DNA of 61,319 nt, taken from assembly GCA_017437005.1 (NCBI GenBank), contig JAFSBZ010000049.1, forward strand, positions 1 to 61,319. The letters run 5' to 3'. Source of the stretch: Clostridia bacterium (GTDB lineage: Bacteria > Bacillota > Clostridia > Oscillospirales > Acutalibacteraceae). Both the position numbers and the translations under genes were made by a program. Below are positions 1 to 61,319 of the stretch, piece by piece. How positions within the stretch are numbered: position 1 is the stretch's first letter; each line of letters opens with the position of its first letter. The notes under the pieces were generated by a model. The model searched no databases. It worked only from the letters and a program-made list of their open reading frames with translations, and had not been told where the DNA came from.

Positions 1-66
1 GATCAAATGTCATTAGTAGAGTATGTAGACCCGTTTACGGGTAAGCAGGTAAAAGAAGGCAAATAA
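1..66 (+). CDS. C-terminal fragment of an unrecognised protein
   Basis: An open frame enters from the left edge and ends at a TAA at 64-66, giving 21 residues that finish VDPFTGKQVKEGK. The fragment is too short to assign to a family. The next gene lies on the other strand and ends towards it, so the two are convergent. Nothing about function can be said. Confidence 0.45.
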   Translation, partial: DQMSLVEYVDPFTGKQVKEGK

Positions 67-83
67 AAAGCCCCTTTAGGGGC
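64..83 (-). terminator. Rho-independent terminator for the GH43 gene
   Basis: The GC stem GCCCC/GGGGC has a four-base loop. Read on the minus strand it is followed by a run of T, so it terminates transcription arriving from the GH43 gene. A second small dyad (121-134) overlaps the GH43 stop codon. I see nothing else in 67-124. Confidence 0.6.
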
Positions 84-124
84 AGCCGGTGAAAGTGTTG
101 CGGTTGGCAAACCTTTCGACGAGC

Positions 125-994
125 CTATAGGCTCGGCCGGTAGTTATGATTTATACATATATTTCCGTTATTATCTTTAAGTTCAGCAATTACCGGTCGT
201 TCAAGAGTGGCTGTGTTGGGCTTGTGCATTATAAAATAATCTTTACTGTCAAATGCCTTAAATATCATACCGTGACCGCCGTCAACTGCCGAAAGCGGTG
301 TTTCGCAAACACTCCAGTTACCGTTAATATCACCGTTATCGCTTTGCGATACCAGAGCGGTATATCCGTTTTTGTTAAATGATGACCATATAGCCAAAAG
401 TTTATCATTATGGTTGCGATACAAAAACGGTCCATCGGTAACGTATCCTTTAATATCTTTGCCAACTATACAAACGTCTTTATAGTCTTTTGCACTCCAA
501 AGAATTCTTGGTTTGCTTACTGCACAAGTAAGATCGGGGGATAACTGCATTTCGCACACAGTTCCGTTTTCAATCTGTACCCATTCGTGACAAAATATAA
601 TGTGCGGATTACCGTTTTTGTCAATATAAAAAGTGCCATCAAGACATTCCCAATTGCTTGGTGTAATGGGATTTTTTGTAAGTGGTACAAATTTACCGTC
701 AGGCGTATTGCTTACAAGTATTTGTGTACCGCGACAGGTGTTAGGTGACTTAAAAGAGGCAAACATATAAAATTTACCTTTATAAAAATGCACCTCGGGT
801 GCCCAGGCATCAGTAGTAGCCCAAAAGTCGTCAGTTATTTCAAAAACACTTTTTGCCTCGCTCCAGTTTTCAAGGTCTGTGCTTTCATAAACGTCAAACC
901 CCGTTTGAACACCAACTCGAGAGCCGTACATGTAATATTTATTATCAAAGGGCAATATAAATGGATCGCGAATATTTATTTCACTAAGTTTCAT
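125..994 (-). CDS. GH43 family glycoside hydrolase (arabinosidase/xylosidase type)
   Basis: This 289-residue protein looks like a five-bladed beta-propeller GH43 enzyme, a family that removes arabinofuranosyl or xylosyl residues from plant oligosaccharides. The expected three acids are visible: Asp10 in IRDPF (base), Asp119 in CLDGTF (pKa modulator) and Glu137 in CHEWV (acid). There is no signal peptide, so it probably acts in the cytoplasm on imported oligosaccharides. The ATG at 994 was chosen because GGTGA lies five bases upstream; an upstream in-frame ATG would add a poorly conserved AT-rich leader. It is divergent from a GH78 rhamnosidase, which suggests joint use of a pectin-type substrate. 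The exact substrate cannot be read from sequence. Confidence 0.85.
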   Translation of the reverse strand: MKLSEINIRDPFILPFDNKYYMYGSRVGVQTGFDVYESTDLENWSEAKSVFEITDDFWATTDAWAPEVHFYKGKFYMFASFKSPNTCRGTQILVSNTPDGKFVPLTKNPITPSNWECLDGTFYIDKNGNPHIIFCHEWVQIENGTVCEMQLSPDLTCAVSKPRILWSAKDYKDVCIVGKDIKGYVTDGPFLYRNHNDKLLAIWSSFNKNGYTALVSQSDNGDINGNWSVCETPLSAVDGGHGMIFKAFDSKDYFIMHKPNTATLERPVIAELKDNNGNICINHNYRPSL

Positions 995-1010
995 AAAAAT
1001 CACCATATAT

Positions 1011-1039
1011 ATTTTAATATTGAACGATTGAAAAATCAA
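1011..1039 (-). promoter_or_regulatory. Sigma-A-type promoter for the GH43 gene
   Basis: On the minus strand a TTGATT -35 (1034-1039) and a TAAAAT -10 (1011-1016) are separated by exactly 17 bases, just upstream of the GH43 start. It overlaps the opposing GH78 promoter. Confidence 0.5.
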
Positions 1040-1056
1040 TATATTTATGGTAATAT
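1028..1056 (+). promoter_or_regulatory. Sigma-A-type promoter for the GH78 gene
   Basis: A TTGAAA -35 (1028-1033) and TAATAT -10 (1051-1056) have 17-base spacing. Transcription would start near 1063, after the first in-frame ATG (1047), which argues for a later translation start. Confidence 0.55.
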
Positions 1057-1085
1057 CTTATTATCATATGAAAGGGCGTGTTTTT

Positions 1086-3533
1086 GTGCAAAAAGGTGTA
1101 TTTATAACAAGTCCACAAATGCGAGACAATTTTTATCATTTAGAAAAAAATGAATTTGGTAAAATTTTAAATACAAGAGATAACGATATTATTTCGCAAG
1201 GTGGATTGCTTACTGTTATGAAGCAATTTAACCTTAAAAATGGTGTTAAATCAGCTGTTTTGCGTATAACCTCACTCGGCAATTTTGAGGCTATTTTAAA
1301 CGGTAATCGTGTCGGAAACGACGAACTAACACCCCTTTGGACTGATTATAAGCATCGTGTTTTTGAATATGAATATGATATAGTGCCCTATCTTAAACGT
1401 AAGGGCGAAAACACCTTTGCCGCTCGCGTTTCGTCGGGGTGGTGGTCGGGTCGAATTTCTAACGGATACTATGGCTATAAAAAAACCGCTATTTGCGCTG
1501 AAATAGAGATTACGTATAAAGACGGAAACAGTGAAATAATTGCTACTGACGAAAGCTGGAATACAGCCGTTGCGGGTCCTGTGCTTTACGCTGATATTTG
1601 GAACGGTGAGTGGTTTGATGCTACTATAACTGACCCTTGCGTATATCCTGACAGCATCACCTGGTTAAAGGCAGAAAAATTTACCGATTACACTTGCGAT
1701 ATTGTGGATTTTAAGGGTGAAAAGGTTTGTGTTGCCGAATATATTGCGCCTAAAAGTGCCATTATATATCGTGGTACCAAAAACAACGGCACCGATTTTG
1801 GCGAGATAAAGACAGTAAAAAAAGCAGTTGGGGACAACTGCGAGTGCATAACACTTAAAGCAGGGCAGACAATGGTGCTTGATTTTGGCGCAGATATTGT
1901 CGGTCGTCCGTCACTTGCAATAAACGCTTTAAATGGTACAAACATAAAATGTCTTTTTGCTGAAATGTTAAACGATTCGGGAGATAAATCTCGTGGCAAT
2001 GACGGGCCAAAGGGAAGCCTTTATATAGCGAATTATCGTTCGGCGCTTGCACGTTTTAACTATGTAGCGGCATCTACAAGCAGCCGTCGACAGCTTAATA
2101 TAATTAAACCTTTACACACCTTCTACGGCTTTAGATATATGGAAATTACAGCTGATAAAGATGTAAATATTGAGTGTATTACAGCCGAGGTTTTGGGCGC
2201 CGATATGGAATATATTGGTAACTTTGAGTGTTCTAATTCAATGGTTAATAAGCTTTATCAAAACATTGTGCGCGGTATGCGTGGTAATTATCTTGGCATA
2301 CCTACCGATTGTCCACAGCGTGATGAACGTTATGGCTGGACAGGGGACACGCAGGTCTTTTGTGGAGCAGCATCATATATTGCCGATACATATAGCTTTT
2401 TAAGTAAATATTTAGGTGATATGCGCGATTCACAAATCGAGCGTGACGGTGCCTATGCCGATATTTGCCCTGCCGTTTTTGAAAAGAATTTTTGCGGTAG
2501 CACTGCTTGGAGTGATGCCGGCATTATAATTCCTTATAAGCTTTGGCTTATGTACGGTGACGATACTGTAGTGCGTGATAATTATGACTCTATGGAAGCA
2601 TATATGAGCTATATAGACCGAAATTTTGGTTTGGATGGAGCTAAAGCGTGGTATGGTGACTGGCTAAGCTATGAGCCAACCGATAAGCGATATATATCAA
2701 TTTGTTATCATTATAATAATGCCGTTATAATGCAAAAATTCTCTAAAATTTTGGACAAAAAAGATAGAGAAAAGTATTATTCTGATTTGAGTAAAAAAAT
2801 ACTTGATTATTATTTTGAAAGGTATGTAAAAGACGGCGAGATAATTGAAAACAGTCAAACAGCATATTTGCTGCCACTTTACTTTGAAATGTTAGATGGC
2901 GAAATACGTGAGAAGACTATCAAAAAGCTTGAACAAAAGATAATAGATAATAACTACACACTATCAACCGGTTTTGTTGGTACGGGCGTGCTTAATCAAA
3001 CACTATCTAAAGTGGGGCATAATGATTTAGCGTATAGCTTGCTTTTGCAAGATGCCGACCCATCTTGGCTTTATAGTGTAAAACAGGGCGCTACAACCGT
3101 TTGGGAGCGATGGAATTCTTACACCAAAGCTGACGGTTTTGGCGATGTAAAAATGAATTCGTTTAATCATTACGCTTACGGTGCGGTTGCCGAGTGGATG
3201 TATGCCTATATGGCGGGTATTAGACCTGACCCCGAAAACGGCGGTTTTGATGAGCATTTTATTTTGGCACCAATGCCCGACAGTCAAAAGCGGATTACAA
3301 GCGTCAAAGCTTCATACTGTGGTATTGTAAGTGAGTGGCATTATGAAGAAGACCGGTTTGTGTGGCATATTGTTATTCCCGATGGTTCTGCACGCATAGA
3401 ATTTCCACTTTTAAAAGCTCGAAAAGCAGTTACAATCAATGATATTGATTTTACTGCCAAGGCTTTAGGCGGCGAAATCAAAGACGGAAAGATGATATTT
3501 AAACTTACCGCAGGGGAGTATGTTATAATGTAA
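1086..3533 (+). CDS. Alpha-L-rhamnosidase, GH78 family
   Basis: This protein of about 815 residues carries the GH78 catalytic (alpha/alpha)6-barrel signature PTDCPQRDERYGWTGDTQ, with the acidic residues expected for hydrolysis of terminal alpha-L-rhamnose, and later the family motif TTVWERWNSY. An N-terminal beta-sandwich precedes the barrel and a C-terminal beta-domain follows. No signal peptide is present, so it is probably cytoplasmic. The GTG start at 1086 has AAAGGG nine bases upstream; an ATG at 1068 lies in frame but without an SD and very close to the predicted transcription start. Together with the divergent GH43 gene it points to intracellular breakdown of rhamnose-containing pectic (rhamnogalacturonan) or glycoside fragments. 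Confidence 0.9.
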   Translation: MQKGVFITSPQMRDNFYHLEKNEFGKILNTRDNDIISQGGLLTVMKQFNLKNGVKSAVLRITSLGNFEAILNGNRVGNDELTPLWTDYKHRVFEYEYDIVPYLKRKGENTFAARVSSGWWSGRISNGYYGYKKTAICAEIEITYKDGNSEIIATDESWNTAVAGPVLYADIWNGEWFDATITDPCVYPDSITWLKAEKFTDYTCDIVDFKGEKVCVAEYIAPKSAIIYRGTKNNGTDFGEIKTVKKAVGDNCECITLKAGQTMVLDFGADIVGRPSLAINALNGTNIKCLFAEMLNDSGDKSRGNDGPKGSLYIANYRSALARFNYVAASTSSRRQLNIIKPLHTFYGFRYMEITADKDVNIECITAEVLGADMEYIGNFECSNSMVNKLYQNIVRGMRGNYLGIPTDCPQRDERYGWTGDTQVFCGAASYIADTYSFLSKYLGDMRDSQIERDGAYADICPAVFEKNFCGSTAWSDAGIIIPYKLWLMYGDDTVVRDNYDSMEAYMSYIDRNFGLDGAKAWYGDWLSYEPTDKRYISICYHYNNAVIMQKFSKILDKKDREKYYSDLSKKILDYYFERYVKDGEIIENSQTAYLLPLYFEMLDGEIREKTIKKLEQKIIDNNYTLSTGFVGTGVLNQTLSKVGHNDLAYSLLLQDADPSWLYSVKQGATTVWERWNSYTKADGFGDVKMNSFNHYAYGAVAEWMYAYMAGIRPDPENGGFDEHFILAPMPDSQKRITSVKASYCGIVSEWHYEEDRFVWHIVIPDGSARIEFPLLKARKAVTINDIDFTAKALGGEIKDGKMIFKLTAGEYVIM

Positions 3534-3562
3534 AAAAAGCAGTGCGAAAGCACTGCTTTTTT
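3534..3562. terminator. Bidirectional terminator between GH78 and mscS
   Basis: A 7-bp stem (AGCAGTG/CACTGCT) with a six-base loop is flanked by A7 on the left and T6 on the right. It therefore works for both convergent genes. Confidence 0.85.
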
Positions 3563-3564
3563 GC

Positions 3565-4374
3565 TTATTTATTCATATGAACATCAATTTGCGGATAGGG
3601 AATGCTGATTTCATTTTTATCAAATGCCGCCTTAACACCCTCAAGAACATCAAAATACACTGTCCAATAGTCTGCGTTATTGCACCATACACGTACGGTA
3701 TATGTAAGAGCGCTGTCGGCATGCTTTGAAAGGCGAACAAAGGGTTCGGGTTTTTTGAGGGCTAGTGGGTGAGCCTCTACAACCTCGGTTATAACCTTTT
3801 TAACCTTTTCAACATCACAACTGTAAGCTGCATTAAAGTCGATATCTACACGGCGTAATTCTTCACTTGAATAGTTTTCAATAACCGAGTTGGTAAGCGC
3901 GCCGTTTGGCAAAGTTATACGCTTATTATCAAGGGTAAGAAGCACGGTATATACAACAGAAATTTCTTCTACAACACCTGTTTTGCCCGAGGCTTCAATA
4001 AAATCGCCAACCTTAAAGGGTTTAAAAAATAAAATCATAAGACCGCCTGCAAAGTTACTGAGTGAACCCTGCAGTGCAAGACCTATTGCAACACCGCAAG
4101 AAGCAAGAATTGTTATAAATGATGTTGCAGGTACGCCCAATGTGGTTGCGATGGTGATAACCAAAATAACATAAAGCACAATTCTGCTGAAGCTTACCAA
4201 AAATGAACGTAGACTGCCGTCAATTTTATTAAGCTTCGGTGAAGTTTTTATCCACTTGGCAAGAGCACTTATAAGCTTAAGACCCGCAATTAAAATAATT
4301 ATTGCCCCAAGCAATTTAATGCCCCATGATGTTGCAAAACTCCACAAAAAGTCTAAAATCTTGTCAAAATTCAT
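3565..4374 (-). CDS. mscS: MscS-family small-conductance mechanosensitive channel
   Basis: The 269-residue membrane protein has three predicted membrane helices (about 17-38, 58-80 and 86-118). The last is the glycine/alanine-rich pore helix (GVAIGLALQGSLSNFAGG), followed by the MscS beta-domain (PFKVGDFIEASGKTGVVEEI) and the C-terminal cage. It should open under membrane tension to release solutes on osmotic downshock. The ATG at 4374 is preceded by AAGGAG with proper spacing, so an upstream GTG is unlikely. Length is typical of the short MscS/YkuT type. It is a monocistronic gene with its own promoter and terminator. Confidence 0.93.
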   Translation of the reverse strand: MNFDKILDFLWSFATSWGIKLLGAIIILIAGLKLISALAKWIKTSPKLNKIDGSLRSFLVSFSRIVLYVILVITIATTLGVPATSFITILASCGVAIGLALQGSLSNFAGGLMILFFKPFKVGDFIEASGKTGVVEEISVVYTVLLTLDNKRITLPNGALTNSVIENYSSEELRRVDIDFNAAYSCDVEKVKKVITEVVEAHPLALKKPEPFVRLSKHADSALTYTVRVWCNNADYWTVYFDVLEGVKAAFDKNEISIPYPQIDVHMNK

Positions 4375-4405
4375 AAAAAACACTCCTTTTTATATTTATA
4401 ATGTC

Positions 4406-4434
4406 ATTATACACCCGCGATTTATTTTTGTAAA
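4406..4434 (-). promoter_or_regulatory. Promoter for mscS
   Basis: On the minus strand TTTACA (4429-4434) and TATAAT (4406-4411) are separated by 17 bases, about 30 bases upstream of the mscS start. Confidence 0.6.
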
Positions 4435-4514
4435 TATTTTGTTGTGATTTATTACGGCAATTATTTTATATTTTTTACCGAATGACAAATACTATGAAAA
4501 AAGGAGTAGTATTT

Positions 4515-5528
4515 ATGTCAAAAAGAATTGGTAAAAGAACGATAATTTTAGAAAACAAACCGTATATAATTGGCTATGGTTCGGTTGTGGGTAAAAAGGA
4601 ATATGAAGGACCTTTGGGGCATGAATTTGATGTACACGACGACGACAGCCGTTTTGGTGAAGAAAGTTACGAAAAGGCTGAAAGCTTACTGCAAAAAATA
4701 GCTCTTGAAACTTCTATGCGAAAGGCAAATGTTAACGAAAACGATATAAATATGGTTTTTGCCGGCGACCTTTTAAATCAGTGTATCGGCTCGTATTTTG
4801 GACTTCGTGCAAAAGGCATACCTCTTGTGGGTTTATATGGCGCCTGCTCTACAATGACATTAGGGTTATCACTTGCATCAATTATGGTAGACAGCGGCGC
4901 CGCCGATATTGCCGCCGCGGTTACTTCGTCACACTTTTGTTCGGCAGAGCGGCAGTATCGTTTTCCGCTTGAGTATGGCGCTGTGCGCCCTCAAACAGCG
5001 CAGTGGACTGTAACAGGCTCGGGCGCGACCATATTGTCAAGGGAAAAGAGGGAAGGCAAACCGTATATTAACGCTGTCTGCTTCGGTGAAATTGAAGATT
5101 TAGGTGTTACTGATACCAACAATATGGGCGCGGCAATGGCACCGTCTGCTGCCTCTACCATAAAGCATTTTTTACAGGATACGGGCACCACGCTTCATGA
5201 TTATGATTTGGTGATTACGGGCGACCTTGGAAAAGTAGGTACCGATTTGCTTTATGAATTGCTCGAAAGCGATGGAATAGATATCCGCTGCCGCCATAGT
5301 GACTGTGGACTGATTATATTTAATCGTGAAAACCAAGATGTTCACGCTGGCGGCTCGGGCTGTGGTTGTAGCGCGGCAGTGCTTAATTCGTTTGTTATGC
5401 ATCGTTTTGAGTCGGGAGATTTTAAAAACATTTTGTTTATGTCTACGGGTGCGCTTATGTCACCGACATCATCACTTCAGGGTGAAACAATCCCCGGTAT
5501 ATCGCATCTTGTTAACATAAGAATATAA
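4515..5528 (+). CDS. spoVAD: Stage V sporulation protein AD (thiolase-like fold)
   Basis: The 337-residue protein matches SpoVAD, a thiolase-fold component of the SpoVA channel that moves Ca-dipicolinic acid into the forespore and out at germination. Recognisable segments are GKRTIILENKPYIIGYGSVV near the start, the GLYGACSTMTLGL loop and HSDCGLIIF. The ATG at 4515 has AAGGAG eight bases upstream; two earlier in-frame ATGs lack an SD. It normally sits between spoVAC and spoVAE; here it stands alone between mscS and an unknown membrane protein, with its own terminator. I could not see a convincing SigG-type promoter. Confidence 0.92.
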   Translation: MSKRIGKRTIILENKPYIIGYGSVVGKKEYEGPLGHEFDVHDDDSRFGEESYEKAESLLQKIALETSMRKANVNENDINMVFAGDLLNQCIGSYFGLRAKGIPLVGLYGACSTMTLGLSLASIMVDSGAADIAAAVTSSHFCSAERQYRFPLEYGAVRPQTAQWTVTGSGATILSREKREGKPYINAVCFGEIEDLGVTDTNNMGAAMAPSAASTIKHFLQDTGTTLHDYDLVITGDLGKVGTDLLYELLESDGIDIRCRHSDCGLIIFNRENQDVHAGGSGCGCSAAVLNSFVMHRFESGDFKNILFMSTGALMSPTSSLQGETIPGISHLVNIRI

Positions 5529-5529
5529 A

Positions 5530-5567
5530 AAAATCACCCTGCTTTATTTGATGCGGGGTGAATTTTG
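5530..5567. terminator. Bidirectional terminator after spoVAD
   Basis: A 9-bp stem, TCACCCTGC (5534-5542) with GCGGGGTGA (5553-5561) and one G-U pair, has A-rich sequence before and T4 after. It lies between convergent spoVAD and the minus-strand membrane protein gene. Confidence 0.75.
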
Positions 5568-5569
5568 TT

Positions 5570-6298
5570 TTATTTATTTTTAAGCCCTTCAAGTATGGCT
5601 TGTGCTTGTGCGTAGTACTGGTCTACCTTGCTGTATTTTTCTATTGCGGCGCCTTTTATAGTACGGCACGAGATTTGCAAATCGGTTGGTGTTTCGTAAA
5701 AATCACTTGCATCCTTGCAAAATTCATAAAAGTCTTCGCCTAATTCTAATGGTTCGCCCTCAAAAAGAGGGATTTCTTTTGAAAGGCCCATAAGGTATTC
5801 GTATGAATCATCATCGGTAATAAATAAAAGTGCGCTGGCATCGCCTGCAAGTAATGATTGCGCTTTTGAACGGTTGGTGTAACTGTAATCGCCTTTGTCG
5901 TTAGGATTAATAGAGCAATTTATAACGTTTATATTAACCTCGCCGTCACCGTTCAGGTCAGGGCAGTGGGGTGCCAAATATTCGCCCATTTTGTCGCAGT
6001 TTGGCTCACCGGTTATTGTATGTGTAAAAACAACAACCGTAGCATCATATACCGTTTTGGTTGCACACTGTACGCAAAGCAAAATTATAGCAATAATGAT
6101 TATAGCAATTACCGATATGGCAAACTTATCGTGATACCATATATTTTTTAATTTTTCACTAAAAGTGAGTGGGGCAGCGATTTCGCTTGGTTTTGGACCG
6201 GCATCAAGTTCACCGTGCTGCATTTTTTTTAGTTTTAAAAACTCTTCTTGCGCGTGCCTGCGCTGACGTAGGGTTTCGCTTTCTTTTTTTTGTGCCAA
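5570..6298 (-). CDS. Single-pass membrane protein of unknown function
   Basis: This protein of about 242 residues starts with a charged, probably helical N-terminus (rich in K, E, Q, R), has one strong membrane helix (about 60-80, isoleucine-rich) and an extracytoplasmic domain of about 160 residues containing a DLNGDGEVN segment and conserved-looking Cys. The topology resembles a type II membrane protein. The TTG at 6298 is favoured as start because GGAGGTG sits seven bases upstream; the ATG five codons earlier overlaps that SD. I do not recognise a family. It has its own promoter and shares a terminator with spoVAD; nothing links its function to its neighbours. Confidence 0.7.
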   Translation of the reverse strand: MAQKKESETLRQRRHAQEEFLKLKKMQHGELDAGPKPSEIAAPLTFSEKLKNIWYHDKFAISVIAIIIIAIILLCVQCATKTVYDATVVVFTHTITGEPNCDKMGEYLAPHCPDLNGDGEVNINVINCSINPNDKGDYSYTNRSKAQSLLAGDASALLFITDDDSYEYLMGLSKEIPLFEGEPLELGEDFYEFCKDASDFYETPTDLQISCRTIKGAAIEKYSKVDQYYAQAQAILEGLKNK

Positions 6299-6321
6299 GG
6301 TAAGCACCTCCATTTTAAAAC

Positions 6322-6350
6322 ATTATATCTTAAACGTTTTTAAAAGTAAA
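6322..6350 (-). promoter_or_regulatory. Promoter for the unknown membrane protein gene
   Basis: On the minus strand TTTACT (6345-6350) and TATAAT (6322-6327) are separated by 17 bases. Confidence 0.55.
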
Positions 6351-6382
6351 GAAGTATAATGTTATAAAATTGTAAATTATTG

Positions 6383-6411
6383 TTGCATAAAGTGCTATGT
6401 TGTGTTATAGT
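6383..6411 (+). promoter_or_regulatory. Promoter for the dockerin nuclease gene
   Basis: TTGCAT (6383-6388) and TATAGT (6406-6411) are separated by 17 bases, about 50 bases upstream of the start codon. Confidence 0.6.
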
Positions 6412-6460
6412 ATAAAATAAGTTATTGTATTTATTTAAAATGCAAAGTGAGGATAAAAAA

Positions 6461-8713
6461 ATGAAGTTTGTTGCAAAAAGATGGTTTAGCATATTGCTTG
6501 CGCTAATTATGTGCTTTAGCCTGGTATTGAACGTAAATATGCTTTCAAAGGCGGATTACGTCGATTATGTTACCTCGGGCGGTTACATATACAACTGGGG
6601 TAATCGCGGCGAAATTGCTACATTTCTTTCACAAAACGCAGAAGGCTTTTACGAGGATAACAATACCTCTTATGAAGAGCTTTCATCCCTTACAGGAAGT
6701 AGTAACAAAAGTAATGTTCCCTCAAGCGCGTTGTACAACGAATTGCAGGATTTGATGGAATCAAATCATTCTAACATAACAAGTTATAATGAGACAAGAG
6801 ATTTGTACCAATATACCGATTGTCAAAACAGCGGTAAAACGAGCAAAAAAATATCATCTTTTTACTCAGGTAAGGAGATTGGTCCTTCTTGGGATAGTGG
6901 CTCTACCTGGAATCGCGAACACACCTGGCCTAACAGCAAGGGCTTGGAAGGTAGCGACGAAAATGATATAATGATGTTAAGACCAACTGCGGTAAGCGAA
7001 AATTCAAGCCGCGGTAATACTGCTTATGGCGAAAGTACAGGGTATTATGATCCTAACAGTGTATCAGGCGGCAAGTACAATTTGCACGGTGACGTTGCAA
7101 GAATTATGCTTTACCAATACGTAAGATGGGGTAATACCGGTAATATGTGGGGAACCTCAGGTGTTATGGAAAGTGTTGAGGTTTTGCTCGACTGGATAGA
7201 GGAAGACCCCGTTGATACATGGGAGCTTGGACGTAATGACTCGGTAGAGGCAATTACAGGTACACGTAATGTTTTTGTTGACTATCCCGAGCTTGCATTT
7301 GTTTTGTTTGATGCCGATATTCCCGCCGATTATGCTACTCCTTCAGGAAATGCTGACAGCGTGCAATACAAAATTACTGCTCAATCCAACAACACCTTGT
7401 GGGGTACTGTTTCCGTTAGTGGTAAGGTTGTAAACGCAATAGCCCAAACAGGTTATGAGGTATCCGGTTACGAAATAATCAGTGGTACTGCTACTGTTAC
7501 AAGAAGCGGCAACACACTTACTGTTTCTGCAGCAAGTGATGTTGTAATTCGTATAAACTTTGCTGCTCGTTCACAAAAATCCATACACTTTGTTGAAAAC
7601 GATAATTTGGTAGATACACAGGTTGTATATGGCGGCGATATGATTAACTTGCCTTCAAGCACAATTAGTGTAGAAGAAGGAATAACTTTTGTTGGTTGGG
7701 TTGAAGAATCGCTTAGCGAAACCGACGAAATACCGCAATATTACACAGCGGGTAGTCAGTATACCGTTACTGCCGATGCAACATTATACGCTCTTTATTC
7801 TAAAAATGTAAATGACGGTGGTTCAAGCAGTAATGTGTTTGAAAAATACAATGGTGCTCTTACCGAAGGAGATTACATATTTACATACGAAGGCGGTGCT
7901 ATGAAGGCGGCCGCTACCGATAAAAATAGACTTCAAATTGCTACTGCTGATGACTCTGGTAATGAAATGACAGTTACTGATGATTTAGTAATATGGCATA
8001 TTGCAAAAGATGGCAATTATTGGACCATTTATAATGCATCTACAGGAAAATATGCAGGCGGTACAGGTGTTAAAAACACAGCAAAGCTTTTAGACTCGGT
8101 TGATGATTTTGCTAAATGGACCGCAACAGGAAACGGCACGTATGAGTTTGTAAACCTTGGTAATGATGCAAAGGGTGTTAATCCATTGCTTCGCAGAAAC
8201 GGTGACGTAGGCTTTGCGTGCTACGCGAACAACACAACTGTTGGTGGTGCTTTAACACTGTATAAGCGTGTTTCGGGAACGGTTTATTACTTTACATCAA
8301 CCTCCTCGGTGTGCGCTCACGATTACAACTCCGATTGTGACACAACCTGTAGCTTATGTAACGAACACAGAGTTGTGTATTCGGTACACACCCTTAATAG
8401 CAGTAATGTTTGTATTGACTGTGGCGTAGAATTGCAGTCTTTTAGTACAGCCGACATTGACAATGATGGCAAGATTAATCCACGTGATTATATCATTATA
8501 GTAAGATATTTAAACGGTTGGGATGTTGAATTTCCACTTAATGCCGCTGATGTAAATGGCGACGGTAAGGTAAACGGTCGTGACTGTGTGATTCTTATGC
8601 AGTATATTAACGGCTGGGACGTTGAAATTCCAGGCATTGATTCGGGTAAGGAAGACACAACAGAGCCTGAAAAGCCTGTTTATAACAATCAAGGCCCGTT
8701 GGTATTTTTCTAA
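6461..8713 (+). CDS. Secreted endonuclease I-family nuclease with C-terminal type I dockerin
   Basis: The 750-residue protein has a signal peptide (about 1-31), then an endonuclease I-type catalytic domain (about 35-290) with the His-Me motif NREHTWPNSK (His154). This is a non-specific DNase/RNase fold usually secreted. A beta-rich middle (about 300-610) contains an InlB-like VVYGGDMINLPSS repeat and a lectin-like segment. A Cys-rich stretch (CDTTCSLCNEH, CIDCG) precedes a type I dockerin near the C-terminus with two Ca-binding loops (DIDNDGKINPRD, DVNGDGKVNGRD) each followed by a helix ending NGWDVE. The dockerin should attach it to a cohesin on a scaffoldin. The ATG at 6461 has a GTGAGGA SD. 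A paralogue without dockerin follows. Confidence 0.88.
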   Translation: MKFVAKRWFSILLALIMCFSLVLNVNMLSKADYVDYVTSGGYIYNWGNRGEIATFLSQNAEGFYEDNNTSYEELSSLTGSSNKSNVPSSALYNELQDLMESNHSNITSYNETRDLYQYTDCQNSGKTSKKISSFYSGKEIGPSWDSGSTWNREHTWPNSKGLEGSDENDIMMLRPTAVSENSSRGNTAYGESTGYYDPNSVSGGKYNLHGDVARIMLYQYVRWGNTGNMWGTSGVMESVEVLLDWIEEDPVDTWELGRNDSVEAITGTRNVFVDYPELAFVLFDADIPADYATPSGNADSVQYKITAQSNNTLWGTVSVSGKVVNAIAQTGYEVSGYEIISGTATVTRSGNTLTVSAASDVVIRINFAARSQKSIHFVENDNLVDTQVVYGGDMINLPSSTISVEEGITFVGWVEESLSETDEIPQYYTAGSQYTVTADATLYALYSKNVNDGGSSSNVFEKYNGALTEGDYIFTYEGGAMKAAATDKNRLQIATADDSGNEMTVTDDLVIWHIAKDGNYWTIYNASTGKYAGGTGVKNTAKLLDSVDDFAKWTATGNGTYEFVNLGNDAKGVNPLLRRNGDVGFACYANNTTVGGALTLYKRVSGTVYYFTSTSSVCAHDYNSDCDTTCSLCNEHRVVYSVHTLNSSNVCIDCGVELQSFSTADIDNDGKINPRDYIIIVRYLNGWDVEFPLNAADVNGDGKVNGRDCVILMQYINGWDVEIPGIDSGKEDTTEPEKPVYNNQGPLVFF

Positions 8714-8727
8714 CACTTAAATAATTT

Positions 8728-8766
8728 AACACCGTACTTTTTTACATATAAAGGTACGGTGTTTTT
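8728..8766 (+). terminator. Terminator after the dockerin nuclease gene
   Basis: A 10-bp stem AACACCGTAC/GTACGGTGTT (8728-8737 with 8754-8763) is followed by a short T run. Confidence 0.75.
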
Positions 8767-8810
8767 ATGTGAATAATGATTATTGAGGTGGATTAATATA
8801 CAAAAACACC

Positions 8811-8839
8811 TTGCAGGGTACTTAATTTTATGATATTAT
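8811..8839 (+). promoter_or_regulatory. Promoter for the second nuclease gene
   Basis: TTGCAG (8811-8816) and TATTAT (8834-8839) have 17-base spacing, about 38 bases upstream of the start codon. Confidence 0.6.
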
Positions 8840-8876
8840 ATTTCAAATATTATCCGTTAACGAAAGGAATAACGAT

Positions 8877-10337
8877 ATGAAAAACTTTTTTAAGCGTAGT
8901 TTGGCAATAGTTTTATCTTGTGTGCTTGTTTTTGCATTACTTTGCAATTTCAATATACAAGTAAATGCTGCAACTATCGACTATGTTTATGCCGAGGGTA
9001 AATATATTAAAAATTGGGGTATTCGCGAGCAGGTAGCTACGTTTTTATCACCTAATGCAGATGCCTTTTACGAAAAAAATCAAACTTCGTATTCCAAGCT
9101 TGCTGCGCTTTCGGGTAGTAGCGATATTAGTCAGATTCCTTCAAGCGCTCTTTATCAGGAATTACAAAATCTAATGAAGAAAAACCATACATTTATAACC
9201 GATTATGGTTATACACGATATAAATTTCAATATACAGATATTCAAAACAGCGGTAAAGACAGTAGCTCAATTTCATCATTTTATTCGGGTAAAGCCATTG
9301 GTCCTAAATGGGATACGGGTAAAACCTGGAATCGTGAGCACGTTTGGCCCAACAGCAAGGGTGACAAGGCAGGCGATGGAGAAAATGATATTATGATGCT
9401 TCGTCCAACTGCAAGCAGTGAAAACGGCGCTCGTGGAAACAGGGCTTACGGCAAAAGTGCGGGATATTATAATCCAAATATGGAATCGGGCGAGCAACAC
9501 GATTTGCGCGGTGACGTAGCTCGAATTGTGCTTTATCAATATGTTCGTTGGAACTGTATAAATACAGGCTCTAAATATAATTCAAAGGATATTTTTGGTA
9601 CAGCCGGCATTATCGAAAGCAGAGAAATATTGCTCGAATGGAACAAGTCCGATCCCGTTGATACGTGGGAGCTTGGTCGTAACGATTCTGTTCAGTCGAT
9701 AACGGGTACACGTAATGTTTTTGTGGATTATCCTGAACTCGCATTTGTTTTATTTGGTGAACAGGTACCTGCCGACTACACAACTCCGTCAGGCAACGCC
9801 CAAAACGGTGTAACACCACCTGCACAAACACCTGAAAACAACGAGCAGCCAAGCCAAAACAACACACAAAACAATCAAAGCACCCCTCAAAATACAACCC
9901 CAACCGTTACCGCGTGCACACATGCCGGTTCATACAAGGTTGAAGAGGATGCTCCAAGATGTGAAATCGAAGGATATACAGAGGGTAAGTATTGTCCTGA
10001 TTGCAAAAAATACATAAGTGGACGCGTACTTATAGAAGCTACAGGACATAGCTATAGCGGGGACTGTGATGCTGAATGTGATGTGTGCGGTAGCACAAGA
10101 GAAATATCAACCGATGTAGCGCATAAATTCGGCGATGATAATGTTTGTACCGTGTGTGGTATAGAAAATATTGATAAAGCTGATACAAATCAACAAGACA
10201 CAAGCGCCGATGTAAGCGATACTTCAAACGGCGCTTGGGGATGGATAATAATTGCAGGCGGAATTTTAGTTGTAGCAGTCGGAGTAACATTGATAATAAT
10301 TTACCGTGATAAAATATGGCCTAAGGATGTTGAATAA
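8877..10337 (+). CDS. Secreted, membrane-anchored endonuclease I-family nuclease
   Basis: The 486-residue paralogue of the preceding nuclease has a signal peptide (about 1-32), a catalytic domain to about residue 305 with NREHVWPNSKG, and a Gln/Asn/Thr/Pro-rich linker. A Cys-rich module follows (CPDCKKY, CDAECDVCG, CTVCGIEN), then a single membrane helix (about 453-478, WIIIAGGILVVAVGV) with a short positively charged tail. It lacks a dockerin: the helix should hold it on the outer face of the membrane. The role is probably degradation of extracellular nucleic acid for nutrients; this is inference. It has its own promoter and terminator, so it is not co-transcribed with the upstream paralogue. 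Confidence 0.87.
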   Translation: MKNFFKRSLAIVLSCVLVFALLCNFNIQVNAATIDYVYAEGKYIKNWGIREQVATFLSPNADAFYEKNQTSYSKLAALSGSSDISQIPSSALYQELQNLMKKNHTFITDYGYTRYKFQYTDIQNSGKDSSSISSFYSGKAIGPKWDTGKTWNREHVWPNSKGDKAGDGENDIMMLRPTASSENGARGNRAYGKSAGYYNPNMESGEQHDLRGDVARIVLYQYVRWNCINTGSKYNSKDIFGTAGIIESREILLEWNKSDPVDTWELGRNDSVQSITGTRNVFVDYPELAFVLFGEQVPADYTTPSGNAQNGVTPPAQTPENNEQPSQNNTQNNQSTPQNTTPTVTACTHAGSYKVEEDAPRCEIEGYTEGKYCPDCKKYISGRVLIEATGHSYSGDCDAECDVCGSTREISTDVAHKFGDDNVCTVCGIENIDKADTNQQDTSADVSDTSNGAWGWIIIAGGILVVAVGVTLIIIYRDKIWPKDVE

Positions 10338-10342
10338 CTAAA

Positions 10343-10378
10343 AAAGAAGTCATACCAAAAGGTATGACTTCTTTTTTT
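10343..10378 (+). terminator. Terminator after the second nuclease gene
   Basis: A 12-bp perfect stem (AGAAGTCATACC with GGTATGACTTCT, loop AAAA) is followed by T7. Confidence 0.9.
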
Positions 10379-10448
10379 GGAAGGTCTGAAGGAATTCGCT
10401 GCCTTTTAAAAGTTAAAGGGTATATGTTTGAACTCATATTCATTTTAA

Positions 10449-10627
10449 ATGAAATCGTTTTGCTAACGCTCACGATGAAATCCAAAACAAGTTTTGGATG
10501 AAATTTTTGGCCAAAGCAAAAAATGAAATAAAATTTGCCTTCAAAACATTTGGCGCAAGCCAAATATTTCATACGCGAAAGCGTATTTCATCGCAAGGCG
10601 ATTTCACTCGCCGTGAGGCGAATTTCA
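10449..10627. repeat. Hairpin array A: short palindromes joined by ATGAAAT/ATTTCAT
   Basis: This non-coding stretch consists of successive small palindromes with different stems, joined by a constant linker. Clear units are 10480-10499 (ATCCAAAAC/GTTTTGGAT), 10548-10565 (ATTTGGC/GCCAAAT), 10571-10586 (ATACGC/GCGTAT), 10590-10602 (ATCGC/GCGAT) and 10608-10621 (TCGCC/GGCGA), with weaker ones at 10454-10476 and 10504-10526. The linker reads ATGAAAT in the left part and its reverse complement ATTTCAT in the right part. It lies between the nuclease gene terminator and the downstream end of a minus-strand gene pair. 10379-10448 and 10664-10721 show nothing I can name. Confidence 0.8.
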
Positions 10628-10629
10628 TT

Positions 10630-10663
10630 GAAAAAGACCAAGTCAATTGACTTGGTCTTTTTC
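10630..10663 (-). terminator. Perfect 34-bp palindrome, terminator of the two-gene cassette
   Basis: The sequence GAAAAAGACCAAGTCAA is followed directly by its exact reverse complement, so both strands end in a T run. It lies downstream of the minus-strand pair ending at 10722 and abuts hairpin array A. Confidence 0.7.
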
Positions 10664-10721
10664 TGCCTAAAAGTAACCAAACGGAGCAGAATCGAGGTAA
10701 AAGTAAGCAAAAGTACACCTA

Positions 10722-11135
10722 TTATCTGTCAACTTCTGCTCGTTCGAATTTTATTTTGAATGTAAATTCCTCGGGATAAGCATCAAAATCTTGTAAATCA
10801 ATTTCTAAAGTATAGTATTTACCGTGATCAACAAGTCTGTCTGCTAACCACCAAACTTTATCTCTGCCTTCTAAAGAAATATCCTCGGTCAGAATCCTAT
10901 AATTGAAAAGACGAATCTCTTTCACCTCATTGTCATATAGCGCACCCTTTGCGTTAATTCTCAAGGTTATGAGGTTTCGATTGTATATATTCTTTTCGCC
11001 AACAAATTTATTATAATCGAAAGGAAATTCAAATGATTCTGTACCTATAATACAAGCGTCATGTAAACCACTAATCCAATACCATTCCGGAGGATTGTCA
11101 GGATAATTTGAAATATACACTTTACCTTTTGACAT
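10722..11135 (-). CDS. Unknown 137-residue protein, second gene of the cassette
   Basis: The protein is acidic, with an N-terminal part rich in aromatic residues (NPPEWYWISGLHDACI) and a beta-rich remainder ending FKIKFERAEVDR. It has no signal peptide or membrane helix and I do not recognise a family. The ATG at 11135 is fixed by AAGGAG seven bases upstream and overlaps the end of the upstream four-helix-bundle gene by 14 bases, so the two are probably translationally coupled and function together. A 166-residue reading from an earlier start would run through the SD and is unlikely. The pair is enclosed by hairpin arrays A and B. Confidence 0.75.
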   Translation of the reverse strand: MSKGKVYISNYPDNPPEWYWISGLHDACIIGTESFEFPFDYNKFVGEKNIYNRNLITLRINAKGALYDNEVKEIRLFNYRILTEDISLEGRDKVWWLADRLVDHGKYYTLEIDLQDFDAYPEEFTFKIKFERAEVDR

Positions 11136-11478
11136 CTTTATTCTCCTTAGCGGTGTTGATAGAGGAGATGAGCATTCTGCGAATTGAACCACAATTGTGT
11201 AAAACTGTCTTTGCAACGTCACCGGAAATCAAACCTGCTTTTTGAGCTATTTCAATCCAATATTCTGTCTCATAACATTCTTTTAATGCAATCTGTAACT
11301 TAGCAATAAAATCGGGACGGCTGTGCGCGTATTTCGCTTCACGGATATTTGCTCCAATACTCGTTCCGCTTCTTTCAAGCTGATTAGATAATGAATAGTG
11401 TCCCTTGATGTTATCGGTCAGCTTCAATATTTGAATCGCAAATTTTGTAGATAAATCCGCCAATTTGTTTTCAGCCAT
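11122..11478 (-). CDS. Four-helix-bundle protein (S23 / Avd-like family)
   Basis: The 118-residue protein matches the four-helix-bundle family that includes proteins encoded in 23S rRNA intervening sequences and the accessory Avd protein of diversity-generating retroelements. The signature is SNQLERSGTSIGANIREA followed by FIAKLQIALKECYETEYWIE. Members form basic pentameric barrels that can bind nucleic acid. No reverse transcriptase, rRNA gene or variable-repeat target is visible nearby. The ATG at 11478 is eight bases after AGAGG; two earlier starts overlap that SD. It heads a two-gene unit whose -35 box touches hairpin array B. The function in this setting is unknown. Confidence 0.85.
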   Translation of the reverse strand: MAENKLADLSTKFAIQILKLTDNIKGHYSLSNQLERSGTSIGANIREAKYAHSRPDFIAKLQIALKECYETEYWIEIAQKAGLISGDVAKTVLHNCGSIRRMLISSINTAKENKDVKR

Positions 11479-11499
11479 CACCATCACCTCTTTGAATAT

Positions 11500-11528
11500 A
11501 TTATATCACATATTCTAACGATTTTCAA
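11500..11528 (-). promoter_or_regulatory. Promoter of the two-gene cassette
   Basis: On the minus strand TTGAAA (11523-11528) and TATAAT (11500-11505) are separated by 17 bases. The -35 box is formed by the outermost bases of hairpin array B (ATTTCATTGAAAA). Confidence 0.6.
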
Positions 11529-11690
11529 TGAAATCGCGCAAAGCGCGATGAAATCCTCACTCCGCTCGGATGAAATCTGCTAACGCAGATGAAATCAAAT
11601 CCACCCACCCGCCGTCGAGGCGGATTTCATCCCCGTAGGGGATTTCATCATCGGAGATGATTTCACCCATCCGAAAGGGTGGATTTAGTT
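11528..11690. repeat. Hairpin array B: short palindromes joined by GATGAAATC/GATTTCATC
   Basis: Seven successive palindromes with different stems share one linker. They are 11533-11549 (ATCGCGC/GCGCGAT), 11553-11571 (ATCC/GGAT), 11575-11590 (ATCTGC/GCAGAT), 11609-11623 (CCGCC/GGCGG), 11629-11643 (ATCCCC/GGGGAT), 11647-11661 (ATCATC/GATGAT) and 11664-11681 (CACCC/GGGTG). The linker reads GAAAT in the first three and ATTTC afterwards. A 10-bp inverted pair, AAATCCACCC (11597-11606) and GGGTGGATTT (11677-11686), encloses the second half. The array lies between the promoter of the two-gene cassette and the tRNA-Gly terminator. Confidence 0.85.
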
Positions 11691-11735
11691 GAAAAGAAAC
11701 ACCATTTGTCCGGTAGACAAATGGTGTTTCTTTTC
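11691..11735. terminator. Long perfect hairpin, terminator of tRNA-Gly
   Basis: A 20-bp perfect stem (11691-11710 with 11716-11735) with a five-base loop has GAAAAG at the left and CTTTTC at the right, so T runs follow on both strands. It directly follows the 3' end of the minus-strand tRNA-Gly. Confidence 0.8.
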
Positions 11736-11810
11736 TGGAGCAGGTGATGGGAATCGAACCCACATAGCCAGCTTGGAAGGCTGGAATTCTAGCCATTGAA
11801 CTACACCTGC
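11736..11810 (-). tRNA. tRNA-Gly (anticodon TCC)
   Basis: Read on the minus strand, acceptor arms GCAGGTG/CACCTGC, a D-arm (GTTCAATGGCTAGAAT), anticodon stem CCAGC/GCTGG with loop CTTCCAA (anticodon TCC) and a T-arm with TTCGATT are all present. The CCA end is encoded. Confidence 0.95.
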
Positions 11811-11826
11811 ATATTTAACGGGGTAT

Positions 11827-11855
11827 ATAATAACACAAAAAATCTGTACAGTCAA
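11827..11855 (-). promoter_or_regulatory. Promoter of tRNA-Gly
   Basis: On the minus strand TTGACT (11850-11855) and TATTAT (11827-11832) are separated by 17 bases, just upstream of the tRNA. Confidence 0.65.
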
Positions 11856-11908
11856 GACTTTTCTTAAAAAAATTTAATTATATTTTATTGTATATTTATA
11901 TATAATAA

Positions 11909-11937
11909 TTGACATTTTGCACGATTTTTGATATAAT
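11909..11937 (+). promoter_or_regulatory. Consensus sigma-A promoter of the yicC operon
   Basis: A perfect TTGACA (11909-11914) and a perfect TATAAT (11932-11937) have exactly 17 bases between them. It is the only clear promoter before the long collinear run ending at 29287. Confidence 0.8.
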
Positions 11938-11977
11938 ACAATGAATTAAAATACGATTATTATGCGTGGTGGATTAT

Positions 11978-12856
11978 ATGGTTACAAGTATGACAGGTTT
12001 TGGTCGTGGTAAAGTTTGCGAGCCTGATTTTAATATTACAGTTGAAATAAAATCGGTTAATCACAAATATTTTGAATACAGTTCACGAATGCCTCGTTCA
12101 TTTCAATTTATTGATGATTCGCTTAAAACTCTTTGTCAGCAAAAAATATCTCGCGGCAAGGTAGAGCTAAATGTTCAGTTTGAAGATATTTCTTCAAATT
12201 CTATTGAACTTTCGGTAAATACCGCTTATGCCGATGCATACATAAAGGCATTGCATAAATTTGCAAAGGATTATAAATTAAAAGACGATATAAAAGCTTC
12301 ATCAATAGTTGGAAATACCGAAATTTTTACAGTAAGAAAACGTGATATTGATGAAGAACTTATAAAATCAGCCGTTATTACTGCAGCTACCGAAGCTCTT
12401 GACAATTTTGTTTCAGCCAGAGCGGTTGAGGGTTCTCGTTTGGTCAGTGATATAAAAAGCAGGGCGGATTTTATATTAACTCAGGTAGAATTTATCGAAC
12501 AGCGCTCACCGCAAACTGTACGTGAGTATCGCGAAAAAATCGAGACACGTATGCGCGAGCTTATAGAGGATGTTCAGATTGATGAGTCTCGACTTATAAC
12601 AGAAACCGCAATTTTTGCCGATAAAATAGCGGTTGCGGAAGAAACGGTACGTCTTCGCAGTCATATTGCTTCGCTTTGCACTATGCTTGATGACGGCGGT
12701 GTTGTTGGTCGAAAGCTTGATTTTTTGGTTCAAGAAATGAATCGCGAGACAAATACTATCGGTTCTAAATGTCAGGATATTGAAATCACAAAGGTTGTGG
12801 TTGACATTAAGTCCGAGATAGAAAAAATTCGCGAACAAATTCAAAATATTGAATAA
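11978..12856 (+). CDS. YicC/YloC-family endoribonuclease
   Basis: The 292-residue protein begins with the family hallmark SMTGFGRG, has the conserved [12 protein letters not shown] and a C-terminal [20 protein letters not shown] segment typical of YicC/YloC, metal-dependent ribonucleases that act on structured RNA. Length agrees with the family (about 290). The ATG at 11978 has GGTGG a few bases upstream; an earlier GTG overlaps that SD. The order yicC-remA-gmk-rpoZ-priA-def-fmt is the classical Firmicutes arrangement. It is the first gene of the long operon. Confidence 0.93.
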
Positions 12857-12867
12857 GAGGTAACCTT

Positions 12868-13137
12868 ATGAGACTTGTAAATATAGGTTTTGGTAACCTT
12901 GTATCTGCCAATAGAATGATTGCAATAGTTAGTCCGGAATCAGCTCCTATAAAGCGTATTATTCAAGATGCAAAGGAGCGAGGAACTCTTATTGATGCTA
13001 CTCACGGCAGAAGAACACGCGCGGTTATTATTACTGACAGTGACCATATTATATTAAGTTATTTGCAATCCGAAACGGTTGCAAATAGAATAAGTGACGA
13101 AAATGCAGTAGATGATGAGGAGGACACCGATGAATAA
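12868..13137 (+). CDS. remA: RemA-family regulator (DUF370)
   Basis: The 89-residue protein starts [20 protein letters not shown] and contains [20 protein letters not shown], both diagnostic of RemA/YlzA. In Bacillus RemA is a DNA-binding activator of extracellular matrix genes and osmoprotectant uptake. A polysaccharide cluster lies 18 kb downstream, but regulation of it by this protein is inference only. The acidic C-terminal tail (DDEEDTDE) overlaps the start of gmk by eight bases. Confidence 0.93.
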
Positions 13138-13735
13138 AGGAAGAGTATATATTATATCCGGTCCGTCAGGTACGGGTAAAGATACCTTGATGAAAAAATT
13201 ATTTGAAAAATTACCCGAGCTTGCTTTTTCAATCTCGTCAATTACAAGACCAATTCGCTCGGATGAGGTCCCCGGTGAAAAATATAACTTTATTTCACAT
13301 GAGCAATTTGAAAAAATGCTTGCAGAGGATGAATTTCTTGAGCATAATTTATACGTTGGTAACTATTACGGTACTCCTAAAACACCTGTTTTAAAGTGTA
13401 TTGAAAAAGGTCAGGATATTTTGATAGAGGTAGACGTTAACGGCGCCGCACAAATACGTGAAAAAATGCCCGATGTTGTAACTATTTTCATACTGCCTCC
13501 TTCACTTGAAGAGTTAAAAAGACGTTTAACAAGCCGCGGTACAGATAGTCCCGAGGTTATAGAAAAACGCTTAAACGAGGCTTTAAGAGAAATTGAAGGC
13601 TCGGTAGATTACGATTTTGTTGTTGTTAACGACAAGCTTGAGAAAGCCGTTGATGATTTTATAAACATTTTATCGGTTGATAAATGTAAAACCGAGTTAA
13701 ATTTAGGCTTAATAAATAAAATTTTAAATAAGTAA
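13130..13735 (+). CDS. gmk: Guanylate kinase
   Basis: The 201-residue enzyme phosphorylates GMP to GDP with ATP. The P-loop [10 protein letters not shown] (about 11-20), [19 protein letters not shown] (GMP-binding) and [13 protein letters not shown] are present. The ATG at 13130 follows a GAGGAGG SD and overlaps remA, indicating coupling. Size and order are standard. Confidence 0.96.
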
Positions 13736-13756
13736 TTTTGAAAGGAACTGTCAACT

Positions 13757-13939
13757 ATGTTAAATCCCGCAATTGGAAAGCTTATCGAATCTTATGAAAA
13801 TCGCTACGGTCTTGTAACCGAGATTGCAAACTGTGCACGTGAAATTTCTGCCGAAGCAGAAGAAGGTAAAGAAATTTTACTTGAAAAACCTGTAAGCATT
13901 GCGATTAATAAAATCGCTGCAGAAAAAAATCTTATCTAA
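13757..13939 (+). CDS. rpoZ: RNA polymerase omega subunit
   Basis: The 60-residue protein has the omega core: MLNPAIGKLI, then YGLVTEIANCAREISAEA and KPVSIAINKIA. It binds the beta-prime C-terminus and helps RNA polymerase assembly. It is slightly short for the family (about 65-75) but sits in the conserved gmk-rpoZ-priA position with GAAAGGA upstream. Confidence 0.93.
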   Translation: MLNPAIGKLIESYENRYGLVTEIANCAREISAEAEEGKEILLEKPVSIAINKIAAEKNLI

Positions 13940-13970
13940 GTCAATTTTATATTAAAAAGGGGGGTTCGGT

Positions 13971-16391
13971 ATGTATCGTTTGGTTGCAGAAATTGTAATA
14001 GACGGTGCTGCCGGCTCTTTTGATAAGTGCTACACCTATGCAATACCTTCAGCTTTTGTCGCAAAAGCAAAGCCCGGATGTCGAGTAACTATTCCGTTTG
14101 GTAAAGGTAACATAAAAAAGCAAGGAATGATTTTAAGCGTTTTTGAGGGGGAAACCACCGAAAAAACCAAAGAAATATACTCCGTTACCGATAATGAACC
14201 AATACTGAACGATGAAATGATAAAAATGTGTAAATGGCTCAAATCACACGTATTTTGCACCTATTTTGATGCTATACACGCTATGCTACCTGCAGGGCTT
14301 AATTACAAGCTTAATGATTATTACTCGGTAAATGAGGAATTTTGTTCGCCTTCGTTTTTATCGGAAAGCGAAAGAGAAGTTTTTGATTTTTTGACAAAAT
14401 CGGGTGAACAACCGCTAAAAAAAATAGAACAGATTTATCCAAATGCTAATGAAATACTTGCTTCATTGTATGAAAAAGAAGCGGTTGTAAAAAACCAGAT
14501 TCCTATACGTAGGATGCAGGATATGACTCGTCGTTGGGTAAAAATTAATGCCGATTCTACAATCCCAAAGCTTACCGAACGACAGCAAGAAATATATGAT
14601 ATTGTTGATGCGGCGGGTAGTGTGTCGGTAAAAGAACTACAGTATTTTACGGGTGTTTCAGCCTCGGTTATTAATTCTCTTGAAAAAAAAGGAGTTTTAA
14701 TATCCTTTGAAAAACAAGAATTTCGTTTACCGCATATCAGTAGTAACTATATAGATCGCGAAAAGATTGTGCTTACCGATGAACAACAACAAGCCTATGA
14801 GGGTTTATTGTCACTTACAAATTCATCGCAAGGCGAGGCGGCGCTTTTATACGGTGTTACAGGCAGTGGAAAAACAAAGGTTTTTTTAAAGCTTGTAGAT
14901 GATGTTTCTTCGCGCGGTGAAGGTGTTATTATTATGGTGCCCGAGATTGCGCTTACACCTCAAATGATTAAGATATTCAGTTCGCGTTATGGCAGTAAAA
15001 TAGCAATTTTTCACAGCGCTATGTCCTTGGGTGCTCGAATGGACGAGTGGACGCGTATAAAACAGGGCAAGGCGCTTATTGCTATTGGTACTCGTAGCGC
15101 AATTTTTGCTCCGTTTGAAAAACTTGGACTTATCGTTATTGACGAAGAACAAGAACACACATATAAATCTGAAAAATCACCGCGTTTTCACGCGCGTGAG
15201 TTGGCAAAATTTAGAGCCATATATCACAAATGCTTGCTTTGTCTTGCGTCGGCTACGCCTTCAATAGAAAGCTATAGCTCGGCGCTTATTGGTAAATATA
15301 AATTATTTACCTTAAAAAAACGTTACGGTAATGCAGCACTTCCTGATGTTTGCCTTGTAGATATGCGAAAGGAATTATCTGACGGTAACTCATCAGATAT
15401 CAGCCGTGAGCTCGCTATAAAAATATCTGATGCATTAGAGCAAAAAAAGCAGTCGATTATTTTGCTGAACCGCCGTGGGCATAACACATACGTCAGTTGC
15501 AGTAGTTGTGGCTGGGTAGCAAGCTGTGAAAATTGCAGCATTTCACTTACGTATCATTCTGCAAACCGACGTTTGATGTGTCATTATTGCGGTGCATCAC
15601 ACCCAATACCTAAAAAATGTCCCGAATGTGATGGCGAGTTTTTTCATTTTTCGGGTTCGGGTACGCAAAAGCTTGAGGAAGAATTAAAACTACTTTTTCC
15701 AAATGCACGAATTTTAAGGCTTGATGCCGACAGTACCCTGTCACGTGATTCGTATTCAAACTATCTTACTGCGTTTGCAAATGGCGAATACGATATTATG
15801 CTTGGAACTCAAATGGTAGCAAAGGGACTTGATTTTCCAAACGTTACCGTTGTGGGTGTTATAGGCGCCGACAGAGCGCTTTACAGTGATGATTTTCGTG
15901 GTTATGAACGCACCTTTGCTTTGCTTACGCAGGTTGTTGGCAGGGCAGGTAGAGCGCAAAATGCGGGTGTTGCTGTAATACAAACTAATGATACCGATAA
16001 TAATATAATCACACTTGCGCAATCTCAGGATTATGATGCTTTTTTTGAAGAAGAGATTAAAAATCGCAAGCTGATGGTTTTTCCGCCATACTGTGATATT
16101 TGTATGATTTATGTGCAGTCGTATGACAGCGGTATTGCGAGCGAAACGATATATGAGGTGTTTAACAACATTAAACAGGCAATTTCAGGTGATTACAGTG
16201 ACGTTAAACTTATGATTTTAGGTCCTGCGCCTGCATCGGTGCCAAAGGTTAATAATAAATATCGTTATCGTATTATAATAAAGGCAAAAAACAGTTCGCG
16301 TTTTAGAGAAATGATACGCGTTGCAACTGATATAAAATTAAAAAGAGATACTTACATCGGGGTGGATATTAATCCCGAGAATATAATCTAA
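13971..16391 (+). CDS. priA: Primosomal replication-restart helicase PriA
   Basis: The 806-residue DNA helicase binds stalled forks and reloads the replisome. Visible are the N-terminal DNA-binding domain, Walker A GVTGSGKTK, motif II VIDEEQEHTYKSE, ARELAKFRA, the zinc-binding Cys pairs (CSSCGW, CENCS, CHYCG, CPEC) and motif V/VI GTQMVAKGLDFPNV and QVVGRAGRA. Motif II has Gln where many PriA proteins have His (DEEH); I believe this variant is common in Clostridia. The start has a GGGGGG-type SD. It is complete. Confidence 0.95.
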   Translation: MYRLVAEIVIDGAAGSFDKCYTYAIPSAFVAKAKPGCRVTIPFGKGNIKKQGMILSVFEGETTEKTKEIYSVTDNEPILNDEMIKMCKWLKSHVFCTYFDAIHAMLPAGLNYKLNDYYSVNEEFCSPSFLSESEREVFDFLTKSGEQPLKKIEQIYPNANEILASLYEKEAVVKNQIPIRRMQDMTRRWVKINADSTIPKLTERQQEIYDIVDAAGSVSVKELQYFTGVSASVINSLEKKGVLISFEKQEFRLPHISSNYIDREKIVLTDEQQQAYEGLLSLTNSSQGEAALLYGVTGSGKTKVFLKLVDDVSSRGEGVIIMVPEIALTPQMIKIFSSRYGSKIAIFHSAMSLGARMDEWTRIKQGKALIAIGTRSAIFAPFEKLGLIVIDEEQEHTYKSEKSPRFHARELAKFRAIYHKCLLCLASATPSIESYSSALIGKYKLFTLKKRYGNAALPDVCLVDMRKELSDGNSSDISRELAIKISDALEQKKQSIILLNRRGHNTYVSCSSCGWVASCENCSISLTYHSANRRLMCHYCGASHPIPKKCPECDGEFFHFSGSGTQKLEEELKLLFPNARILRLDADSTLSRDSYSNYLTAFANGEYDIMLGTQMVAKGLDFPNVTVVGVIGADRALYSDDFRGYERTFALLTQVVGRAGRAQNAGVAVIQTNDTDNNIITLAQSQDYDAFFEEEIKNRKLMVFPPYCDICMIYVQSYDSGIASETIYEVFNNIKQAISGDYSDVKLMILGPAPASVPKVNNKYRYRIIIKAKNSSRFREMIRVATDIKLKRDTYIGVDINPENII

Positions 16392-16403
16392 AAGAGGAAA
16401 ACT

Positions 16404-16853
16404 ATGGCAAAAAGAAATATTGTAAAAATAGGTGATGACGTACTGCGCAAGGTATGCCGTACCCAGCTTACATTCGACGAAAGACTTCACCAAACACTTG
16501 ATGATATGCGTGAAACTATGTATGATGCCGAAGGCGTAGGCCTTGCTGCACCACAGGTTGGCATTTTACGTAGGTATTGTGTAATTGATATTGGTGAGGG
16601 AATTATAGAACTTATAAACCCTGTAATATTTGAAAAAAGTGAAGAGACACAAACAGGTAACGAGGGTTGCCTTTCAATACCCGACAGAAGCGAAGTTGTT
16701 ACCAGACCTATGAAGGTTAGTGTTCGTGCTCAAAACCGCTATGGTGAGAATATAGTTGTTACGGGTGAGGGTCTTATGGCTCGCGCACTTTGTCACGAGA
16801 TAGAGCATCTTGACGGTGTGCTTTATATTGACCACGCAAAAAGGAGTAAATAA
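16404..16853 (+). CDS. def: Peptide deformylase
   Basis: The 149-residue metalloenzyme removes the N-formyl group from new proteins. All three motifs are intact: GVGLAAPQVG (Gln51), EGCLSIP (Cys89) and HEIEHLDG (His131, Glu132, His135). It pairs functionally and by position with fmt immediately downstream. Confidence 0.96.
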   Translation: MAKRNIVKIGDDVLRKVCRTQLTFDERLHQTLDDMRETMYDAEGVGLAAPQVGILRRYCVIDIGEGIIELINPVIFEKSEETQTGNEGCLSIPDRSEVVTRPMKVSVRAQNRYGENIVVTGEGLMARALCHEIEHLDGVLYIDHAKRSK

Positions 16854-16857
16854 TTTA

Positions 16858-17781
16858 ATGCGTATTGTTTTTATGGGAACGCCCGATTACGCGGCTGTGA
16901 CTTTACAAAAACTTATTGATGAAAAATATGAAATAGCGGCAGTTTTTGCTCAGCCTGACAAACCCGTCGGCAGAAAACAAATTTTGACTCCGCCTGCTAC
17001 AAAGGTAATTGCAATTGACAATAATATTCCCATTTTTCAGCCAAAGACCTTGCGTGACGGTGAGGCCTACAGCATATTAAAAGAATTAAATCCCGATGTT
17101 ATTGTTGTAGTAGCATATGGTAAAATATTACCAAAAGAAATACTTGATTTACCAAAATATGGCTGTATAAACGGTCACGCCTCACTTTTACCACGTCTTC
17201 GCGGCGCTTCACCAATACAGTGGGCTATTGTTACGGGTGAAAGCCAAACCGGTGTATCAACAATGCTTATGGACGAAGGTATGGATACAGGTGATATTTT
17301 AGAAACAGCAGTCGTTGATATTGGTGATGAAGAAACAGCAGAAGAATTGTTTGACAGATTATCTGTAATATCTGCAGATTTAATGGTTTCGACCCTGCAA
17401 AAAGCAGAGCATGGAAAACTTAATCCAATAAAACAAGATCACGAAGCTGCAACCTATGCGCCTATTATAAAAAAAGAAATGGCACATATTGATTTTACCA
17501 AAACTGCCGATGAGATTTGTAACGCTGTACGCGGATTTTATTCTTGGCCGTGTGCTTATTGTTTTATAAACGGCAAGCGAATTAAGGTGATAAAGGCTAC
17601 AAAATCCACACTTACGGCAAACAAATGCGGTATTGTAATAACAAGTGATAATAAGCTTGTTATATCTTGTAAAAACGGTTCGGTAGAACTAATTACCGTT
17701 CAACCAGAAGGCGCTAAAGCTATGAGTGCTGTTCAAATGCTTAACGGTCATAAAATTACTGAAGGTACGGTTGTAGAATAA
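16858..17781 (+). CDS. fmt: Methionyl-tRNA formyltransferase
   Basis: The 307-residue enzyme formylates initiator Met-tRNA using 10-formyl-tetrahydrofolate. It starts MRIVFMGTPDYAAVTL and has the catalytic NGHASLLPRLRGASPI segment and DEGMDTGDI. The ATG at 16858 follows AAGGAG by 11 bases. An earlier in-frame start would overlap def by 44 bases and adds no conserved sequence. Confidence 0.96.
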   Translation: MRIVFMGTPDYAAVTLQKLIDEKYEIAAVFAQPDKPVGRKQILTPPATKVIAIDNNIPIFQPKTLRDGEAYSILKELNPDVIVVVAYGKILPKEILDLPKYGCINGHASLLPRLRGASPIQWAIVTGESQTGVSTMLMDEGMDTGDILETAVVDIGDEETAEELFDRLSVISADLMVSTLQKAEHGKLNPIKQDHEAATYAPIIKKEMAHIDFTKTADEICNAVRGFYSWPCAYCFINGKRIKVIKATKSTLTANKCGIVITSDNKLVISCKNGSVELITVQPEGAKAMSAVQMLNGHKITEGTVVE

Positions 17782-19055
17782 TGGCAAATGCTCGCAAAAT
17801 TGCTTTAAATGCCCTATGTGATGTACGTAGCGGCGGTGCATATTCCAATATAACTTTAAATAAATATTTTAGTGAGAATGATTTATCAGCTACAGATAAA
17901 TCACTTGCAACGGCACTTTTTTACGGTGTACTTGATCGTACCATAACATTAGATTTTGTTTTGTCGCAATATATTAAGACATCGCTTAAAAAGGTACAGC
18001 CTTTAGCTCTTGAAATTTTGCGTGAAGCGTTATATCAAATAATGTATATGGATAAAATTCCCGATAGTGCTGCTGTAAATGAAGCGGTAAAGTTGATTAA
18101 AAATTCAAAGCACAAGCATTTATCGGGCTTTGTTAACGGTGTTTTGCGTAGTATTTTGCGCGAAGGAATTAAATTACCAAATATTAGTGATTCAAAATCT
18201 TTAAGTGTCATATATTCGTGTCCCGAGTGGATTATAAAAAGTTTTATTGCAGATTACGGATTTGAAAACACCACACAACTGCTTGAATATTCGTTACATA
18301 CACCGCCCGTTACATTGCGCGTTAACACATTAAAAACAAATGTCACCGATTTAACCGAAAAATTATTAAAAGAAAACATATCAGTTTGTTCAACGAAAGT
18401 TGAAAATGCGCTGGAAATTGTAGGTGGTATTGATGTTACCAAAAGCGCCTCATATTTAAACGGATTATTTCACGTACAGGACATATCATCACAAACGGTT
18501 GTTAGCGTTTTGGCCCCACAGCCCAACGAAAATGTTCTTGATATATGCGCCGCTCCCGGAGGAAAAACCTTTACAATGGCGCAGTATATGAAAAACAGCG
18601 GTAAAATAACAGCTTGCGATTTGTATGAAAAGCGTGTTGGGCTTATACAAAAGGGAGCAAATCGATTGGGAATTACCAATATCAAAGTAATGCAAAATGA
18701 TGCAACAGCCATTAATAACACTTTTGAAAATTTTGATGCAATACTTTGCGATGTTCCTTGTTCGGGACTTGGTGTTATTCGCCGCAAGCCTGAAATTAAA
18801 TATAAAGATATAACCGAATATAAAGATATAACACTTATTCAAAGTAAAATTCTTGAAAATTCAGCAAAATATCTTAAACAAAATGGACGTATTTTATACT
18901 CTACGTGTACGTTGCGTAAATGCGAAAACGAAGACATAATACAGCGTTTTCTTGACAAACACCCCCAGTATGAGTTAAAATATCAGCGTACATTTATGCC
19001 ACATATAGATGGTAGTGATGGTTTTTACTGTGCGCTCTTGCAAAAAAGCAGGTGA
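17781..19055 (+). CDS. rsmB: 16S rRNA (cytosine-967-C5)-methyltransferase
   Basis: The 424-residue protein has an N-terminal NusB-like helical domain (about 1-130) and a SAM-dependent methyltransferase domain: the SAM motif DICAAPGGKTFTMAQYM, then DVPCSGLGVIRRKPE and the catalytic-Cys motif YSTCTLRKCEN. It methylates C967 of 16S rRNA. Its ATG overlaps the fmt stop (TAATG) and its stop overlaps the rlmN start (GTGA), so all three are translationally coupled. Confidence 0.95.
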   Translation: MANARKIALNALCDVRSGGAYSNITLNKYFSENDLSATDKSLATALFYGVLDRTITLDFVLSQYIKTSLKKVQPLALEILREALYQIMYMDKIPDSAAVNEAVKLIKNSKHKHLSGFVNGVLRSILREGIKLPNISDSKSLSVIYSCPEWIIKSFIADYGFENTTQLLEYSLHTPPVTLRVNTLKTNVTDLTEKLLKENISVCSTKVENALEIVGGIDVTKSASYLNGLFHVQDISSQTVVSVLAPQPNENVLDICAAPGGKTFTMAQYMKNSGKITACDLYEKRVGLIQKGANRLGITNIKVMQNDATAINNTFENFDAILCDVPCSGLGVIRRKPEIKYKDITEYKDITLIQSKILENSAKYLKQNGRILYSTCTLRKCENEDIIQRFLDKHPQYELKYQRTFMPHIDGSDGFYCALLQKSR

Positions 19056-20116
19056 TTATTATTCCTACAAAACTCGATATACGCTCTTTTGATTTAGAAG
19101 CCATAACAAAACTTATGGTTGATTTTAATCAGCCGAAGTTTCGCGCACAGCAGCTTTTTAAATGGTTGCAATCGGGAGTAGATAGTTTTGATGAAATGAC
19201 CAACATACCTGCCGCTTTACGACAGCAACTTAATGATACGTGCTATATTGCTACTGTTAAGGCACTTCGTAAATATGTATCTCAAATAGATGGAACGGTA
19301 AAATATGTATACGAGCTTTATGACGGTGAGCTTATAGAATCGGTGCTTATGAAATACGAGCACGGATATACTGTATGTATATCTACACAGGTAGGTTGCC
19401 GAATGGGATGCAAGTTTTGCGCATCGGGTCTTTACGGTCTTACGCGAAATCTCACCGCATCTGAAATGCTGGCTCAGATTACATATGCCGCACGTGATAA
19501 CAATATACGCATTTCAAATGTTGTTATGATGGGTATGGGTGAGCCGCTCGATAATTTTGACAATAGCATACAGTTTTTAAAATTGGTAAGTGACGAAAAC
19601 GGTCTGAATATTGGACTTCGTCATATATCACTCTCGACCTCGGGTGTTGTAAGCGGTATAAAAAAGTTAAGCGCATATAATTTACCAATCACGCTTTCAA
19701 TATCTTTACACGCGCCTAATGATGAAATTCGTAATCGCACAATGCCTGTTAATAAAAAATGGAATATTGATGCACTGCTTTCGGCTTGTCGAGAGTATCA
19801 AAAGGTAACGACGCGCCGCATATCGTTTGAGTATGCATTAATTGAGGGCGTGAATGACAGCGATGCCAACGCGCGTGAATTGGCGGCAAGGCTAAAGGGC
19901 ATTATGTGCCATGTTAATTTAATACCTGCCAATCCCGTTAAAGAAAATACATTTAAAAAGCCCGATCGCAAGTCGATTATTGCTTTTCAAAAAAAGCTTG
20001 AGTCGTTAGGAATTAATGCTACTATACGGCGTACCTTAGGCGCCGATATTGATGCTTCTTGCGGTCAGTTAAAAAAGAAAACAAAGGAGGAGATAGACAA
20101 TGCGAATATTTGCTAA
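19052..20116 (+). CDS. rlmN: Dual-specificity 23S rRNA/tRNA adenine-C2 methyltransferase
   Basis: The 354-residue radical-SAM enzyme methylates A2503 of 23S rRNA and A37 of some tRNAs. It has the CX3CX2C cluster motif (Cys116, Cys120, Cys123 in GCRMGCKFCASG), VVMMGMGEPLDN and the C-terminal mechanistic Cys in ASCGQL (about 337). The GTG start overlaps the rsmB stop by four bases. Its tail overlaps prpC by 17 bases. Confidence 0.95.
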   Translation: MIIIPTKLDIRSFDLEAITKLMVDFNQPKFRAQQLFKWLQSGVDSFDEMTNIPAALRQQLNDTCYIATVKALRKYVSQIDGTVKYVYELYDGELIESVLMKYEHGYTVCISTQVGCRMGCKFCASGLYGLTRNLTASEMLAQITYAARDNNIRISNVVMMGMGEPLDNFDNSIQFLKLVSDENGLNIGLRHISLSTSGVVSGIKKLSAYNLPITLSISLHAPNDEIRNRTMPVNKKWNIDALLSACREYQKVTTRRISFEYALIEGVNDSDANARELAARLKGIMCHVNLIPANPVKENTFKKPDRKSIIAFQKKLESLGINATIRRTLGADIDASCGQLKKKTKEEIDNANIC

Positions 20117-20825
20117 AACAGATGTCGGTAAAGTTCGTAGCCTGAACGAAGATAGCTTTGTTGCACGCGTTTTACCTGACGGCGCAGCTTTAACTGTTGT
20201 TTGTGATGGTATGGGCGGCGCAAACGCCGGCGATTTTGCAAGTAAAACCGCCGTTGAGATTATATCACGCTATGTCATAAATTCGTATGATGAGTCTATG
20301 ACCTCTGATGATATGACAAAGCTTTTAAGAGATGCTATTACCTCGGCAAATCTTGAAGTGTTTGAGTATTCTAAAAAAGCAAAAGAGCTTTTTGGAATGG
20401 GTACCACGGTGGTTGCAACAATTGCACGTGATAATTGCGCCGTTGTATGTAGCGCGGGTGACAGTAGGGCGTATCTTGTAAACGACACTATAACCCAAAT
20501 TACTCGCGACCATTCGGTTGTTCAATCGCTTATAGAAAGTGGAAAAATTACTCGAGAAGAGGCTCGTACTCATCCAGAAAAAAATATTATTACAAGAGCT
20601 TTGGGTGTAGAAGAATATCTAATAGTAGATGATTACTATGTTGAAATAAATCCTTGCGATAAAATACTGCTTTGCACAGACGGTCTTACTAATTATGTTG
20701 TTGAAGACAGTATTTTAAATACAATAAAAAACAAACCGTTAGATATGGTAACCGATTCATTAATTCAACAAGCTAATGACGGCGGTGGGCGAGACAATAT
20801 TACCGTTGCCGTTGTATCCCACTGA
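20100..20825 (+). CDS. prpC: PP2C-type Ser/Thr protein phosphatase (Stp/PrpC)
   Basis: The 241-residue phosphatase has all PP2C metal-binding motifs: KVRSLNEDSF, CDGMGGANAG, SAGDSRAYLV, CTDGLTNYV and GGGRDNITVAVV. It removes phosphates added by the membrane kinase encoded directly downstream. It begins inside the end of rlmN after an AGGAGG SD. Cytoplasmic. Confidence 0.95.
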   Translation: MRIFAKTDVGKVRSLNEDSFVARVLPDGAALTVVCDGMGGANAGDFASKTAVEIISRYVINSYDESMTSDDMTKLLRDAITSANLEVFEYSKKAKELFGMGTTVVATIARDNCAVVCSAGDSRAYLVNDTITQITRDHSVVQSLIESGKITREEARTHPEKNIITRALGVEEYLIVDDYYVEINPCDKILLCTDGLTNYVVEDSILNTIKNKPLDMVTDSLIQQANDGGGRDNITVAVVSH

Positions 20826-20846
20826 CAGAAAGGATAGTATTGTAAG

Positions 20847-23003
20847 ATGGACAAATTTGTAGGAAAACGTCTTGACGGACGATATGAAATTCAAGAAATT
20901 ATAGGCGTTGGCGGTATGGCTGTTGTGTATAAAGCGCACGACAATGTCGAAAACCGTACCGTTGCAATTAAAATTTTGAAGGAAGAATTTGTATCAAACG
21001 ATGACTTCATTCGTCGCTTTAAAAATGAATCAAAAGCGATAGCCGTTCTTTCGCACCCAAACATTGTTAAGGTTTATGATGTAAGCTTTGGTGATCTTAT
21101 TCAATATATTGTAATGGAATATATTGACGGCATTACTTTAAAAGAGTTTATAGAAAAACAGGGAAGCCTTAGATGGCAGGATGCTATTTACTTTACCATT
21201 CAAATTTTAAAGGGCTTGCAGCACGCTCACGATAAGGGTATAGTTCATCGTGACGTAAAACCACAAAATATTATGGTTTTGTCAGATGGAAGTATAAAGG
21301 TTGCCGATTTTGGTATCGCCCGTTTTTCAAGAAATGAACAGCGTACTATTACCGATAAGGCAATAGGCTCTGTGCATTACATCAGTCCTGAGCAGGCACG
21401 TGGCGAAAAGACCGACGAAAAGGCCGACATTTATTCGGTTGGTGTTATGCTATACGAGATGCTTACAGGTCAATTGCCTTTTGAAGCAGAAAGCGCCGTA
21501 TCGGTTGCTATTATGCAGCTTCAGCGTGATCCAAAGGCGCCTACCGAAATTAATCCTTCAATTCCGTTAGGTCTTGAGCAAATTACAATGCACGCTATGC
21601 AAAAAAATCTTGAGCGCCGTTATCAATCTGCATCCGAGTTACTTTGTGATTTGGAACAGTTTAAAAAGGATCCCGAGTCAAGATTTGATTATTCATATTT
21701 TGTTGATGATGCTCCAACAAAGTTTGTGGACAGCATTGTTTCATCAACACCTGCATCAGCTGTTGTTGATGAAACTGAAAACAGCGATGATGAGGTAAAA
21801 GAAAAAAGCAATATGATACCCATTCTTGCGGGTATAGCATCAGCTTTGGTTGTGGCATTAATTGTTTTAGCAATCATATTTGTGCCACGTTTGCTTAAAA
21901 ATACGGGCGAAGAGATTGAGTGCCCCAAATTTATTAGTATGACACTCGATGAAGCAAAGAAAAATGAACATTATTCTTCATTTGATATAGATTTTGAATA
22001 CGTTTCAAGTGACGAATACGAGTCTGGAATTATATGCGACCAATCACAGCCTCAAGGAAAAATGCTTAAAAGAGGCGCAAAAATCGTCCTTTCTATAAGT
22101 ACGGGTCAAACCACCATAAAGGTTCCTAACGTATATGGTAAAACCGAATCATATGCCGTTTCTGAGCTTAAGTCAAGGGGATTTGTTACTACAGTAAAAT
22201 TAGAAACCCACGATGAAGTTAAGGAAGGAATTGTAATCAAAACCGAGCCTGCTTACGGTACTGTTATGGGCGGCGGTGAAGAAATTATTGTTTATGTAAG
22301 CGCCGGTAAAGAGATTAAAATGGTAGACATTCCTCATGTTGTAGGTCTTACAAAGGAAAAGGCTAAAAGCCTTATTGAAAAAGAGGGGCTTATCTTTGCA
22401 CCCGAAGAACGCGACCTTACCCCTGACGAAGATTATCCAAAGGGTTATGTTATAGCGCAGGAGCCTGATGCAAATTCAAGTGAGCAGGTTCCCGAAGGTA
22501 CAACCATTAAGGTTTATGTTAGCACAGGTATTACCAACTATACCTTTGCTCCTACTGTTGCAATCAGAGGCGACTTTACCGATTATGATTCTACAGGTTA
22601 CGTATCGTTATGGTCTGAAGGCGTAATGATTAAGGAAAGCGGCAAACTTGATTTTGCGGAAATTAGCAGTTATACCTTTGAAAAAATGACCGGTACGGAT
22701 AAGGAATTGGAATACACCGTTAAGGTTCGTTTTGGTAGTGACAGTGACGAAAAGTACTATAGTTATGCAACAATTAAGGTTGATGCATCTAAGGATAAAA
22801 CTACTGAAATAAACAAGAAAAACGATTATAAAAAGTATGTACCTAAAGATGACGGCTCCGATGACAAAACAAAAAAATGTGATGTTTGCGGCGCTCAGTT
22901 AATTGATGGTAAAGCGCATACGGATGATGATCATAAAACATGTGATATTTGTAACGAGGTTTACTATAAAACTGAAGAACACACATGTAAGGAAACTGAA
23001 TAA
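20847..23003 (+). CDS. prkC: PASTA-domain membrane Ser/Thr kinase with a Cys-rich extracellular tail
   Basis: The 718-residue kinase has a cytoplasmic catalytic domain (about 11-275; Lys42, HRDVKPQN with Asp136, DFG at 154-156), an acidic linker, one membrane helix (about 323-350) and three extracellular PASTA domains (about 360-421, 422-490, 490-562) that bind peptidoglycan fragments or lipid II. A beta-rich domain (about 565-660) follows. The last 45 residues are unusual: KKCDVCGAQL, CDICNEVYY and HTC form a Cys/His-rich module like those in the secreted nucleases and LRR protein of this window. It pairs with prpC upstream and rsgA downstream, the standard order, controlling growth, wall synthesis or spore germination. 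Confidence 0.95.
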   Translation: MDKFVGKRLDGRYEIQEIIGVGGMAVVYKAHDNVENRTVAIKILKEEFVSNDDFIRRFKNESKAIAVLSHPNIVKVYDVSFGDLIQYIVMEYIDGITLKEFIEKQGSLRWQDAIYFTIQILKGLQHAHDKGIVHRDVKPQNIMVLSDGSIKVADFGIARFSRNEQRTITDKAIGSVHYISPEQARGEKTDEKADIYSVGVMLYEMLTGQLPFEAESAVSVAIMQLQRDPKAPTEINPSIPLGLEQITMHAMQKNLERRYQSASELLCDLEQFKKDPESRFDYSYFVDDAPTKFVDSIVSSTPASAVVDETENSDDEVKEKSNMIPILAGIASALVVALIVLAIIFVPRLLKNTGEEIECPKFISMTLDEAKKNEHYSSFDIDFEYVSSDEYESGIICDQSQPQGKMLKRGAKIVLSISTGQTTIKVPNVYGKTESYAVSELKSRGFVTTVKLETHDEVKEGIVIKTEPAYGTVMGGGEEIIVYVSAGKEIKMVDIPHVVGLTKEKAKSLIEKEGLIFAPEERDLTPDEDYPKGYVIAQEPDANSSEQVPEGTTIKVYVSTGITNYTFAPTVAIRGDFTDYDSTGYVSLWSEGVMIKESGKLDFAEISSYTFEKMTGTDKELEYTVKVRFGSDSDEKYYSYATIKVDASKDKTTEINKKNDYKKYVPKDDGSDDKTKKCDVCGAQLIDGKAHTDDDHKTCDICNEVYYKTEEHTCKETE

Positions 23004-23004
23004 T

Positions 23005-23895
23005 ATGACGAAAAAAGGTATACTTATTAAAGCAATTTCCGGCTTTTACTATGTCAGCTGTGACGGTAATGTATACGAATGTAAAGCCAGGGGGAACTTC
23101 CGCAAGGCGGGGGTTTCCCCTGTTGTGGGTGATATGGTTGAGTTTTCATCACTTGATAATACCCACGGTATAGTAGAGCAAATTGCTCCTCGAAAAAATT
23201 TATTTAACCGACCTCTCGTTGCCAATATAGATAAATTGTTTATTGTATCGGCATACAGCACACCCGCGCCCGATACGCTTATGATTGATAGGCTTACTGC
23301 TTTGGCAGTTTATAACAATATTGAGCCAATAATCGTTTTTAATAAGTCGGATATGGGTTCGTTTGATGAATTTTATAGCATATATACCAAGTCAGGATTT
23401 AAAACATATGTTGTTTCTGCACGCGAAAACAAAGGCATAGATGCTTTAAAAGCAGAAATGCAAAATAGTGTTTGTGCTTTTTCGGGCAATTCAGGTGTTG
23501 GAAAATCAAGTATTTTAAACGCTCTTTTTCCTGAGTTGAATTTAAAAACAGGTGAGGTAAGCGATAAGTTAGGTCGAGGTCGTCATACCACGCGTCATAC
23601 CGAATTGTTTTTTGTTGGGGAAGGCGCTTACGTTGTTGATACTCCGGGCTTTTCTACGGTTGATACTAATGAAGATCTGTATCAATTTAAATTATCGCTT
23701 GCCGAATGTTTTACCGATTTTAACCAATTTTTAGGGGATTGTAAATTTACTACCTGTTCTCACACAAGCGAAAAGGGTTGCGCGGTAATTGATGCCGTAA
23801 AGGAAGGTAAAATACAAAAATCGCGACATGATAGTTATGTTGCGTTGTGGTCGGAGTTAAAGGATATAACTTCATGGAACACCAAGCAAAAATAA
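23005..23895 (+). CDS. rsgA: Ribosome small-subunit-dependent GTPase A
   Basis: The 296-residue circularly permuted GTPase assists 30S maturation. It has an N-terminal OB fold, G4 NKSD before G1 GNSGVGKSSILNAL, DTPGFS (G3), and a C-terminal zinc knuckle (CKFTTCSHTSEKGC). The ATG at 23005 begins one base after the prkC stop. The usual followers rpe and thiN are absent; mntP comes next. Confidence 0.95.
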   Translation: MTKKGILIKAISGFYYVSCDGNVYECKARGNFRKAGVSPVVGDMVEFSSLDNTHGIVEQIAPRKNLFNRPLVANIDKLFIVSAYSTPAPDTLMIDRLTALAVYNNIEPIIVFNKSDMGSFDEFYSIYTKSGFKTYVVSARENKGIDALKAEMQNSVCAFSGNSGVGKSSILNALFPELNLKTGEVSDKLGRGRHTTRHTELFFVGEGAYVVDTPGFSTVDTNEDLYQFKLSLAECFTDFNQFLGDCKFTTCSHTSEKGCAVIDAVKEGKIQKSRHDSYVALWSELKDITSWNTKQK

Positions 23896-23910
23896 TTTGA
23901 GGATGATAAT

Positions 23911-24483
23911 ATGTTTGTTACAGTTTTACTGACAGGTATTGGTCTTGCTATGGATGCTTTTGCAGTTGCTGTTTGTAAGGGGCTTAAAATGCAAAGGTTA
24001 AACTATAAGCAAATGGGTTTAATAGCTTTGTTTTTTGGTGGATTTCAGGCGTTGATGCCTCTAATTGGTTGGATTCTCGGTAAAGGCTTTGAAGCATATA
24101 TTAAAAGTATTGATCACTGGGTTGCTTTTGGCTTGCTTTTGTTTATAGGCGGTAAAATGGCTTACGAATCATTTAAATCTGATGATGAAGAATGTTGCAG
24201 TAAGTTTGATATAAAAGAATTACTTGTTTTGGCAATTGCTACCAGTATTGATGCTTTGGCGGTAGGAATTGCATTTGCTCTTAAAGAAATAAACATATTT
24301 GTCGCCATTGCAGTTATTGGAATAGTTACGTTTATAATATCGGCTTTGGGTGTGTTTATCGGACATAAATTTGGCGCTGTTTATAAATCAAAAGCTGAAT
24401 TGGCAGGCGGTATTATCCTAATGCTTATCGGCACAAAAATATTACTCGAGGATTTAGGTATATTAACTATAAATCTTTTTTAA
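23911..24483 (+). CDS. mntP: Manganese efflux pump MntP
   Basis: The 190-residue protein has six membrane helices and the family repeats AMDAFAVAVCKG (about 14-25) and TSIDALAVGIAF with the membrane-embedded Asp residues needed for Mn export. No yybP-ykoY riboswitch fits in the 15-base gap upstream, so it appears to be expressed with the operon. Confidence 0.93.
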   Translation: MFVTVLLTGIGLAMDAFAVAVCKGLKMQRLNYKQMGLIALFFGGFQALMPLIGWILGKGFEAYIKSIDHWVAFGLLLFIGGKMAYESFKSDDEECCSKFDIKELLVLAIATSIDALAVGIAFALKEINIFVAIAVIGIVTFIISALGVFIGHKFGAVYKSKAELAGGIILMLIGTKILLEDLGILTINLF

Positions 24484-24485
24484 TT

Positions 24486-25961
24486 ATGAATATTCTAAAA
24501 AGACCAATGTTATATGCAGCGATTGTATGCAGCGTAGCTGCAGCAATTTCGTTATATACTAAAACTCTTGCTTTTTTAATATTGACCACGACAGTATTAT
24601 GTCTTATATTTGCCGTATTTTGTAAAAAATATAAATATATAGTTGTTGTTTTGTCTTTAGTTTTATTTTCCGTAGGTTTAAGCAACGAGTTTATAAAAAT
24701 TAATGATTTAAATAAAAAAGACAAGCAAAAGGTTACAGGCAGCTTTTTGGTAATTGATGAGCCTGTTGATCACGGTTTGTTTAATAGTGTAACGATTAAA
24801 GAACTTGATTGTGACAGTGTTTCAAGTAACGTAAAAATATTATTATTTGATTATGAAAAGACAAAAATTAATATCGGTGATATTATAAATGCCACGCTAA
24901 AATTAAGTACTGTAAAAGCGCATAACAAGTACAGAATTTCAAACTATAGTGACGGAATATACGTTACCGCCAATGCAACCCAGCTTGAAAAAACCGATGA
25001 ATATAATCTTTTTTATAAAACAATGGGTAACATACGTTCATATGTAAAAAATATGGTATCATCACGTTTTAAGGGTGATACAGCAGGACTTCTGTTAGCG
25101 ATTACCACAGGTGATAAAACCTTGCTTAGTGATGAATTTTCTGCAAATATAAAAACAACAGGTATAAGTCACGTTGTCGTTGTATCGGGAATGCATTTAG
25201 CAATTATTATGATGGCAATTTTTTGGTGTCTGGACAGGCTTTTTTATAACAAATACATCCGTTGTGTAATTGCAATTTTATCGGTTATATTGATTTGCTC
25301 TGTGTGCGGATTTACAATGTCTATTATAAGGGCAGGGGTAATGTTTATAGTTGCAGGTTTTGCTCCTATTTTTAATCGAACAAATGACTCGCTCAACTCA
25401 CTTTTAACTGCAGTTACGATTGTGCTTATTTGTTCGCCGTTTGCAATTTTAAATATATCTTTTCAGCTTTCGGTTTTATCAACCATTTCAATAATATGGA
25501 TTGTTCCGTTTTATTCAGGGTTGATTAAGGAACATTTTAAAATTAAATCTAAAATTCTTAATTTTTTAATCGACACTTTTTTGTGTTCGATATTTGCAAT
25601 AATATTTACACTACCCGTAACAATAAAAGTATTTGGATATATATCAATAGTATCTCCTATTACCAATATGGTGATTTTTTATCCCGTAATGCTTGCGTTA
25701 ATTTTTAATATTGTGTCGCTTGTTATATCGGCAATTCCTGTAATCAATGTCATAAGTTGCGCTACGTTTTTTATAGCGGGCATTTGTTCTCGTTTTATGG
25801 TTTTAGCGGTAAATTATATCGCGCAATTGCCTGTAACTGTTGCGGTGCTTCCCCAAAGCGCATTTTGGTTCTCGATAATTTTAATTGCCTTAATTATAGG
25901 ATATATGTATTTTTACGATTATAGAAAGAAAAGAAGTGATTTAAATGCCAATAGTATATGA
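24486..25961 (+). CDS. ComEC/Rec2-family membrane channel without the nuclease domain
   Basis: The 491-residue protein has an N-terminal hydrophobic segment, an OB-like region (about 70-170, DUF4131 type) and the Competence domain with many membrane helices and the hallmark TGISHVVVVSGMHLAI. It would form the DNA-uptake channel. Full-length ComEC proteins (about 700-800 residues) carry a C-terminal metallo-beta-lactamase domain; here the protein ends right after the membrane region at KKRSDLNANSI with no sign of truncation. comEC followed by holA is a conserved arrangement; the stop overlaps holA. Confidence 0.88.
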   Translation: MNILKRPMLYAAIVCSVAAAISLYTKTLAFLILTTTVLCLIFAVFCKKYKYIVVVLSLVLFSVGLSNEFIKINDLNKKDKQKVTGSFLVIDEPVDHGLFNSVTIKELDCDSVSSNVKILLFDYEKTKINIGDIINATLKLSTVKAHNKYRISNYSDGIYVTANATQLEKTDEYNLFYKTMGNIRSYVKNMVSSRFKGDTAGLLLAITTGDKTLLSDEFSANIKTTGISHVVVVSGMHLAIIMMAIFWCLDRLFYNKYIRCVIAILSVILICSVCGFTMSIIRAGVMFIVAGFAPIFNRTNDSLNSLLTAVTIVLICSPFAILNISFQLSVLSTISIIWIVPFYSGLIKEHFKIKSKILNFLIDTFLCSIFAIIFTLPVTIKVFGYISIVSPITNMVIFYPVMLALIFNIVSLVISAIPVINVISCATFFIAGICSRFMVLAVNYIAQLPVTVAVLPQSAFWFSIILIALIIGYMYFYDYRKKRSDLNANSI

Positions 25962-26991
25962 AGATGAATTACGCAGTGATATAAAAAACGGTTCTTTTGC
26001 ACCTGTGTATCTTATCTACGGTGATGATTCTTATTTAAAAAATTATTACAAGGATACGTTGGCAAAAAAAGCATCGGATGGCGACCCGTTTTTCAATCTT
26101 CAAAAATTTGAAGGTGACGCCGATTTACAAGAGGTTTTTGATGCAGTAAATCAATTTCCTATGATGGCAGAACGCAAAAGCGTAGTGCTTGCTGATTATG
26201 ATTTTTCAAAAGGTAGTTTTGATCGACTTTTAGATTTGATATCCAATGCAAACGAAAGCTGTGTTTTAATTATTTGTTATGATGCTGTACCGTTTGATGC
26301 AAAAAAAGGAAATAAAGAAAAAAAGCTTATTTCGGCTGTCGAAAAAAATGCGGGTAAATGCGCCGAAATAAATCATCGTAGCATTAGTTCGCTTGTAAAA
26401 ATGCTGTCCGACGGTGCCAAAAAGCGCGGATGTGTATTTAGTGATATAGCCTGCCGACATTTAATTGAAATTGTAGGCAACGATTTAAGCACATTAAAAA
26501 ACGAGCTTGATAAGCTGTGCGCTTATGTGGGCGGCGGTGATATTTCAAAAGAAATTGTCGAGCAAATTGCTGTGAAATCGGTTGATGCATCTGTTTATGA
26601 TTATGTTAAACAGATCTTGGCGGGTGATATATCGGGCGCCTTGATGCAGCTTGACGATATGTTTTTTATGCGAATAGAACCAATGATTGTTTTAAGCGTA
26701 ACTGCTTCCAGTTACATTGATATGTACAGGGCATATACAGCAAACATAAAGGGAGTAAAAAAGTCCGATATAGCAGCCGATTTTAAATATCCTAACAACA
26801 AACAGTTTTTGATTGATCGCGCGCAACAAAGTCTTAGAAAATTTAATAGCGCAAAACTGCGCTTAAGTCTTGAGTGTATTGCCGAGGCGGATAAATCACT
26901 TAAAAGCTTTGGTTTAGATGCGCGTAATGTGCTTGAGCAATTAACGGTAAAGCTTGTATATATTCTTACAAAGGGTGAAGCGCTTGATTAG
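25945..26991 (+). CDS. holA: DNA polymerase III delta subunit
   Basis: The 348-residue clamp-loader subunit opens the beta sliding clamp. Segments typical of HolA are FAPVYLIYGDDSYLKNYY near the start, AVNQFPMMAERKSVVL, and LIEIVGNDLSTLKNELDKL in the middle domain. It starts 17 bases inside the comEC-like gene and ends 8 bases inside rnmV. Confidence 0.93.
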   Translation: MPIVYEDELRSDIKNGSFAPVYLIYGDDSYLKNYYKDTLAKKASDGDPFFNLQKFEGDADLQEVFDAVNQFPMMAERKSVVLADYDFSKGSFDRLLDLISNANESCVLIICYDAVPFDAKKGNKEKKLISAVEKNAGKCAEINHRSISSLVKMLSDGAKKRGCVFSDIACRHLIEIVGNDLSTLKNELDKLCAYVGGGDISKEIVEQIAVKSVDASVYDYVKQILAGDISGALMQLDDMFFMRIEPMIVLSVTASSYIDMYRAYTANIKGVKKSDIAADFKYPNNKQFLIDRAQQSLRKFNSAKLRLSLECIAEADKSLKSFGLDARNVLEQLTVKLVYILTKGEALD

Positions 26992-27598
26992 TATAAAACA
27001 GGCAATTGTTGTAGAAGGTAAATATGATAAAATCGCCCTTGAAAACATTGTTGATGCTACTATAATTACAACCGACGGTTTTGGCGTTTTTAAAAATGCC
27101 GAAAAGCGCGAGCTTATTAAGTTGTTGGCGCATAAATGTGGAATTGTTGTAATAACCGATTCTGACAGCGCCGGAGCTGTTATTCGCTCGCACTTAAAGC
27201 AAATTTGCCCTGAAGACAGCATAACAAATGTTTACATACCTCAGCTTAAAGGTAAAGAAAAAAGAAAAACAAAGCCTTCAAAAGAGGGATATTTAGGTGT
27301 AGAGGGAATGACACAACAGGTATTAATTGAGGCTCTATCTCGCAGTGGAATAACCGATGGAGCGATAAAAAGAAAACGTGATAAAAAAATCACAAAAATT
27401 ACGCTTTTTTCACTTGGGTTATCTGGTGGAAAAAACAGCTCTTATTTGCGTGAAAGTTTAGCGGAATACCTAAAACTTCCTAAAAATATTTCTGCAAATG
27501 CATTTTTAGATTGTATTAATGCTATTTATGATTATAATGAATTTATAGAGGCGGTGGATATATGGCAGAAAAACAGGCAAGACGAGGTCAAAAGGTAA
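26984..27598 (+). CDS. rnmV: Ribonuclease M5 (Toprim domain)
   Basis: The 204-residue Toprim nuclease matures 5S rRNA. It has the Toprim glutamate in VVEGKYDK, the DxD in VITDSDSAG, and LGVEGMTQQVLIEAL. The start is uncertain: TTG at 26984 has AAAGGG about eight bases upstream, while GTG at 26975 is also in frame. It overlaps holA by eight bases and the WYL gene by 37. In many relatives it sits next to ksgA; here it is in the holA operon. Confidence 0.9.
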   Translation: MISIKQAIVVEGKYDKIALENIVDATIITTDGFGVFKNAEKRELIKLLAHKCGIVVITDSDSAGAVIRSHLKQICPEDSITNVYIPQLKGKEKRKTKPSKEGYLGVEGMTQQVLIEALSRSGITDGAIKRKRDKKITKITLFSLGLSGGKNSSYLRESLAEYLKLPKNISANAFLDCINAIYDYNEFIEAVDIWQKNRQDEVKR

Positions 27599-28572
27599 AG
27601 CTTTTATATATTGTAAAAATATTATCCGAATTTACTGATGATGAACATCCGTTATCGGCAACCGAAATTTGTCAAAAATTGGCTTCATACGGTGTAACCG
27701 CCGAGCGCAAGGCTATTTACGATGATATAGAATGCTTACTTGCTTTCGGCTATGATATTATTCAAACACGCACTCCTAAAAACGGTTATTTTTTGGCAAG
27801 TCGCGATTTTGAACTACCCGAGGTTTTCTTGCTTGGAGATGCTGTTCGTACCGCCAAGTTTATAAGTGAGAAAAAAACCCGTGAGCTTACAAAAAAACTT
27901 GATAATTTGGTAAGCAAGTATCAGGCAAAAAGTAATCTGCGAGGCATATATATTGATGCAAGCAGTAAAACACACAATGAGGAGCTGTTTTATAATATAG
28001 ATAGCATCAATACCGCGATAGAGCAGGGTAAAAAGATTAGATTTACATATAGTAAAAAAATACTTCGTGAGGGTAAACAGATTGTCACCGAATCAAAAAC
28101 TCGTACAGTCAGCCCATACGCAATGACGTGGCAGTTTGATTACTATTATTTGATTGGCAACTACGAAAAGTATGATAATCTTATGAATTTACGTATTGAT
28201 CGTATACATTCGGTTGAAATCATTGATGAGCCTGTCCGACATTTTAGTGAGGTAAGTACCTACCGTGACACATTTGATGTTGCGGATTACACAAAAAAAT
28301 TATTTGGAATGTTTGGCGGCAACACTCAAGAAATTAAATTTCGTTGCAGCAATAAAATCTTGGAACAGGTAACCGATCGTTTTGGCGATAGTATATTTAT
28401 TTCAAACGTAACCGAGCAAAATTTTGATTTTACGGTTAAAGCCGCAGTTAGCGACGCGCTTGTAACGTGGATAACAAATTATTCCGATATGATAGAGGTG
28501 CTACGTCCTGACGAACTTCGTGATAAAATTGTTGACAGGGCAGAAAAAATTTTAAAAGTTTATAAAAAATAA
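27562..28572 (+). CDS. WYL-domain transcriptional regulator
   Basis: The 336-residue protein has an N-terminal winged helix-turn-helix (about 10-65, LSATEICQKLASYGVTAERK) and a WYL domain (about 140-225, with KKIRFTYSK, TVSPYAMTWQFDYYYLIG and NLRIDRI) that often binds a nucleic acid or small ligand, followed by a C-terminal extension. Targets cannot be read from sequence. A GGCGGTGG SD supports the ATG at 27562. It directly precedes the cohesin-dockerin gene with a 13-base gap. Confidence 0.88.
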   Translation: MAEKQARRGQKVKLLYIVKILSEFTDDEHPLSATEICQKLASYGVTAERKAIYDDIECLLAFGYDIIQTRTPKNGYFLASRDFELPEVFLLGDAVRTAKFISEKKTRELTKKLDNLVSKYQAKSNLRGIYIDASSKTHNEELFYNIDSINTAIEQGKKIRFTYSKKILREGKQIVTESKTRTVSPYAMTWQFDYYYLIGNYEKYDNLMNLRIDRIHSVEIIDEPVRHFSEVSTYRDTFDVADYTKKLFGMFGGNTQEIKFRCSNKILEQVTDRFGDSIFISNVTEQNFDFTVKAAVSDALVTWITNYSDMIEVLRPDELRDKIVDRAEKILKVYKK

Positions 28573-28585
28573 AAGAGGTTTAAAA

Positions 28586-29287
28586 ATGAAAAAAGTATTT
28601 TCAATGTTTTTGTGTTTGATTTTTATTTTTGCGCTTATTGCTTCAAATAACGTAAGTGCAAGCACAGCTCCTGAAATAACTATCAACAAATCTATAGCAA
28701 AGCAGGGTGAAACGGTAAGCGCAACAATTTCAATTAATAATAATCCCGGTATAATTGCAATGGCATTTTGCATTACATATGATAGTGAAGTTCTTGAATA
28801 TTCGGGCTACGAAAACGGTTATCTTTCTAACTACAATATTAAGGACCATAAAGATAAGGGTTGGATATCCTTTGTAAGCATTGAAGATAGCGACCGTAAA
28901 GAAAACGGCAATATGCTTACGCTTTTATTTAAAGTTAAGGATAATGCTATTACAGGCACATATGATATAGGTATTGCCAACAACAACCCCGAAAAATACG
29001 GAGAAAGTCTTCATAACAGCTTTGCTGATTCAAATGAAAAATATATTATACCAACTGTAAACAAGGGCAGTGTTCAGATTATTGATGTTGATCCTGTAAA
29101 AGGTGATGTAAACGGTGACGGTACAATAGGCGGACGAGACTATGCGCTTTTGATACAGTTTATTAATGGAATGAATGTTGCAATCGTTGAATCGGCGGCC
29201 GATGTAAATAACGACGGAAAAATTAACGGCCGTGACTATGCCATATTATTGCAATATTTAAACGGTTGGGATGTCAAATTGGGATAA
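28586..29287 (+). CDS. Secreted cohesin-dockerin protein (minimal adaptor scaffoldin)
   Basis: The 233-residue protein has a signal peptide (about 1-25, ending VSA), one cohesin-like beta-sandwich (about 28-165: AKQGETVSATISINNNPGI, then FCITYDSEVLEYSGYENGYL) and a type I dockerin (about 172-230) with two intact Ca loops (DVNGDGTIGGRD, DVNNDGKINGRD) and paired helices ending in FINGMNV and LNGWDV. A cohesin binds dockerins of other proteins, and its own dockerin binds another cohesin, so this is a single-site adaptor. It is the last gene of the housekeeping run, 13 bases after the WYL regulator. A cohesin-fold carbohydrate-binding module is the main alternative for the first domain. Confidence 0.8.
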   Translation: MKKVFSMFLCLIFIFALIASNNVSASTAPEITINKSIAKQGETVSATISINNNPGIIAMAFCITYDSEVLEYSGYENGYLSNYNIKDHKDKGWISFVSIEDSDRKENGNMLTLLFKVKDNAITGTYDIGIANNNPEKYGESLHNSFADSNEKYIIPTVNKGSVQIIDVDPVKGDVNGDGTIGGRDYALLIQFINGMNVAIVESAADVNNDGKINGRDYAILLQYLNGWDVKLG

Positions 29288-29362
29288 AATCTAAAACATT
29301 TGTTTTGTGTTTGTGTACATGGATGGCACATATTATAATTTTCGATTTTTGTAAAAAAACAC

Positions 29363-29391
29363 TTGCAATTTACAAAGTGTTATGATATAAT
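29363..29391 (+). promoter_or_regulatory. Promoter of rpsB-tsf
   Basis: TTGCAA (29363-29368) and TATAAT (29386-29391) are separated by 17 bases. Nothing else is seen in 29288-29362; no hairpin terminator follows the cohesin-dockerin gene. Confidence 0.75.
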
Positions 29392-29397
29392 TTATCG

Positions 29398-29524
29398 GCT
29401 ACTGTAAAGGTGGCAAAAAATATTACACACATTCCGTACTATGCAGGTAGAGGTGTGACCGCGATACAAGGTCAGTACCGCAGGCTTTACGGGATGGAGG
29501 AAAAAACCTCAGGAGGAAAAAATT
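29398..29524 (+). promoter_or_regulatory. Structured 5' leader of rpsB
   Basis: The leader of about 127 nt can fold. An outer stem pairs CTGTAAAG (29402-29409) with CTTTACGG (29485-29492); inside, GGTA/TACC and TGACC/GGTCA (29456-29460 with 29470-29474) are nested. A small hairpin GAGG-A6-CCTC (29497-29510) ends one base before the AGGAGG SD, and the same CCTC could instead pair with the SD. This suggests translational autoregulation by S2 or another ribosomal protein. Pairings were found by eye; no family was matched. Confidence 0.45.
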
Positions 29525-30268
29525 ATGGCAGTTGTATCAATGAAACAACTTCTTGAAGCAGGTGTACACTTTGGTCACCAGACAAGACGTTGGAATCCGA
29601 AAATGGCTGAGTACATTTTCACAGAAAGAAACGGTATCTACATTATCGACCTTCAAAAGACCGTTAAAAAGCTTAACGAGGCTTATTTGTTTGCTCGCGA
29701 CATCGCAGCAGCAGGCGGCGATATCCTTTTTGTAGGTACAAAGAAGCAGGCTCAGGATTCTGTTAAAGAAGAAGCAGAGCACTGCGGTATGCCTTATGTT
29801 AACGCTCGTTGGCTTGGTGGTATGCTTACAAACTTCAGCACTATCCGTACTCGTATTGCTCGTCTTGAGCAGCTCCGTGCTATGCGTGACGACGGTACAT
29901 TCGATCTTCTTCCTAAAAAGGAAGTTGCAACACTTACTCTCGAAATCGAAAAGCTTGAAAAGTTTATCGGCGGTATCCAAAATATGAACAAGATCCCCGG
30001 CGCACTCTTCATTGTTGACCCACGTAAAGAGAGAATTGCTGTTGCTGAAGCTAAGAAACTCGGTATCCCGATCATCGCTATCGTAGACACTAACTGTGAT
30101 CCTGACGAAATCGATGCAGTTATCCCAGGTAATGATGATGCTATCCGTGCAGTTAAACTCATCGCTGAAACAATCGCTGCTGCTGTTATCGAAGGCAGAC
30201 AGGGTGAAGAGATGGGCACTGCAGCTGTTGAAGAAGTAGAAGAAGCTACCGAAGAAGCAGCTGAATAA
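29525..30268 (+). CDS. rpsB: 30S ribosomal protein S2
   Basis: The 247-residue protein starts [20 protein letters not shown] and carries [19 protein letters not shown] and the [13 protein letters not shown] signature. The acidic tail ([12 protein letters not shown]) is common in Clostridia. It is strongly expressed, as judged by its codon choice (more C-ending codons than neighbours), and co-transcribed with tsf. Confidence 0.98.
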
Positions 30269-30298
30269 TTTAATACTACTCAAAAGGAGATATATATT

Positions 30299-31210
30299 AT
30301 GGCTTTTACTGCTAAAGATGTTCAGGCATTAAGAGAAAAAACCGGTTGCGGTATGATGGACTGCAAAAAGGCACTTGTTGAGTGTAACGGTGATATGGAC
30401 GCGGCTGTAGACTATCTTCGTGAGAAGGGTCTTGCTTCGCAAGCTAAAAAGGCAAGTCGTATTGCTGCCGAGGGTACTGTTTGCGCTATTTGTGAAAACG
30501 GTGTTGGCGTTGCTGTAGAGCTTAACGCAGAAACCGACTTCGTTGCCGGCGGCGATGAGTTTAAAGAATTGGCACTTAAGGTTGCCAAGGTTATCGCAGC
30601 TCAAGCTCCTGCAGATGTTGATGCTCTTAACGCTTGTGTAGACAACGGTCAAACCGTTGAAGAAATGGTTCAGGAACTTTTCCTTAAGGTTCGTGAGAAC
30701 ATCAAAATCCGTCGTTTTGTTCGCTTTGAAGGTAACGTAGTAAACTATGTTCACGCAGGCGGCAAAATCGGTGTTCTTGTTAAATTTGATGGTAATGTTG
30801 ATGCTAATAGCGATGCATTTATCACAATGGGTAAAAACGTTGCAATGCAGATTGCCGCTATGAACCCAGGTTATCTTGATCAGGCTTCTGTTCCTGCAGA
30901 GGTTATCGAGAAAGAAAAAGAAATCGAAATTGCTAAGATGAAAGAGGATCCTAAAATGGCTAACAAGCCTGATGCTATTCTTGGCAAAATCGTTGAGGGT
31001 AAAATCGGCAAATTCTATAAGGAAAACTGCCTTGTTGAGCAGGCATTCGTTATGGATGGCGATGTTACCGTTGGCAAATATATTGCAAATGCAGCTAAAG
31101 AAATTGGCGCTGATATCAAGCTCGTTGACTTTGTTCGTATGGAAAAGGGCGAGGGTATTGAAAAGCGTGTTGACGACTTCGCAGCTGAAGTTGCAAGCAT
31201 GGTAAAATAA
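30299..31210 (+). CDS. tsf: Elongation factor Ts
   Basis: The 303-residue nucleotide exchange factor for EF-Tu has the N-terminal UBA-like domain (VQALREKTGCGMMDCKKAL), the NAETDFVAGGDEF motif and a long dimerisation core. It is 30 bases after rpsB with its own AGGAG SD. A terminator follows. Confidence 0.98.
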   Translation: MAFTAKDVQALREKTGCGMMDCKKALVECNGDMDAAVDYLREKGLASQAKKASRIAAEGTVCAICENGVGVAVELNAETDFVAGGDEFKELALKVAKVIAAQAPADVDALNACVDNGQTVEEMVQELFLKVRENIKIRRFVRFEGNVVNYVHAGGKIGVLVKFDGNVDANSDAFITMGKNVAMQIAAMNPGYLDQASVPAEVIEKEKEIEIAKMKEDPKMANKPDAILGKIVEGKIGKFYKENCLVEQAFVMDGDVTVGKYIANAAKEIGADIKLVDFVRMEKGEGIEKRVDDFAAEVASMVK

Positions 31211-31227
31211 TATAACATTTTGTTTGG

Positions 31228-31258
31228 ACAGCGTTCCTTTTTAGGAGCGCTGTTTTTT
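31228..31258 (+). terminator. Terminator after tsf
   Basis: A 10-bp stem ACAGCGTTCC/GGAGCGCTGT (one G-U pair) with a five- to six-base loop is followed by T6. Confidence 0.9.
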
Positions 31259-31300
31259 AATTTAATTTAATTTTATTTGCAACTATTCATTATAAAAACA

Positions 31301-31329
31301 TTGCAATTTTTAATTAGTAGATGTATAAT
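31301..31329 (+). promoter_or_regulatory. Promoter of the polysaccharide cluster
   Basis: TTGCAA (31301-31306) and TATAAT (31324-31329) are separated by 17 bases, about 50 bases upstream of the first gene. The -10 region TATAATG is duplicated immediately downstream. Confidence 0.65.
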
Positions 31330-31378
31330 GTATAATGTATGATTAGGTTTATAATGCCCATATGAAAGGAATTCTTTT

Positions 31379-31993
31379 ATGTATCGCAAATTTTTTAAAC
31401 GATTGATTGATATTATTTTATCCTTACTAATTTTAACAATACTTTCACCCGTGTTGTTAATTAGTGCAATAGCTATAAAACTTGATTCTAAAGGTCCCGT
31501 TATATTTAAACAAAAACGTTTGGGACTTGGTGGTAAAGAATTTAATATTTATAAATTTCGTTCTATGTGTGTAGGCGCCGAAAAGGGTGGTGTTTATTCA
31601 GACAATAATGATAAACGTGTAACTAAAGTGGGCAATTTTTTACGCAAAACAAGTATAGATGAATTACCTCAGGCACTTAACGTACTAAAAGGTGATATGA
31701 GCTTTATTGGTCCGCGTCCACCACTTACATATCATCCGTGGCCGATTGATGAATATACCGATGAACAACGTAGAATGTTTAATGTTCGCCCAGGTATTAC
31801 GGGCTGGGCACAAGTTAATGGTCGCAAAGCTGTTGAGTGGAATCGCCGTATCGAACTTAATAATTGGTATGTTGATAATGTTTCTTTATGGCTTGATATA
31901 AAAATTTGTTTTATGACCGTTTTTAAAGTTTTTACAAATGCCGATAATGAAAATGTTGGTGAAACAGTTTCTAAAGAAACCGCAAACAAGTGA
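31379..31993 (+). CDS. Initiating sugar-phosphate transferase (undecaprenyl-phosphate)
   Basis: The 204-residue membrane enzyme moves a sugar-1-phosphate onto undecaprenyl phosphate, the first step of repeat-unit synthesis. It has one N-terminal hydrophobic hairpin (about 10-34) and the catalytic core with KQKRLGLGGKEFNIYKFRSM, FLRKTSIDELPQ and FIGPRPPL, and GITGWAQVNGR. It lacks the extra membrane domains of WbaP-type enzymes and so is of the short PglC/EpsL-like kind. As first gene after a promoter it sets the start of the cluster. The sugar is not deducible. Confidence 0.92.
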   Translation: MYRKFFKRLIDIILSLLILTILSPVLLISAIAIKLDSKGPVIFKQKRLGLGGKEFNIYKFRSMCVGAEKGGVYSDNNDKRVTKVGNFLRKTSIDELPQALNVLKGDMSFIGPRPPLTYHPWPIDEYTDEQRRMFNVRPGITGWAQVNGRKAVEWNRRIELNNWYVDNVSLWLDIKICFMTVFKVFTNADNENVGETVSKETANK

Positions 31994-32006
31994 GGAATAT
32001 AAATTT

Positions 32007-32837
32007 ATGTCAATTAAATTGATGTACATAACAAATCGCACAGATATTGCTTTGATTGCTGAATCTGCTGGTGTTAATCGTATTTTTGTAGATTTAGAGT
32101 ATATAGGTAAAAATTTACGTCAGGGCGGTATGGATACCGTACAAAACCGTCATACTCCTTCCGATGCTGCCGCTATTAAAAAAGTTCTTACAAAATCGGA
32201 ACTTTTAGTACGTGTTAATCCTATACATGATGCAACTAATGATTATAATTCAACAGAAGATGAAATAAACGAGGTTGTAGCTGCGGGGGCAGATATAATA
32301 ATGCTGCCATATTTTAAAACGGCTAATGATGTAAAACGTTTTATTAATGCCGTAAATGGTCGGACTAAAACAATGCTTTTGTTTGAAAGTGCGGCTTCGG
32401 TTGAAAATATTGATAGTATTCTGGCACTTGACGGTATTGATGAAGTTTATATAGGCCTTAATGATTTAAGTTTAGATTACGGTCGTAAATTTTTATTTTC
32501 AATTCTTGCAGATGGCACTGTAGAAAAGATAACGGAAAAATTCAAAGAAAAAAACCTTTCCTTTGGTTTTGGTGGCATGGCAACGCTTGATGGCGGTGCT
32601 TTACCCGGAAAAAAAGTTTTACCGGAGCACTATGCTTTGGGTTCAACATGTGTTATTTTATCTCGCGCATTTTGTAACAGCAATACTATTAAGAATTTAG
32701 ATGAAATTAAAATTATTTTTGAAGACGGTGTAAAGAAAATTCGTGAGTATGAAGAATTTTGCATAAAACAAAATGTAGAATTTTTTAAACAAAATCACGC
32801 CGAATTACAAAAAATCGTTGAGGAAATTTGTAAATAA
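32007..32837 (+). CDS. HpcH/HpaI aldolase-family protein
   Basis: The 276-residue TIM-barrel protein resembles HpcH/HpaI aldolases and citrate lyase beta-type enzymes that split or join a pyruvate/oxaloacetate unit. Visible are FVDLEYIGK, ELLVRVNP, MLLFESAASVENID (metal-ligand Glu) and VYIGLNDLSLDYG. Such an enzyme is unusual in a polysaccharide locus; it may make or use a keto- or hydroxy-acid decoration together with the next gene. The ATG at 32007 has GTGAGGA upstream; earlier in-frame starts lie inside the previous gene. Confidence 0.8.
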   Translation: MSIKLMYITNRTDIALIAESAGVNRIFVDLEYIGKNLRQGGMDTVQNRHTPSDAAAIKKVLTKSELLVRVNPIHDATNDYNSTEDEINEVVAAGADIIMLPYFKTANDVKRFINAVNGRTKTMLLFESAASVENIDSILALDGIDEVYIGLNDLSLDYGRKFLFSILADGTVEKITEKFKEKNLSFGFGGMATLDGGALPGKKVLPEHYALGSTCVILSRAFCNSNTIKNLDEIKIIFEDGVKKIREYEEFCIKQNVEFFKQNHAELQKIVEEICK

Positions 32838-32848
32838 GAGGTCTTTTG

Positions 32849-33754
32849 ATGAATCTATTGATTACGGGTGCTTTTAATTGCACACAAGAACAACTTGATA
32901 AAATTTCTGAAATTGATAACAAAGTGATTTTTCATAAAATGGAATGTGATGATTTGCCTTGCTCTTATGACTGGGTAGAAGGCGTTATTTGCAACGGATT
33001 ATTCTTGCACCATTCCATTAAAAAATTCTCTAATTTAAAATATATTCAGCTTACAAGCGCCGGCTACGACAGAGTTGATATGAATTATATAAAAGAGCAC
33101 AATATTCAAACATTTAATGCTCGTGGTGTTTACAGTGTTCCAATGGCAGAATTCGCTCTTGGTGGTGTGCTTAATTTATATAAACAAAGTAGATTTTTTA
33201 GTGAAAATCAAAAAATACACAAGTGGGACAAGCATAGGGGACTTTTAGAACTTTGCGGAAAAACCGTGTGTATTGTTGGTAGTGGAAATGTTGGTACTGA
33301 GTGCGCAAAACGCTTTAAGGCTTTTGGTACAACTGTTTTTGCGGTTGATATTTTTGAACCGCAAGGTGATATATACGACAAGTATTTTGCACTTGAAAAC
33401 ATAACTGAAGCAGTAAGTCAATCTGATGTTATAGTTTTAACGCTTCCACTTACTGAGCAAACAAAATATATGTTTGATAAAAAAATGTTTTCACATTTTA
33501 AGTCAAATGCGATTTTAGTAAACATTGCTCGTGGAGCAATTGTAAATCAAGATGATTTGATTTCAGCTTTGAATAACAAAAAAATTTTTGGTGCGGTTCT
33601 TGATGTATTCGAAACTGAACCACTTGACGCTGACAGTCCACTTTGGGATATGCAAAATGTAATAATTACCCCACACAACAGTTTTGTGGGGGAAGATAAT
33701 ATGCAAAGATTAACAAATATAATTTTATATAATCTGGAGATGTATAACAGATGA
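32849..33754 (+). CDS. D-isomer-specific 2-hydroxyacid dehydrogenase
   Basis: The 301-residue protein has the NAD-binding Rossmann motif VCIVGSGNVGTECAKRF, the substrate/catalytic segments NIARGAIVNQDDL (Arg), FETEPLDADSPLW (Glu) and TPHNSF (His). It should interconvert a 2-oxo acid and a D-2-hydroxy acid. It lies between the aldolase-like gene and an asparagine-synthase-like gene, overlapping the latter by four bases (ATGA), so the three probably work in one branch. Start fixed by AGAGGT. Confidence 0.88.
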   Translation: MNLLITGAFNCTQEQLDKISEIDNKVIFHKMECDDLPCSYDWVEGVICNGLFLHHSIKKFSNLKYIQLTSAGYDRVDMNYIKEHNIQTFNARGVYSVPMAEFALGGVLNLYKQSRFFSENQKIHKWDKHRGLLELCGKTVCIVGSGNVGTECAKRFKAFGTTVFAVDIFEPQGDIYDKYFALENITEAVSQSDVIVLTLPLTEQTKYMFDKKMFSHFKSNAILVNIARGAIVNQDDLISALNNKKIFGAVLDVFETEPLDADSPLWDMQNVIITPHNSFVGEDNMQRLTNIILYNLEMYNR

Positions 33755-35352
33755 GTTTAGAAATGTTTAAAGATGAAATTAAGGCGACTCTTGATGTTTC
33801 ACCTAAATACCGCGATCTGCTTTTTAGAAGAGGATATATTTTTACCGATAAGCCTTTAGCGGATACAACTAATTATCCGTTTTATGGATTGTGGAATCAA
33901 AAAAACATAGGCAGTTACTATTTGTATGTCCAGCAAAGTCAAACGGTTTACAGTGCAACACAAAATGGTATTAGTGCTGTAATAATTGGACATGCATATA
34001 ATCCGTTTGATATGAAGTATGATGAAAATGAGATTTGTCTTGATTTAATTTCTGCATATTCTCAAAACATAGAAACATATTTCGATAAAGTTTCTGAACT
34101 TACGGGACTCCATATTATAATTTTAATTGATGGTCAAAGGGTTATTGCTTGCCAAGATGCTTGCTCACTTACAGGTTGTTATTTTGGTAAGGTAAATGAT
34201 ACTATGTATATTACCGAGCATCCGCAACTTGTAGCAGATATATGTAATCTTAAAATAAACAAAAAGGTTGAAAAACTTGTTCAATCAAAATGTTATAATA
34301 TAGGTAATCGTAATTTGCCAGGCAATATAACACCATATGACGAATTAAAGCGTTTGGGTGCTAATACCTATTTGAACTATGATGGTAAGTTTGAAATTAA
34401 ACGTTTTTACCCAACAATGCCACATCCCGAATTTGTTACAGAAGAAGAAAAGACTGAAAATATTAAAAAAATTGGTGACCTTATAAATAGAGGTATTGAG
34501 TGTTGCTCTAAAAAGTGGAACAGATGTACCATTTCTCTATCTGGTGGTACTGACAGCAAAACAACCCTTGCGTGCGCAAACGGTTTATATGATAAGTTTT
34601 CATATTTCAGCTTTTATTCAAAACCACAGGAGTTGGTTGATGCTAAAGGTGCGGCAAAAATTTGTGAAAATTTAGGTCTTGAACACACTCTTTATAATAT
34701 TCCTCAAGAAAATAGTGAAATAAAAGATTTTGATTTTATAAAAAAGATATTACAACATAATACTAATTATTTTGTAAATCTTGCTGACAACGAAATAAGA
34801 AAATACATATATCTTAATCGCCTCGATGCTTACGATATTGAACTTAAATCTTGGGCGTCTGAGGTAGCGCGTGTTTTCTTTGAAAGAAAATATAAAATCA
34901 AAATGCCAAAACGCCTTAACGAAAGACATTTAAGCATTTTTCAAACAAGATTTTTTGGTCATCCGGTTTTGCTTCGTTGGAGCGATAGTGAGTATTATAA
35001 GTTTTTACGTGAAATTGGCTTGGAAAATCCAATGCATAACTTTGAACATACAGATTTAATTTATTGGGAAGTGCGTATGGCTTCGTGGGGAGTGTCAGTT
35101 GTATCATCTCAACAACTATATCACCGAACAACAATGCCAATGAATAATCGTAAGATACTTGAGTTTTTCCTTTCGTTCCCACATGAAGAAAGAAAGTCCG
35201 ATTCGGTACATAAGCGAATTATGGAATATAAGAATAAAGCAATCGTTGAATCAGAAGTTGAAATTGCTAATCTGTATTTTCATGGATATCGTATTTTGAT
35301 GGAAAAGGTTTATTTCTATTTGAGAACTTTGTTTTATCGTTCTAAAAAATAA
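33751..35352 (+). CDS. Asparagine-synthase-like ATP-dependent ligase without an N-terminal nucleophile
   Basis: The 533-residue protein has the PP-loop SLSGGTDSKTT (about residue 266-276), which binds ATP and adenylates a carboxylate, set in an asparagine synthase-like C-terminal domain. The N-terminal half resembles the glutaminase fold (VIACQDACSLTGCYFG, then ITEHPQLVADI) but the protein starts MSLEMF, so the Cys2 nucleophile is missing. It may condense a carboxylate with ammonia or an amine on a sugar or precursor, as in lactam-forming and amide-forming relatives. It is coupled to the hydroxyacid dehydrogenase. Substrate unknown. Confidence 0.75.
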   Translation: MSLEMFKDEIKATLDVSPKYRDLLFRRGYIFTDKPLADTTNYPFYGLWNQKNIGSYYLYVQQSQTVYSATQNGISAVIIGHAYNPFDMKYDENEICLDLISAYSQNIETYFDKVSELTGLHIIILIDGQRVIACQDACSLTGCYFGKVNDTMYITEHPQLVADICNLKINKKVEKLVQSKCYNIGNRNLPGNITPYDELKRLGANTYLNYDGKFEIKRFYPTMPHPEFVTEEEKTENIKKIGDLINRGIECCSKKWNRCTISLSGGTDSKTTLACANGLYDKFSYFSFYSKPQELVDAKGAAKICENLGLEHTLYNIPQENSEIKDFDFIKKILQHNTNYFVNLADNEIRKYIYLNRLDAYDIELKSWASEVARVFFERKYKIKMPKRLNERHLSIFQTRFFGHPVLLRWSDSEYYKFLREIGLENPMHNFEHTDLIYWEVRMASWGVSVVSSQQLYHRTTMPMNNRKILEFFLSFPHEERKSDSVHKRIMEYKNKAIVESEVEIANLYFHGYRILMEKVYFYLRTLFYRSKK

Positions 35353-35367
35353 TATCGAGGTGTAACT

Positions 35368-36474
35368 TTGAAGTTTATATTAATTTCTCCCAAAAACCGA
35401 ACGGTTTATAATTTCCGTGGCGACTTAATAAAAGAAATTATCAATAAGGGCTATGATGTCATTGTAACTGGACCTGATAAAACTGATGTTGATAAAATTG
35501 AAGCCTTAGGTGCAAAATTTGTTGAAATACCTATGAATAAAAACGGTACAAGCATTTTAGGTGATATAAAATATTGTAAAAGACTGTATAAATTGTTTAA
35601 AACAGAAAAGCCCGATATTACGTTAGGTTATACGGTAAAACCTGTTGTATACGGTGCAATTGCAGCAAAATTTGCAGGTGTAAAAAATATAAACAGTATG
35701 GTAACTGGTGGTGGTTACACTTTTACAGCAAAAACTTTTAAAGCAAAAATTTTAGGTTTTATTGTAAGGTTTTTGTACAAAATTGGCTTTTCAATGGCCG
35801 ATAAAGTAATTTTCCAGAACCCTGATGACCTTGATGAGTTTTGTAATAAAAAGCTTGTAAAACATTCAAAATGTCATATTGTAAACGGATCGGGTGTTAA
35901 TACTGCACACTTTCTACCTGCAGAATATCCAAAACAAACAACATTTTTTATGCTTTCACGTTTGTTAAAAAGTAAGGGCGTTGCCGAGTATCTTGAAGCA
36001 GCAAAAATTGTAAAAGAAAAATATCCCGAAACACGTTTTTGTCTTCTTGGCAAGTATGAAACAAATATGCAAGATGCTTTGTCAAAAGATTATGTTGAAC
36101 AATTTATTGCTAACGGTATTATAGAACGCTTTGAAGAAACAAGCGATGTTCGTCCGTATTATGCTGATTGCAGTGTATATGTTTTGCCGTCTTACCGTGA
36201 AGGTACTCCACGTACCGTGCTTGAGGCAATGGCAATGGGCAGACCAATCATTACTACCGATACAAACGGCTGTAGAGATACTGTTATTGATGGAAAAAAT
36301 GGTTTTTTAGTGACGATTGGTAATAGTAGTCAGCTTGCAGATGCAATGATTAAATTTGTTGAAAATGCTGAATTGATTAAAACAATGGGTGAAGAAAGTG
36401 TTATTTACTGCCACCAGAAATTTAATGTTAATAAAGTTAATTGTGATATGATTAATATTTTGGGGGTGTGGTAA
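35368..36474 (+). CDS. Glycosyltransferase, family 4 (GT-B fold)
   Basis: The 368-residue enzyme has a glycosyltransferase 4-like N-terminus (NSMVTGGGYTFT) and the GT1-type C-terminal nucleotide-sugar site (FMLSRLLKSKGVAEYLEAA, then PSYREGTPRTVLEAMAMGRP with the EX7E motif). It probably adds the second sugar to the lipid-linked unit. It starts with TTG after GAGGTG. Confidence 0.9.
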   Translation: MKFILISPKNRTVYNFRGDLIKEIINKGYDVIVTGPDKTDVDKIEALGAKFVEIPMNKNGTSILGDIKYCKRLYKLFKTEKPDITLGYTVKPVVYGAIAAKFAGVKNINSMVTGGGYTFTAKTFKAKILGFIVRFLYKIGFSMADKVIFQNPDDLDEFCNKKLVKHSKCHIVNGSGVNTAHFLPAEYPKQTTFFMLSRLLKSKGVAEYLEAAKIVKEKYPETRFCLLGKYETNMQDALSKDYVEQFIANGIIERFEETSDVRPYYADCSVYVLPSYREGTPRTVLEAMAMGRPIITTDTNGCRDTVIDGKNGFLVTIGNSSQLADAMIKFVENAELIKTMGEESVIYCHQKFNVNKVNCDMINILGVW

Positions 36475-36475
36475 T

Positions 36476-37552
36476 TTGCAAAAACCACTACAACGAAATA
36501 ATAACATTGAAATTTTAAGAATAATAGCAATGTTTATGATTATTGCCGGTCACGCTATAACGCATACAGATATTTATGACAATGTTGGTGAAATTAATTT
36601 TTATTTTGTAAAATTTTTTGATATTGTTTTTAATGTTGCTACAAACGTTTATGTAGTTATTTCCGGCTATTTATTATGTGAAAAAACTTTTAAGATCAAA
36701 AAAGTTTTTGTTTTGTGGCTTCAGATTTTATTTTATTCTATAATCATTTATCTTGTTTTAATTCTTACCAATCAAATAGATTTTAGCTTAAATAGTTTAG
36801 TTAAAGTAATTATGCCTATTTCAGGAAATCAGTATTGGTTTGCTCGGGTATATTTAGGATTATATATTTTATCTCCATTTTTAAATATTCTTATAAAAAG
36901 TTTAAATCAAAAACAATTTCAATGCCTTTTGGTTGTTTTGACAATACTTTTTTCTTTGTGGGGAAGTTTTATACCATTTGCAACGACGCTTAATGTCGAG
37001 GGCGGAAACAGTATAATTTGGTTTTGTGTTTTATATATGTTTGCTGCATATATAAGAATTTATGGAGTACCACTAAAGTCAAACAAGGCTTTAATTGGTT
37101 TGACAATGTCGTTTTTTGTATTTGCTTTTTTATCAAGCGTTGTGCTCGAAAAGCTATCATTAATGATTGGACTTGGTGGTAAGGGTGCCAGTCAGTTTAC
37201 AACCTTTAATTCGTTTACAATGTTGTTTGGTGCTGTTGGACTTTTATGCATAGCTGTGAAGCTACCACACATAAATAAATTCAGCAAAGTAATTCAATGG
37301 TTTTCATTAAGTACATTTAGTGTATATTTAATTCACGATAACAAATATTTAAGACATATTTTATGGGAATTTTTGAGAATCGATGATCTTGCGGATGAAT
37401 TTTATATAGTTCCATATATTTTGTTAACTTCTGTAGCAATATTTGTTGTATGCGTATGTTTGGATAAAGTTATTTATATACCATTAAATAACTTTGTTTC
37501 AAACATTAGCTTCAAAAAATTACAATCAAAAATAGATTCTTATATAATATAA
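36476..37552 (+). CDS. Membrane acyltransferase (acyltransferase-3 family)
   Basis: The 358-residue protein has about ten membrane helices and the family start NIEILRIIAMFMIIAGHAIT with the catalytic-type His in helix 1. Such proteins O-acetylate sugars on the periplasmic or outer side or at lipid-linked intermediates. It starts with TTG, preceded by GGGGGTGTGG. It probably O-acetylates the cluster's glycan. Confidence 0.88.
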   Translation: MQKPLQRNNNIEILRIIAMFMIIAGHAITHTDIYDNVGEINFYFVKFFDIVFNVATNVYVVISGYLLCEKTFKIKKVFVLWLQILFYSIIIYLVLILTNQIDFSLNSLVKVIMPISGNQYWFARVYLGLYILSPFLNILIKSLNQKQFQCLLVVLTILFSLWGSFIPFATTLNVEGGNSIIWFCVLYMFAAYIRIYGVPLKSNKALIGLTMSFFVFAFLSSVVLEKLSLMIGLGGKGASQFTTFNSFTMLFGAVGLLCIAVKLPHINKFSKVIQWFSLSTFSVYLIHDNKYLRHILWEFLRIDDLADEFYIVPYILLTSVAIFVVCVCLDKVIYIPLNNFVSNISFKKLQSKIDSYII

Positions 37553-37573
37553 AGAAAAAAGGAGTAATTAATT

Positions 37574-38893
37574 ATGTCACTTTATGAGAAAATTGTTAAT
37601 GGTGAAGAAAAAATTTCGCTTGTAGGTCTTGGTTACGTTGGTATGCCTATAGCCGTATCTTTTGCAAAAAAGGTAAAGGTAGTTGGCTTTGATCTTAACG
37701 CTAAAAAGATTGAGCTTTACAAGTCGGGTATTGACCCTACAAACGAAGTAGGCGATGAGGTTATTAAAAACACTACTGTTGAGTTTACTGCTGATGAAAC
37801 CAAGCTTCGTGAAGCAAAGTTCCATATTGTTGCAGTACCTACCCCTGTAAATGATGACCATACACCCGATTTAACACCTGTTGAGGGCGCTTCAACAATA
37901 GTTGGTCGCAACCTTACTAAAGGCTCAATTGTAGTTTACGAATCAACTGTTTATCCAGGTGTTACCGAGGATATTTGTATTCCTATTTTGGAGCGTGAAT
38001 CAGGTCTTAAGTGTGGCGTTGACTTTAAGGTTGGTTAAAGCCCTGAGCGTATTAACCCGGGTGATAAGGTTCACCGTCTTGAAACAATTGTAAAAATTGT
38101 TAGCGGTATGGACGAAGAATCACTCGAGGAAATTGCCAATGTTTATGAGCTTGTTGTTGAAGCAGGTGTTCACAGAGCCGAAAGCATCAAGGTTGCCGAG
38201 GCTGCAAAGGTTATTGAAAACAGCCAACGCGATATTAATATTGCGTTTATGAACGAACTTTCCATTATATTTAATAAAATGGGTATTGATACACAAGCCG
38301 TACTTAAGGCAGCAGGCACAAAATGGAACTTTTTAAAGTTTTATCCAGGTCTTGTTGGTGGTCACTGTATAGGCGTTGACCCATATTATTTAACATACAA
38401 GGCGGAACAGCTTGGTTACCACAGTCAGATAATTCTTTCAGGTCGTCGCATAAACGATGATATGGGCAAATACGTTGCTGAAAGTGTTGTTAAAAACCTT
38501 ATTAAAGCTGATATGCCAATCAAGAATGCAAAGGTTGCAATTTTGGGCTTTACTTTTAAAGAAAATTGCCCCGATACTCGTAATACAAAAATAATTGATA
38601 TTTATAACGAGCTTAAAGAGTACGGTATCACCGCTACTGTTGCTGACCCAGCTGCCGATGCCGATGAGGCAGAGCACCTTTATGGTATGAAATTTGTAGA
38701 TATTTCTACCATTAAAGATTGTGATGCTGTAATTCTTGCTGTTGCACATGAACAGTTTAAATCTTTAACACAGGCTGATTTTGACAAAATGTTTAAATCA
38801 GTTGATAACAACAAAAAGGTTCTTGTAGATATTAAAGGCTTGCTTGATCGTAAGGAATACGAAGCTGCAGGTTATAATTATTGGAGACTGTAA
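37574..38893 (+). pseudogene. Nucleotide-sugar dehydrogenase (WbpO/TviB-like) interrupted by an in-frame stop
   Basis: Two segments (37574-38038 and 38039-38893) lie in one frame, separated only by TAA at 38036-38038. The first has the Rossmann motif SLVGLGYVGMPIAVSFAKK; the second continues SPERINPGDKVHRLETI and has AKVIENSQRDINIAFMNE, the catalytic-Cys motif GLVGGHCIGVDPYYLT and LGFTFKENCPDTRNTK. Family members read GYSPER across the junction, so the stop replaces a Tyr codon. Intact, the enzyme would oxidise a UDP-N-acetylhexosamine to its uronic acid. It is either a recent nonsense mutation or a sequence error; no frameshift is needed. The rest shows no decay. Confidence 0.88.
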
Positions 38894-38914
38894 TCATATA
38901 TGGTACTTTTAGTG

Positions 38915-39006
38915 TGTCATTACGAGGCACGATAGTGCTGTGGTAATCCGTAATATTTTAAAAATTTAAGCGGATTGTCGCACGGCTACCACCGTTCGCA
39001 ATGACA
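38915..39006. mobile_element. MITE-like palindromic element
   Basis: A 92-bp imperfect inverted repeat starts TGTCATTACGAGG and ends CGTTCGCAATGACA, with inner arms TGGTAATCCG and CGGATTGTCG around an AT-rich centre. It resembles the dispersed TGTCATTGCGAGG-type palindromes found in many bacterial genomes. It sits in the only large gap of the polysaccharide cluster, between the interrupted dehydrogenase and the epimerase. It encodes nothing. Confidence 0.65.
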
Positions 39007-39059
39007 ACTTAAAAGATTTTTATTAACATTTAAACCAAGAGAGAAGAGTGAAAAGAATT

Positions 39060-40034
39060 ATGGGTTATAAACATTTAAAATTCCCTGAAAATACTTTGTT
39101 TTTGGTAACAGGTGCTGCCGGTTTTATTGGTAGCAACCTGTGCGAAGCAATACTTGAATTAGGTTATAAGGTTCGTGCCTTAGATGACCTTTCAACAGGT
39201 AAGCAAGCTAATGTCGATTTGTTTCTTGATAATCCAAACTATGAGTTTATTAAGGGCGATATCAAGGATTTAGATACCTGTATTAATGCTTGCGATGGTG
39301 TTGATTTTGTGCTTAATCAAGCAGCTTGGGGCAGTGTACCGCGTAGCCTTGAAATGCCTTTGTTTTACAGCCTTAACAATATTCAGGGTACACTTAATAT
39401 GTTAGAGGCTGCTCGTCAATGTGGTGTTAAAAAGTTTGTTTATGCTTCAAGTTCTTCCGTTTATGGTGATGAACCCAATCTACCTAAAACCGAGGGTAGA
39501 GAGGGAAATCTTTTGTCACCTTATGCACTTACAAAGCGTTGTGATGAAGAGTGGGCAAAGCTTTATACAATGCACTATGGTCTTGATACCTACGGTATGC
39601 GTTATTTTAACGTGTTTGGTCGTCGTCAGGATCCTGATGGTGCATATGCCGCTGTTATTCCCAAATTCTTAAAAATGCTCTTGCACGGCGAAACACCAAC
39701 TATAAATGGTGATGGCAAACAGAGTCGTGACTTTACATACATTGATAATGTTATCGAAGCAAACCTTAAATCTTGCCTTGCACCACACGAGGCGGCAGGC
39801 GAGGCATATAACATAGCCTATGGCGGTCGTGAGTATCTTATTGATATTTACTACGGTCTTACCAAGGCTTTAGGTGTTGATATCGAGCCAAACTTTGGCC
39901 CTGACCGTAAGGGCGATATTAAACACTCTAACGCAGACATTAGCAAAGCAAAACGTCTTCTCGGCTATGACCCTGATTACAGCTTTGCTGACGGTATTAA
40001 ACTTGCTATAGAGTGGTATAAGGAGAATTTATAA
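39060..40034 (+). CDS. NAD-dependent UDP-N-acetylhexosamine 4-epimerase (WbpP/TviC-like)
   Basis: The 324-residue short-chain dehydrogenase has TGAAGFIGSNL (NAD binding), the catalytic set SSSSVYGDEP and YALTKRCDE (YxxxK), and the AAWGSVPRSLEMP segment typical of the WbpP/TviC group acting on UDP-GlcNAc or its uronate. It pairs with the interrupted dehydrogenase upstream; together they would make UDP-GalNAc(A). The ATG at 39060 is chosen; a GTG at 39048 is in frame. Confidence 0.88.
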   Translation: MGYKHLKFPENTLFLVTGAAGFIGSNLCEAILELGYKVRALDDLSTGKQANVDLFLDNPNYEFIKGDIKDLDTCINACDGVDFVLNQAAWGSVPRSLEMPLFYSLNNIQGTLNMLEAARQCGVKKFVYASSSSVYGDEPNLPKTEGREGNLLSPYALTKRCDEEWAKLYTMHYGLDTYGMRYFNVFGRRQDPDGAYAAVIPKFLKMLLHGETPTINGDGKQSRDFTYIDNVIEANLKSCLAPHEAAGEAYNIAYGGREYLIDIYYGLTKALGVDIEPNFGPDRKGDIKHSNADISKAKRLLGYDPDYSFADGIKLAIEWYKENL

Positions 40035-41855
40035 ATGAGTGGAATTTGCGGATTTATTGACATCAGCAAAAAATTTAATAAAGAAGATACGCTGAATACG
40101 ATTACCGCAATGAATTCGGCATTGTATGCTTCTAATGACGGTTATATATATCAGGATGATGATTGTATAATCGGTAAATGCGATAATTACGCAGACAACG
40201 ATTCAATAATTGTCTTTTTCCACGGCGAACTCTATAATAAGCAATCTTTATGTGAAATTAACGAGTTTATTGCCAATAATGAAGCACAACTGGTCTTGTT
40301 AGGTTATGAAAAATTCGGTGAGAATTTTTTAAAACAGTTAAGCGGCAAGTTTGTATTTGTAATTTACGACAAAAAAACAAAAAAACTTACTGTTATTCGT
40401 GACAAGGTCGGCTCAAAGCAAATGTATTATTATAAAAATGAAGATTGCTTTGTTTTTTGTACTGAACTTGCCGGATTGCTTGCGACAAATATTGTACCCA
40501 AAAAAATCGACAAAGTATCTTTATCACAGTTTTTGCAACTGACCTATATACCGGCTCCACAGTGTATTATAGAAAATGTAAAAAAGGTTAAGCCGGCTGT
40601 TGTTTTCTGCTTGGATTCAAGCGCCAATATTTTTGAAAATGATTATTGGACTCTTACACATTCTATTGATGAAAGGTATACTGATTTTGAAGTGTGCAAA
40701 GCCGAACTTAATGATTTGCTTTATGCATCAGTAAAAGAAAAAATGGCATTATATCCTGATTCAGGTGCATTTTTAAGTGGTGGTTTTGATTCGTCGATTG
40801 TTGTTGGTGTAATGTCGGATATTTCCGACACACCTATAAGAACCTTTACGATTGGTTATGATGAAAAGCAATTTGACGAAAGCGAGCTTGCAGGTTTGGT
40901 TGCCAATAAAAACAATACCGATCATACAGTTCTTAATTTAGATTGGGATGCTGTTGTAGAAAATATTGATACCGTTTTAAACGGAGTTGACGAGCCATAT
41001 GCCGATTCTTCACTTATTGCTACATATGCCGTGTGTAAGCTTGCTAAAGAGCATACAGATGTTGCTTTTATGGGCGATGCGGGTGATGAGCTTTTTGCCG
41101 GATATAACAAATATTTAATTTCTTATTATGGTAGTAAGTATAAAAAAATACCCAAATTTTTACGCAAGGGTATAATTGAGCCTGTTTCAAAACTTCTTCC
41201 ACGCAAAAGTAGTCTATACCGAAAGGTTAACAAGGTTATTTCTTCTGCAGATATGCCAATATTTGAACAAAGGAAACGACTTATGAGTCTTGGATTTAAA
41301 GCAGAAGAATTAAAAAAGCTTATGCTTGACGGTTATGTTGACTCGATGAATTTTATTAAGGAAAATTATGAGTTTTTAAAGGATTCTGATGAGCAAACCC
41401 GTGCGCAGTATGTTGATTTTAAGACAGTTTTAGAGGGTGATATGTTACCCAAGGTAGAGCTTGCAAGCCGTCTTTCAGGTCTTAAGACTTGTGCTCCGAT
41501 TTTAGATGATAAAATTATTGATTTTGCATATAGCATACCAACTGACTTTAAAATTAACAAAACCAACAGGAAGATTATTTTAAAAGAAACGTTCAGACAT
41601 CTTTTGCCTGAGGAATTATTTACAGCACCCAAGCACGGTTTTGCAGTGCCGATAGGCAATTGGCTTGAAACAAACCTTAAAGAACAGCTTTTGAAATTTG
41701 CGAGTAAAGATTTTCTCGAAAAACAAGGCTTGTTCAACTATGACTATATAAATATGATAATCGATGAACATTTTAATCATAAAAAGAACAGATATAGTGA
41801 GTTGTGGGCATTTTTTGTTTTTCAAAATTGGTATAAAAAATATATTGAACAATAA
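40035..41855 (+). CDS. Asparagine synthase-family protein with a degenerate glutaminase domain
   Basis: The 606-residue protein has the full AsnB layout: an N-terminal Ntn glutaminase domain (about 1-190) and a synthase domain with PP-loop AFLSGGFDSSIVVG. However it begins MSGICGFID, so the catalytic Cys2 is Ser, the RGPDD motif is missing, and the substrate-binding NGEIYN reads HGELYN. The fold motifs (VIRDKVGSKQMYYYK) remain. It probably cannot use glutamine and would depend on free ammonia or use another amine. In a polysaccharide cluster it may amidate a uronic acid. It starts directly after the epimerase stop with an AAGGAGAA SD. Confidence 0.85.
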   Translation: MSGICGFIDISKKFNKEDTLNTITAMNSALYASNDGYIYQDDDCIIGKCDNYADNDSIIVFFHGELYNKQSLCEINEFIANNEAQLVLLGYEKFGENFLKQLSGKFVFVIYDKKTKKLTVIRDKVGSKQMYYYKNEDCFVFCTELAGLLATNIVPKKIDKVSLSQFLQLTYIPAPQCIIENVKKVKPAVVFCLDSSANIFENDYWTLTHSIDERYTDFEVCKAELNDLLYASVKEKMALYPDSGAFLSGGFDSSIVVGVMSDISDTPIRTFTIGYDEKQFDESELAGLVANKNNTDHTVLNLDWDAVVENIDTVLNGVDEPYADSSLIATYAVCKLAKEHTDVAFMGDAGDELFAGYNKYLISYYGSKYKKIPKFLRKGIIEPVSKLLPRKSSLYRKVNKVISSADMPIFEQRKRLMSLGFKAEELKKLMLDGYVDSMNFIKENYEFLKDSDEQTRAQYVDFKTVLEGDMLPKVELASRLSGLKTCAPILDDKIIDFAYSIPTDFKINKTNRKIILKETFRHLLPEELFTAPKHGFAVPIGNWLETNLKEQLLKFASKDFLEKQGLFNYDYINMIIDEHFNHKKNRYSELWAFFVFQNWYKKYIEQ

Positions 41856-41863
41856 GGATGGAT

Positions 41864-42679
41864 ATGATGAAACAAGGACATATTTCAGTCATTATGGCAA
41901 CCTACAATTGCGCTGATACATTACGTCAGAGTGTTGATTCGGTTTTGGCACAAACATACACGGATTTTAAATTTATAATTTGTGATGACTGCTCTACTGA
42001 TGATACATACTCAATATTAAAACAGTATGAGGCGGATTATCCCGATAAGTTTTTGATAATTAAAAATGAAAAGAATTCAAAGTTGCCATTTTCGCTTAAT
42101 CATTGTTTAAAATATGCTGATGGGGAATATTGCGCGCGTATGGACGGTGACGATTATATTGCGCCTGACCGTTTTGAAAAACAGGTAGAGTTTTTAAAAA
42201 ATAATCCCGATATACAGCTTGTTGGTTGTGCATTACAGACCTTTGATGACGAAAAGGGAATGGGTAGGGTGATTTATTGCCGCGAATATCCTGAAAAGCT
42301 TCATCTTTTGGATGCTCCTTGTTTTCCGCATGCTGCCATAATGACATATACAAGCGTGTATAATGCTCTTGGCGGATACACTGTATCGAAGCGAACTGTG
42401 CGTTCACAGGATTATGATCTTTGGTTTAGATTTTTTGCCAAAGGCTTTAAAGGCGCAAATTTGCAAGAACCGCTTTATTTTATGCGAGAAGACGAGTTCT
42501 CTTTCCTTAGAAGAAAGCCTCGACTTTATCTATGGCTTATGGTTACAAAATGGAAAGGCTATCGTTTGCTTAAATTTCCACTTAAATATTATTGGCACAT
42601 TTTGTTACCACTTGTTGCTCTTTTCAGAAATGAGGCTCGTAAATTAAAGGCAAAAATTTCTTTAAAAAATAAAAAATAA
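41864..42679 (+). CDS. Glycosyltransferase, family 2
   Basis: The protein of about 271 residues has the GT-A fold start ISVIMATYNCADTLRQSVDS, the DDCSTDDTY nucleotide site and the ARMDGDDY (DXD) motif, and FPHAAIMTYTSVYNALGGY. The start is one of three neighbouring ATGs; 41864 has AAGGA at the best spacing. It adds one sugar of the repeat unit. Confidence 0.9.
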   Translation: MMKQGHISVIMATYNCADTLRQSVDSVLAQTYTDFKFIICDDCSTDDTYSILKQYEADYPDKFLIIKNEKNSKLPFSLNHCLKYADGEYCARMDGDDYIAPDRFEKQVEFLKNNPDIQLVGCALQTFDDEKGMGRVIYCREYPEKLHLLDAPCFPHAAIMTYTSVYNALGGYTVSKRTVRSQDYDLWFRFFAKGFKGANLQEPLYFMREDEFSFLRRKPRLYLWLMVTKWKGYRLLKFPLKYYWHILLPLVALFRNEARKLKAKISLKNKK

Positions 42680-42701
42680 ATTTTTTTGGTGATTTAATTT
42701 T

Positions 42702-43790
42702 ATGATTTCTTATTTTATTGTATTCTTTATAGTTGGCATTTTTGCTATGTTGGCAGAAAAAAGCCATAAAGAAGTTACCGACCTTACAGGCGACGTACTA
42801 CATAAAAAAACCACAAGTACAATAATTTTTTTGATAATTGCAGGCGGACTGCTGACTGCTATGGCTGGTTTGCGTTACCACGTTGGTACCGATTATAGTA
42901 ACTATATTTATTTGTATGAAGTTTTTTATTCAAAACAAAGTTTTAGTGACCTTTTGAATTTTGAAGAACCTCTGTTGCCGCTTATTGGTAATTTATCGCA
43001 TAAACTTTTCAACAGTTATTATGCTATGTTTTTTATAGCATCGTTGATTACTGTAGGTCTTGCGCTATATAGTACATACAAAGAGACGTCTGACTTTTTA
43101 TTTATAACATTTATTTTTATTCTTACCGGTAGTTGGCATGGTACTTTTAATGGTGTAAGGCAATATATGGCGGTAACAATTATTTTTTTGGGTAGACGTT
43201 TTATATACGAACGAAAGTTCTGGAAATATCTTTTAGTTTGCTTTGTTGCGTTTTTAGCGCATAAATCTGCACTGTTCTGTATTTTGTTTTACTTTGTTTA
43301 TTCTAAGAAGTTTTCAACAAAAAGACTTTTAATGGTACTTGGTGTCACATTGTTTTTATCCTTTAACTATGAAACAATTTTTGATTTTATCGGTTGGATG
43401 AATGATAATGAGTTCGTAGCTGATGCGTATGCAACAACAAGTGTAAATATATTCCGTATTTTGGTTGGTTGCTGTCCCGCTATAATGGGCATTTATTTTG
43501 CCTATAACAATAAAAACCTTGACGAATTGCAAGTGTTCTATATTTATATGCTAGTTGCCAATGCTGCAACACGTATTGCAACATCTGACAGTGCATATCT
43601 TGCACGTCTTGCGTGTTATCCCGCAATTTTTGTGCCGCTGGGATTAGGTTACCTTACCGACCTTTGTAGTCAAAAGTATTATAAGGTTTTCAGAGCATGT
43701 ATTTTGATAATGTATTTTGCATATTGGTTGTATGAGGTAACTAATAGTAAAACATTACGAGAATTTGAATGGGTTTTTGGTAATGCATAG
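42702..43790 (+). CDS. EpsG-family polysaccharide polymerase
   Basis: The 362-residue protein has about ten membrane helices and the EpsG hallmark AMAGLRYHVGTDYSNY near residue 50, then GSWHGTFNGVRQYMAV. EpsG/Wzy-type proteins polymerise flipped lipid-linked repeat units outside the membrane. With Wzx further down, it indicates a Wzx/Wzy-type pathway. Confidence 0.88.
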   Translation: MISYFIVFFIVGIFAMLAEKSHKEVTDLTGDVLHKKTTSTIIFLIIAGGLLTAMAGLRYHVGTDYSNYIYLYEVFYSKQSFSDLLNFEEPLLPLIGNLSHKLFNSYYAMFFIASLITVGLALYSTYKETSDFLFITFIFILTGSWHGTFNGVRQYMAVTIIFLGRRFIYERKFWKYLLVCFVAFLAHKSALFCILFYFVYSKKFSTKRLLMVLGVTLFLSFNYETIFDFIGWMNDNEFVADAYATTSVNIFRILVGCCPAIMGIYFAYNNKNLDELQVFYIYMLVANAATRIATSDSAYLARLACYPAIFVPLGLGYLTDLCSQKYYKVFRACILIMYFAYWLYEVTNSKTLREFEWVFGNA

Positions 43791-43804
43791 ATAAGGAGAT
43801 TTAT

Positions 43805-44755
43805 ATGAGCATAAAAACGATTGTTCGAGAATCACTTCATAAAAACGGAATAGGTGAAACAATTTGGCGTTGGTTGCATATTGCAAACATTAACATATTA
43901 CGTCTTTTGCCCAATAAAACATATTTTAGTCGGGCATATAAAAAAACACATGGTGTAAATCCTGATTTTAATAATCCTAAAACTTTTGACGAAAAGCAAT
44001 TATGGCTTAAAATGTATTATCGCAACCCACTTTGTACAAAATGCTCTGACAAATATCTTGTCAGAGAATATGTTAAAGAGTGCGGTCTGGAGCATATTTT
44101 AAATCCTTTATATGGTGCATATGATTCGGTGAATGATATAAAGTGGGATGAACTACCGGATAGATTTTATATCAAAGCAAATCATATGAGTGCTTGCAAC
44201 GTTCGTTGTAATAATCTTGCAACATTTGATAAAAAATCGGCTGTAAAAAAACTTGCTCGTGGTATGAAGCACGACTATTCTCTTGATTCAAGGGAATGGA
44301 ATTATCACGATATTGACCGTAAAATTATTGCGGAAGCTATTATAGAAAATAGTGATGGTTCAGGGCTGATTGATTATCGTTTTTTATGCAGTTATGGAAA
44401 TTGCGAGTATATTTTTGTCGATATTGATACTGCTGATGAAAACGGCACACATAGAACTGATGCGCGAAGAAACGTTTATGACAGTGACTTTAATTTGATT
44501 GATATAAAAGTTTCAAGACCAAATTTTGAACCCTCTCTTGTAAAAAAACCTGAAAACTTTGATGAGATGTTAAAATACGCACAAATTTTAAGTAAAGAAT
44601 TTCCTTTTTGCCGTGTTGATTTTTATAATGTCGATAGCAAAATTATTTTTGGTGAAATCACTTTTTTCCACGCAGGTGGATTAAGTAAAATTACTCCACA
44701 GGAATGGGAATTAAAATTTGGTGAGTTTATTAATCTTGATGGTCTTTTAAAATAA
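43805..44755 (+). CDS. TupA-like ATP-grasp family protein
   Basis: The 316-residue protein matches the TupA-like ATP-grasp family found in polysaccharide and teichuronopeptide loci: NPKTFDEKQLWLKMYYRNPL, KCSDKYLVREYV, DRFYIKANHMSACN (ATP site) and FCRVDFYNVDSKIIFGEITF with metal-binding acids. It may join an amino acid or amine to a sugar carboxylate, which would fit uronic acids made by the dehydrogenase. Function inferred. Confidence 0.85.
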   Translation: MSIKTIVRESLHKNGIGETIWRWLHIANINILRLLPNKTYFSRAYKKTHGVNPDFNNPKTFDEKQLWLKMYYRNPLCTKCSDKYLVREYVKECGLEHILNPLYGAYDSVNDIKWDELPDRFYIKANHMSACNVRCNNLATFDKKSAVKKLARGMKHDYSLDSREWNYHDIDRKIIAEAIIENSDGSGLIDYRFLCSYGNCEYIFVDIDTADENGTHRTDARRNVYDSDFNLIDIKVSRPNFEPSLVKKPENFDEMLKYAQILSKEFPFCRVDFYNVDSKIIFGEITFFHAGGLSKITPQEWELKFGEFINLDGLLK

Positions 44756-44770
44756 GTATAGGAGCAATTT

Positions 44771-45880
44771 ATGATCAGAATTTTGCATGTTGTCGGTACT
44801 ATGGATTTAGGCGGTGCCGAAACATTTATTATGAATTTATACAGAACCATCAATCGTGATGAAATTCAATTTGATTTTTTGTGTCATAACCGAATTGAAG
44901 CAAAATACACCGATGAGATATTAGCCATGGGCGGCAAAATGCATATGGTTGAGGGTATTTCACATACAGGATTTTTAAATTATCAAAAAAATCTTTATGA
45001 TTTTTTTAAATCGCATCCCGAATATCAGGTTGTTCATGCTCATCAAAATGATTTAAATGGTATTATTTTAAAGCAAGCGGCACGTGCTGGCGTAAAAGTG
45101 CGTGTTTCACATTCTCATACAGTATACAACTATAAAAGTTTTGTGAAAAAAGCGATGTTTGCTGTGTTTAAATATTACGTAAATAAATATACAACGGATG
45201 CGCTTGCTTGTTCAAAGCCTGCAGGCGAAATGCTTTATACGGGTAATTTACTTAAAAATTTTAATGTTATTTATAACGGCATTGACACAAGTAGATTTGC
45301 TTATAGTGTTGAAAAACGTCAAACGATAAGAGATGAGTTTAACCTTGGCGATGGTCCAATAATTGGCCATGTTGGTAGATTTGCCCCTGTTAAAAATCAT
45401 ACATTTGTAATTGATGTGTTTAATGAGTTTTTAAAAACACATCCTAATGCTAAGCTGTTATTGGTAGGCACTGGTGATACTCTTGCTCAAACAAAAGACA
45501 AAGTAAAAGCTTTGGGTATTGAGAATAGTGTTATATTTTTAGGCTCAAGAACAGATGTTGACTCTATCTTAAGTGCTGTAGATATATTTTTATTTCCGTC
45601 TATTCACGAAGGTTTGCCAGTTTCTGTTGTTGAGGCGCAGTGTTCGGGACTGCAGGTTATTACTTCTGATACAATATCAGAGGATACAGTTATTACCAAT
45701 TTAATAACACGTTTGCCTTTAAGCTGTTCTGCAAAGCAATGGGCAGAAAAGCTGGACGAACTTTACGTTAACTCAAAATCGGTAGATAGAAGTGCATATG
45801 CAAACAAGGTTAACAAAGCAGGTTTTGATGCAAAGCAAATTGCAAAATCATTGGTTGACAGATATTTAGAAAAGTTATAA
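44771..45880 (+). CDS. Glycosyltransferase, family 4
   Basis: The 369-residue GT-B enzyme has MDLGGAETFIMNLYRTI at the N-terminus, GHVGRFAPVKNHTFVIDVF and the PSIHEGLPVSVVEAQ (EX7E) donor-site motif, as in EpsF-like transferases. It is complete and starts 15 bases after the previous stop. Confidence 0.92.
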   Translation: MIRILHVVGTMDLGGAETFIMNLYRTINRDEIQFDFLCHNRIEAKYTDEILAMGGKMHMVEGISHTGFLNYQKNLYDFFKSHPEYQVVHAHQNDLNGIILKQAARAGVKVRVSHSHTVYNYKSFVKKAMFAVFKYYVNKYTTDALACSKPAGEMLYTGNLLKNFNVIYNGIDTSRFAYSVEKRQTIRDEFNLGDGPIIGHVGRFAPVKNHTFVIDVFNEFLKTHPNAKLLLVGTGDTLAQTKDKVKALGIENSVIFLGSRTDVDSILSAVDIFLFPSIHEGLPVSVVEAQCSGLQVITSDTISEDTVITNLITRLPLSCSAKQWAEKLDELYVNSKSVDRSAYANKVNKAGFDAKQIAKSLVDRYLEKL

Positions 45881-45896
45881 GGAGCGGAAATTAATA

Positions 45897-46763
45897 ATGC
45901 GACTAAGTCAAATAGTTTGGCAACTTGCAATTAGAAAGTTGCCTCAGGGCACCATTTTGGCTGACAAAAAAACACCGTTTGTTGCGGTTCCAAATCCTTG
46001 TGGTATGTGGGCTGCAGATCCATTTATTTTAGAAAAAGATGACAAGGTCTATATTTTTGCTGAGTTGTTTTCTTTGTCACAATGGCGCGGCAAATTAGGC
46101 TATTGTGTTTATAAAAACAATAAATTCTCAAAATGGAATATAATTTTTGATGATGAACACCACTATTCGTATCCTAATGTGTTTGAAAATAATGGTGAAA
46201 TTTATATGATGCCCGAAACTGGTTCGGTAAATGAGATAGCTATTTACAAAGCTGTTGATTTTCCGTCAAAATGGGAAAAACAATCAGTTGTTTTAAGTGG
46301 GGCGAAAATGGTTGATTCTGTTTTTATATCTGATAACACTATTTTAAGTTATAAAATGTTTGGCAACTTTAAAAATCATCTCGTGTTACTTAAAAAAGAT
46401 AATAATGAGTGGAAGCAAATTGCAAACATTGTTGATAGTCAGGAAATTAAGCGTCCGGCAGGTAAAATTTTTGCATATGGTGAAGGTTTCATAAGACCTG
46501 CACAAGACGGTCGTAATTTATATGGTGGAGCAATTAAGTTCTTTGATTGCGGTAACATATCAAATGATATTACCAGTGAAAAAGAAATTATTGATTTGCA
46601 ACCTTGTGAAATTGTTGTTAAAAATTTAAACAAACAATTTGTTGGTACGCATACGTATAATGCGACTTCAAACTACGAAATCGTTGACGTTCAATACTAC
46701 AAATTCTCACTTATTGGTTTATTTAAAAGAATTATTATAAAATTATCAAAACGTAGGAGATAA
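45897..46763 (+). CDS. GH43-like beta-propeller protein (GINT1 N-terminal type)
   Basis: The 288-residue protein looks like the five-bladed propeller domain seen at the N-terminus of plant glucosaminyl inositol-phosphorylceramide transferases and in bacterial polysaccharide loci: GMWAADPFILEKDDKVYIFA, HHYSYPNVFENNGEIYMMPE and RPAGKIFAYGEGFIRPAQD. It has no signal peptide. The basic C-terminus (IIIKLSKRRR) may touch the membrane. Whether it hydrolyses, transfers or only binds sugar is not known. Confidence 0.75.
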   Translation: MRLSQIVWQLAIRKLPQGTILADKKTPFVAVPNPCGMWAADPFILEKDDKVYIFAELFSLSQWRGKLGYCVYKNNKFSKWNIIFDDEHHYSYPNVFENNGEIYMMPETGSVNEIAIYKAVDFPSKWEKQSVVLSGAKMVDSVFISDNTILSYKMFGNFKNHLVLLKKDNNEWKQIANIVDSQEIKRPAGKIFAYGEGFIRPAQDGRNLYGGAIKFFDCGNISNDITSEKEIIDLQPCEIVVKNLNKQFVGTHTYNATSNYEIVDVQYYKFSLIGLFKRIIIKLSKRRR

Positions 46764-46766
46764 TTT

Positions 46767-47852
46767 ATGAATATATGCTTTTTTACCGGCAATATGGGTA
46801 ATAGCGGTGGCACTGAAAAAATGACTCAGTTACTTTCATCAGAGCTTTGTAAAAACAAGGATCACAATATTTATATTCTTACAAAGTCAAACAAAAATAT
46901 TAAACCGTATTTTACACTAGACGAAGATGTAAAATATAGCATTTTAGATAACGGTAAATATATAAAGATTTTTTCTCTGATTAAAGATGTTTTTTTGTTG
47001 AAAAAATATATTAAAAAGAATAAAATTGACGTTTTAATTAACGTTGATGTTTCTTTAGGTGTTTTTACTTTGCCTTTAAAAATTTTATACCCTAAGCTTA
47101 AACAGATTTATTGGGAACACTTTTGCGTTTTGTATAACATAAACAATAAGCGTACAAATAATTTAAGAAAAAAAGCATTAAAATGTGGTGATGCATACGT
47201 TGTATTAACACCGCAGGATGCAAATGAACTTAAATGCACATATAAAAAAATCAATGCCAAGTTATTAAACATACCTAACATTTCTACATATCAAAAATCA
47301 GATATGACCTATAAATTGGATTCAAAAACAATAGTATCGGTTGGCAATTTGATTAAAGTAAAAGGTTTTGATTTGGCAGTTGATGCCGCTGTAAAGGTTT
47401 TTGCAAAACACCCTGATTGGTGTTGGCATATCTATGGTGCTGGTAGCGATTTCGATGAATTTAAGCAGATGGTAAAAGATTTATCACTTGACAATAATAT
47501 TAAATTCATGGGCAGAACAAACGATTTAACAAAGGCTTATTCTGAAGCATCTCTTTATGTGTTACCATCACGCAGTGAAGGATTTGGTCTTGTGCTTATT
47601 GAAGCACAGGCACACCATCTTCCAACAATCGCATTTGATGTGCCTTTTGGCCCTAGAAATGTTATAACCGACGGTGTTAATGGATTTCTTATAGAACCTT
47701 TTGATACCAACCAGATGGCAGATTCAATTTGTCGATTGATTGAAGATAACAATTTAAGAAGAACTTTTTCTGATAATGCTACAAAGGATGTTAATAAATA
47801 TCAGGCCGATGTAGTTGCTGAAGAATGGGTTAAGTTACTACAAGATATTTAA
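46767..47852 (+). CDS. Glycosyltransferase, family 4
   Basis: The 361-residue GT-B enzyme has NMGNSGGTEKMTQLLSSEL, VGNLIKVKGFDLAVDAAVKV and PSRSEGFGLVLIEAQAHHLP (EX7E), typical of galactosyl- or glucosyltransferases such as those related to RfaG and CapM. It starts three bases after the preceding stop. Confidence 0.92.
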   Translation: MNICFFTGNMGNSGGTEKMTQLLSSELCKNKDHNIYILTKSNKNIKPYFTLDEDVKYSILDNGKYIKIFSLIKDVFLLKKYIKKNKIDVLINVDVSLGVFTLPLKILYPKLKQIYWEHFCVLYNINNKRTNNLRKKALKCGDAYVVLTPQDANELKCTYKKINAKLLNIPNISTYQKSDMTYKLDSKTIVSVGNLIKVKGFDLAVDAAVKVFAKHPDWCWHIYGAGSDFDEFKQMVKDLSLDNNIKFMGRTNDLTKAYSEASLYVLPSRSEGFGLVLIEAQAHHLPTIAFDVPFGPRNVITDGVNGFLIEPFDTNQMADSICRLIEDNNLRRTFSDNATKDVNKYQADVVAEEWVKLLQDI

Positions 47853-47887
47853 AAATGCAATCGTGATATTGCATGGAGCGTGTTTTT

Positions 47888-48904
47888 ATGAATGAAAGTT
47901 TGATAACGGTTATTGTACCTTTTTATAATACCCGAGAAAAAATTAAATGTTGTATTGATAGTATTGTTAATCAGACCTATAAAAATATAGAAATTTTATT
48001 GATTAATGATGGTTCTACTGACAATTCTTTAAAGATTTGTGAAGAAGTAGCGCAAGAGGATAATAGAATTAAAATAATTAATCTTGAACACGGCGGTGTA
48101 AGTATTGCAAGAAATTGTGGTATTGAGCAAGCGCGCGGTGAATATATAATGTTTGTTGATAGTGATGATAGTGTTGAATATACTATTATAGAAAAATTAT
48201 TTTTAAAAATTAATGAAACAAATGCTGATATTTGCCAAGCGGCTTGTAAAGTTGTGGACACAAACGGAAAACATGTAAAAACATACGAAGTTCCAGTTTC
48301 AGGTTGTATTAACAGGGAAGATATTATAAAAAAGATTGTTTTGCCTTTGTTTGGAAGATCAAAAAAGGATATTCGTCCGGTACAAGGTTTTTGTGTTTGT
48401 AAATTGTTTAAAAAAAGCATTATACAAAACATTAGATTTAGTGAAAGGCAACTTATATATCAAGACATCTGCTTTAATATAGATGCTTACTTAACATCCC
48501 AAAAAGCGTGTTTTATTGATGAACCATTATACAATTACATAATAAATTCTAATTCTTCGACACAACGACGACGCGACGATCGTTGGCTTTTATGTATGAG
48601 TTTGCTTGAAGATCTTAATAGTAGGGTTAATAGATTTTTACCAAAGTATCTAGATGAACTAAATGAGCGTATACATATGACAGCTTCAACAAACTTAATA
48701 TATTCTACAAGAAATATATTCAAAACTAAAGAAAAGAATAATTTTTATGATGCAGTTAAAAAAGTTAAGGAAATGCGCGAAAATCCATTGTTTGATAATG
48801 GCGTTACTAATCCTAATTTGGGAACTATGTTTAGTATTTTATCAATGTTATTACGGTACCGTCTTTATTTACCTGCTGTTTTAATTGCTAAATTAGCAAG
48901 ATGA
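47888..48904 (+). CDS. Glycosyltransferase, family 2
   Basis: The 338-residue GT-A enzyme has LITVIVPFYNTREKIKCCID, NDGSTDNSL, ARNCGIEQARGEYIMFVDSD (DXD) and a C-terminal acceptor region. The ATG at 47888 is preceded by GGAG with suitable spacing; an ATG five codons earlier overlaps it. The codon use is slightly more A/T-rich than in the first half of the cluster. Confidence 0.92.
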   Translation: MNESLITVIVPFYNTREKIKCCIDSIVNQTYKNIEILLINDGSTDNSLKICEEVAQEDNRIKIINLEHGGVSIARNCGIEQARGEYIMFVDSDDSVEYTIIEKLFLKINETNADICQAACKVVDTNGKHVKTYEVPVSGCINREDIIKKIVLPLFGRSKKDIRPVQGFCVCKLFKKSIIQNIRFSERQLIYQDICFNIDAYLTSQKACFIDEPLYNYIINSNSSTQRRRDDRWLLCMSLLEDLNSRVNRFLPKYLDELNERIHMTASTNLIYSTRNIFKTKEKNNFYDAVKKVKEMRENPLFDNGVTNPNLGTMFSILSMLLRYRLYLPAVLIAKLAR

Positions 48905-48928
48905 TTTATAGAGTAAAGGAGTGGTTAT

Positions 48929-49738
48929 ATGAAAGATATTATTCATCTTGAAGGAGAGTTATTAAAGCAAGTTCAACAAACAGAGCTTTCTATTTTGAAA
49001 GATATTGCTGCTTTTTGTGATGAGAAAAATATAAGATATTGTATAACCAGCGGTACTTTGCTCGGTGCTGTTCGCCACGGTGGATTTATACCTTGGGATG
49101 ATGATATTGATATTTCAATGCCAAGGGCTGATTATGAAAAGTTTTTGACTTATGCAAACAATTTTATTGAAGGATATGAGATTGTCTGCACCAAATTAAA
49201 TAACAAGTATCCGATTGCTATTGCAAAGGTAAGAAAACGTGGTACCATTATGAAAGAGCCTTCAATGGCTCATCTTGATATTAATCACGGTGTCTGGATT
49301 GATGTGTTTCCTTTAGATAAGGTTAAAAATATTGATAAATTAAAACGCAGGGCGCATACATTTAATTTACTTACTACGGTTATTAATTATAAACTCAAAA
49401 TATCAACTCCAACAAAATTAAAAACAAGACTTATATGCTTTGTTTTGGGGTTGTTAAGCGTAAAAAAACTTGATAAATTTCGAACAAAGGTAATGACATG
49501 CGAAGAGGAAACTGATGCAAAAAAATACACTAGTTTTGCAAGTAATTTGGGGCCTTCAAAATTGTTGTTCGATGAAGATGTTTATATGCCGTTCAAGAAA
49601 ATTGAATTTGAAAATTATTTCTTTTTCGCACCCGCAAATAGTGAGCAGTGGCTTAAGTCTGCATATGGTGACTATCTGACTTTACCACCGGAAGAAGAGC
49701 GTGTGAATCGTCATAAAATAGTGGAGATAAAATTATGA
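48929..49738 (+). CDS. LicD-family phosphotransferase
   Basis: The 269-residue protein has the LicD core GTLLGAVRHGGFIPWDDDID with the metal-binding aspartates. LicD enzymes transfer phosphocholine or other phospho-alcohols from CDP carriers onto sugars. No CDP-choline synthesis gene is seen in the window, so the donor is open. Its stop overlaps the flippase start (ATGA). Confidence 0.92.
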   Translation: MKDIIHLEGELLKQVQQTELSILKDIAAFCDEKNIRYCITSGTLLGAVRHGGFIPWDDDIDISMPRADYEKFLTYANNFIEGYEIVCTKLNNKYPIAIAKVRKRGTIMKEPSMAHLDINHGVWIDVFPLDKVKNIDKLKRRAHTFNLLTTVINYKLKISTPTKLKTRLICFVLGLLSVKKLDKFRTKVMTCEEETDAKKYTSFASNLGPSKLLFDEDVYMPFKKIEFENYFFFAPANSEQWLKSAYGDYLTLPPEEERVNRHKIVEIKL

Positions 49739-51300
49739 AATTTTTTCAAACAGGTTTTAACACTAAAGGTAGAACTGATAATGTTGTAAGAAATATAAAT
49801 GTATCTTTAATTTGCCAACTTATAAATACTGTAATGGGTTTTGTTTCTCGTTCGGTATTTATAAAATTACTCGGTGAAACGTATCTGGGTGTAAACGGAA
49901 TTTTTGGTAATATACTCACAATTCTTAATTTTGCCGAGTTAGGTATTGGTACAGCAATTGTTTATAATTTGTACAAGCCACTTAAAGAGCATGATGAAAA
50001 ACTTATAGGTGAACTGGTCAATTTTTATAAAAAAGCATATCTTGCTATTGGCGCTGTTATTACTGTTGTTGGTTTAGCTATCGCACCGTTTTTGAATTAT
50101 CTTATAAAAGATCAACCCGATGTTAAAGAAAGTATTTATCTACTTTACATTCTTTTTTTGGCAAGCACGGTAGTTTCGTATTTTAATGCGCACAAAAAAT
50201 CATTGTTAAGTGCAGATCAACGCAGTCACATAACAAATATTTATCATCAAGTTGCACATACTATACAAATTTTGCTTCAGGTTGTTTTTTTATATCTTAC
50301 ACACAATTACGTTTTGTTTTTAGTAATACAAATTTCAAGCCATATTATCGAAAATATACTTGTAGCTCGTGAAGCTGATAGAATATATCCTTTTTTAAAG
50401 AATTACAAAAATTCAAAATTAGAAAAAGGTATTGTAAAATCCATAAAAAAAGATGTTGGAGCTCTTACTATTTATAAACTTAACCACGCTGTTATTCACG
50501 GAACAGATAATGTTTTAATTGCAGCAATTTTAGATAAAGGTGTGCAACTCGCAGGTAGATATGCCAATTACACTCTTATTTCTGAAACGATAAATACTAT
50601 TTTAGGAATTATTACAAATGCACTTACTCCAAGCATAGGAAATCTTAATACAGAAACAGACATTAAGAAAAAAGAGGGTGTATTTAATACAACTCTTTTC
50701 GTTAGTGCGTGGACATATGGTTTTGCCTGTTCGGGAATTATGGCCCTTTCCAAGTCGTTTATTTCTGTTTGGGTTGGACCGCAATATGCTCTTGATACAC
50801 TTGTTGTTTTTGCTGTGGCGTTGCAACTTTATATAAGACAAGTACACTACGCGGCTTATACATATCGCGTAACGTGTGGTTTGTTCGTGCAGTCAAAATA
50901 TGTACCTATATTTACCACATTAATAAATTTAGGGCTTTCAATATATTTAGGAAAAATATGGGGACTTTTTGGTATTTTGTTTGCGACTTCAGTTGCAAGA
51001 ATAATTACAATTGGCATCTCGGATCCATTTTTAGTTTATAAACACGTGTTCAAAAAGACTCCGCTTGTCTATTATTTAAGATACTTTTTATATACAGCAC
51101 TTGTTATACTTTGCTATTTTGTATCAAGTTTTGTAATAGGTAAAATAGTTATTGAAGGTTGGATTGGATTTTTAATAAATATAATTGTTTTTTCATTAGT
51201 ATTTAACATATTATTTGTTTTATTAACTTTTAAATTTAAAGAATTTGAATATATAAAAAATACTGGATTACGTTATGTTAAAAAACTTATTAAACGATAA
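49735..51300 (+). CDS. Wzx-type polysaccharide flippase
   Basis: The 521-residue protein has 12 to 14 membrane helices and the MATE-like polysaccharide transporter start (NVSLICQLINTVMGFVSRSV, then FIKLLGETYLGVNGIFGNIL). It moves the lipid-linked repeat unit across the membrane for EpsG-type polymerisation. Confidence 0.92.
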   Translation: MKFFQTGFNTKGRTDNVVRNINVSLICQLINTVMGFVSRSVFIKLLGETYLGVNGIFGNILTILNFAELGIGTAIVYNLYKPLKEHDEKLIGELVNFYKKAYLAIGAVITVVGLAIAPFLNYLIKDQPDVKESIYLLYILFLASTVVSYFNAHKKSLLSADQRSHITNIYHQVAHTIQILLQVVFLYLTHNYVLFLVIQISSHIIENILVAREADRIYPFLKNYKNSKLEKGIVKSIKKDVGALTIYKLNHAVIHGTDNVLIAAILDKGVQLAGRYANYTLISETINTILGIITNALTPSIGNLNTETDIKKKEGVFNTTLFVSAWTYGFACSGIMALSKSFISVWVGPQYALDTLVVFAVALQLYIRQVHYAAYTYRVTCGLFVQSKYVPIFTTLINLGLSIYLGKIWGLFGILFATSVARIITIGISDPFLVYKHVFKKTPLVYYLRYFLYTALVILCYFVSSFVIGKIVIEGWIGFLINIIVFSLVFNILFVLLTFKFKEFEYIKNTGLRYVKKLIKR

Positions 51301-53056
51301 TTTTATTTCTGGATGGCATTATTTTGTATATAAGCAAAATATTTTAAATATGGTTTTAATATTTGCTATTTGCATTATATTTGTAGCAATTATTAACAGT
51401 AAAATACGATTTATTAATAATAAATTATTGATGCTAATTAACACGTTTTTTTTAATCACATCAATCGTTATTATCGTTTTGTATACTTTGGTACGAGACG
51501 CAGACAAAACAGAAATAAATCTTATACCATTTTGTACGTTTTTTAGAATAAAAAATAATGGTAATACCGAGTTGACGCGTTCTTTTTTTATGAATGTTTT
51601 TTTATTTGTACCACTTGGTCTTAGTATGCCGTATGTGTTAAGTCAAAAACCACGCAGGTGGCCTGTGTTTGTAACCATTGCATTTGCAGCGGTGCTGTCG
51701 GTGGGGATTGAATTCTTACAGTATTATTACCACCTTGGCCGATGCGAAACCGATGACGTAATCGCCAACATTTTAGGTGCGACAGTTGGTACGCTTTCGT
51801 ACCTGCTTTATATGAAAATACTTAAAAATCAAGAAAAGGGGAGTTTGATGCAAAAAATTAATAATAATCAAACAATACTTCTTGATTTATGCGCTAAATC
51901 TTTATTTGACAAGGATGTAACTATTCCGGATGAATTAGATTGCAGCGAGCTTATTGAAGAATCAAAAACACAAACTGTTTTTCCTTGTTGCTATTCTTTA
52001 ATAAAAGATAAGTGCGATGATGCCCACGGCAAAACCTTTTCTCAAATTATTGCAAAAAACATTCGTGTTGAGTACGCTCATAATGAGGTTCATCGTGTTT
52101 TGAGCGAAAATAATATCCCTTACGTTATTTTAAAGGGTGTGGCTTCGGCATCATATTACAAAGAACCAATGCTTCGTATGATGGGTGATGTTGATGTACT
52201 TGTACGTCCTAACGATATTGCTAAAGCTGACAAACTTTTAAATTCAATCGGTTTTATTACAACTGATGACATTGACAGCGACGATATGCACATAGGCTAC
52301 AAGCGCAAAGACGGTGTTGCTTGTGAGTTGCACCGCAAAATAGGTTGGGCGCCCAATAACAGTATTGGCGATATTATAAAAGAATATTTTAATGATATTT
52401 ATGATAAATCGCAGGAATATAAAACATCGAATGGCGGTTGCATAGTGCCTTGCAAATTCCATCACGGTCTTATTTTGCTTTTGCACACTGCAACTCACAT
52501 AACACACGAAGGTGTAGGTCTTCGTCACCTATGCGATTGGGCAGTATTTGCAAATAGTTTTTCAAATGAAGAATTTATAAATACCTTTGAAAAACCTCTT
52601 AAAGAAATGGGGCTGTGGCGTTTTGCTCAGTTGCTTACACTTTGTTGTGTACAGCATCTTGGTTGCGATGAGAAAGCGTGGGCAGGGCAAGCCGACGATG
52701 ATTTAATAGACGGTATAGTCTCTGATATACTAAACGGCGGTAATTTTGGCAACAAGGACACCGACCGATATAACCAGATAAAATATATATCCGACCGAAA
52801 AGATGGTACAACAGCAAAGAAGAACCCAATATTGCAATTGTTTGATTCAATAAACGAAAAAACAAAAAAAGAGTTTAAATTTGTTAACAAATCAAAGCTC
52901 TTTTTGCCGCTTGGTTGGTTGTTTACCGTTGTTAGATATATTTATATGGTGATTGTTGGTAAACGGACTCTCGACGGCGTGTCTACAGTGTCAGAAGCAA
53001 AAAAAAGAAAAGATATATATAACGCGTTTAAATTATATGAAAACGACCAGACTTGA
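51275..53056 (+). CDS. VanZ-like membrane domain fused to a nucleotidyltransferase-like domain
   Basis: The 593-residue protein has an N-terminal VanZ-like membrane domain (about 20-180: RSFFMNVFLFVPLGLSMPY, SVGIEFLQYYYHLGRCETDD) and a C-terminal domain of the uncharacterised nucleotidyltransferase group seen in polysaccharide loci (about 195-590: NIPYVILKGVASASYYKEP, then RMMGDVDVLVRPNDIAKAD with the DVD metal-binding pair). At 51848 an in-frame ATG follows AAAAGGGGAG with proper spacing, so the C-terminal domain may also be made alone. It overlaps the flippase gene by 26 bases and ends the cluster. Confidence 0.78.
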   Translation: MLKNLLNDNFISGWHYFVYKQNILNMVLIFAICIIFVAIINSKIRFINNKLLMLINTFFLITSIVIIVLYTLVRDADKTEINLIPFCTFFRIKNNGNTELTRSFFMNVFLFVPLGLSMPYVLSQKPRRWPVFVTIAFAAVLSVGIEFLQYYYHLGRCETDDVIANILGATVGTLSYLLYMKILKNQEKGSLMQKINNNQTILLDLCAKSLFDKDVTIPDELDCSELIEESKTQTVFPCCYSLIKDKCDDAHGKTFSQIIAKNIRVEYAHNEVHRVLSENNIPYVILKGVASASYYKEPMLRMMGDVDVLVRPNDIAKADKLLNSIGFITTDDIDSDDMHIGYKRKDGVACELHRKIGWAPNNSIGDIIKEYFNDIYDKSQEYKTSNGGCIVPCKFHHGLILLLHTATHITHEGVGLRHLCDWAVFANSFSNEEFINTFEKPLKEMGLWRFAQLLTLCCVQHLGCDEKAWAGQADDDLIDGIVSDILNGGNFGNKDTDRYNQIKYISDRKDGTTAKKNPILQLFDSINEKTKKEFKFVNKSKLFLPLGWLFTVVRYIYMVIVGKRTLDGVSTVSEAKKRKDIYNAFKLYENDQT

Positions 53057-53068
53057 CGTCTGGTCGTT
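53042..53068 (+). terminator. Terminator of the polysaccharide cluster
   Basis: An 11-bp perfect stem AACGACCAGAC/GTCTGGTCGTT with a five-base loop overlaps the last stop codon; a T-rich but interrupted stretch follows. Confidence 0.65.
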
Positions 53069-53116
53069 ACTAATTTATTATTTTAGTGAAAAGTTAACAG
53101 TAAGTGTGAAACAAGT

Positions 53117-53150
53117 AAAAATCCCGCTCTCTTTTGAGAACGGGATTTTT
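53117..53150 (-). terminator. Terminator of tRNA-Leu
   Basis: A stem AAAAATCCCG/CGGGATTTTT (53117-53126 with 53141-53150) plus inner pairs lies at the 3' side of the tRNA and gives T5 on either strand. It may also stop read-through from the polysaccharide cluster. Confidence 0.75.
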
Positions 53151-53236
53151 GGTGCCGCTGACCGGACTTGAACCGGTACGGTATCGCTACCGAGGGATTT
53201 TAAGTCCCTTGTGTCTGCCTATTCCACCACAGCGGC
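53150..53236 (-). tRNA. tRNA-Leu (anticodon TAA)
   Basis: On the minus strand acceptor arms GCCGCTG/CAGCGGC, a long variable arm (CTCGGTAGCGATACCG), anticodon stem AGGGA/TCCCT with loop CTTAAAA (anticodon TAA), T-arm with TTCAAGT and an encoded CCA are seen. Length (87) fits a class II tRNA. Confidence 0.95.
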
Positions 53237-53290
53237 GTTTAAAATATAATATATCAAAGTGTTTGTTTTGTCAAGGATTTTTATCTAAAA

Positions 53291-53320
53291 ATTTATAGAG
53301 CGGAGAAAAAACTCCGCTCT
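53291..53320 (-). terminator. Terminator of mtaB
   Basis: A 9-bp perfect stem AGAGCGGAG/CTCCGCTCT with a six-base loop is just downstream of the mtaB stop; on the minus strand it is followed by ATAAATTTTT. Confidence 0.75.
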
Positions 53321-53324
53321 TATG

Positions 53325-54602
53325 TTATATAAGCTTGCCTATACAGTAATCATCTTTAACAGAATCAATTAAAACGTTTAAAATTTGACCTGTAAGCGTT
53401 TTTTCGGTGCTAACAACAACTCTTGTATAGTTTGGGGTGTAACCTTCGGCAAGGCTGTTTTCTTGATTTTCGAATAAAACGGGGTATACATTACCAACTT
53501 GGCTTTTTAAAAATTCTATTTCGGTTTGCTTGGTAGCTTCTGCCATAAGGCGCGCGCGATTTTGTTTATCGGTATTGCTTACTTGACTTTTTAGTCCTGC
53601 CGCTATTGTTCCGTTACGACGTGAATATGCAAAAATATGTGCTCTTGCAAAACCTATTTTTTTAGCAAAGTCAAGACTTTGGTTAAATTCTTCTTGGGTT
53701 TCGCCTGCAAAACCTACCATAATATCGGTGGTAATTGCGGCATTTTCAAAAGTATTACGTATGCGATTTACTAAATCTTTATAAAATGCGGAGTCATAGT
53801 GCCTGTTCATCCGATTTAGTGTTGCGTCACAGCCCGATTGTAGCGACAGGTGAAATTGTGGGCAAAATTTTGGTTGGGATTTAAAACGAGAGAGCATTTC
53901 ATCGGTTATATGGTCAGGCTCAAGTGAGCCCAAACGGACGCGTTTTATACCGTCAACCTGACATACAGCATCAATAGCATCGCAAATGTTAAAATCTTCG
54001 CCCTTGCCGTAAGATGTAAGGTTTATACCAACCAATACAATTTCGCAAAAACCGTTTTTTGCAAGTCGTTCGGCTTCGGCTTTTACATCAGCTACAGCTC
54101 GCGAACGGACTCTGCCGCGTGCAAAAGGAATGATACAATATGTGCAAAAACGGTCGCAACCGTCCTCAATTTTCATAAATGCGCGGGTGCGTTCGTTAAA
54201 GTTGCTTAATCCTATGGTGTTATACAAGTCGCCGTTTTTATGCTCAACTACACTGAAAATTCGTGTGTTTTTGTAGTTGTTTATAGCTTCGACTATTTTT
54301 GTGATGTCACGATTTCCAATTATAATATCTGCTTCGGTTAATTTATTTGCATCATCGGGAAAGGCTTGTACCATACAGCCTGTAAGTGTTATTATGGCGT
54401 TTGGGAACTCACGGCGACAACGTCTGACAAGCTGACGTGTTTTACGGTCACTTTCGGCAGTTACAGTGCAAGAGTTAATTATAACCGCATCCACCGATAT
54501 GTCCTTATCGCTTGTGTGCCCGCACGCTAAAAGTGCTTCGCGCATAGCTTCGGTTTCATATTGATTAACTTTACAGCCAAGCGTTTGAAAAAGTATATTC
54601 AT
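53325..54602 (-). CDS. mtaB: tRNA t6A37 methylthiotransferase MtaB
   Basis: The 425-residue radical-SAM enzyme converts t6A37 to ms2t6A37 in tRNAs reading ANN codons. It has an N-terminal UPF0004 domain (TLGCKVNQYETEAM, INSCTVTAESDRKTRQ, LTGCMVQ with three cluster Cys), the radical-SAM motif EDGCDRFCTYCIIPFARG and a C-terminal TRAM-like domain. KVNQYE marks MtaB rather than MiaB. It has its own terminator. The 54603-54796 gap upstream is very AT-rich; I see no confident promoter there. Confidence 0.95.
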   Translation of the reverse strand: MNILFQTLGCKVNQYETEAMREALLACGHTSDKDISVDAVIINSCTVTAESDRKTRQLVRRCRREFPNAIITLTGCMVQAFPDDANKLTEADIIIGNRDITKIVEAINNYKNTRIFSVVEHKNGDLYNTIGLSNFNERTRAFMKIEDGCDRFCTYCIIPFARGRVRSRAVADVKAEAERLAKNGFCEIVLVGINLTSYGKGEDFNICDAIDAVCQVDGIKRVRLGSLEPDHITDEMLSRFKSQPKFCPQFHLSLQSGCDATLNRMNRHYDSAFYKDLVNRIRNTFENAAITTDIMVGFAGETQEEFNQSLDFAKKIGFARAHIFAYSRRNGTIAAGLKSQVSNTDKQNRARLMAEATKQTEIEFLKSQVGNVYPVLFENQENSLAEGYTPNYTRVVVSTEKTLTGQILNVLIDSVKDDYCIGKLI

Positions 54603-54796
54603 TAAATTACCTCATAAATTTATTTCTTTATTATTTTAATAAAAAAACACACTCTTGTCAATTGATATATTGAATTGTAAGGTTTTATATGATAATATCA
54701 AATTAAAAAATTTAATTGTCACAAAACTCTATTTTTTTAGGTTTATATATAGTATAGTGTAATTTTAATTTTATAAATATAATCGAGGTGTTTGTT

Positions 54797-56179
54797 TTGA
54801 AAAAAGCATTGGCAATTTTTATATGTATTGTTATTTTATTTTCAATGTCGGGTTGTCAAAAAATTAATCCGCAGGTTGAATCAACAATGTCCGACGATAT
54901 ATATCAAAGCGAATCGTTAATTATAACCGAATCTCAATCGGAAGCAGCAAGTACCGATACAGATAAAAACAGTACTGATAACGAGGATATTTCGTCTATC
55001 GAAAGTAATACAACAGAGAATACAGATGTTCCACATACAAATGTTAGTTCTAATACCGAAGAATCATCAAGTGAAAATGCAACTTCTTCTAAAGATGAAG
55101 CTTCATATGATGATATTGTGTGTAATAAGATTTACTCCTTTCAGCAAGCCGCTTTTTCTATAAAAGGCAGCAATGAAATGCTTTTTGTTAAATTACCGCA
55201 AGAATGGTCACTGCAAAAGCAAGCAAACGGATATAACATATTAAAAAACTCTCAAGCAATAGGCAGTGTCACTACATCGGTAAAAACAACCTCTAATAAC
55301 GAGTCAACAAATGTTTTTAATAGTACAATTACTTCAAACAATATAGCTGTTACGCATAGTATTGAACGTGTTACAACCAATAATAGCATATCGTTCAACC
55401 GTACGTTTTGTTACAGTTATAACGATGAAAGAGGGAATAATAAAAAGTTATTTATTACTGTTCCTTATCAAGAAGTTGATTCTTCGGCTGTATTTAAAAT
55501 GATAACCGATGTTAAAACAGATATAGCAAGCACAAATAGCAATTTAGGTTTGCTTAAAATTGAAGATAACCGAAACAAAATTTTGATTTTAGGTAACAGC
55601 TTTATAGGTTCTTCTCGTATAGGCAGAACCCTTCAAACAATGTGTGGAGACAAAATATACGTAGAGGCAATAGCGACAGGCTATGCCCACGTTGGAACAT
55701 ATACCAAAAATCCCACTATAATGCAAAAAATTCGAGACGGCAATTATTCGGTTGTATTTATATGCGGTTTATACGACCAAGAAGCAGTAAACGACTTGGC
55801 AGATATGATAAAGGCTTGCAATGACTCATTTACTAAACTTGCTGTTTTTCCGGCACATAACGAAAACCAAGAAAAAATTAATCACGCACTTTCGTTGTAT
55901 CCTGATACAATATTTTTAAATTGGAAAGATGAAATTAATAATTTAATTAATAAAGGAATAGACGTTTCTAATTTTTGCATTCCAGACTCACACAAACACA
56001 GCACTCCGCTTGCGGGATATGTTGGCGCACATATGATATATCGCGCTATTTTTAACGAAATTCCTACAGCAACTCAATTTGATGATGTTTCACAAGCACA
56101 AATCTCTCTTTTAGGTGAATACACATCAACAGGCATAATAAAGCTTATAGAAAACGATAATTCTTATGTAATTGAATAG
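54797..56179 (+). CDS. Lipoprotein with SGNH-hydrolase-like C-terminal domain
   Basis: This protein of about 460 residues has a lipoprotein signal (about 1-20) with lipobox MSGC, a Ser/Thr/Glu/Asn-rich linker (about 25-105), a beta-rich middle domain (about 115-250), and a C-terminal domain that looks like an SGNH hydrolase: ILILGNSFIGSSRIG (block I, Ser in GNS) and PDSHKHSTPLAGYVGAHMIY (block V, Asp and His). It could be an esterase or deacetylase acting on surface glycans; that is inference. The TTG at 54797 has GAGGTG upstream; a GTG three codons earlier overlaps that SD. No close sequence family is recognised beyond the fold. Confidence 0.7.
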   Translation: MKKALAIFICIVILFSMSGCQKINPQVESTMSDDIYQSESLIITESQSEAASTDTDKNSTDNEDISSIESNTTENTDVPHTNVSSNTEESSSENATSSKDEASYDDIVCNKIYSFQQAAFSIKGSNEMLFVKLPQEWSLQKQANGYNILKNSQAIGSVTTSVKTTSNNESTNVFNSTITSNNIAVTHSIERVTTNNSISFNRTFCYSYNDERGNNKKLFITVPYQEVDSSAVFKMITDVKTDIASTNSNLGLLKIEDNRNKILILGNSFIGSSRIGRTLQTMCGDKIYVEAIATGYAHVGTYTKNPTIMQKIRDGNYSVVFICGLYDQEAVNDLADMIKACNDSFTKLAVFPAHNENQEKINHALSLYPDTIFLNWKDEINNLINKGIDVSNFCIPDSHKHSTPLAGYVGAHMIYRAIFNEIPTATQFDDVSQAQISLLGEYTSTGIIKLIENDNSYVIE

Positions 56180-56230
56180 CTTTTTATTAAATCAAAATAA
56201 AATATATTATTTTAAAAAGGAATGACGAAT

Positions 56231-58048
56231 ATGAAAAAAGTAGTAGCATTTTTATTGGCAATTGTTTTAGTTGTATCTATGTGTGCGTTTTCGCTTATTG
56301 CAAGCGCTGTAACAGAATATACATATGGGGATTATAATTATACTGTTACAGACGGTAAAGCAACAATAACTCTTGCAGATATACGAATTAGTGGCGATAT
56401 AACCATACCAAGCACTTTAGGCGGTTATCCTGTCGCTTGTATAGGCGGTGGGGCGTTTAATTATTGTTCTAAAATTACAAGCATCATAATACCCGAGGGA
56501 ATAACAAGTATAGAGAAAGCTTTTAGTGGTTGTTTAAATCTTAAAAGTATCACGGTGCCAAGCAGCGTTACAAGTTTAAGCGAAAATGCATTTTCGTTAT
56601 GTAACAGTCTTGCAGAAATTAATATTAATCCAAACAATAATCACTACTGTTCGGTAGATGGTGTATTGTTTAACAAAGATAAAACTGCAATTATAAAATG
56701 TCCACAAGCTAAAAATAATACATCGTACAATATACCTGATAGTGTTACAAGTATTGGTGATTTTGCGTTTGACGGTTGTGAAAGCCTTACAAGTATTACT
56801 ATACCTGATAATGTTACAAAAATAGGCGATTATGCATTTGATGATTGCGGTAGTCTTACAAATATCATAATACCAAATAGCGTTACAAGTATAGGTAACA
56901 ATGCGTTTTATAATTGCTATAGTCTTACAAATATCACAATTGGTAATAGTGTTAAAAGTATAGAAGATTATACATTTTCAAATTGCTCAAGCCTTAAAAG
57001 TATAACAATCCCAGATGGAGTTATAAGTATAGGTTTGGATGTATTTGCACATTGTACCAGTCTTGTAAGTGTAGTTATACCTGATAGTGTTACAAGTATA
57101 GGTAATTATGCTTTCTGTTATTGTACTAGCCTTACAAATGTTAAATTACCTAAGTATATTACCAGTATAGCTCAGAATGCATTTTTTAATTGCACAAGTC
57201 TTACAAACATTGTAATTCCCAAGAGTGTTACAAGTATAGGTGAATATTCATTTTACAATTGTGATAGTCTAACAAATGTAACAATTCCTAACGGTGTTAC
57301 AAAAGTGGATAATTATGCATTTTTAAGTTGTGACAGTCTTTTGAGTGTTGAAATACCCAATAGTGTTTCGTTTTTAGGTAGTGGTGCTTTTGAGGATTGC
57401 CAAAGTCTTACATGTATTAACATACCTGATAGTGTTACACAAATACGTGAATTTTTATGTGAGGATTGCACCAGTCTTACAAGTATAACAATACCAAATA
57501 GTGTTAAAAACATAAGTCGTGGTGCATTTTTAAACTGCAACAATTTATCGGACGTATGGTATGAGGGTAGCGAAAGTGATAAAGAAAATATAGCTATAGC
57601 TTCAGATAACGATTATCTTGCAAATGCCATATGGCATTATAATACTTGTGATATTGATGCACACGTATATGATAATGGATGTGATGCCAAGTGTAATAAT
57701 TGCGAATGGACACGCACAGTACCCGACCATATATATGACAACGATTGTGATAACTCTTGTAACGAATGTGGTTTAGCAAGAGATACTGATCATATTTATG
57801 ATGATGATTTAGATTACATTTGTAACAGATGCGGTTTTGATCGTGATCCAAGGGTACACGGTGATACAAACGGTGACGGTAAATTGGATGCTAGGGATTA
57901 TTCAGCGCTGATACAATATCTTAATGAGTGGGACGGCGTTGAAATTGACGTAGATATGGCTGACGTAAATGGCGACGGTAAGCTTAATGGTCGTGACTGC
58001 GCGCTAATGTTACAATATTTTAATGGTTGGGACGTAGAACTTAAATAA
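56231..58048 (+). CDS. Secreted BspA-type leucine-rich-repeat protein with dockerin
   Basis: The 605-residue protein has a signal peptide (about 1-27), then about 16 repeats of roughly 23 residues of the BspA/TpLRR type (pattern SLTSITIPDSVTSIGDYAF, about 70-440). Two Cys-rich modules (CDAKCNNCEW, CDNSCNECG, ICNRCGFDRD) and a type I dockerin at the end (DTNGDGKLDARD and DVNGDGKLNGRD loops, NGWDVE) follow. BspA-type LRRs bind host or microbial surfaces; the dockerin would attach it to a scaffoldin. The ATG at 56231 has AAAAAGGA about ten bases upstream; the ATG at 56222 is too close to it. It follows the lipoprotein gene by 51 bases with no terminator between. Confidence 0.88.
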   Translation: MKKVVAFLLAIVLVVSMCAFSLIASAVTEYTYGDYNYTVTDGKATITLADIRISGDITIPSTLGGYPVACIGGGAFNYCSKITSIIIPEGITSIEKAFSGCLNLKSITVPSSVTSLSENAFSLCNSLAEININPNNNHYCSVDGVLFNKDKTAIIKCPQAKNNTSYNIPDSVTSIGDFAFDGCESLTSITIPDNVTKIGDYAFDDCGSLTNIIIPNSVTSIGNNAFYNCYSLTNITIGNSVKSIEDYTFSNCSSLKSITIPDGVISIGLDVFAHCTSLVSVVIPDSVTSIGNYAFCYCTSLTNVKLPKYITSIAQNAFFNCTSLTNIVIPKSVTSIGEYSFYNCDSLTNVTIPNGVTKVDNYAFLSCDSLLSVEIPNSVSFLGSGAFEDCQSLTCINIPDSVTQIREFLCEDCTSLTSITIPNSVKNISRGAFLNCNNLSDVWYEGSESDKENIAIASDNDYLANAIWHYNTCDIDAHVYDNGCDAKCNNCEWTRTVPDHIYDNDCDNSCNECGLARDTDHIYDDDLDYICNRCGFDRDPRVHGDTNGDGKLDARDYSALIQYLNEWDGVEIDVDMADVNGDGKLNGRDCALMLQYFNGWDVELK

Positions 58049-58065
58049 TACAAAAGGGCGTGGTT

Positions 58066-58100
58066 TGCGAGACTTCTCATAAGGAAGTCTCGCAGTTTTA
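58066..58100 (+). terminator. Terminator after the LRR-dockerin gene
   Basis: An 11-bp perfect stem TGCGAGACTTC/GAAGTCTCGCA (58066-58076 with 58084-58094) is followed by GTTTTA. It adjoins hairpin array C. Confidence 0.7.
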
Positions 58101-58264
58101 TTCGCCAAAGGCGAGTTATATTGCTTTTCAGTTATATTCGGCTTACGCCGAGTGATATTGTCCTTCGGACAGTTTTAGGGCGAATAAAAAATCACTACGA
58201 CCAAAGGGAGTAATATCACTTTCACAAAGTGAAAATATCACTCTTTGCGCAGCAAAGAATATCA
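58096..58264. repeat. Hairpin array C: short palindromes joined by TGATATT/AATATCA
   Basis: Successive palindromes with different stems: 58102-58114 (TCGCC/GGCGA), 58138-58151 (TCGGC/GCCGA), 58159-58171 (TGTCC/GGACA), 58220-58234 (TTTCAC/GTGAAA) and 58242-58258 (TCTTTGC/GCAAAGA), plus weaker ones. The linker is (T/G)TGATATT-like on the left and AATATCAC on the right. TTTTATTCGCC (58096-58106) and GGCGAATAAAA (58179-58189), an 11-bp inverted pair, enclose the left half. The layout matches arrays A and B but with another linker. Confidence 0.8.
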
Positions 58265-58288
58265 CTTATCTTTCTTGTTTGTTATTAA

Positions 58289-58414
58289 AAGGGCTTGGGT
58301 ATCACCCCAAAAGCAACATTTGTACTTACAAATGCGATGCTGGTTCTATATGATAACCATATTAAAAACCTCGATGAATTCCATCGAGGTATTAATCATC
58401 TTTATGAGAAGTAG
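58289..58414 (+). pseudogene. Possible C-terminal gene remnant
   Basis: A stop-free frame of 41 codons, flanked by TAA and TAG, reads KGLGITPKATFVLTNAMLV and ends EFHRGINHLYEK. It has protein-like composition but no proper start or SD, and I do not recognise it. It may be the tail of a gene cut by array C. It also contains palindromes (58317-58334 and 58368-58390), so chance coding is possible. Confidence 0.25.
58364..58390 (-). terminator. Orphan hairpin, terminator-like on the minus strand
   Basis: A 9-bp perfect stem ACCTCGATG/CATCGAGGT (58368-58376 with 58382-58390) is followed on the minus strand by TTTTTA. No minus-strand gene is upstream of it, so its role is unclear. Confidence 0.35.
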
Positions 58415-58448
58415 CCTTTTCCACGCCCTTTGTTTATGCAATTTTTTA

Positions 58449-58477
58449 TTGAAATTAGTAATTTGCTGTGATATAAT
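58449..58477 (+). promoter_or_regulatory. Promoter of the GH1 gene
   Basis: TTGAAA (58449-58454) and TATAAT (58472-58477) are separated by 17 bases, about 28 bases upstream of the start. Confidence 0.75.
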
Positions 58478-58504
58478 ATTAAAAAATTTTAAAGGTGTGA
58501 TTAT

Positions 58505-59860
58505 ATGGCTTTTAGAAAAGATTTTGTCTGGGGTGCGGCTACTGCGGCTTACCAGATCGAAGGCGCTTGGAACGAGGACGGCAAGGGTGAAAACGTTTGG
58601 GACGTTTTTTGCCACGAGTATTCACACGTTGAGCAAGGTCATACAGGTGACGTAGCCTGTGACCATTATCACAGATACAAAGAAGACGTTAAGCTTATGA
58701 AAAAATTAGGTCTTAAAGCCTATCGTTTTTCGATTTCGTGGTCGCGTCTTATTCCGGATGGAACCGGTGAACTTAATCCAAAAGGCGTTGAATTTTATAA
58801 TAATCTTATAGACGAATTAATTGCCAACGGTATAGAGCCATATATTACACTTTTTCATTGGGATTATCCATATGCATTACATAAAAAAGGCGGCTGGCTA
58901 AACGACGATAGCGTTGCTTGGTTTACCGAGTACGCAGCTTGTGTCTCACAACTTTTTTCTGACCGAGTTAAAAACTTTATAACCTTTAACGAGCCACAGT
59001 GCTTTATAGGCGCAGGCTATATGACAAGCCCTCACGCACCTGGCTATCAGGTGCTTTATCGAGATATTTTTCAAATGTGTCATAACGTGCTTAAAGCACA
59101 CGGCGCTGCTGTAATAGCTCTGCGCGAGAATGCAAAACAACCTATAAAGGTTGGATATGCGCCAACAGGTACTACCTGTTATCCTGCAAGTGAGAGAGCC
59201 GAGGATATCGAAGCGGCACGTAAAAAAATGTTTGAGTGTCCACCGCTTAGCCGCGGTCTTATGTGGAACATTTCTTGGTGGAGTGATCCTGTAATCTTGG
59301 GTAAATACCCCGAAGATGGACTTCGTATGTATAAAGATTATCTTCCCGAAATTACTGATGAAGATATGCGCCTTATAAATCAACCGCTTGATTTTTATGC
59401 CAACAACATTTATAACGGACAAGAAATACGTGCTGATGAAAACGGTAACCCACAAAATGTGACGCGTAAGGTAGGTCACGGCAAAACCGCTATTCAATGG
59501 CCTATTACACCCGAGGCTTTACGTTGGGGACCAAGGTTTTATTACGAACGATATAAACTGCCGTTCTTTATTACTGAAAACGGTATGTCGGCACATGATG
59601 TGGTGTCACTGGATGGAAAGGTTCACGATCCAAATAGGATTGACTTTTTAAATCGTCATTTAAACGAACTTGAAAAAGCCACAGATGACGGTGTAGACGT
59701 AAGGGGTTATTTCCAGTGGTCTTTTATGGATAATTTTGAATGGGCAAAGGGTTATACCGACCGTTTTGGACTTGTTTATGTTGATTATGATACACAGGAA
59801 CGTATACCAAAGGATTCAGCATATTGGTATAAAAACTGGATAGAAGAACACAGCAAATAA
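58505..59860 (+). CDS. GH1 beta-glucosidase
   Basis: The 451-residue TIM-barrel enzyme has DFVWGAATAAYQIEGAWNED at the start, the acid/base motif TFNEPQC and the nucleophile motif FITENGMS. It hydrolyses beta-glucosides such as cellobiose. There is no signal peptide and no phospho-sugar signature evident, so it is probably a cytoplasmic beta-glucosidase finishing cello-oligosaccharides released by the cellulosome. It has its own promoter and is followed 21 bases later by a dockerin gene. Confidence 0.95.
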   Translation: MAFRKDFVWGAATAAYQIEGAWNEDGKGENVWDVFCHEYSHVEQGHTGDVACDHYHRYKEDVKLMKKLGLKAYRFSISWSRLIPDGTGELNPKGVEFYNNLIDELIANGIEPYITLFHWDYPYALHKKGGWLNDDSVAWFTEYAACVSQLFSDRVKNFITFNEPQCFIGAGYMTSPHAPGYQVLYRDIFQMCHNVLKAHGAAVIALRENAKQPIKVGYAPTGTTCYPASERAEDIEAARKKMFECPPLSRGLMWNISWWSDPVILGKYPEDGLRMYKDYLPEITDEDMRLINQPLDFYANNIYNGQEIRADENGNPQNVTRKVGHGKTAIQWPITPEALRWGPRFYYERYKLPFFITENGMSAHDVVSLDGKVHDPNRIDFLNRHLNELEKATDDGVDVRGYFQWSFMDNFEWAKGYTDRFGLVYVDYDTQERIPKDSAYWYKNWIEEHSK

Positions 59861-59881
59861 TATATTTTTGGAGGAATTATT

Positions 59882-60985
59882 ATGAAAAAAATTCTTAAAA
59901 CAGTTATTAGTGTAATTGTTTGTTTAGCACTTTTAATGGTGCCTATGACCGTTATGGCAGAAGAGGGTGTTACCTATAACGTTAATAATGAAACCAATTT
60001 AACCACAGGAACAAATAATTATGCTATCGATAGTACTGTTCCATACACCGTATATATTTTGTATCCTACAGAAGTTGGTGACTATACCATTACTACAGAT
60101 GCTAAAATAGGAATAGTAAGTTATATTGATATGTGGGTTCAATTTGAGCCAACAGATGAAATTGTTAACCTTAATGAAATCAAATGGACCTGTACAGATG
60201 TAAATCAAGCTATTATGATTGCCGTTAATAGTGATTTATCCGAAGTTAGTATTACTGTAAACTGGAGTGATCCTACTGTTGTAGAAATTCCTTGGACTAT
60301 TTATGAAAATAAACAAACACCTCAAGAATTTGTTATGCCCGATTTTGTAAATGTTGGTTCATTTAATGGTGTTAATTACCAAGACGATATTATTGATGAG
60401 GCTGTATTAGGTGATGACGGCTATTATCATTTGGGTGACAAAAACGGCCCTGTTTTATTTGCAAATTTAAACGATCCTAAAATGTCTTTATACACAATGT
60501 CATCCAACGGAAAAGTTTCGGCTATTTATTATGATGAAGACGGTAATTTATTAAAAAAGCTTGATTATACCAGTGCCTTTAATGAGTATGTTGAAGCTAT
60601 GACAGATGACACCGGATCAATTTCTTCATTCTATTATCCGCTTAGTGACGATTTAATTGAAATGTTTAAAGAAATTGGCGCCACACACGAGTGGTACGAA
60701 GGAGAAAATCCGTGGGTAGCAGCTACGGATGATGCATGGCTTTATGCTTGTTATTATGATACTAACGTTACCTCACTTGTAGAAAAAGAGGATGTTAATG
60801 GTGACGTTAATTTTGATGGTCAATTAAATGGCAAGGATGCAGTAGCTATAATGCAATATATCAACGGTTGGGATGTTGAAATATCTGCTGAGCTTTCAGA
60901 CGTGTATTCCGATGATATTATTAACATCAAAGACTATGTTACTTTGGTAAGATATTTGAATAATTGGGATATAACATTAGGATAA
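59882..60985 (+). CDS. Secreted dockerin protein of unknown function
   Basis: The 367-residue protein has a signal peptide (about 1-26, ending VMA), a beta-rich domain (about 30-145) and a second region (about 150-290) with no recognised family, then a type I dockerin (about 303-365). The first Ca loop (DVNFDGQLNGKD) is good; the second (DVYSDDIINIKD) lacks the usual Asn and Gly, so its calcium binding may be weak. SD GGAGG precedes the ATG. It lies 21 bases after the GH1 gene and is probably co-transcribed with it. Confidence 0.8.
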   Translation: MKKILKTVISVIVCLALLMVPMTVMAEEGVTYNVNNETNLTTGTNNYAIDSTVPYTVYILYPTEVGDYTITTDAKIGIVSYIDMWVQFEPTDEIVNLNEIKWTCTDVNQAIMIAVNSDLSEVSITVNWSDPTVVEIPWTIYENKQTPQEFVMPDFVNVGSFNGVNYQDDIIDEAVLGDDGYYHLGDKNGPVLFANLNDPKMSLYTMSSNGKVSAIYYDEDGNLLKKLDYTSAFNEYVEAMTDDTGSISSFYYPLSDDLIEMFKEIGATHEWYEGENPWVAATDDAWLYACYYDTNVTSLVEKEDVNGDVNFDGQLNGKDAVAIMQYINGWDVEISAELSDVYSDDIINIKDYVTLVRYLNNWDITLG

Positions 60986-61003
60986 AGTATTAATAAGAAA
61001 TGA

Positions 61004-61038
61004 AGTGTTTGTTTTCTTAAACAGATACTTCGTTTTTT
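61004..61038 (+). terminator. Terminator after the GH1-dockerin pair
   Basis: A 13-bp stem GAAGTGTTTGTTT/AAACAGATACTTC with two wobble pairs is followed by a G and T6. Confidence 0.75.
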
Positions 61039-61039
61039 A

Positions 61040-61068
61040 TTGATTTTGGTAATAAAACATGTTATTAT
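61040..61068 (+). promoter_or_regulatory. Promoter of typA
   Basis: TTGATT (61040-61045) and TATTAT (61063-61068) are separated by 17 bases. Confidence 0.5.
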
Positions 61069-61102
61069 AATCGTTGATAAATAAAATTTAGGGGACTTTT
61101 AA

Positions 61103-61319
61103 ATGGCAGTACAAAAAAGAGAAGATATACGCAACGTTGCAATTATTGCGCACGTTGATCACGGAAAAACTACATTGGTTGACCAGCTCTTGCGTCAAAG
61201 CGGCACATTTCGTGATAATGAATCGGTAGACGAACGTGTAATGGACTCCAACGACCTTGAGCGCGAACGTGGAATAACCATACTTTCAAAAAACACAAGC
61301 GTTATGTATAACGGTGTTA
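61103..61319 (+). CDS. typA: GTP-binding protein TypA/BipA, N-terminal part
   Basis: The first 72 codons of a translational GTPase are present, cut by the right edge. [20 protein letters not shown] (P-loop), QSGTFRDNE and [20 protein letters not shown] (switch region, ERGITI) identify TypA/BipA, a ribosome-associated factor needed in stress and 50S assembly. The ATG at 61103 follows an AGGGG-type SD. Confidence 0.93.

What the first reader, a model, noticed from the sequence alone, without database searches (positions are those of the whole stretch)
10449..11690. Two-gene cassette (four-helix-bundle protein plus unknown protein) bracketed by hairpin arrays
Arrays A and B, built on the same linker (ATGAAAT), lie on the two sides of a translationally coupled pair: an S23/Avd-like four-helix-bundle gene and an unknown gene. 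The array edges facing the pair both read ATTTCATTGAAAA outward from the array, like inverted termini, and one edge supplies the -35 box of the pair. Proteins of this family are tied to rRNA intervening sequences and retroelement target recognition, so a role in binding, spreading or processing structured repeats is possible. The proximity, orientation and shared linker are seen; the functional link is inference.
Basis: partly seen in the sequence, partly recalled or inferred. Interest (0 to 1): 0.75.

Follow-up and report, generated by a model that had tools for sequence, protein, structure and literature searches.

The report
Mobile gene with matching hairpin array
A small bacterial gene of unknown function, first known from insertions in ribosomal RNA genes, nearly always sits behind its own array of hairpins joined by a short motif typical of that gene's subfamily, and genomes with more of the gene hold more gene-less copies of such arrays, which points to a little-described kind of mobile element.

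Summary
Arrays, shared linker, overlapping gene pair and -35 box are real. "Two-gene cassette bracketed by inverted arrays" is not: each array has inverted edges at both its own ends, both arrays point the same way, and the second gene is a passenger, found elsewhere behind an array without the four-helix gene.

The unit is [terminator + array + four-helix gene]. All 6 family genes of this genome have an array directly upstream. In relatives 5 or more linker copies lie upstream of 100 of 134 family genes; in a first set 42 of 62 against 5 of 153 control genes. Linker follows protein phylogeny even between different sites (44 of 61; shuffled mean 7). Family genes lie behind 28 kinds of tRNA gene (67 of 122; controls 1 of 149). 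Sites are empty in relatives.

Half of each array is the Rfam candidate RNA Gut-1, function unknown. Gene-less arrays are common; over 60 genomes Gut-1 number rises with four-helix gene number (rho 0.70) but not with reverse transcriptase or Y1 transposase. On plasmids of five phyla one inverted short repeat brackets the gene in 18 of 20 loci.

Best reading: autonomous mobile element plus non-autonomous arrays. Movement is inferred; mechanism unproven.

The parts
11122..11487 (-). four-helix-bundle gene (S23 / 23S_rRNA_IVP / TIGR02436), 121 aa from the GTG at 11487
   Evidence: PF05635 E 1.2e-25; TIGR02436 E 4.1e-29; a profile of 17 relatives matches solved structures 2rld and 2gsc
11522..11694 (-). 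array B: TGAAAT linkers then ATTTCA linkers (gene strand), variable hairpins between; array of the four-helix gene
   Evidence: conserved in one block with the gene in L053, L099, L100 and others; covarying stems
11619..11691 (-). Gut-1 RNA (RF01706) match in the first half of array B
   Evidence: 62 bits, E 5.9e-11
11677..11687 (-). X: 5' arm of long-range helix in array B (also 5' arm of the first hairpin)
11596..11606 (-). X': central 3' arm of the long-range helix
11691..11735 (-). terminator-like hairpin between tRNA and array B (20-bp perfect stem)
   Evidence: I1; homology with L053, L099 and L100 runs through it
11500..11528 (-). promoter-like TTGAAA-17-TATAAT; the -35 lies in the array edge
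11736..11810 (-). tRNA-Gly(TCC) behind which the element sits
10722..11135 (-). passenger ORF, 137 aa, overlaps the end of the four-helix ORF by 14 nt
   Evidence: no Pfam, PADLOC or PHROGs match at the limits used; matches in 4 other genomes of 70
10443..10634 (-). array A: second array of the same polarity without its own four-helix gene
   Evidence: aligned to arrays upstream of family genes in L110, L126, L127, L114, L117
10561..10630 (-). Gut-1 RNA (RF01706) match in the first half of array A
   Evidence: 59.2 bits, E 3.1e-10
10630..10663 (.). palindromic terminator-like hairpin between passenger ORF and array A
   Evidence: I3
10340..10377 (.). terminator-like hairpin that resembles the tRNA-Gly terminator of relatives, now distal to the element
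   Evidence: (I2); likeness judged by eye
10659..10715 (-). 57-bp repeat between passenger and array A
   Evidence: 86% in L099 downstream of its gene, 93% in L100 upstream of its array

Best explanation
Array B plus the four-helix gene is one copy of a small mobile element, a free-standing relative of the S23-coding intervening sequences of rRNA genes. The element is [terminator, array of about 4+4 inverted linkers with hairpins, promoter, four-helix gene], often with a passenger gene behind. It settles just downstream of tRNA and other genes. The gene-bearing form is the autonomous one; the many gene-less arrays (Gut-1 RNA loci, array A, arrays in front of other genes) are non-autonomous derivatives. 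The four-helix protein recognises linkers in the folded gene strand (RNA or single-stranded DNA) and so promotes copying or insertion. SHOWN: association, fixed plan, stem covariation, linker-protein correlation, gene-number/array-number correlation, different sites for near relatives, empty sites, gene-less copies. INFERRED: binding, that binding drives movement, and the route through the folded gene strand.
For: 6 of 6 family genes in the genome have an array directly upstream, five different linkers. Five or more linker copies upstream: 42 of 62 family genes, 5 of 153 controls; 100 of 134 in the enlarged set. Nearest protein relative shares the linker (5 of 6 letters) in 74% of 103, shuffled 12%, maximum 23%; with the relative at a different site 44 of 61, shuffled mean 7.1, maximum 17. 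Gut-1 array matches against PF05635 matches over 60 genomes: Spearman 0.70, p 7e-10 (0.57 within the genus, 0.82 in the rest); mean 10.6 in 44 genomes with the gene, 1.0 in 16 without; RT 0.11, Y1 0.18, genome size 0.09, none significant. Twelve arrays of one clade: linkers invariant, 35 double-change stem cells, 0 of 500 shuffles. Same-strand tRNA within 450 bp upstream: 67 of 122, 28 kinds, controls 1 of 149; 12 of 20 gene-less arrays likewise have one just upstream (my reading). Empty sites: tRNA-Gly in L194, L195, L199; ilvE in L232, L233, L235, L237. A 97% array copy over 182 bp, same direction, before another ORF in L102. 18 of 20 plasmid loci bracketed by one inverted repeat. Stem mismatches G.T 76, A.C 37 on the gene strand, p 3e-4.
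Against: No transposition has been seen; all evidence is positional. The protein has no recognised catalytic domain. Linker-protein correlation can arise from joint inheritance without binding. In the own genome the six gene-less Gut-1 arrays looked at have linkers of the GTGAAA or GTGATA kind, none equal to a linker of the six resident genes (genome 85% complete), which a strict linker code would not predict. Only 7 of the 150 Gut-1 matches listed lie within about 450 bp upstream of a PF05635 match (compared by hand). In tRNA-type copies a -10 box follows the array (50 of 67, 26 expected), so the array need not be in the gene's mRNA. No target duplication was established. Place relative to the native terminator differs: distal at tRNA-Gly, proximal at ilvE. 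The wobble bias is modest.
Confidence: 0.6

Rival explanations
1. The array is an independent mobile or regulatory hairpin element (Gut-1), and the four-helix gene is merely its commonest passenger or a gene regulated by it.
For: Gene-less arrays outnumber gene-linked ones; other genes also stand directly behind arrays; the array ends at the -35 box; own gene-less arrays looked at carry linkers not matching the resident genes.
Against: Nearly every family gene has an array, whatever the linker; array number follows gene number and is low where the gene is absent; in other phyla the gene is bracketed by one inverted short repeat.
Confidence: 0.22
2. The unit is mobilised in trans by a reverse transcriptase, as Avd serves diversity-generating retroelements.
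For: PF05635 resembles Avd (PMC10053308, passages); gene-strand wobble bias.
Against: No RT match in the own draft genome with six family genes; RT in 16 of 60 genomes, 12 of 44 with and 4 of 16 without the family; RT number does not track array number.
Confidence: 0.06
3. The unit is a passenger of a Y1 (HUH) transposase, like REP sequences with RAYT.
For: Hairpin arrays with gene-less copies; Y1 in 38 of 60 genomes and in the own genome.
Against: 28 of 44 with and 10 of 16 without the family have Y1; 14 of the 44 have neither Y1 nor RT, among them G051 with seven family genes; Y1 number does not track array number.
Confidence: 0.06
4. A conserved two-gene cassette bounded by inverted arrays, as first proposed.
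For: Arrays on both sides with one linker; overlapping genes. The same order, with a decayed second gene, recurs behind another tRNA-Gly in L053/L272.
Against: 37 second ORFs among 129 loci fall into 32 unrelated clusters; the best second-gene homologue (69%) stands behind an array with no four-helix ORF found; A and B have the same polarity.
Confidence: 0.04

Closest known systems
Gut-1 RNA (Rfam RF01706)
   Same: The first halves of arrays A and B are Gut-1 matches above gathering; 17 of 20 Gut-1 loci looked at are full arrays with one orientation switch.
   Different: Published as a noncoding-RNA candidate found only in environmental sequences, marked probably not cis-regulatory (PMC2864571, three passages read); those passages mention no protein partner or mobility. 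Arrays of other linkers escape the model: of 20 family loci scanned one had a match above gathering (L031).
S23p-coding intervening sequences (IVS) of 23S rRNA genes
   Same: Same protein family; called a selfish element; inverted repeats; [quoted passage not shown] IVP ORFs also in rRNA insertions of CPR bacteria (PMC11270868, passages).
   Different: Here outside rRNA, behind tRNA and protein genes, with a 4+4 inverted-linker hairpin array, a promoter and passenger genes.
Heptamer repeats of Cyanobacteria, Beggiatoaceae and Bacteroidetes (TAACTGA; the name STRR is recalled)
   Same: Short tandem units, in one strain mostly just upstream of start codons, perhaps spread horizontally, 'no mechanism is evident' (PMC4679880, outline with abstract and one passage). 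Plasmid copies here are bracketed by such short repeats.
   Different: The abstract names S1, Csp and Csr families as candidate partners; the term search found no helix-bundle or S23 mention. I did not test TAACTGA itself.
REP sequences with RAYT transposase (recalled)
   Same: Works alike: a protein gene beside cognate hairpin repeats, with many gene-less copies.
   Different: No Y1 domain in either gene of the pair, different fold and repeat plan.
Avd of diversity-generating retroelements
   Same: Related four-helix fold (stated in PMC10053308, passages).
   Different: No RT found in the own draft genome.

Membership tests
PF05635 / TIGR02436 four-helix protein | score above the curated cut-off | tested here: met
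   90.3 bits against 33.8; 101 against 24
Gut-1 RNA | score above the gathering score | tested here: met
   arrays A and B, 59.2 and 62 bits against 50
Gut-1 RNA | expressed as a noncoding RNA | not testable with these tools
   needs RNA-seq
rRNA intervening sequence (IVS) | lies inside an rRNA gene | tested here: not met
   Rfam at gathering scores finds a tRNA and two Gut-1, no rRNA, in 8000-14000
rRNA intervening sequence (IVS) | codes for an S23 protein with short repeats upstream | tested here: met
   published counterpart
rRNA intervening sequence (IVS) | excised from RNA by RNase III | not testable with these tools
   needs RNA work
REP/RAYT | Y1 (HUH) transposase beside the repeats | tested here: not met
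   no Y1 match in the pair; Y1 number does not track array number
DGR accessory protein (Avd) | reverse transcriptase in locus or genome | tested here: not met
   no PF00078 match in the 85% complete own genome
transposon with terminal inverted repeats | inverted repeats at both ends of the unit | tested here: inconclusive
   18 of 20 plasmid loci, five of them with 1 to 14 of 200 shuffles as good; in Clostridia downstream copies in 9 of 98, 2.9 expected
transposon | target site duplication | tested here: inconclusive
   two sites compared by eye, no clear duplication
CRISPR array | repeats all in one orientation with unique spacers | tested here: not met
   linker flips orientation in mid-array

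The most novel reading that the evidence does not exclude
S23/TIGR02436 genes define a separate class of bacterial mobile element, present in at least five phyla, in which one small four-helix protein of no known catalytic fold acts on arrays of short repeats and moves them, passenger genes included, to the 3' flanks of tRNA and other genes. Gut-1 RNAs would be its non-autonomous copies in gut Clostridia; the heptamer repeats of Cyanobacteria and other bacteria, and the rRNA intervening sequences, would be further forms of the same class.
Probability: 0.45. Interest if true: 0.92.

Novelty: new variant of a known kind. Interest (0 to 1): 0.8.

Why it matters
The S23 protein is described as without known function, Gut-1 as a noncoding-RNA candidate, and heptamer repeats as spreading by no evident mechanism. 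One element with a protein and cognate arrays would join the three and give a binding partner, defined units and sites to test. If the protein alone moves its array, that is a recombination activity on a fold not known for it. Reports of this family beside CRISPR genes may then be insertions rather than parts of those systems.

Tried and rejected
Rejected: inverted-termini reading of A and B; conserved pair; RT or Y1 as obligatory helper; chance repeats. I had also held that the second gene has no homologue beside other family genes; a decayed one stands in L053. A notebook line that the native ilvE terminator is distal in both carriers was wrong. The first wobble count (56 to 20) included linker positions; it was redone with linkers masked and looser stems (76 to 37).

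Preprints and most subscription journals are not in the library. The fold of the passenger protein (job) was not finished at any of 14 polls, the last. PADLOC and PHROGs gave no match. Rows dropped: of 66 first-set genes 4 had under 350 bp upstream; of 146 loci 12 likewise; for the linker test 146 became 139 without near-duplicates, 126 with 300 bp upstream and no stop in the core (L093 and L172 have stops), 103 with a linker call. In several loci below the cut the start codon was called inside the array. Stem pairs were chosen on the same alignment, which favours the paired percentage; 'further pair types' was not above shuffles (291 and 500 of 500), nor, for X-X', 'pairs with a change on both sides' (190 of 500).
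Full report
WHAT IS IN THE WINDOW. The window is contig C49 of a 1.97 Mb draft genome, about 85% complete. On the minus strand, in the direction of transcription: tRNA-Gly(TCC) 11810-11736, a terminator-like hairpin 11735-11691, array B, a promoter-like TTGAAA-17-TATAAT whose -35 lies in the array edge, a four-helix gene 11487-11122 (PF05635, E 1.2e-25), an unknown ORF 11135-10722 overlapping it by 14 nt, another hairpin 10663-10630, array A, and a hairpin 10377-10340 like the tRNA-Gly terminator of relatives. Each array reads its linker one way in the first half and the other way in the second, so each has inverted edges at both its own ends. Rfam names the first half of both arrays, on the gene strand, Gut-1 RNA (62 and 59.2 bits, gathering 50).

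ARRAY AND FOUR-HELIX GENE. The genome has six PF05635 matches. Each has a repeat array immediately upstream; linkers ATGAAG, GCTAAAT, ATGAATAAT, ATGAAAT (two genes), TATGTCATC. PF05635 occurs in 44 of 60 genomes searched, own included. I fetched 60 regions. Of 66 first-set genes 62 have 350 bp upstream; 42 of these have five or more copies of one 6-mer on either strand, against 5 of 153 upstream regions of other genes in the same loci, of which by eye only one (L084) is a hairpin array. Four or more hairpins: 43 of 62 against 6 of 153. With 80 MAG loci from the genome collection (the best 80 kept of 571) there are 146 loci, 134 with full upstream, 100 with five or more linker copies; most of those below the cut show shorter or degenerate arrays by eye, L121 and L092 least. 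The orientation string is typically ++++---- or a near miss.

STRUCTURE. In twelve arrays of the ATTTCAT clade (A2) the linkers are invariant and the stems vary. Thirty stem pairs, chosen on this alignment, give 94.9% paired cells, 35 double-change cells and covariation 0.314, each reached by 0 of 500 shuffles and by no slid control; the number of further pair types is not above shuffles. A long-range helix joins the 5' arm of the first hairpin to the middle of the array: 98.5% paired, covariation 0.315, 0 of 500 shuffles, though its number of pairs with double changes is not above shuffles (190 of 500). The same 5' arm can pair with either partner, so two folds compete. B folds better than its shuffles as DNA (z -5.45) and RNA (z -4.64), A as RNA (z -5.14). 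Single stem mismatches, linkers masked, are G.T 76 against A.C 37 on the gene strand (p 3e-4; five-fold shuffles 201 to 173). This favours a function of the folded gene strand; the arrays are related, so the p value is optimistic.

LINKER AND PROTEIN. Of 103 loci with a linker call, the nearest protein relative has the same linker (5 of 6 letters) in 74%, shuffled 12%, maximum 23%. With the partner at a different tRNA or site: 44 of 61, shuffled 7.1, maximum 17. Array and gene thus travel together while hairpins change; this is not proof of binding.

GENE-LESS ARRAYS. In loci chosen around the gene, 77 of 90 strong arrays lie within 250 bp of a family ORF, but that sample is biased. The Gut-1 model finds 28 matches at E 1e-3 in the own genome and matches in 44 of 60 genomes, 39 of 60 above gathering (at most 64 candidates per genome were scored and strict filters used, so counts are rough). 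Comparing by hand the 150 matches listed with the PF05635 places, 7 lie within about 450 bp upstream of one. Twenty Gut-1 loci, taken from the listed matches without random choice, were fetched: 17 are full arrays with one orientation switch, none has a four-helix ORF, and in 12 a same-strand tRNA ends just upstream. Other gene-less arrays are followed by a stub that looks like the start of a four-helix gene (L130, L149, by eye) or by another ORF; in L102 a second array, 97% identical over 182 bp and in the same direction, precedes another small ORF. Array A aligns with arrays that precede family genes in L110 (85%), L126, L127, L114 and L117.

GENE NUMBER AND ARRAY NUMBER. Over the 60 genomes Gut-1 matches correlate with PF05635 matches (Spearman 0.70, p 7e-10; 0.57 in the 37 genomes of the genus, 0.82 in the other 23): 466 matches in 44 genomes with the gene, 16 in 16 without; 38 of 44 against 6 of 16 have at least one. 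Reverse transcriptase (0.11), Y1 transposase (0.18) and genome size (0.09) do not correlate significantly. Relatedness is not corrected for. This is what an autonomous element with non-autonomous copies would give. Against a strict code, the six own gene-less arrays looked at carry linkers of the GTGAAA or GTGATA kind, none equal to a resident gene's linker.

SITES AND EMPTY SITES. The window block matches L053, L099, L100 and others through hairpin, array and gene; it ends at or in the tRNA or array on one side and near the gene end on the other, except L053, which runs about 85 bp into the second ORF. The tRNAs differ: Gly-CCC (L053), Arg-CCG, Trp, Lys, Leu-CAA, Gly-GCC, Tyr, Leu-CAG; none was found in L100, L101 and L056. 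Of 122 loci 67 have a same-strand tRNA within 450 bp upstream, 28 kinds, against 1 of 149 control genes. At the orthologous tRNA-Gly site L194, L195 and L199 lack the element, and L045 has another element with another linker at a tRNA-Gly; the terminator that follows the tRNA directly in the empty sites appears distal to the element in the window and in L045 (by eye). Behind ilvE, 16 loci were looked at: arrays in two (own L231; L238, another linker), none in 14; among close relatives L232 (100% identical stretch), L233, L235 and L237 are plainly empty and L236 keeps what looks like the array start; here the native terminator stays on the near side.

PASSENGERS. Of 129 loci 37 have a Shine-Dalgarno-led ORF of 60 aa or more near the four-helix stop, 24 overlapping it, 22 of these starting one base before the stop codon; the 37 fall into 32 clusters, the largest of two; some are plain neighbours of the site. 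Of ten scanned, six match Pfam at E 1e-3: ASCH, VanZ, DUF218, deaminase, HAD, GNAT. The window's second gene has no Pfam, PADLOC or PHROGs match. In 70 genomes of the genus it matches in 5, own included: G068 (69%, full length) has it directly behind an ATGAAT-type array and a tRNA-like sequence, with no four-helix ORF found in 2.1 kb; G007 (L272, the L053 locus) has a decayed copy after the four-helix gene and a B-type array; G069 (38%) shows no array; G090 is a fragment. So it is a recurrent passenger of arrays, with or without the four-helix gene.

OTHER PHYLA. tblastn found the family in 34 plasmid records; 20 were fetched: 15 Cyanobacteriota, 2 Chloroflexota, 1 each Bacteroidota, Spirochaetota and Bacillota. 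In 18 of 20 one 6-mer occurs at least twice within 150 bp upstream and, reverse-complemented, at least twice downstream; 0 of 200 shuffles in 13, 1 to 14 of 200 in L184, L189, L185, L225 and L226; L190 and L227 fail. L180 and L223 look like near copies, and the reading frame of L185 is interrupted. Several lie between genes that belong together: cas2 and cas1 (L225, L227), hsdS and hsdR (L185), DrmD and PglX (L186), csx2 and cas1 (L189). In Clostridia downstream copies are rare, 9 of 98, 2.9 expected.

HELPERS. Reverse transcriptase: 16 of 60 genomes, none in the own; 12 of 44 with and 4 of 16 without the family. Y1: 38 of 60; 28 of 44 and 10 of 16. Fourteen of the 44 have neither. A lost helper cannot be excluded, and many genomes are incomplete.

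LITERATURE. Gut-1: a noncoding-RNA candidate found only in environmental sequences, marked probably not cis-regulatory (PMC2864571, three passages). Family in cas loci, also between cmr3 and cmr2 (PMC3936711, passages); IVP ORFs in rRNA insertions of CPR bacteria (PMC11270868, passages); likeness to Avd (PMC10053308, passages); listed with CRISPR adaptation modules (PMC10910872, one figure legend). [quoted passage not shown] TAACTGA heptamers mostly lie just before start codons in one strain and spread by no evident mechanism (PMC4679880, outline with abstract and one passage).

VERDICT. The unit is a four-helix gene with its array; the window holds one complete copy with a passenger and one gene-less array. 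The array half was known as Gut-1; its tie to the S23 family, the linker-protein correlation and the number correlation are what is new as far as my searches go. What the protein does to the array is not shown.

Noticed in passing
L195, L199, L045 behind tRNA-Gly: Partial copies of the tRNA 3' end flank another hairpin-rich insert at the same tRNA, a second, different-looking repeat element at this hot spot.
   Followed up: no
window 10659-10715; L099 4740-4796; L100 1436-1492: 57-bp repeat that ends just before a terminator-like hairpin, in three loci at different places relative to the element.
   Followed up: no
L225, L227 (cyanobacterial plasmids): Four-helix gene between cas2 and cas1, on the opposite strand, in two genera; may explain its listing as a CRISPR-associated family.
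   Followed up: partly
L185, L186, L187, L188: Four-helix gene between genes of defence-type operons: hsdS/hsdR, DrmD/PglX, DUF1156/Swt1-HEPN (the last pair in two phyla).
   Followed up: partly
L269 1345-1530 (G068): Homologue of the window's passenger gene directly behind a hairpin-poor ATGAAT-type array and a tRNA-like sequence, without a four-helix ORF in the 2.1 kb held.
   Followed up: partly
L084 11466-11643: A gene-less ATATCA-type array followed at once by the start of another, AATGAA-type array upstream of another gene.
   Followed up: no
window 6425-8713 and 8877-10337: Two neighbouring secreted nuclease-like ORFs with similar N-terminal halves; the first seems to carry a dockerin-like repeat (by eye).
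   Followed up: no
L191, L192 (unannotated gut phage scaffolds): Family gene with upstream array on sequences deposited as phage.
   Followed up: no
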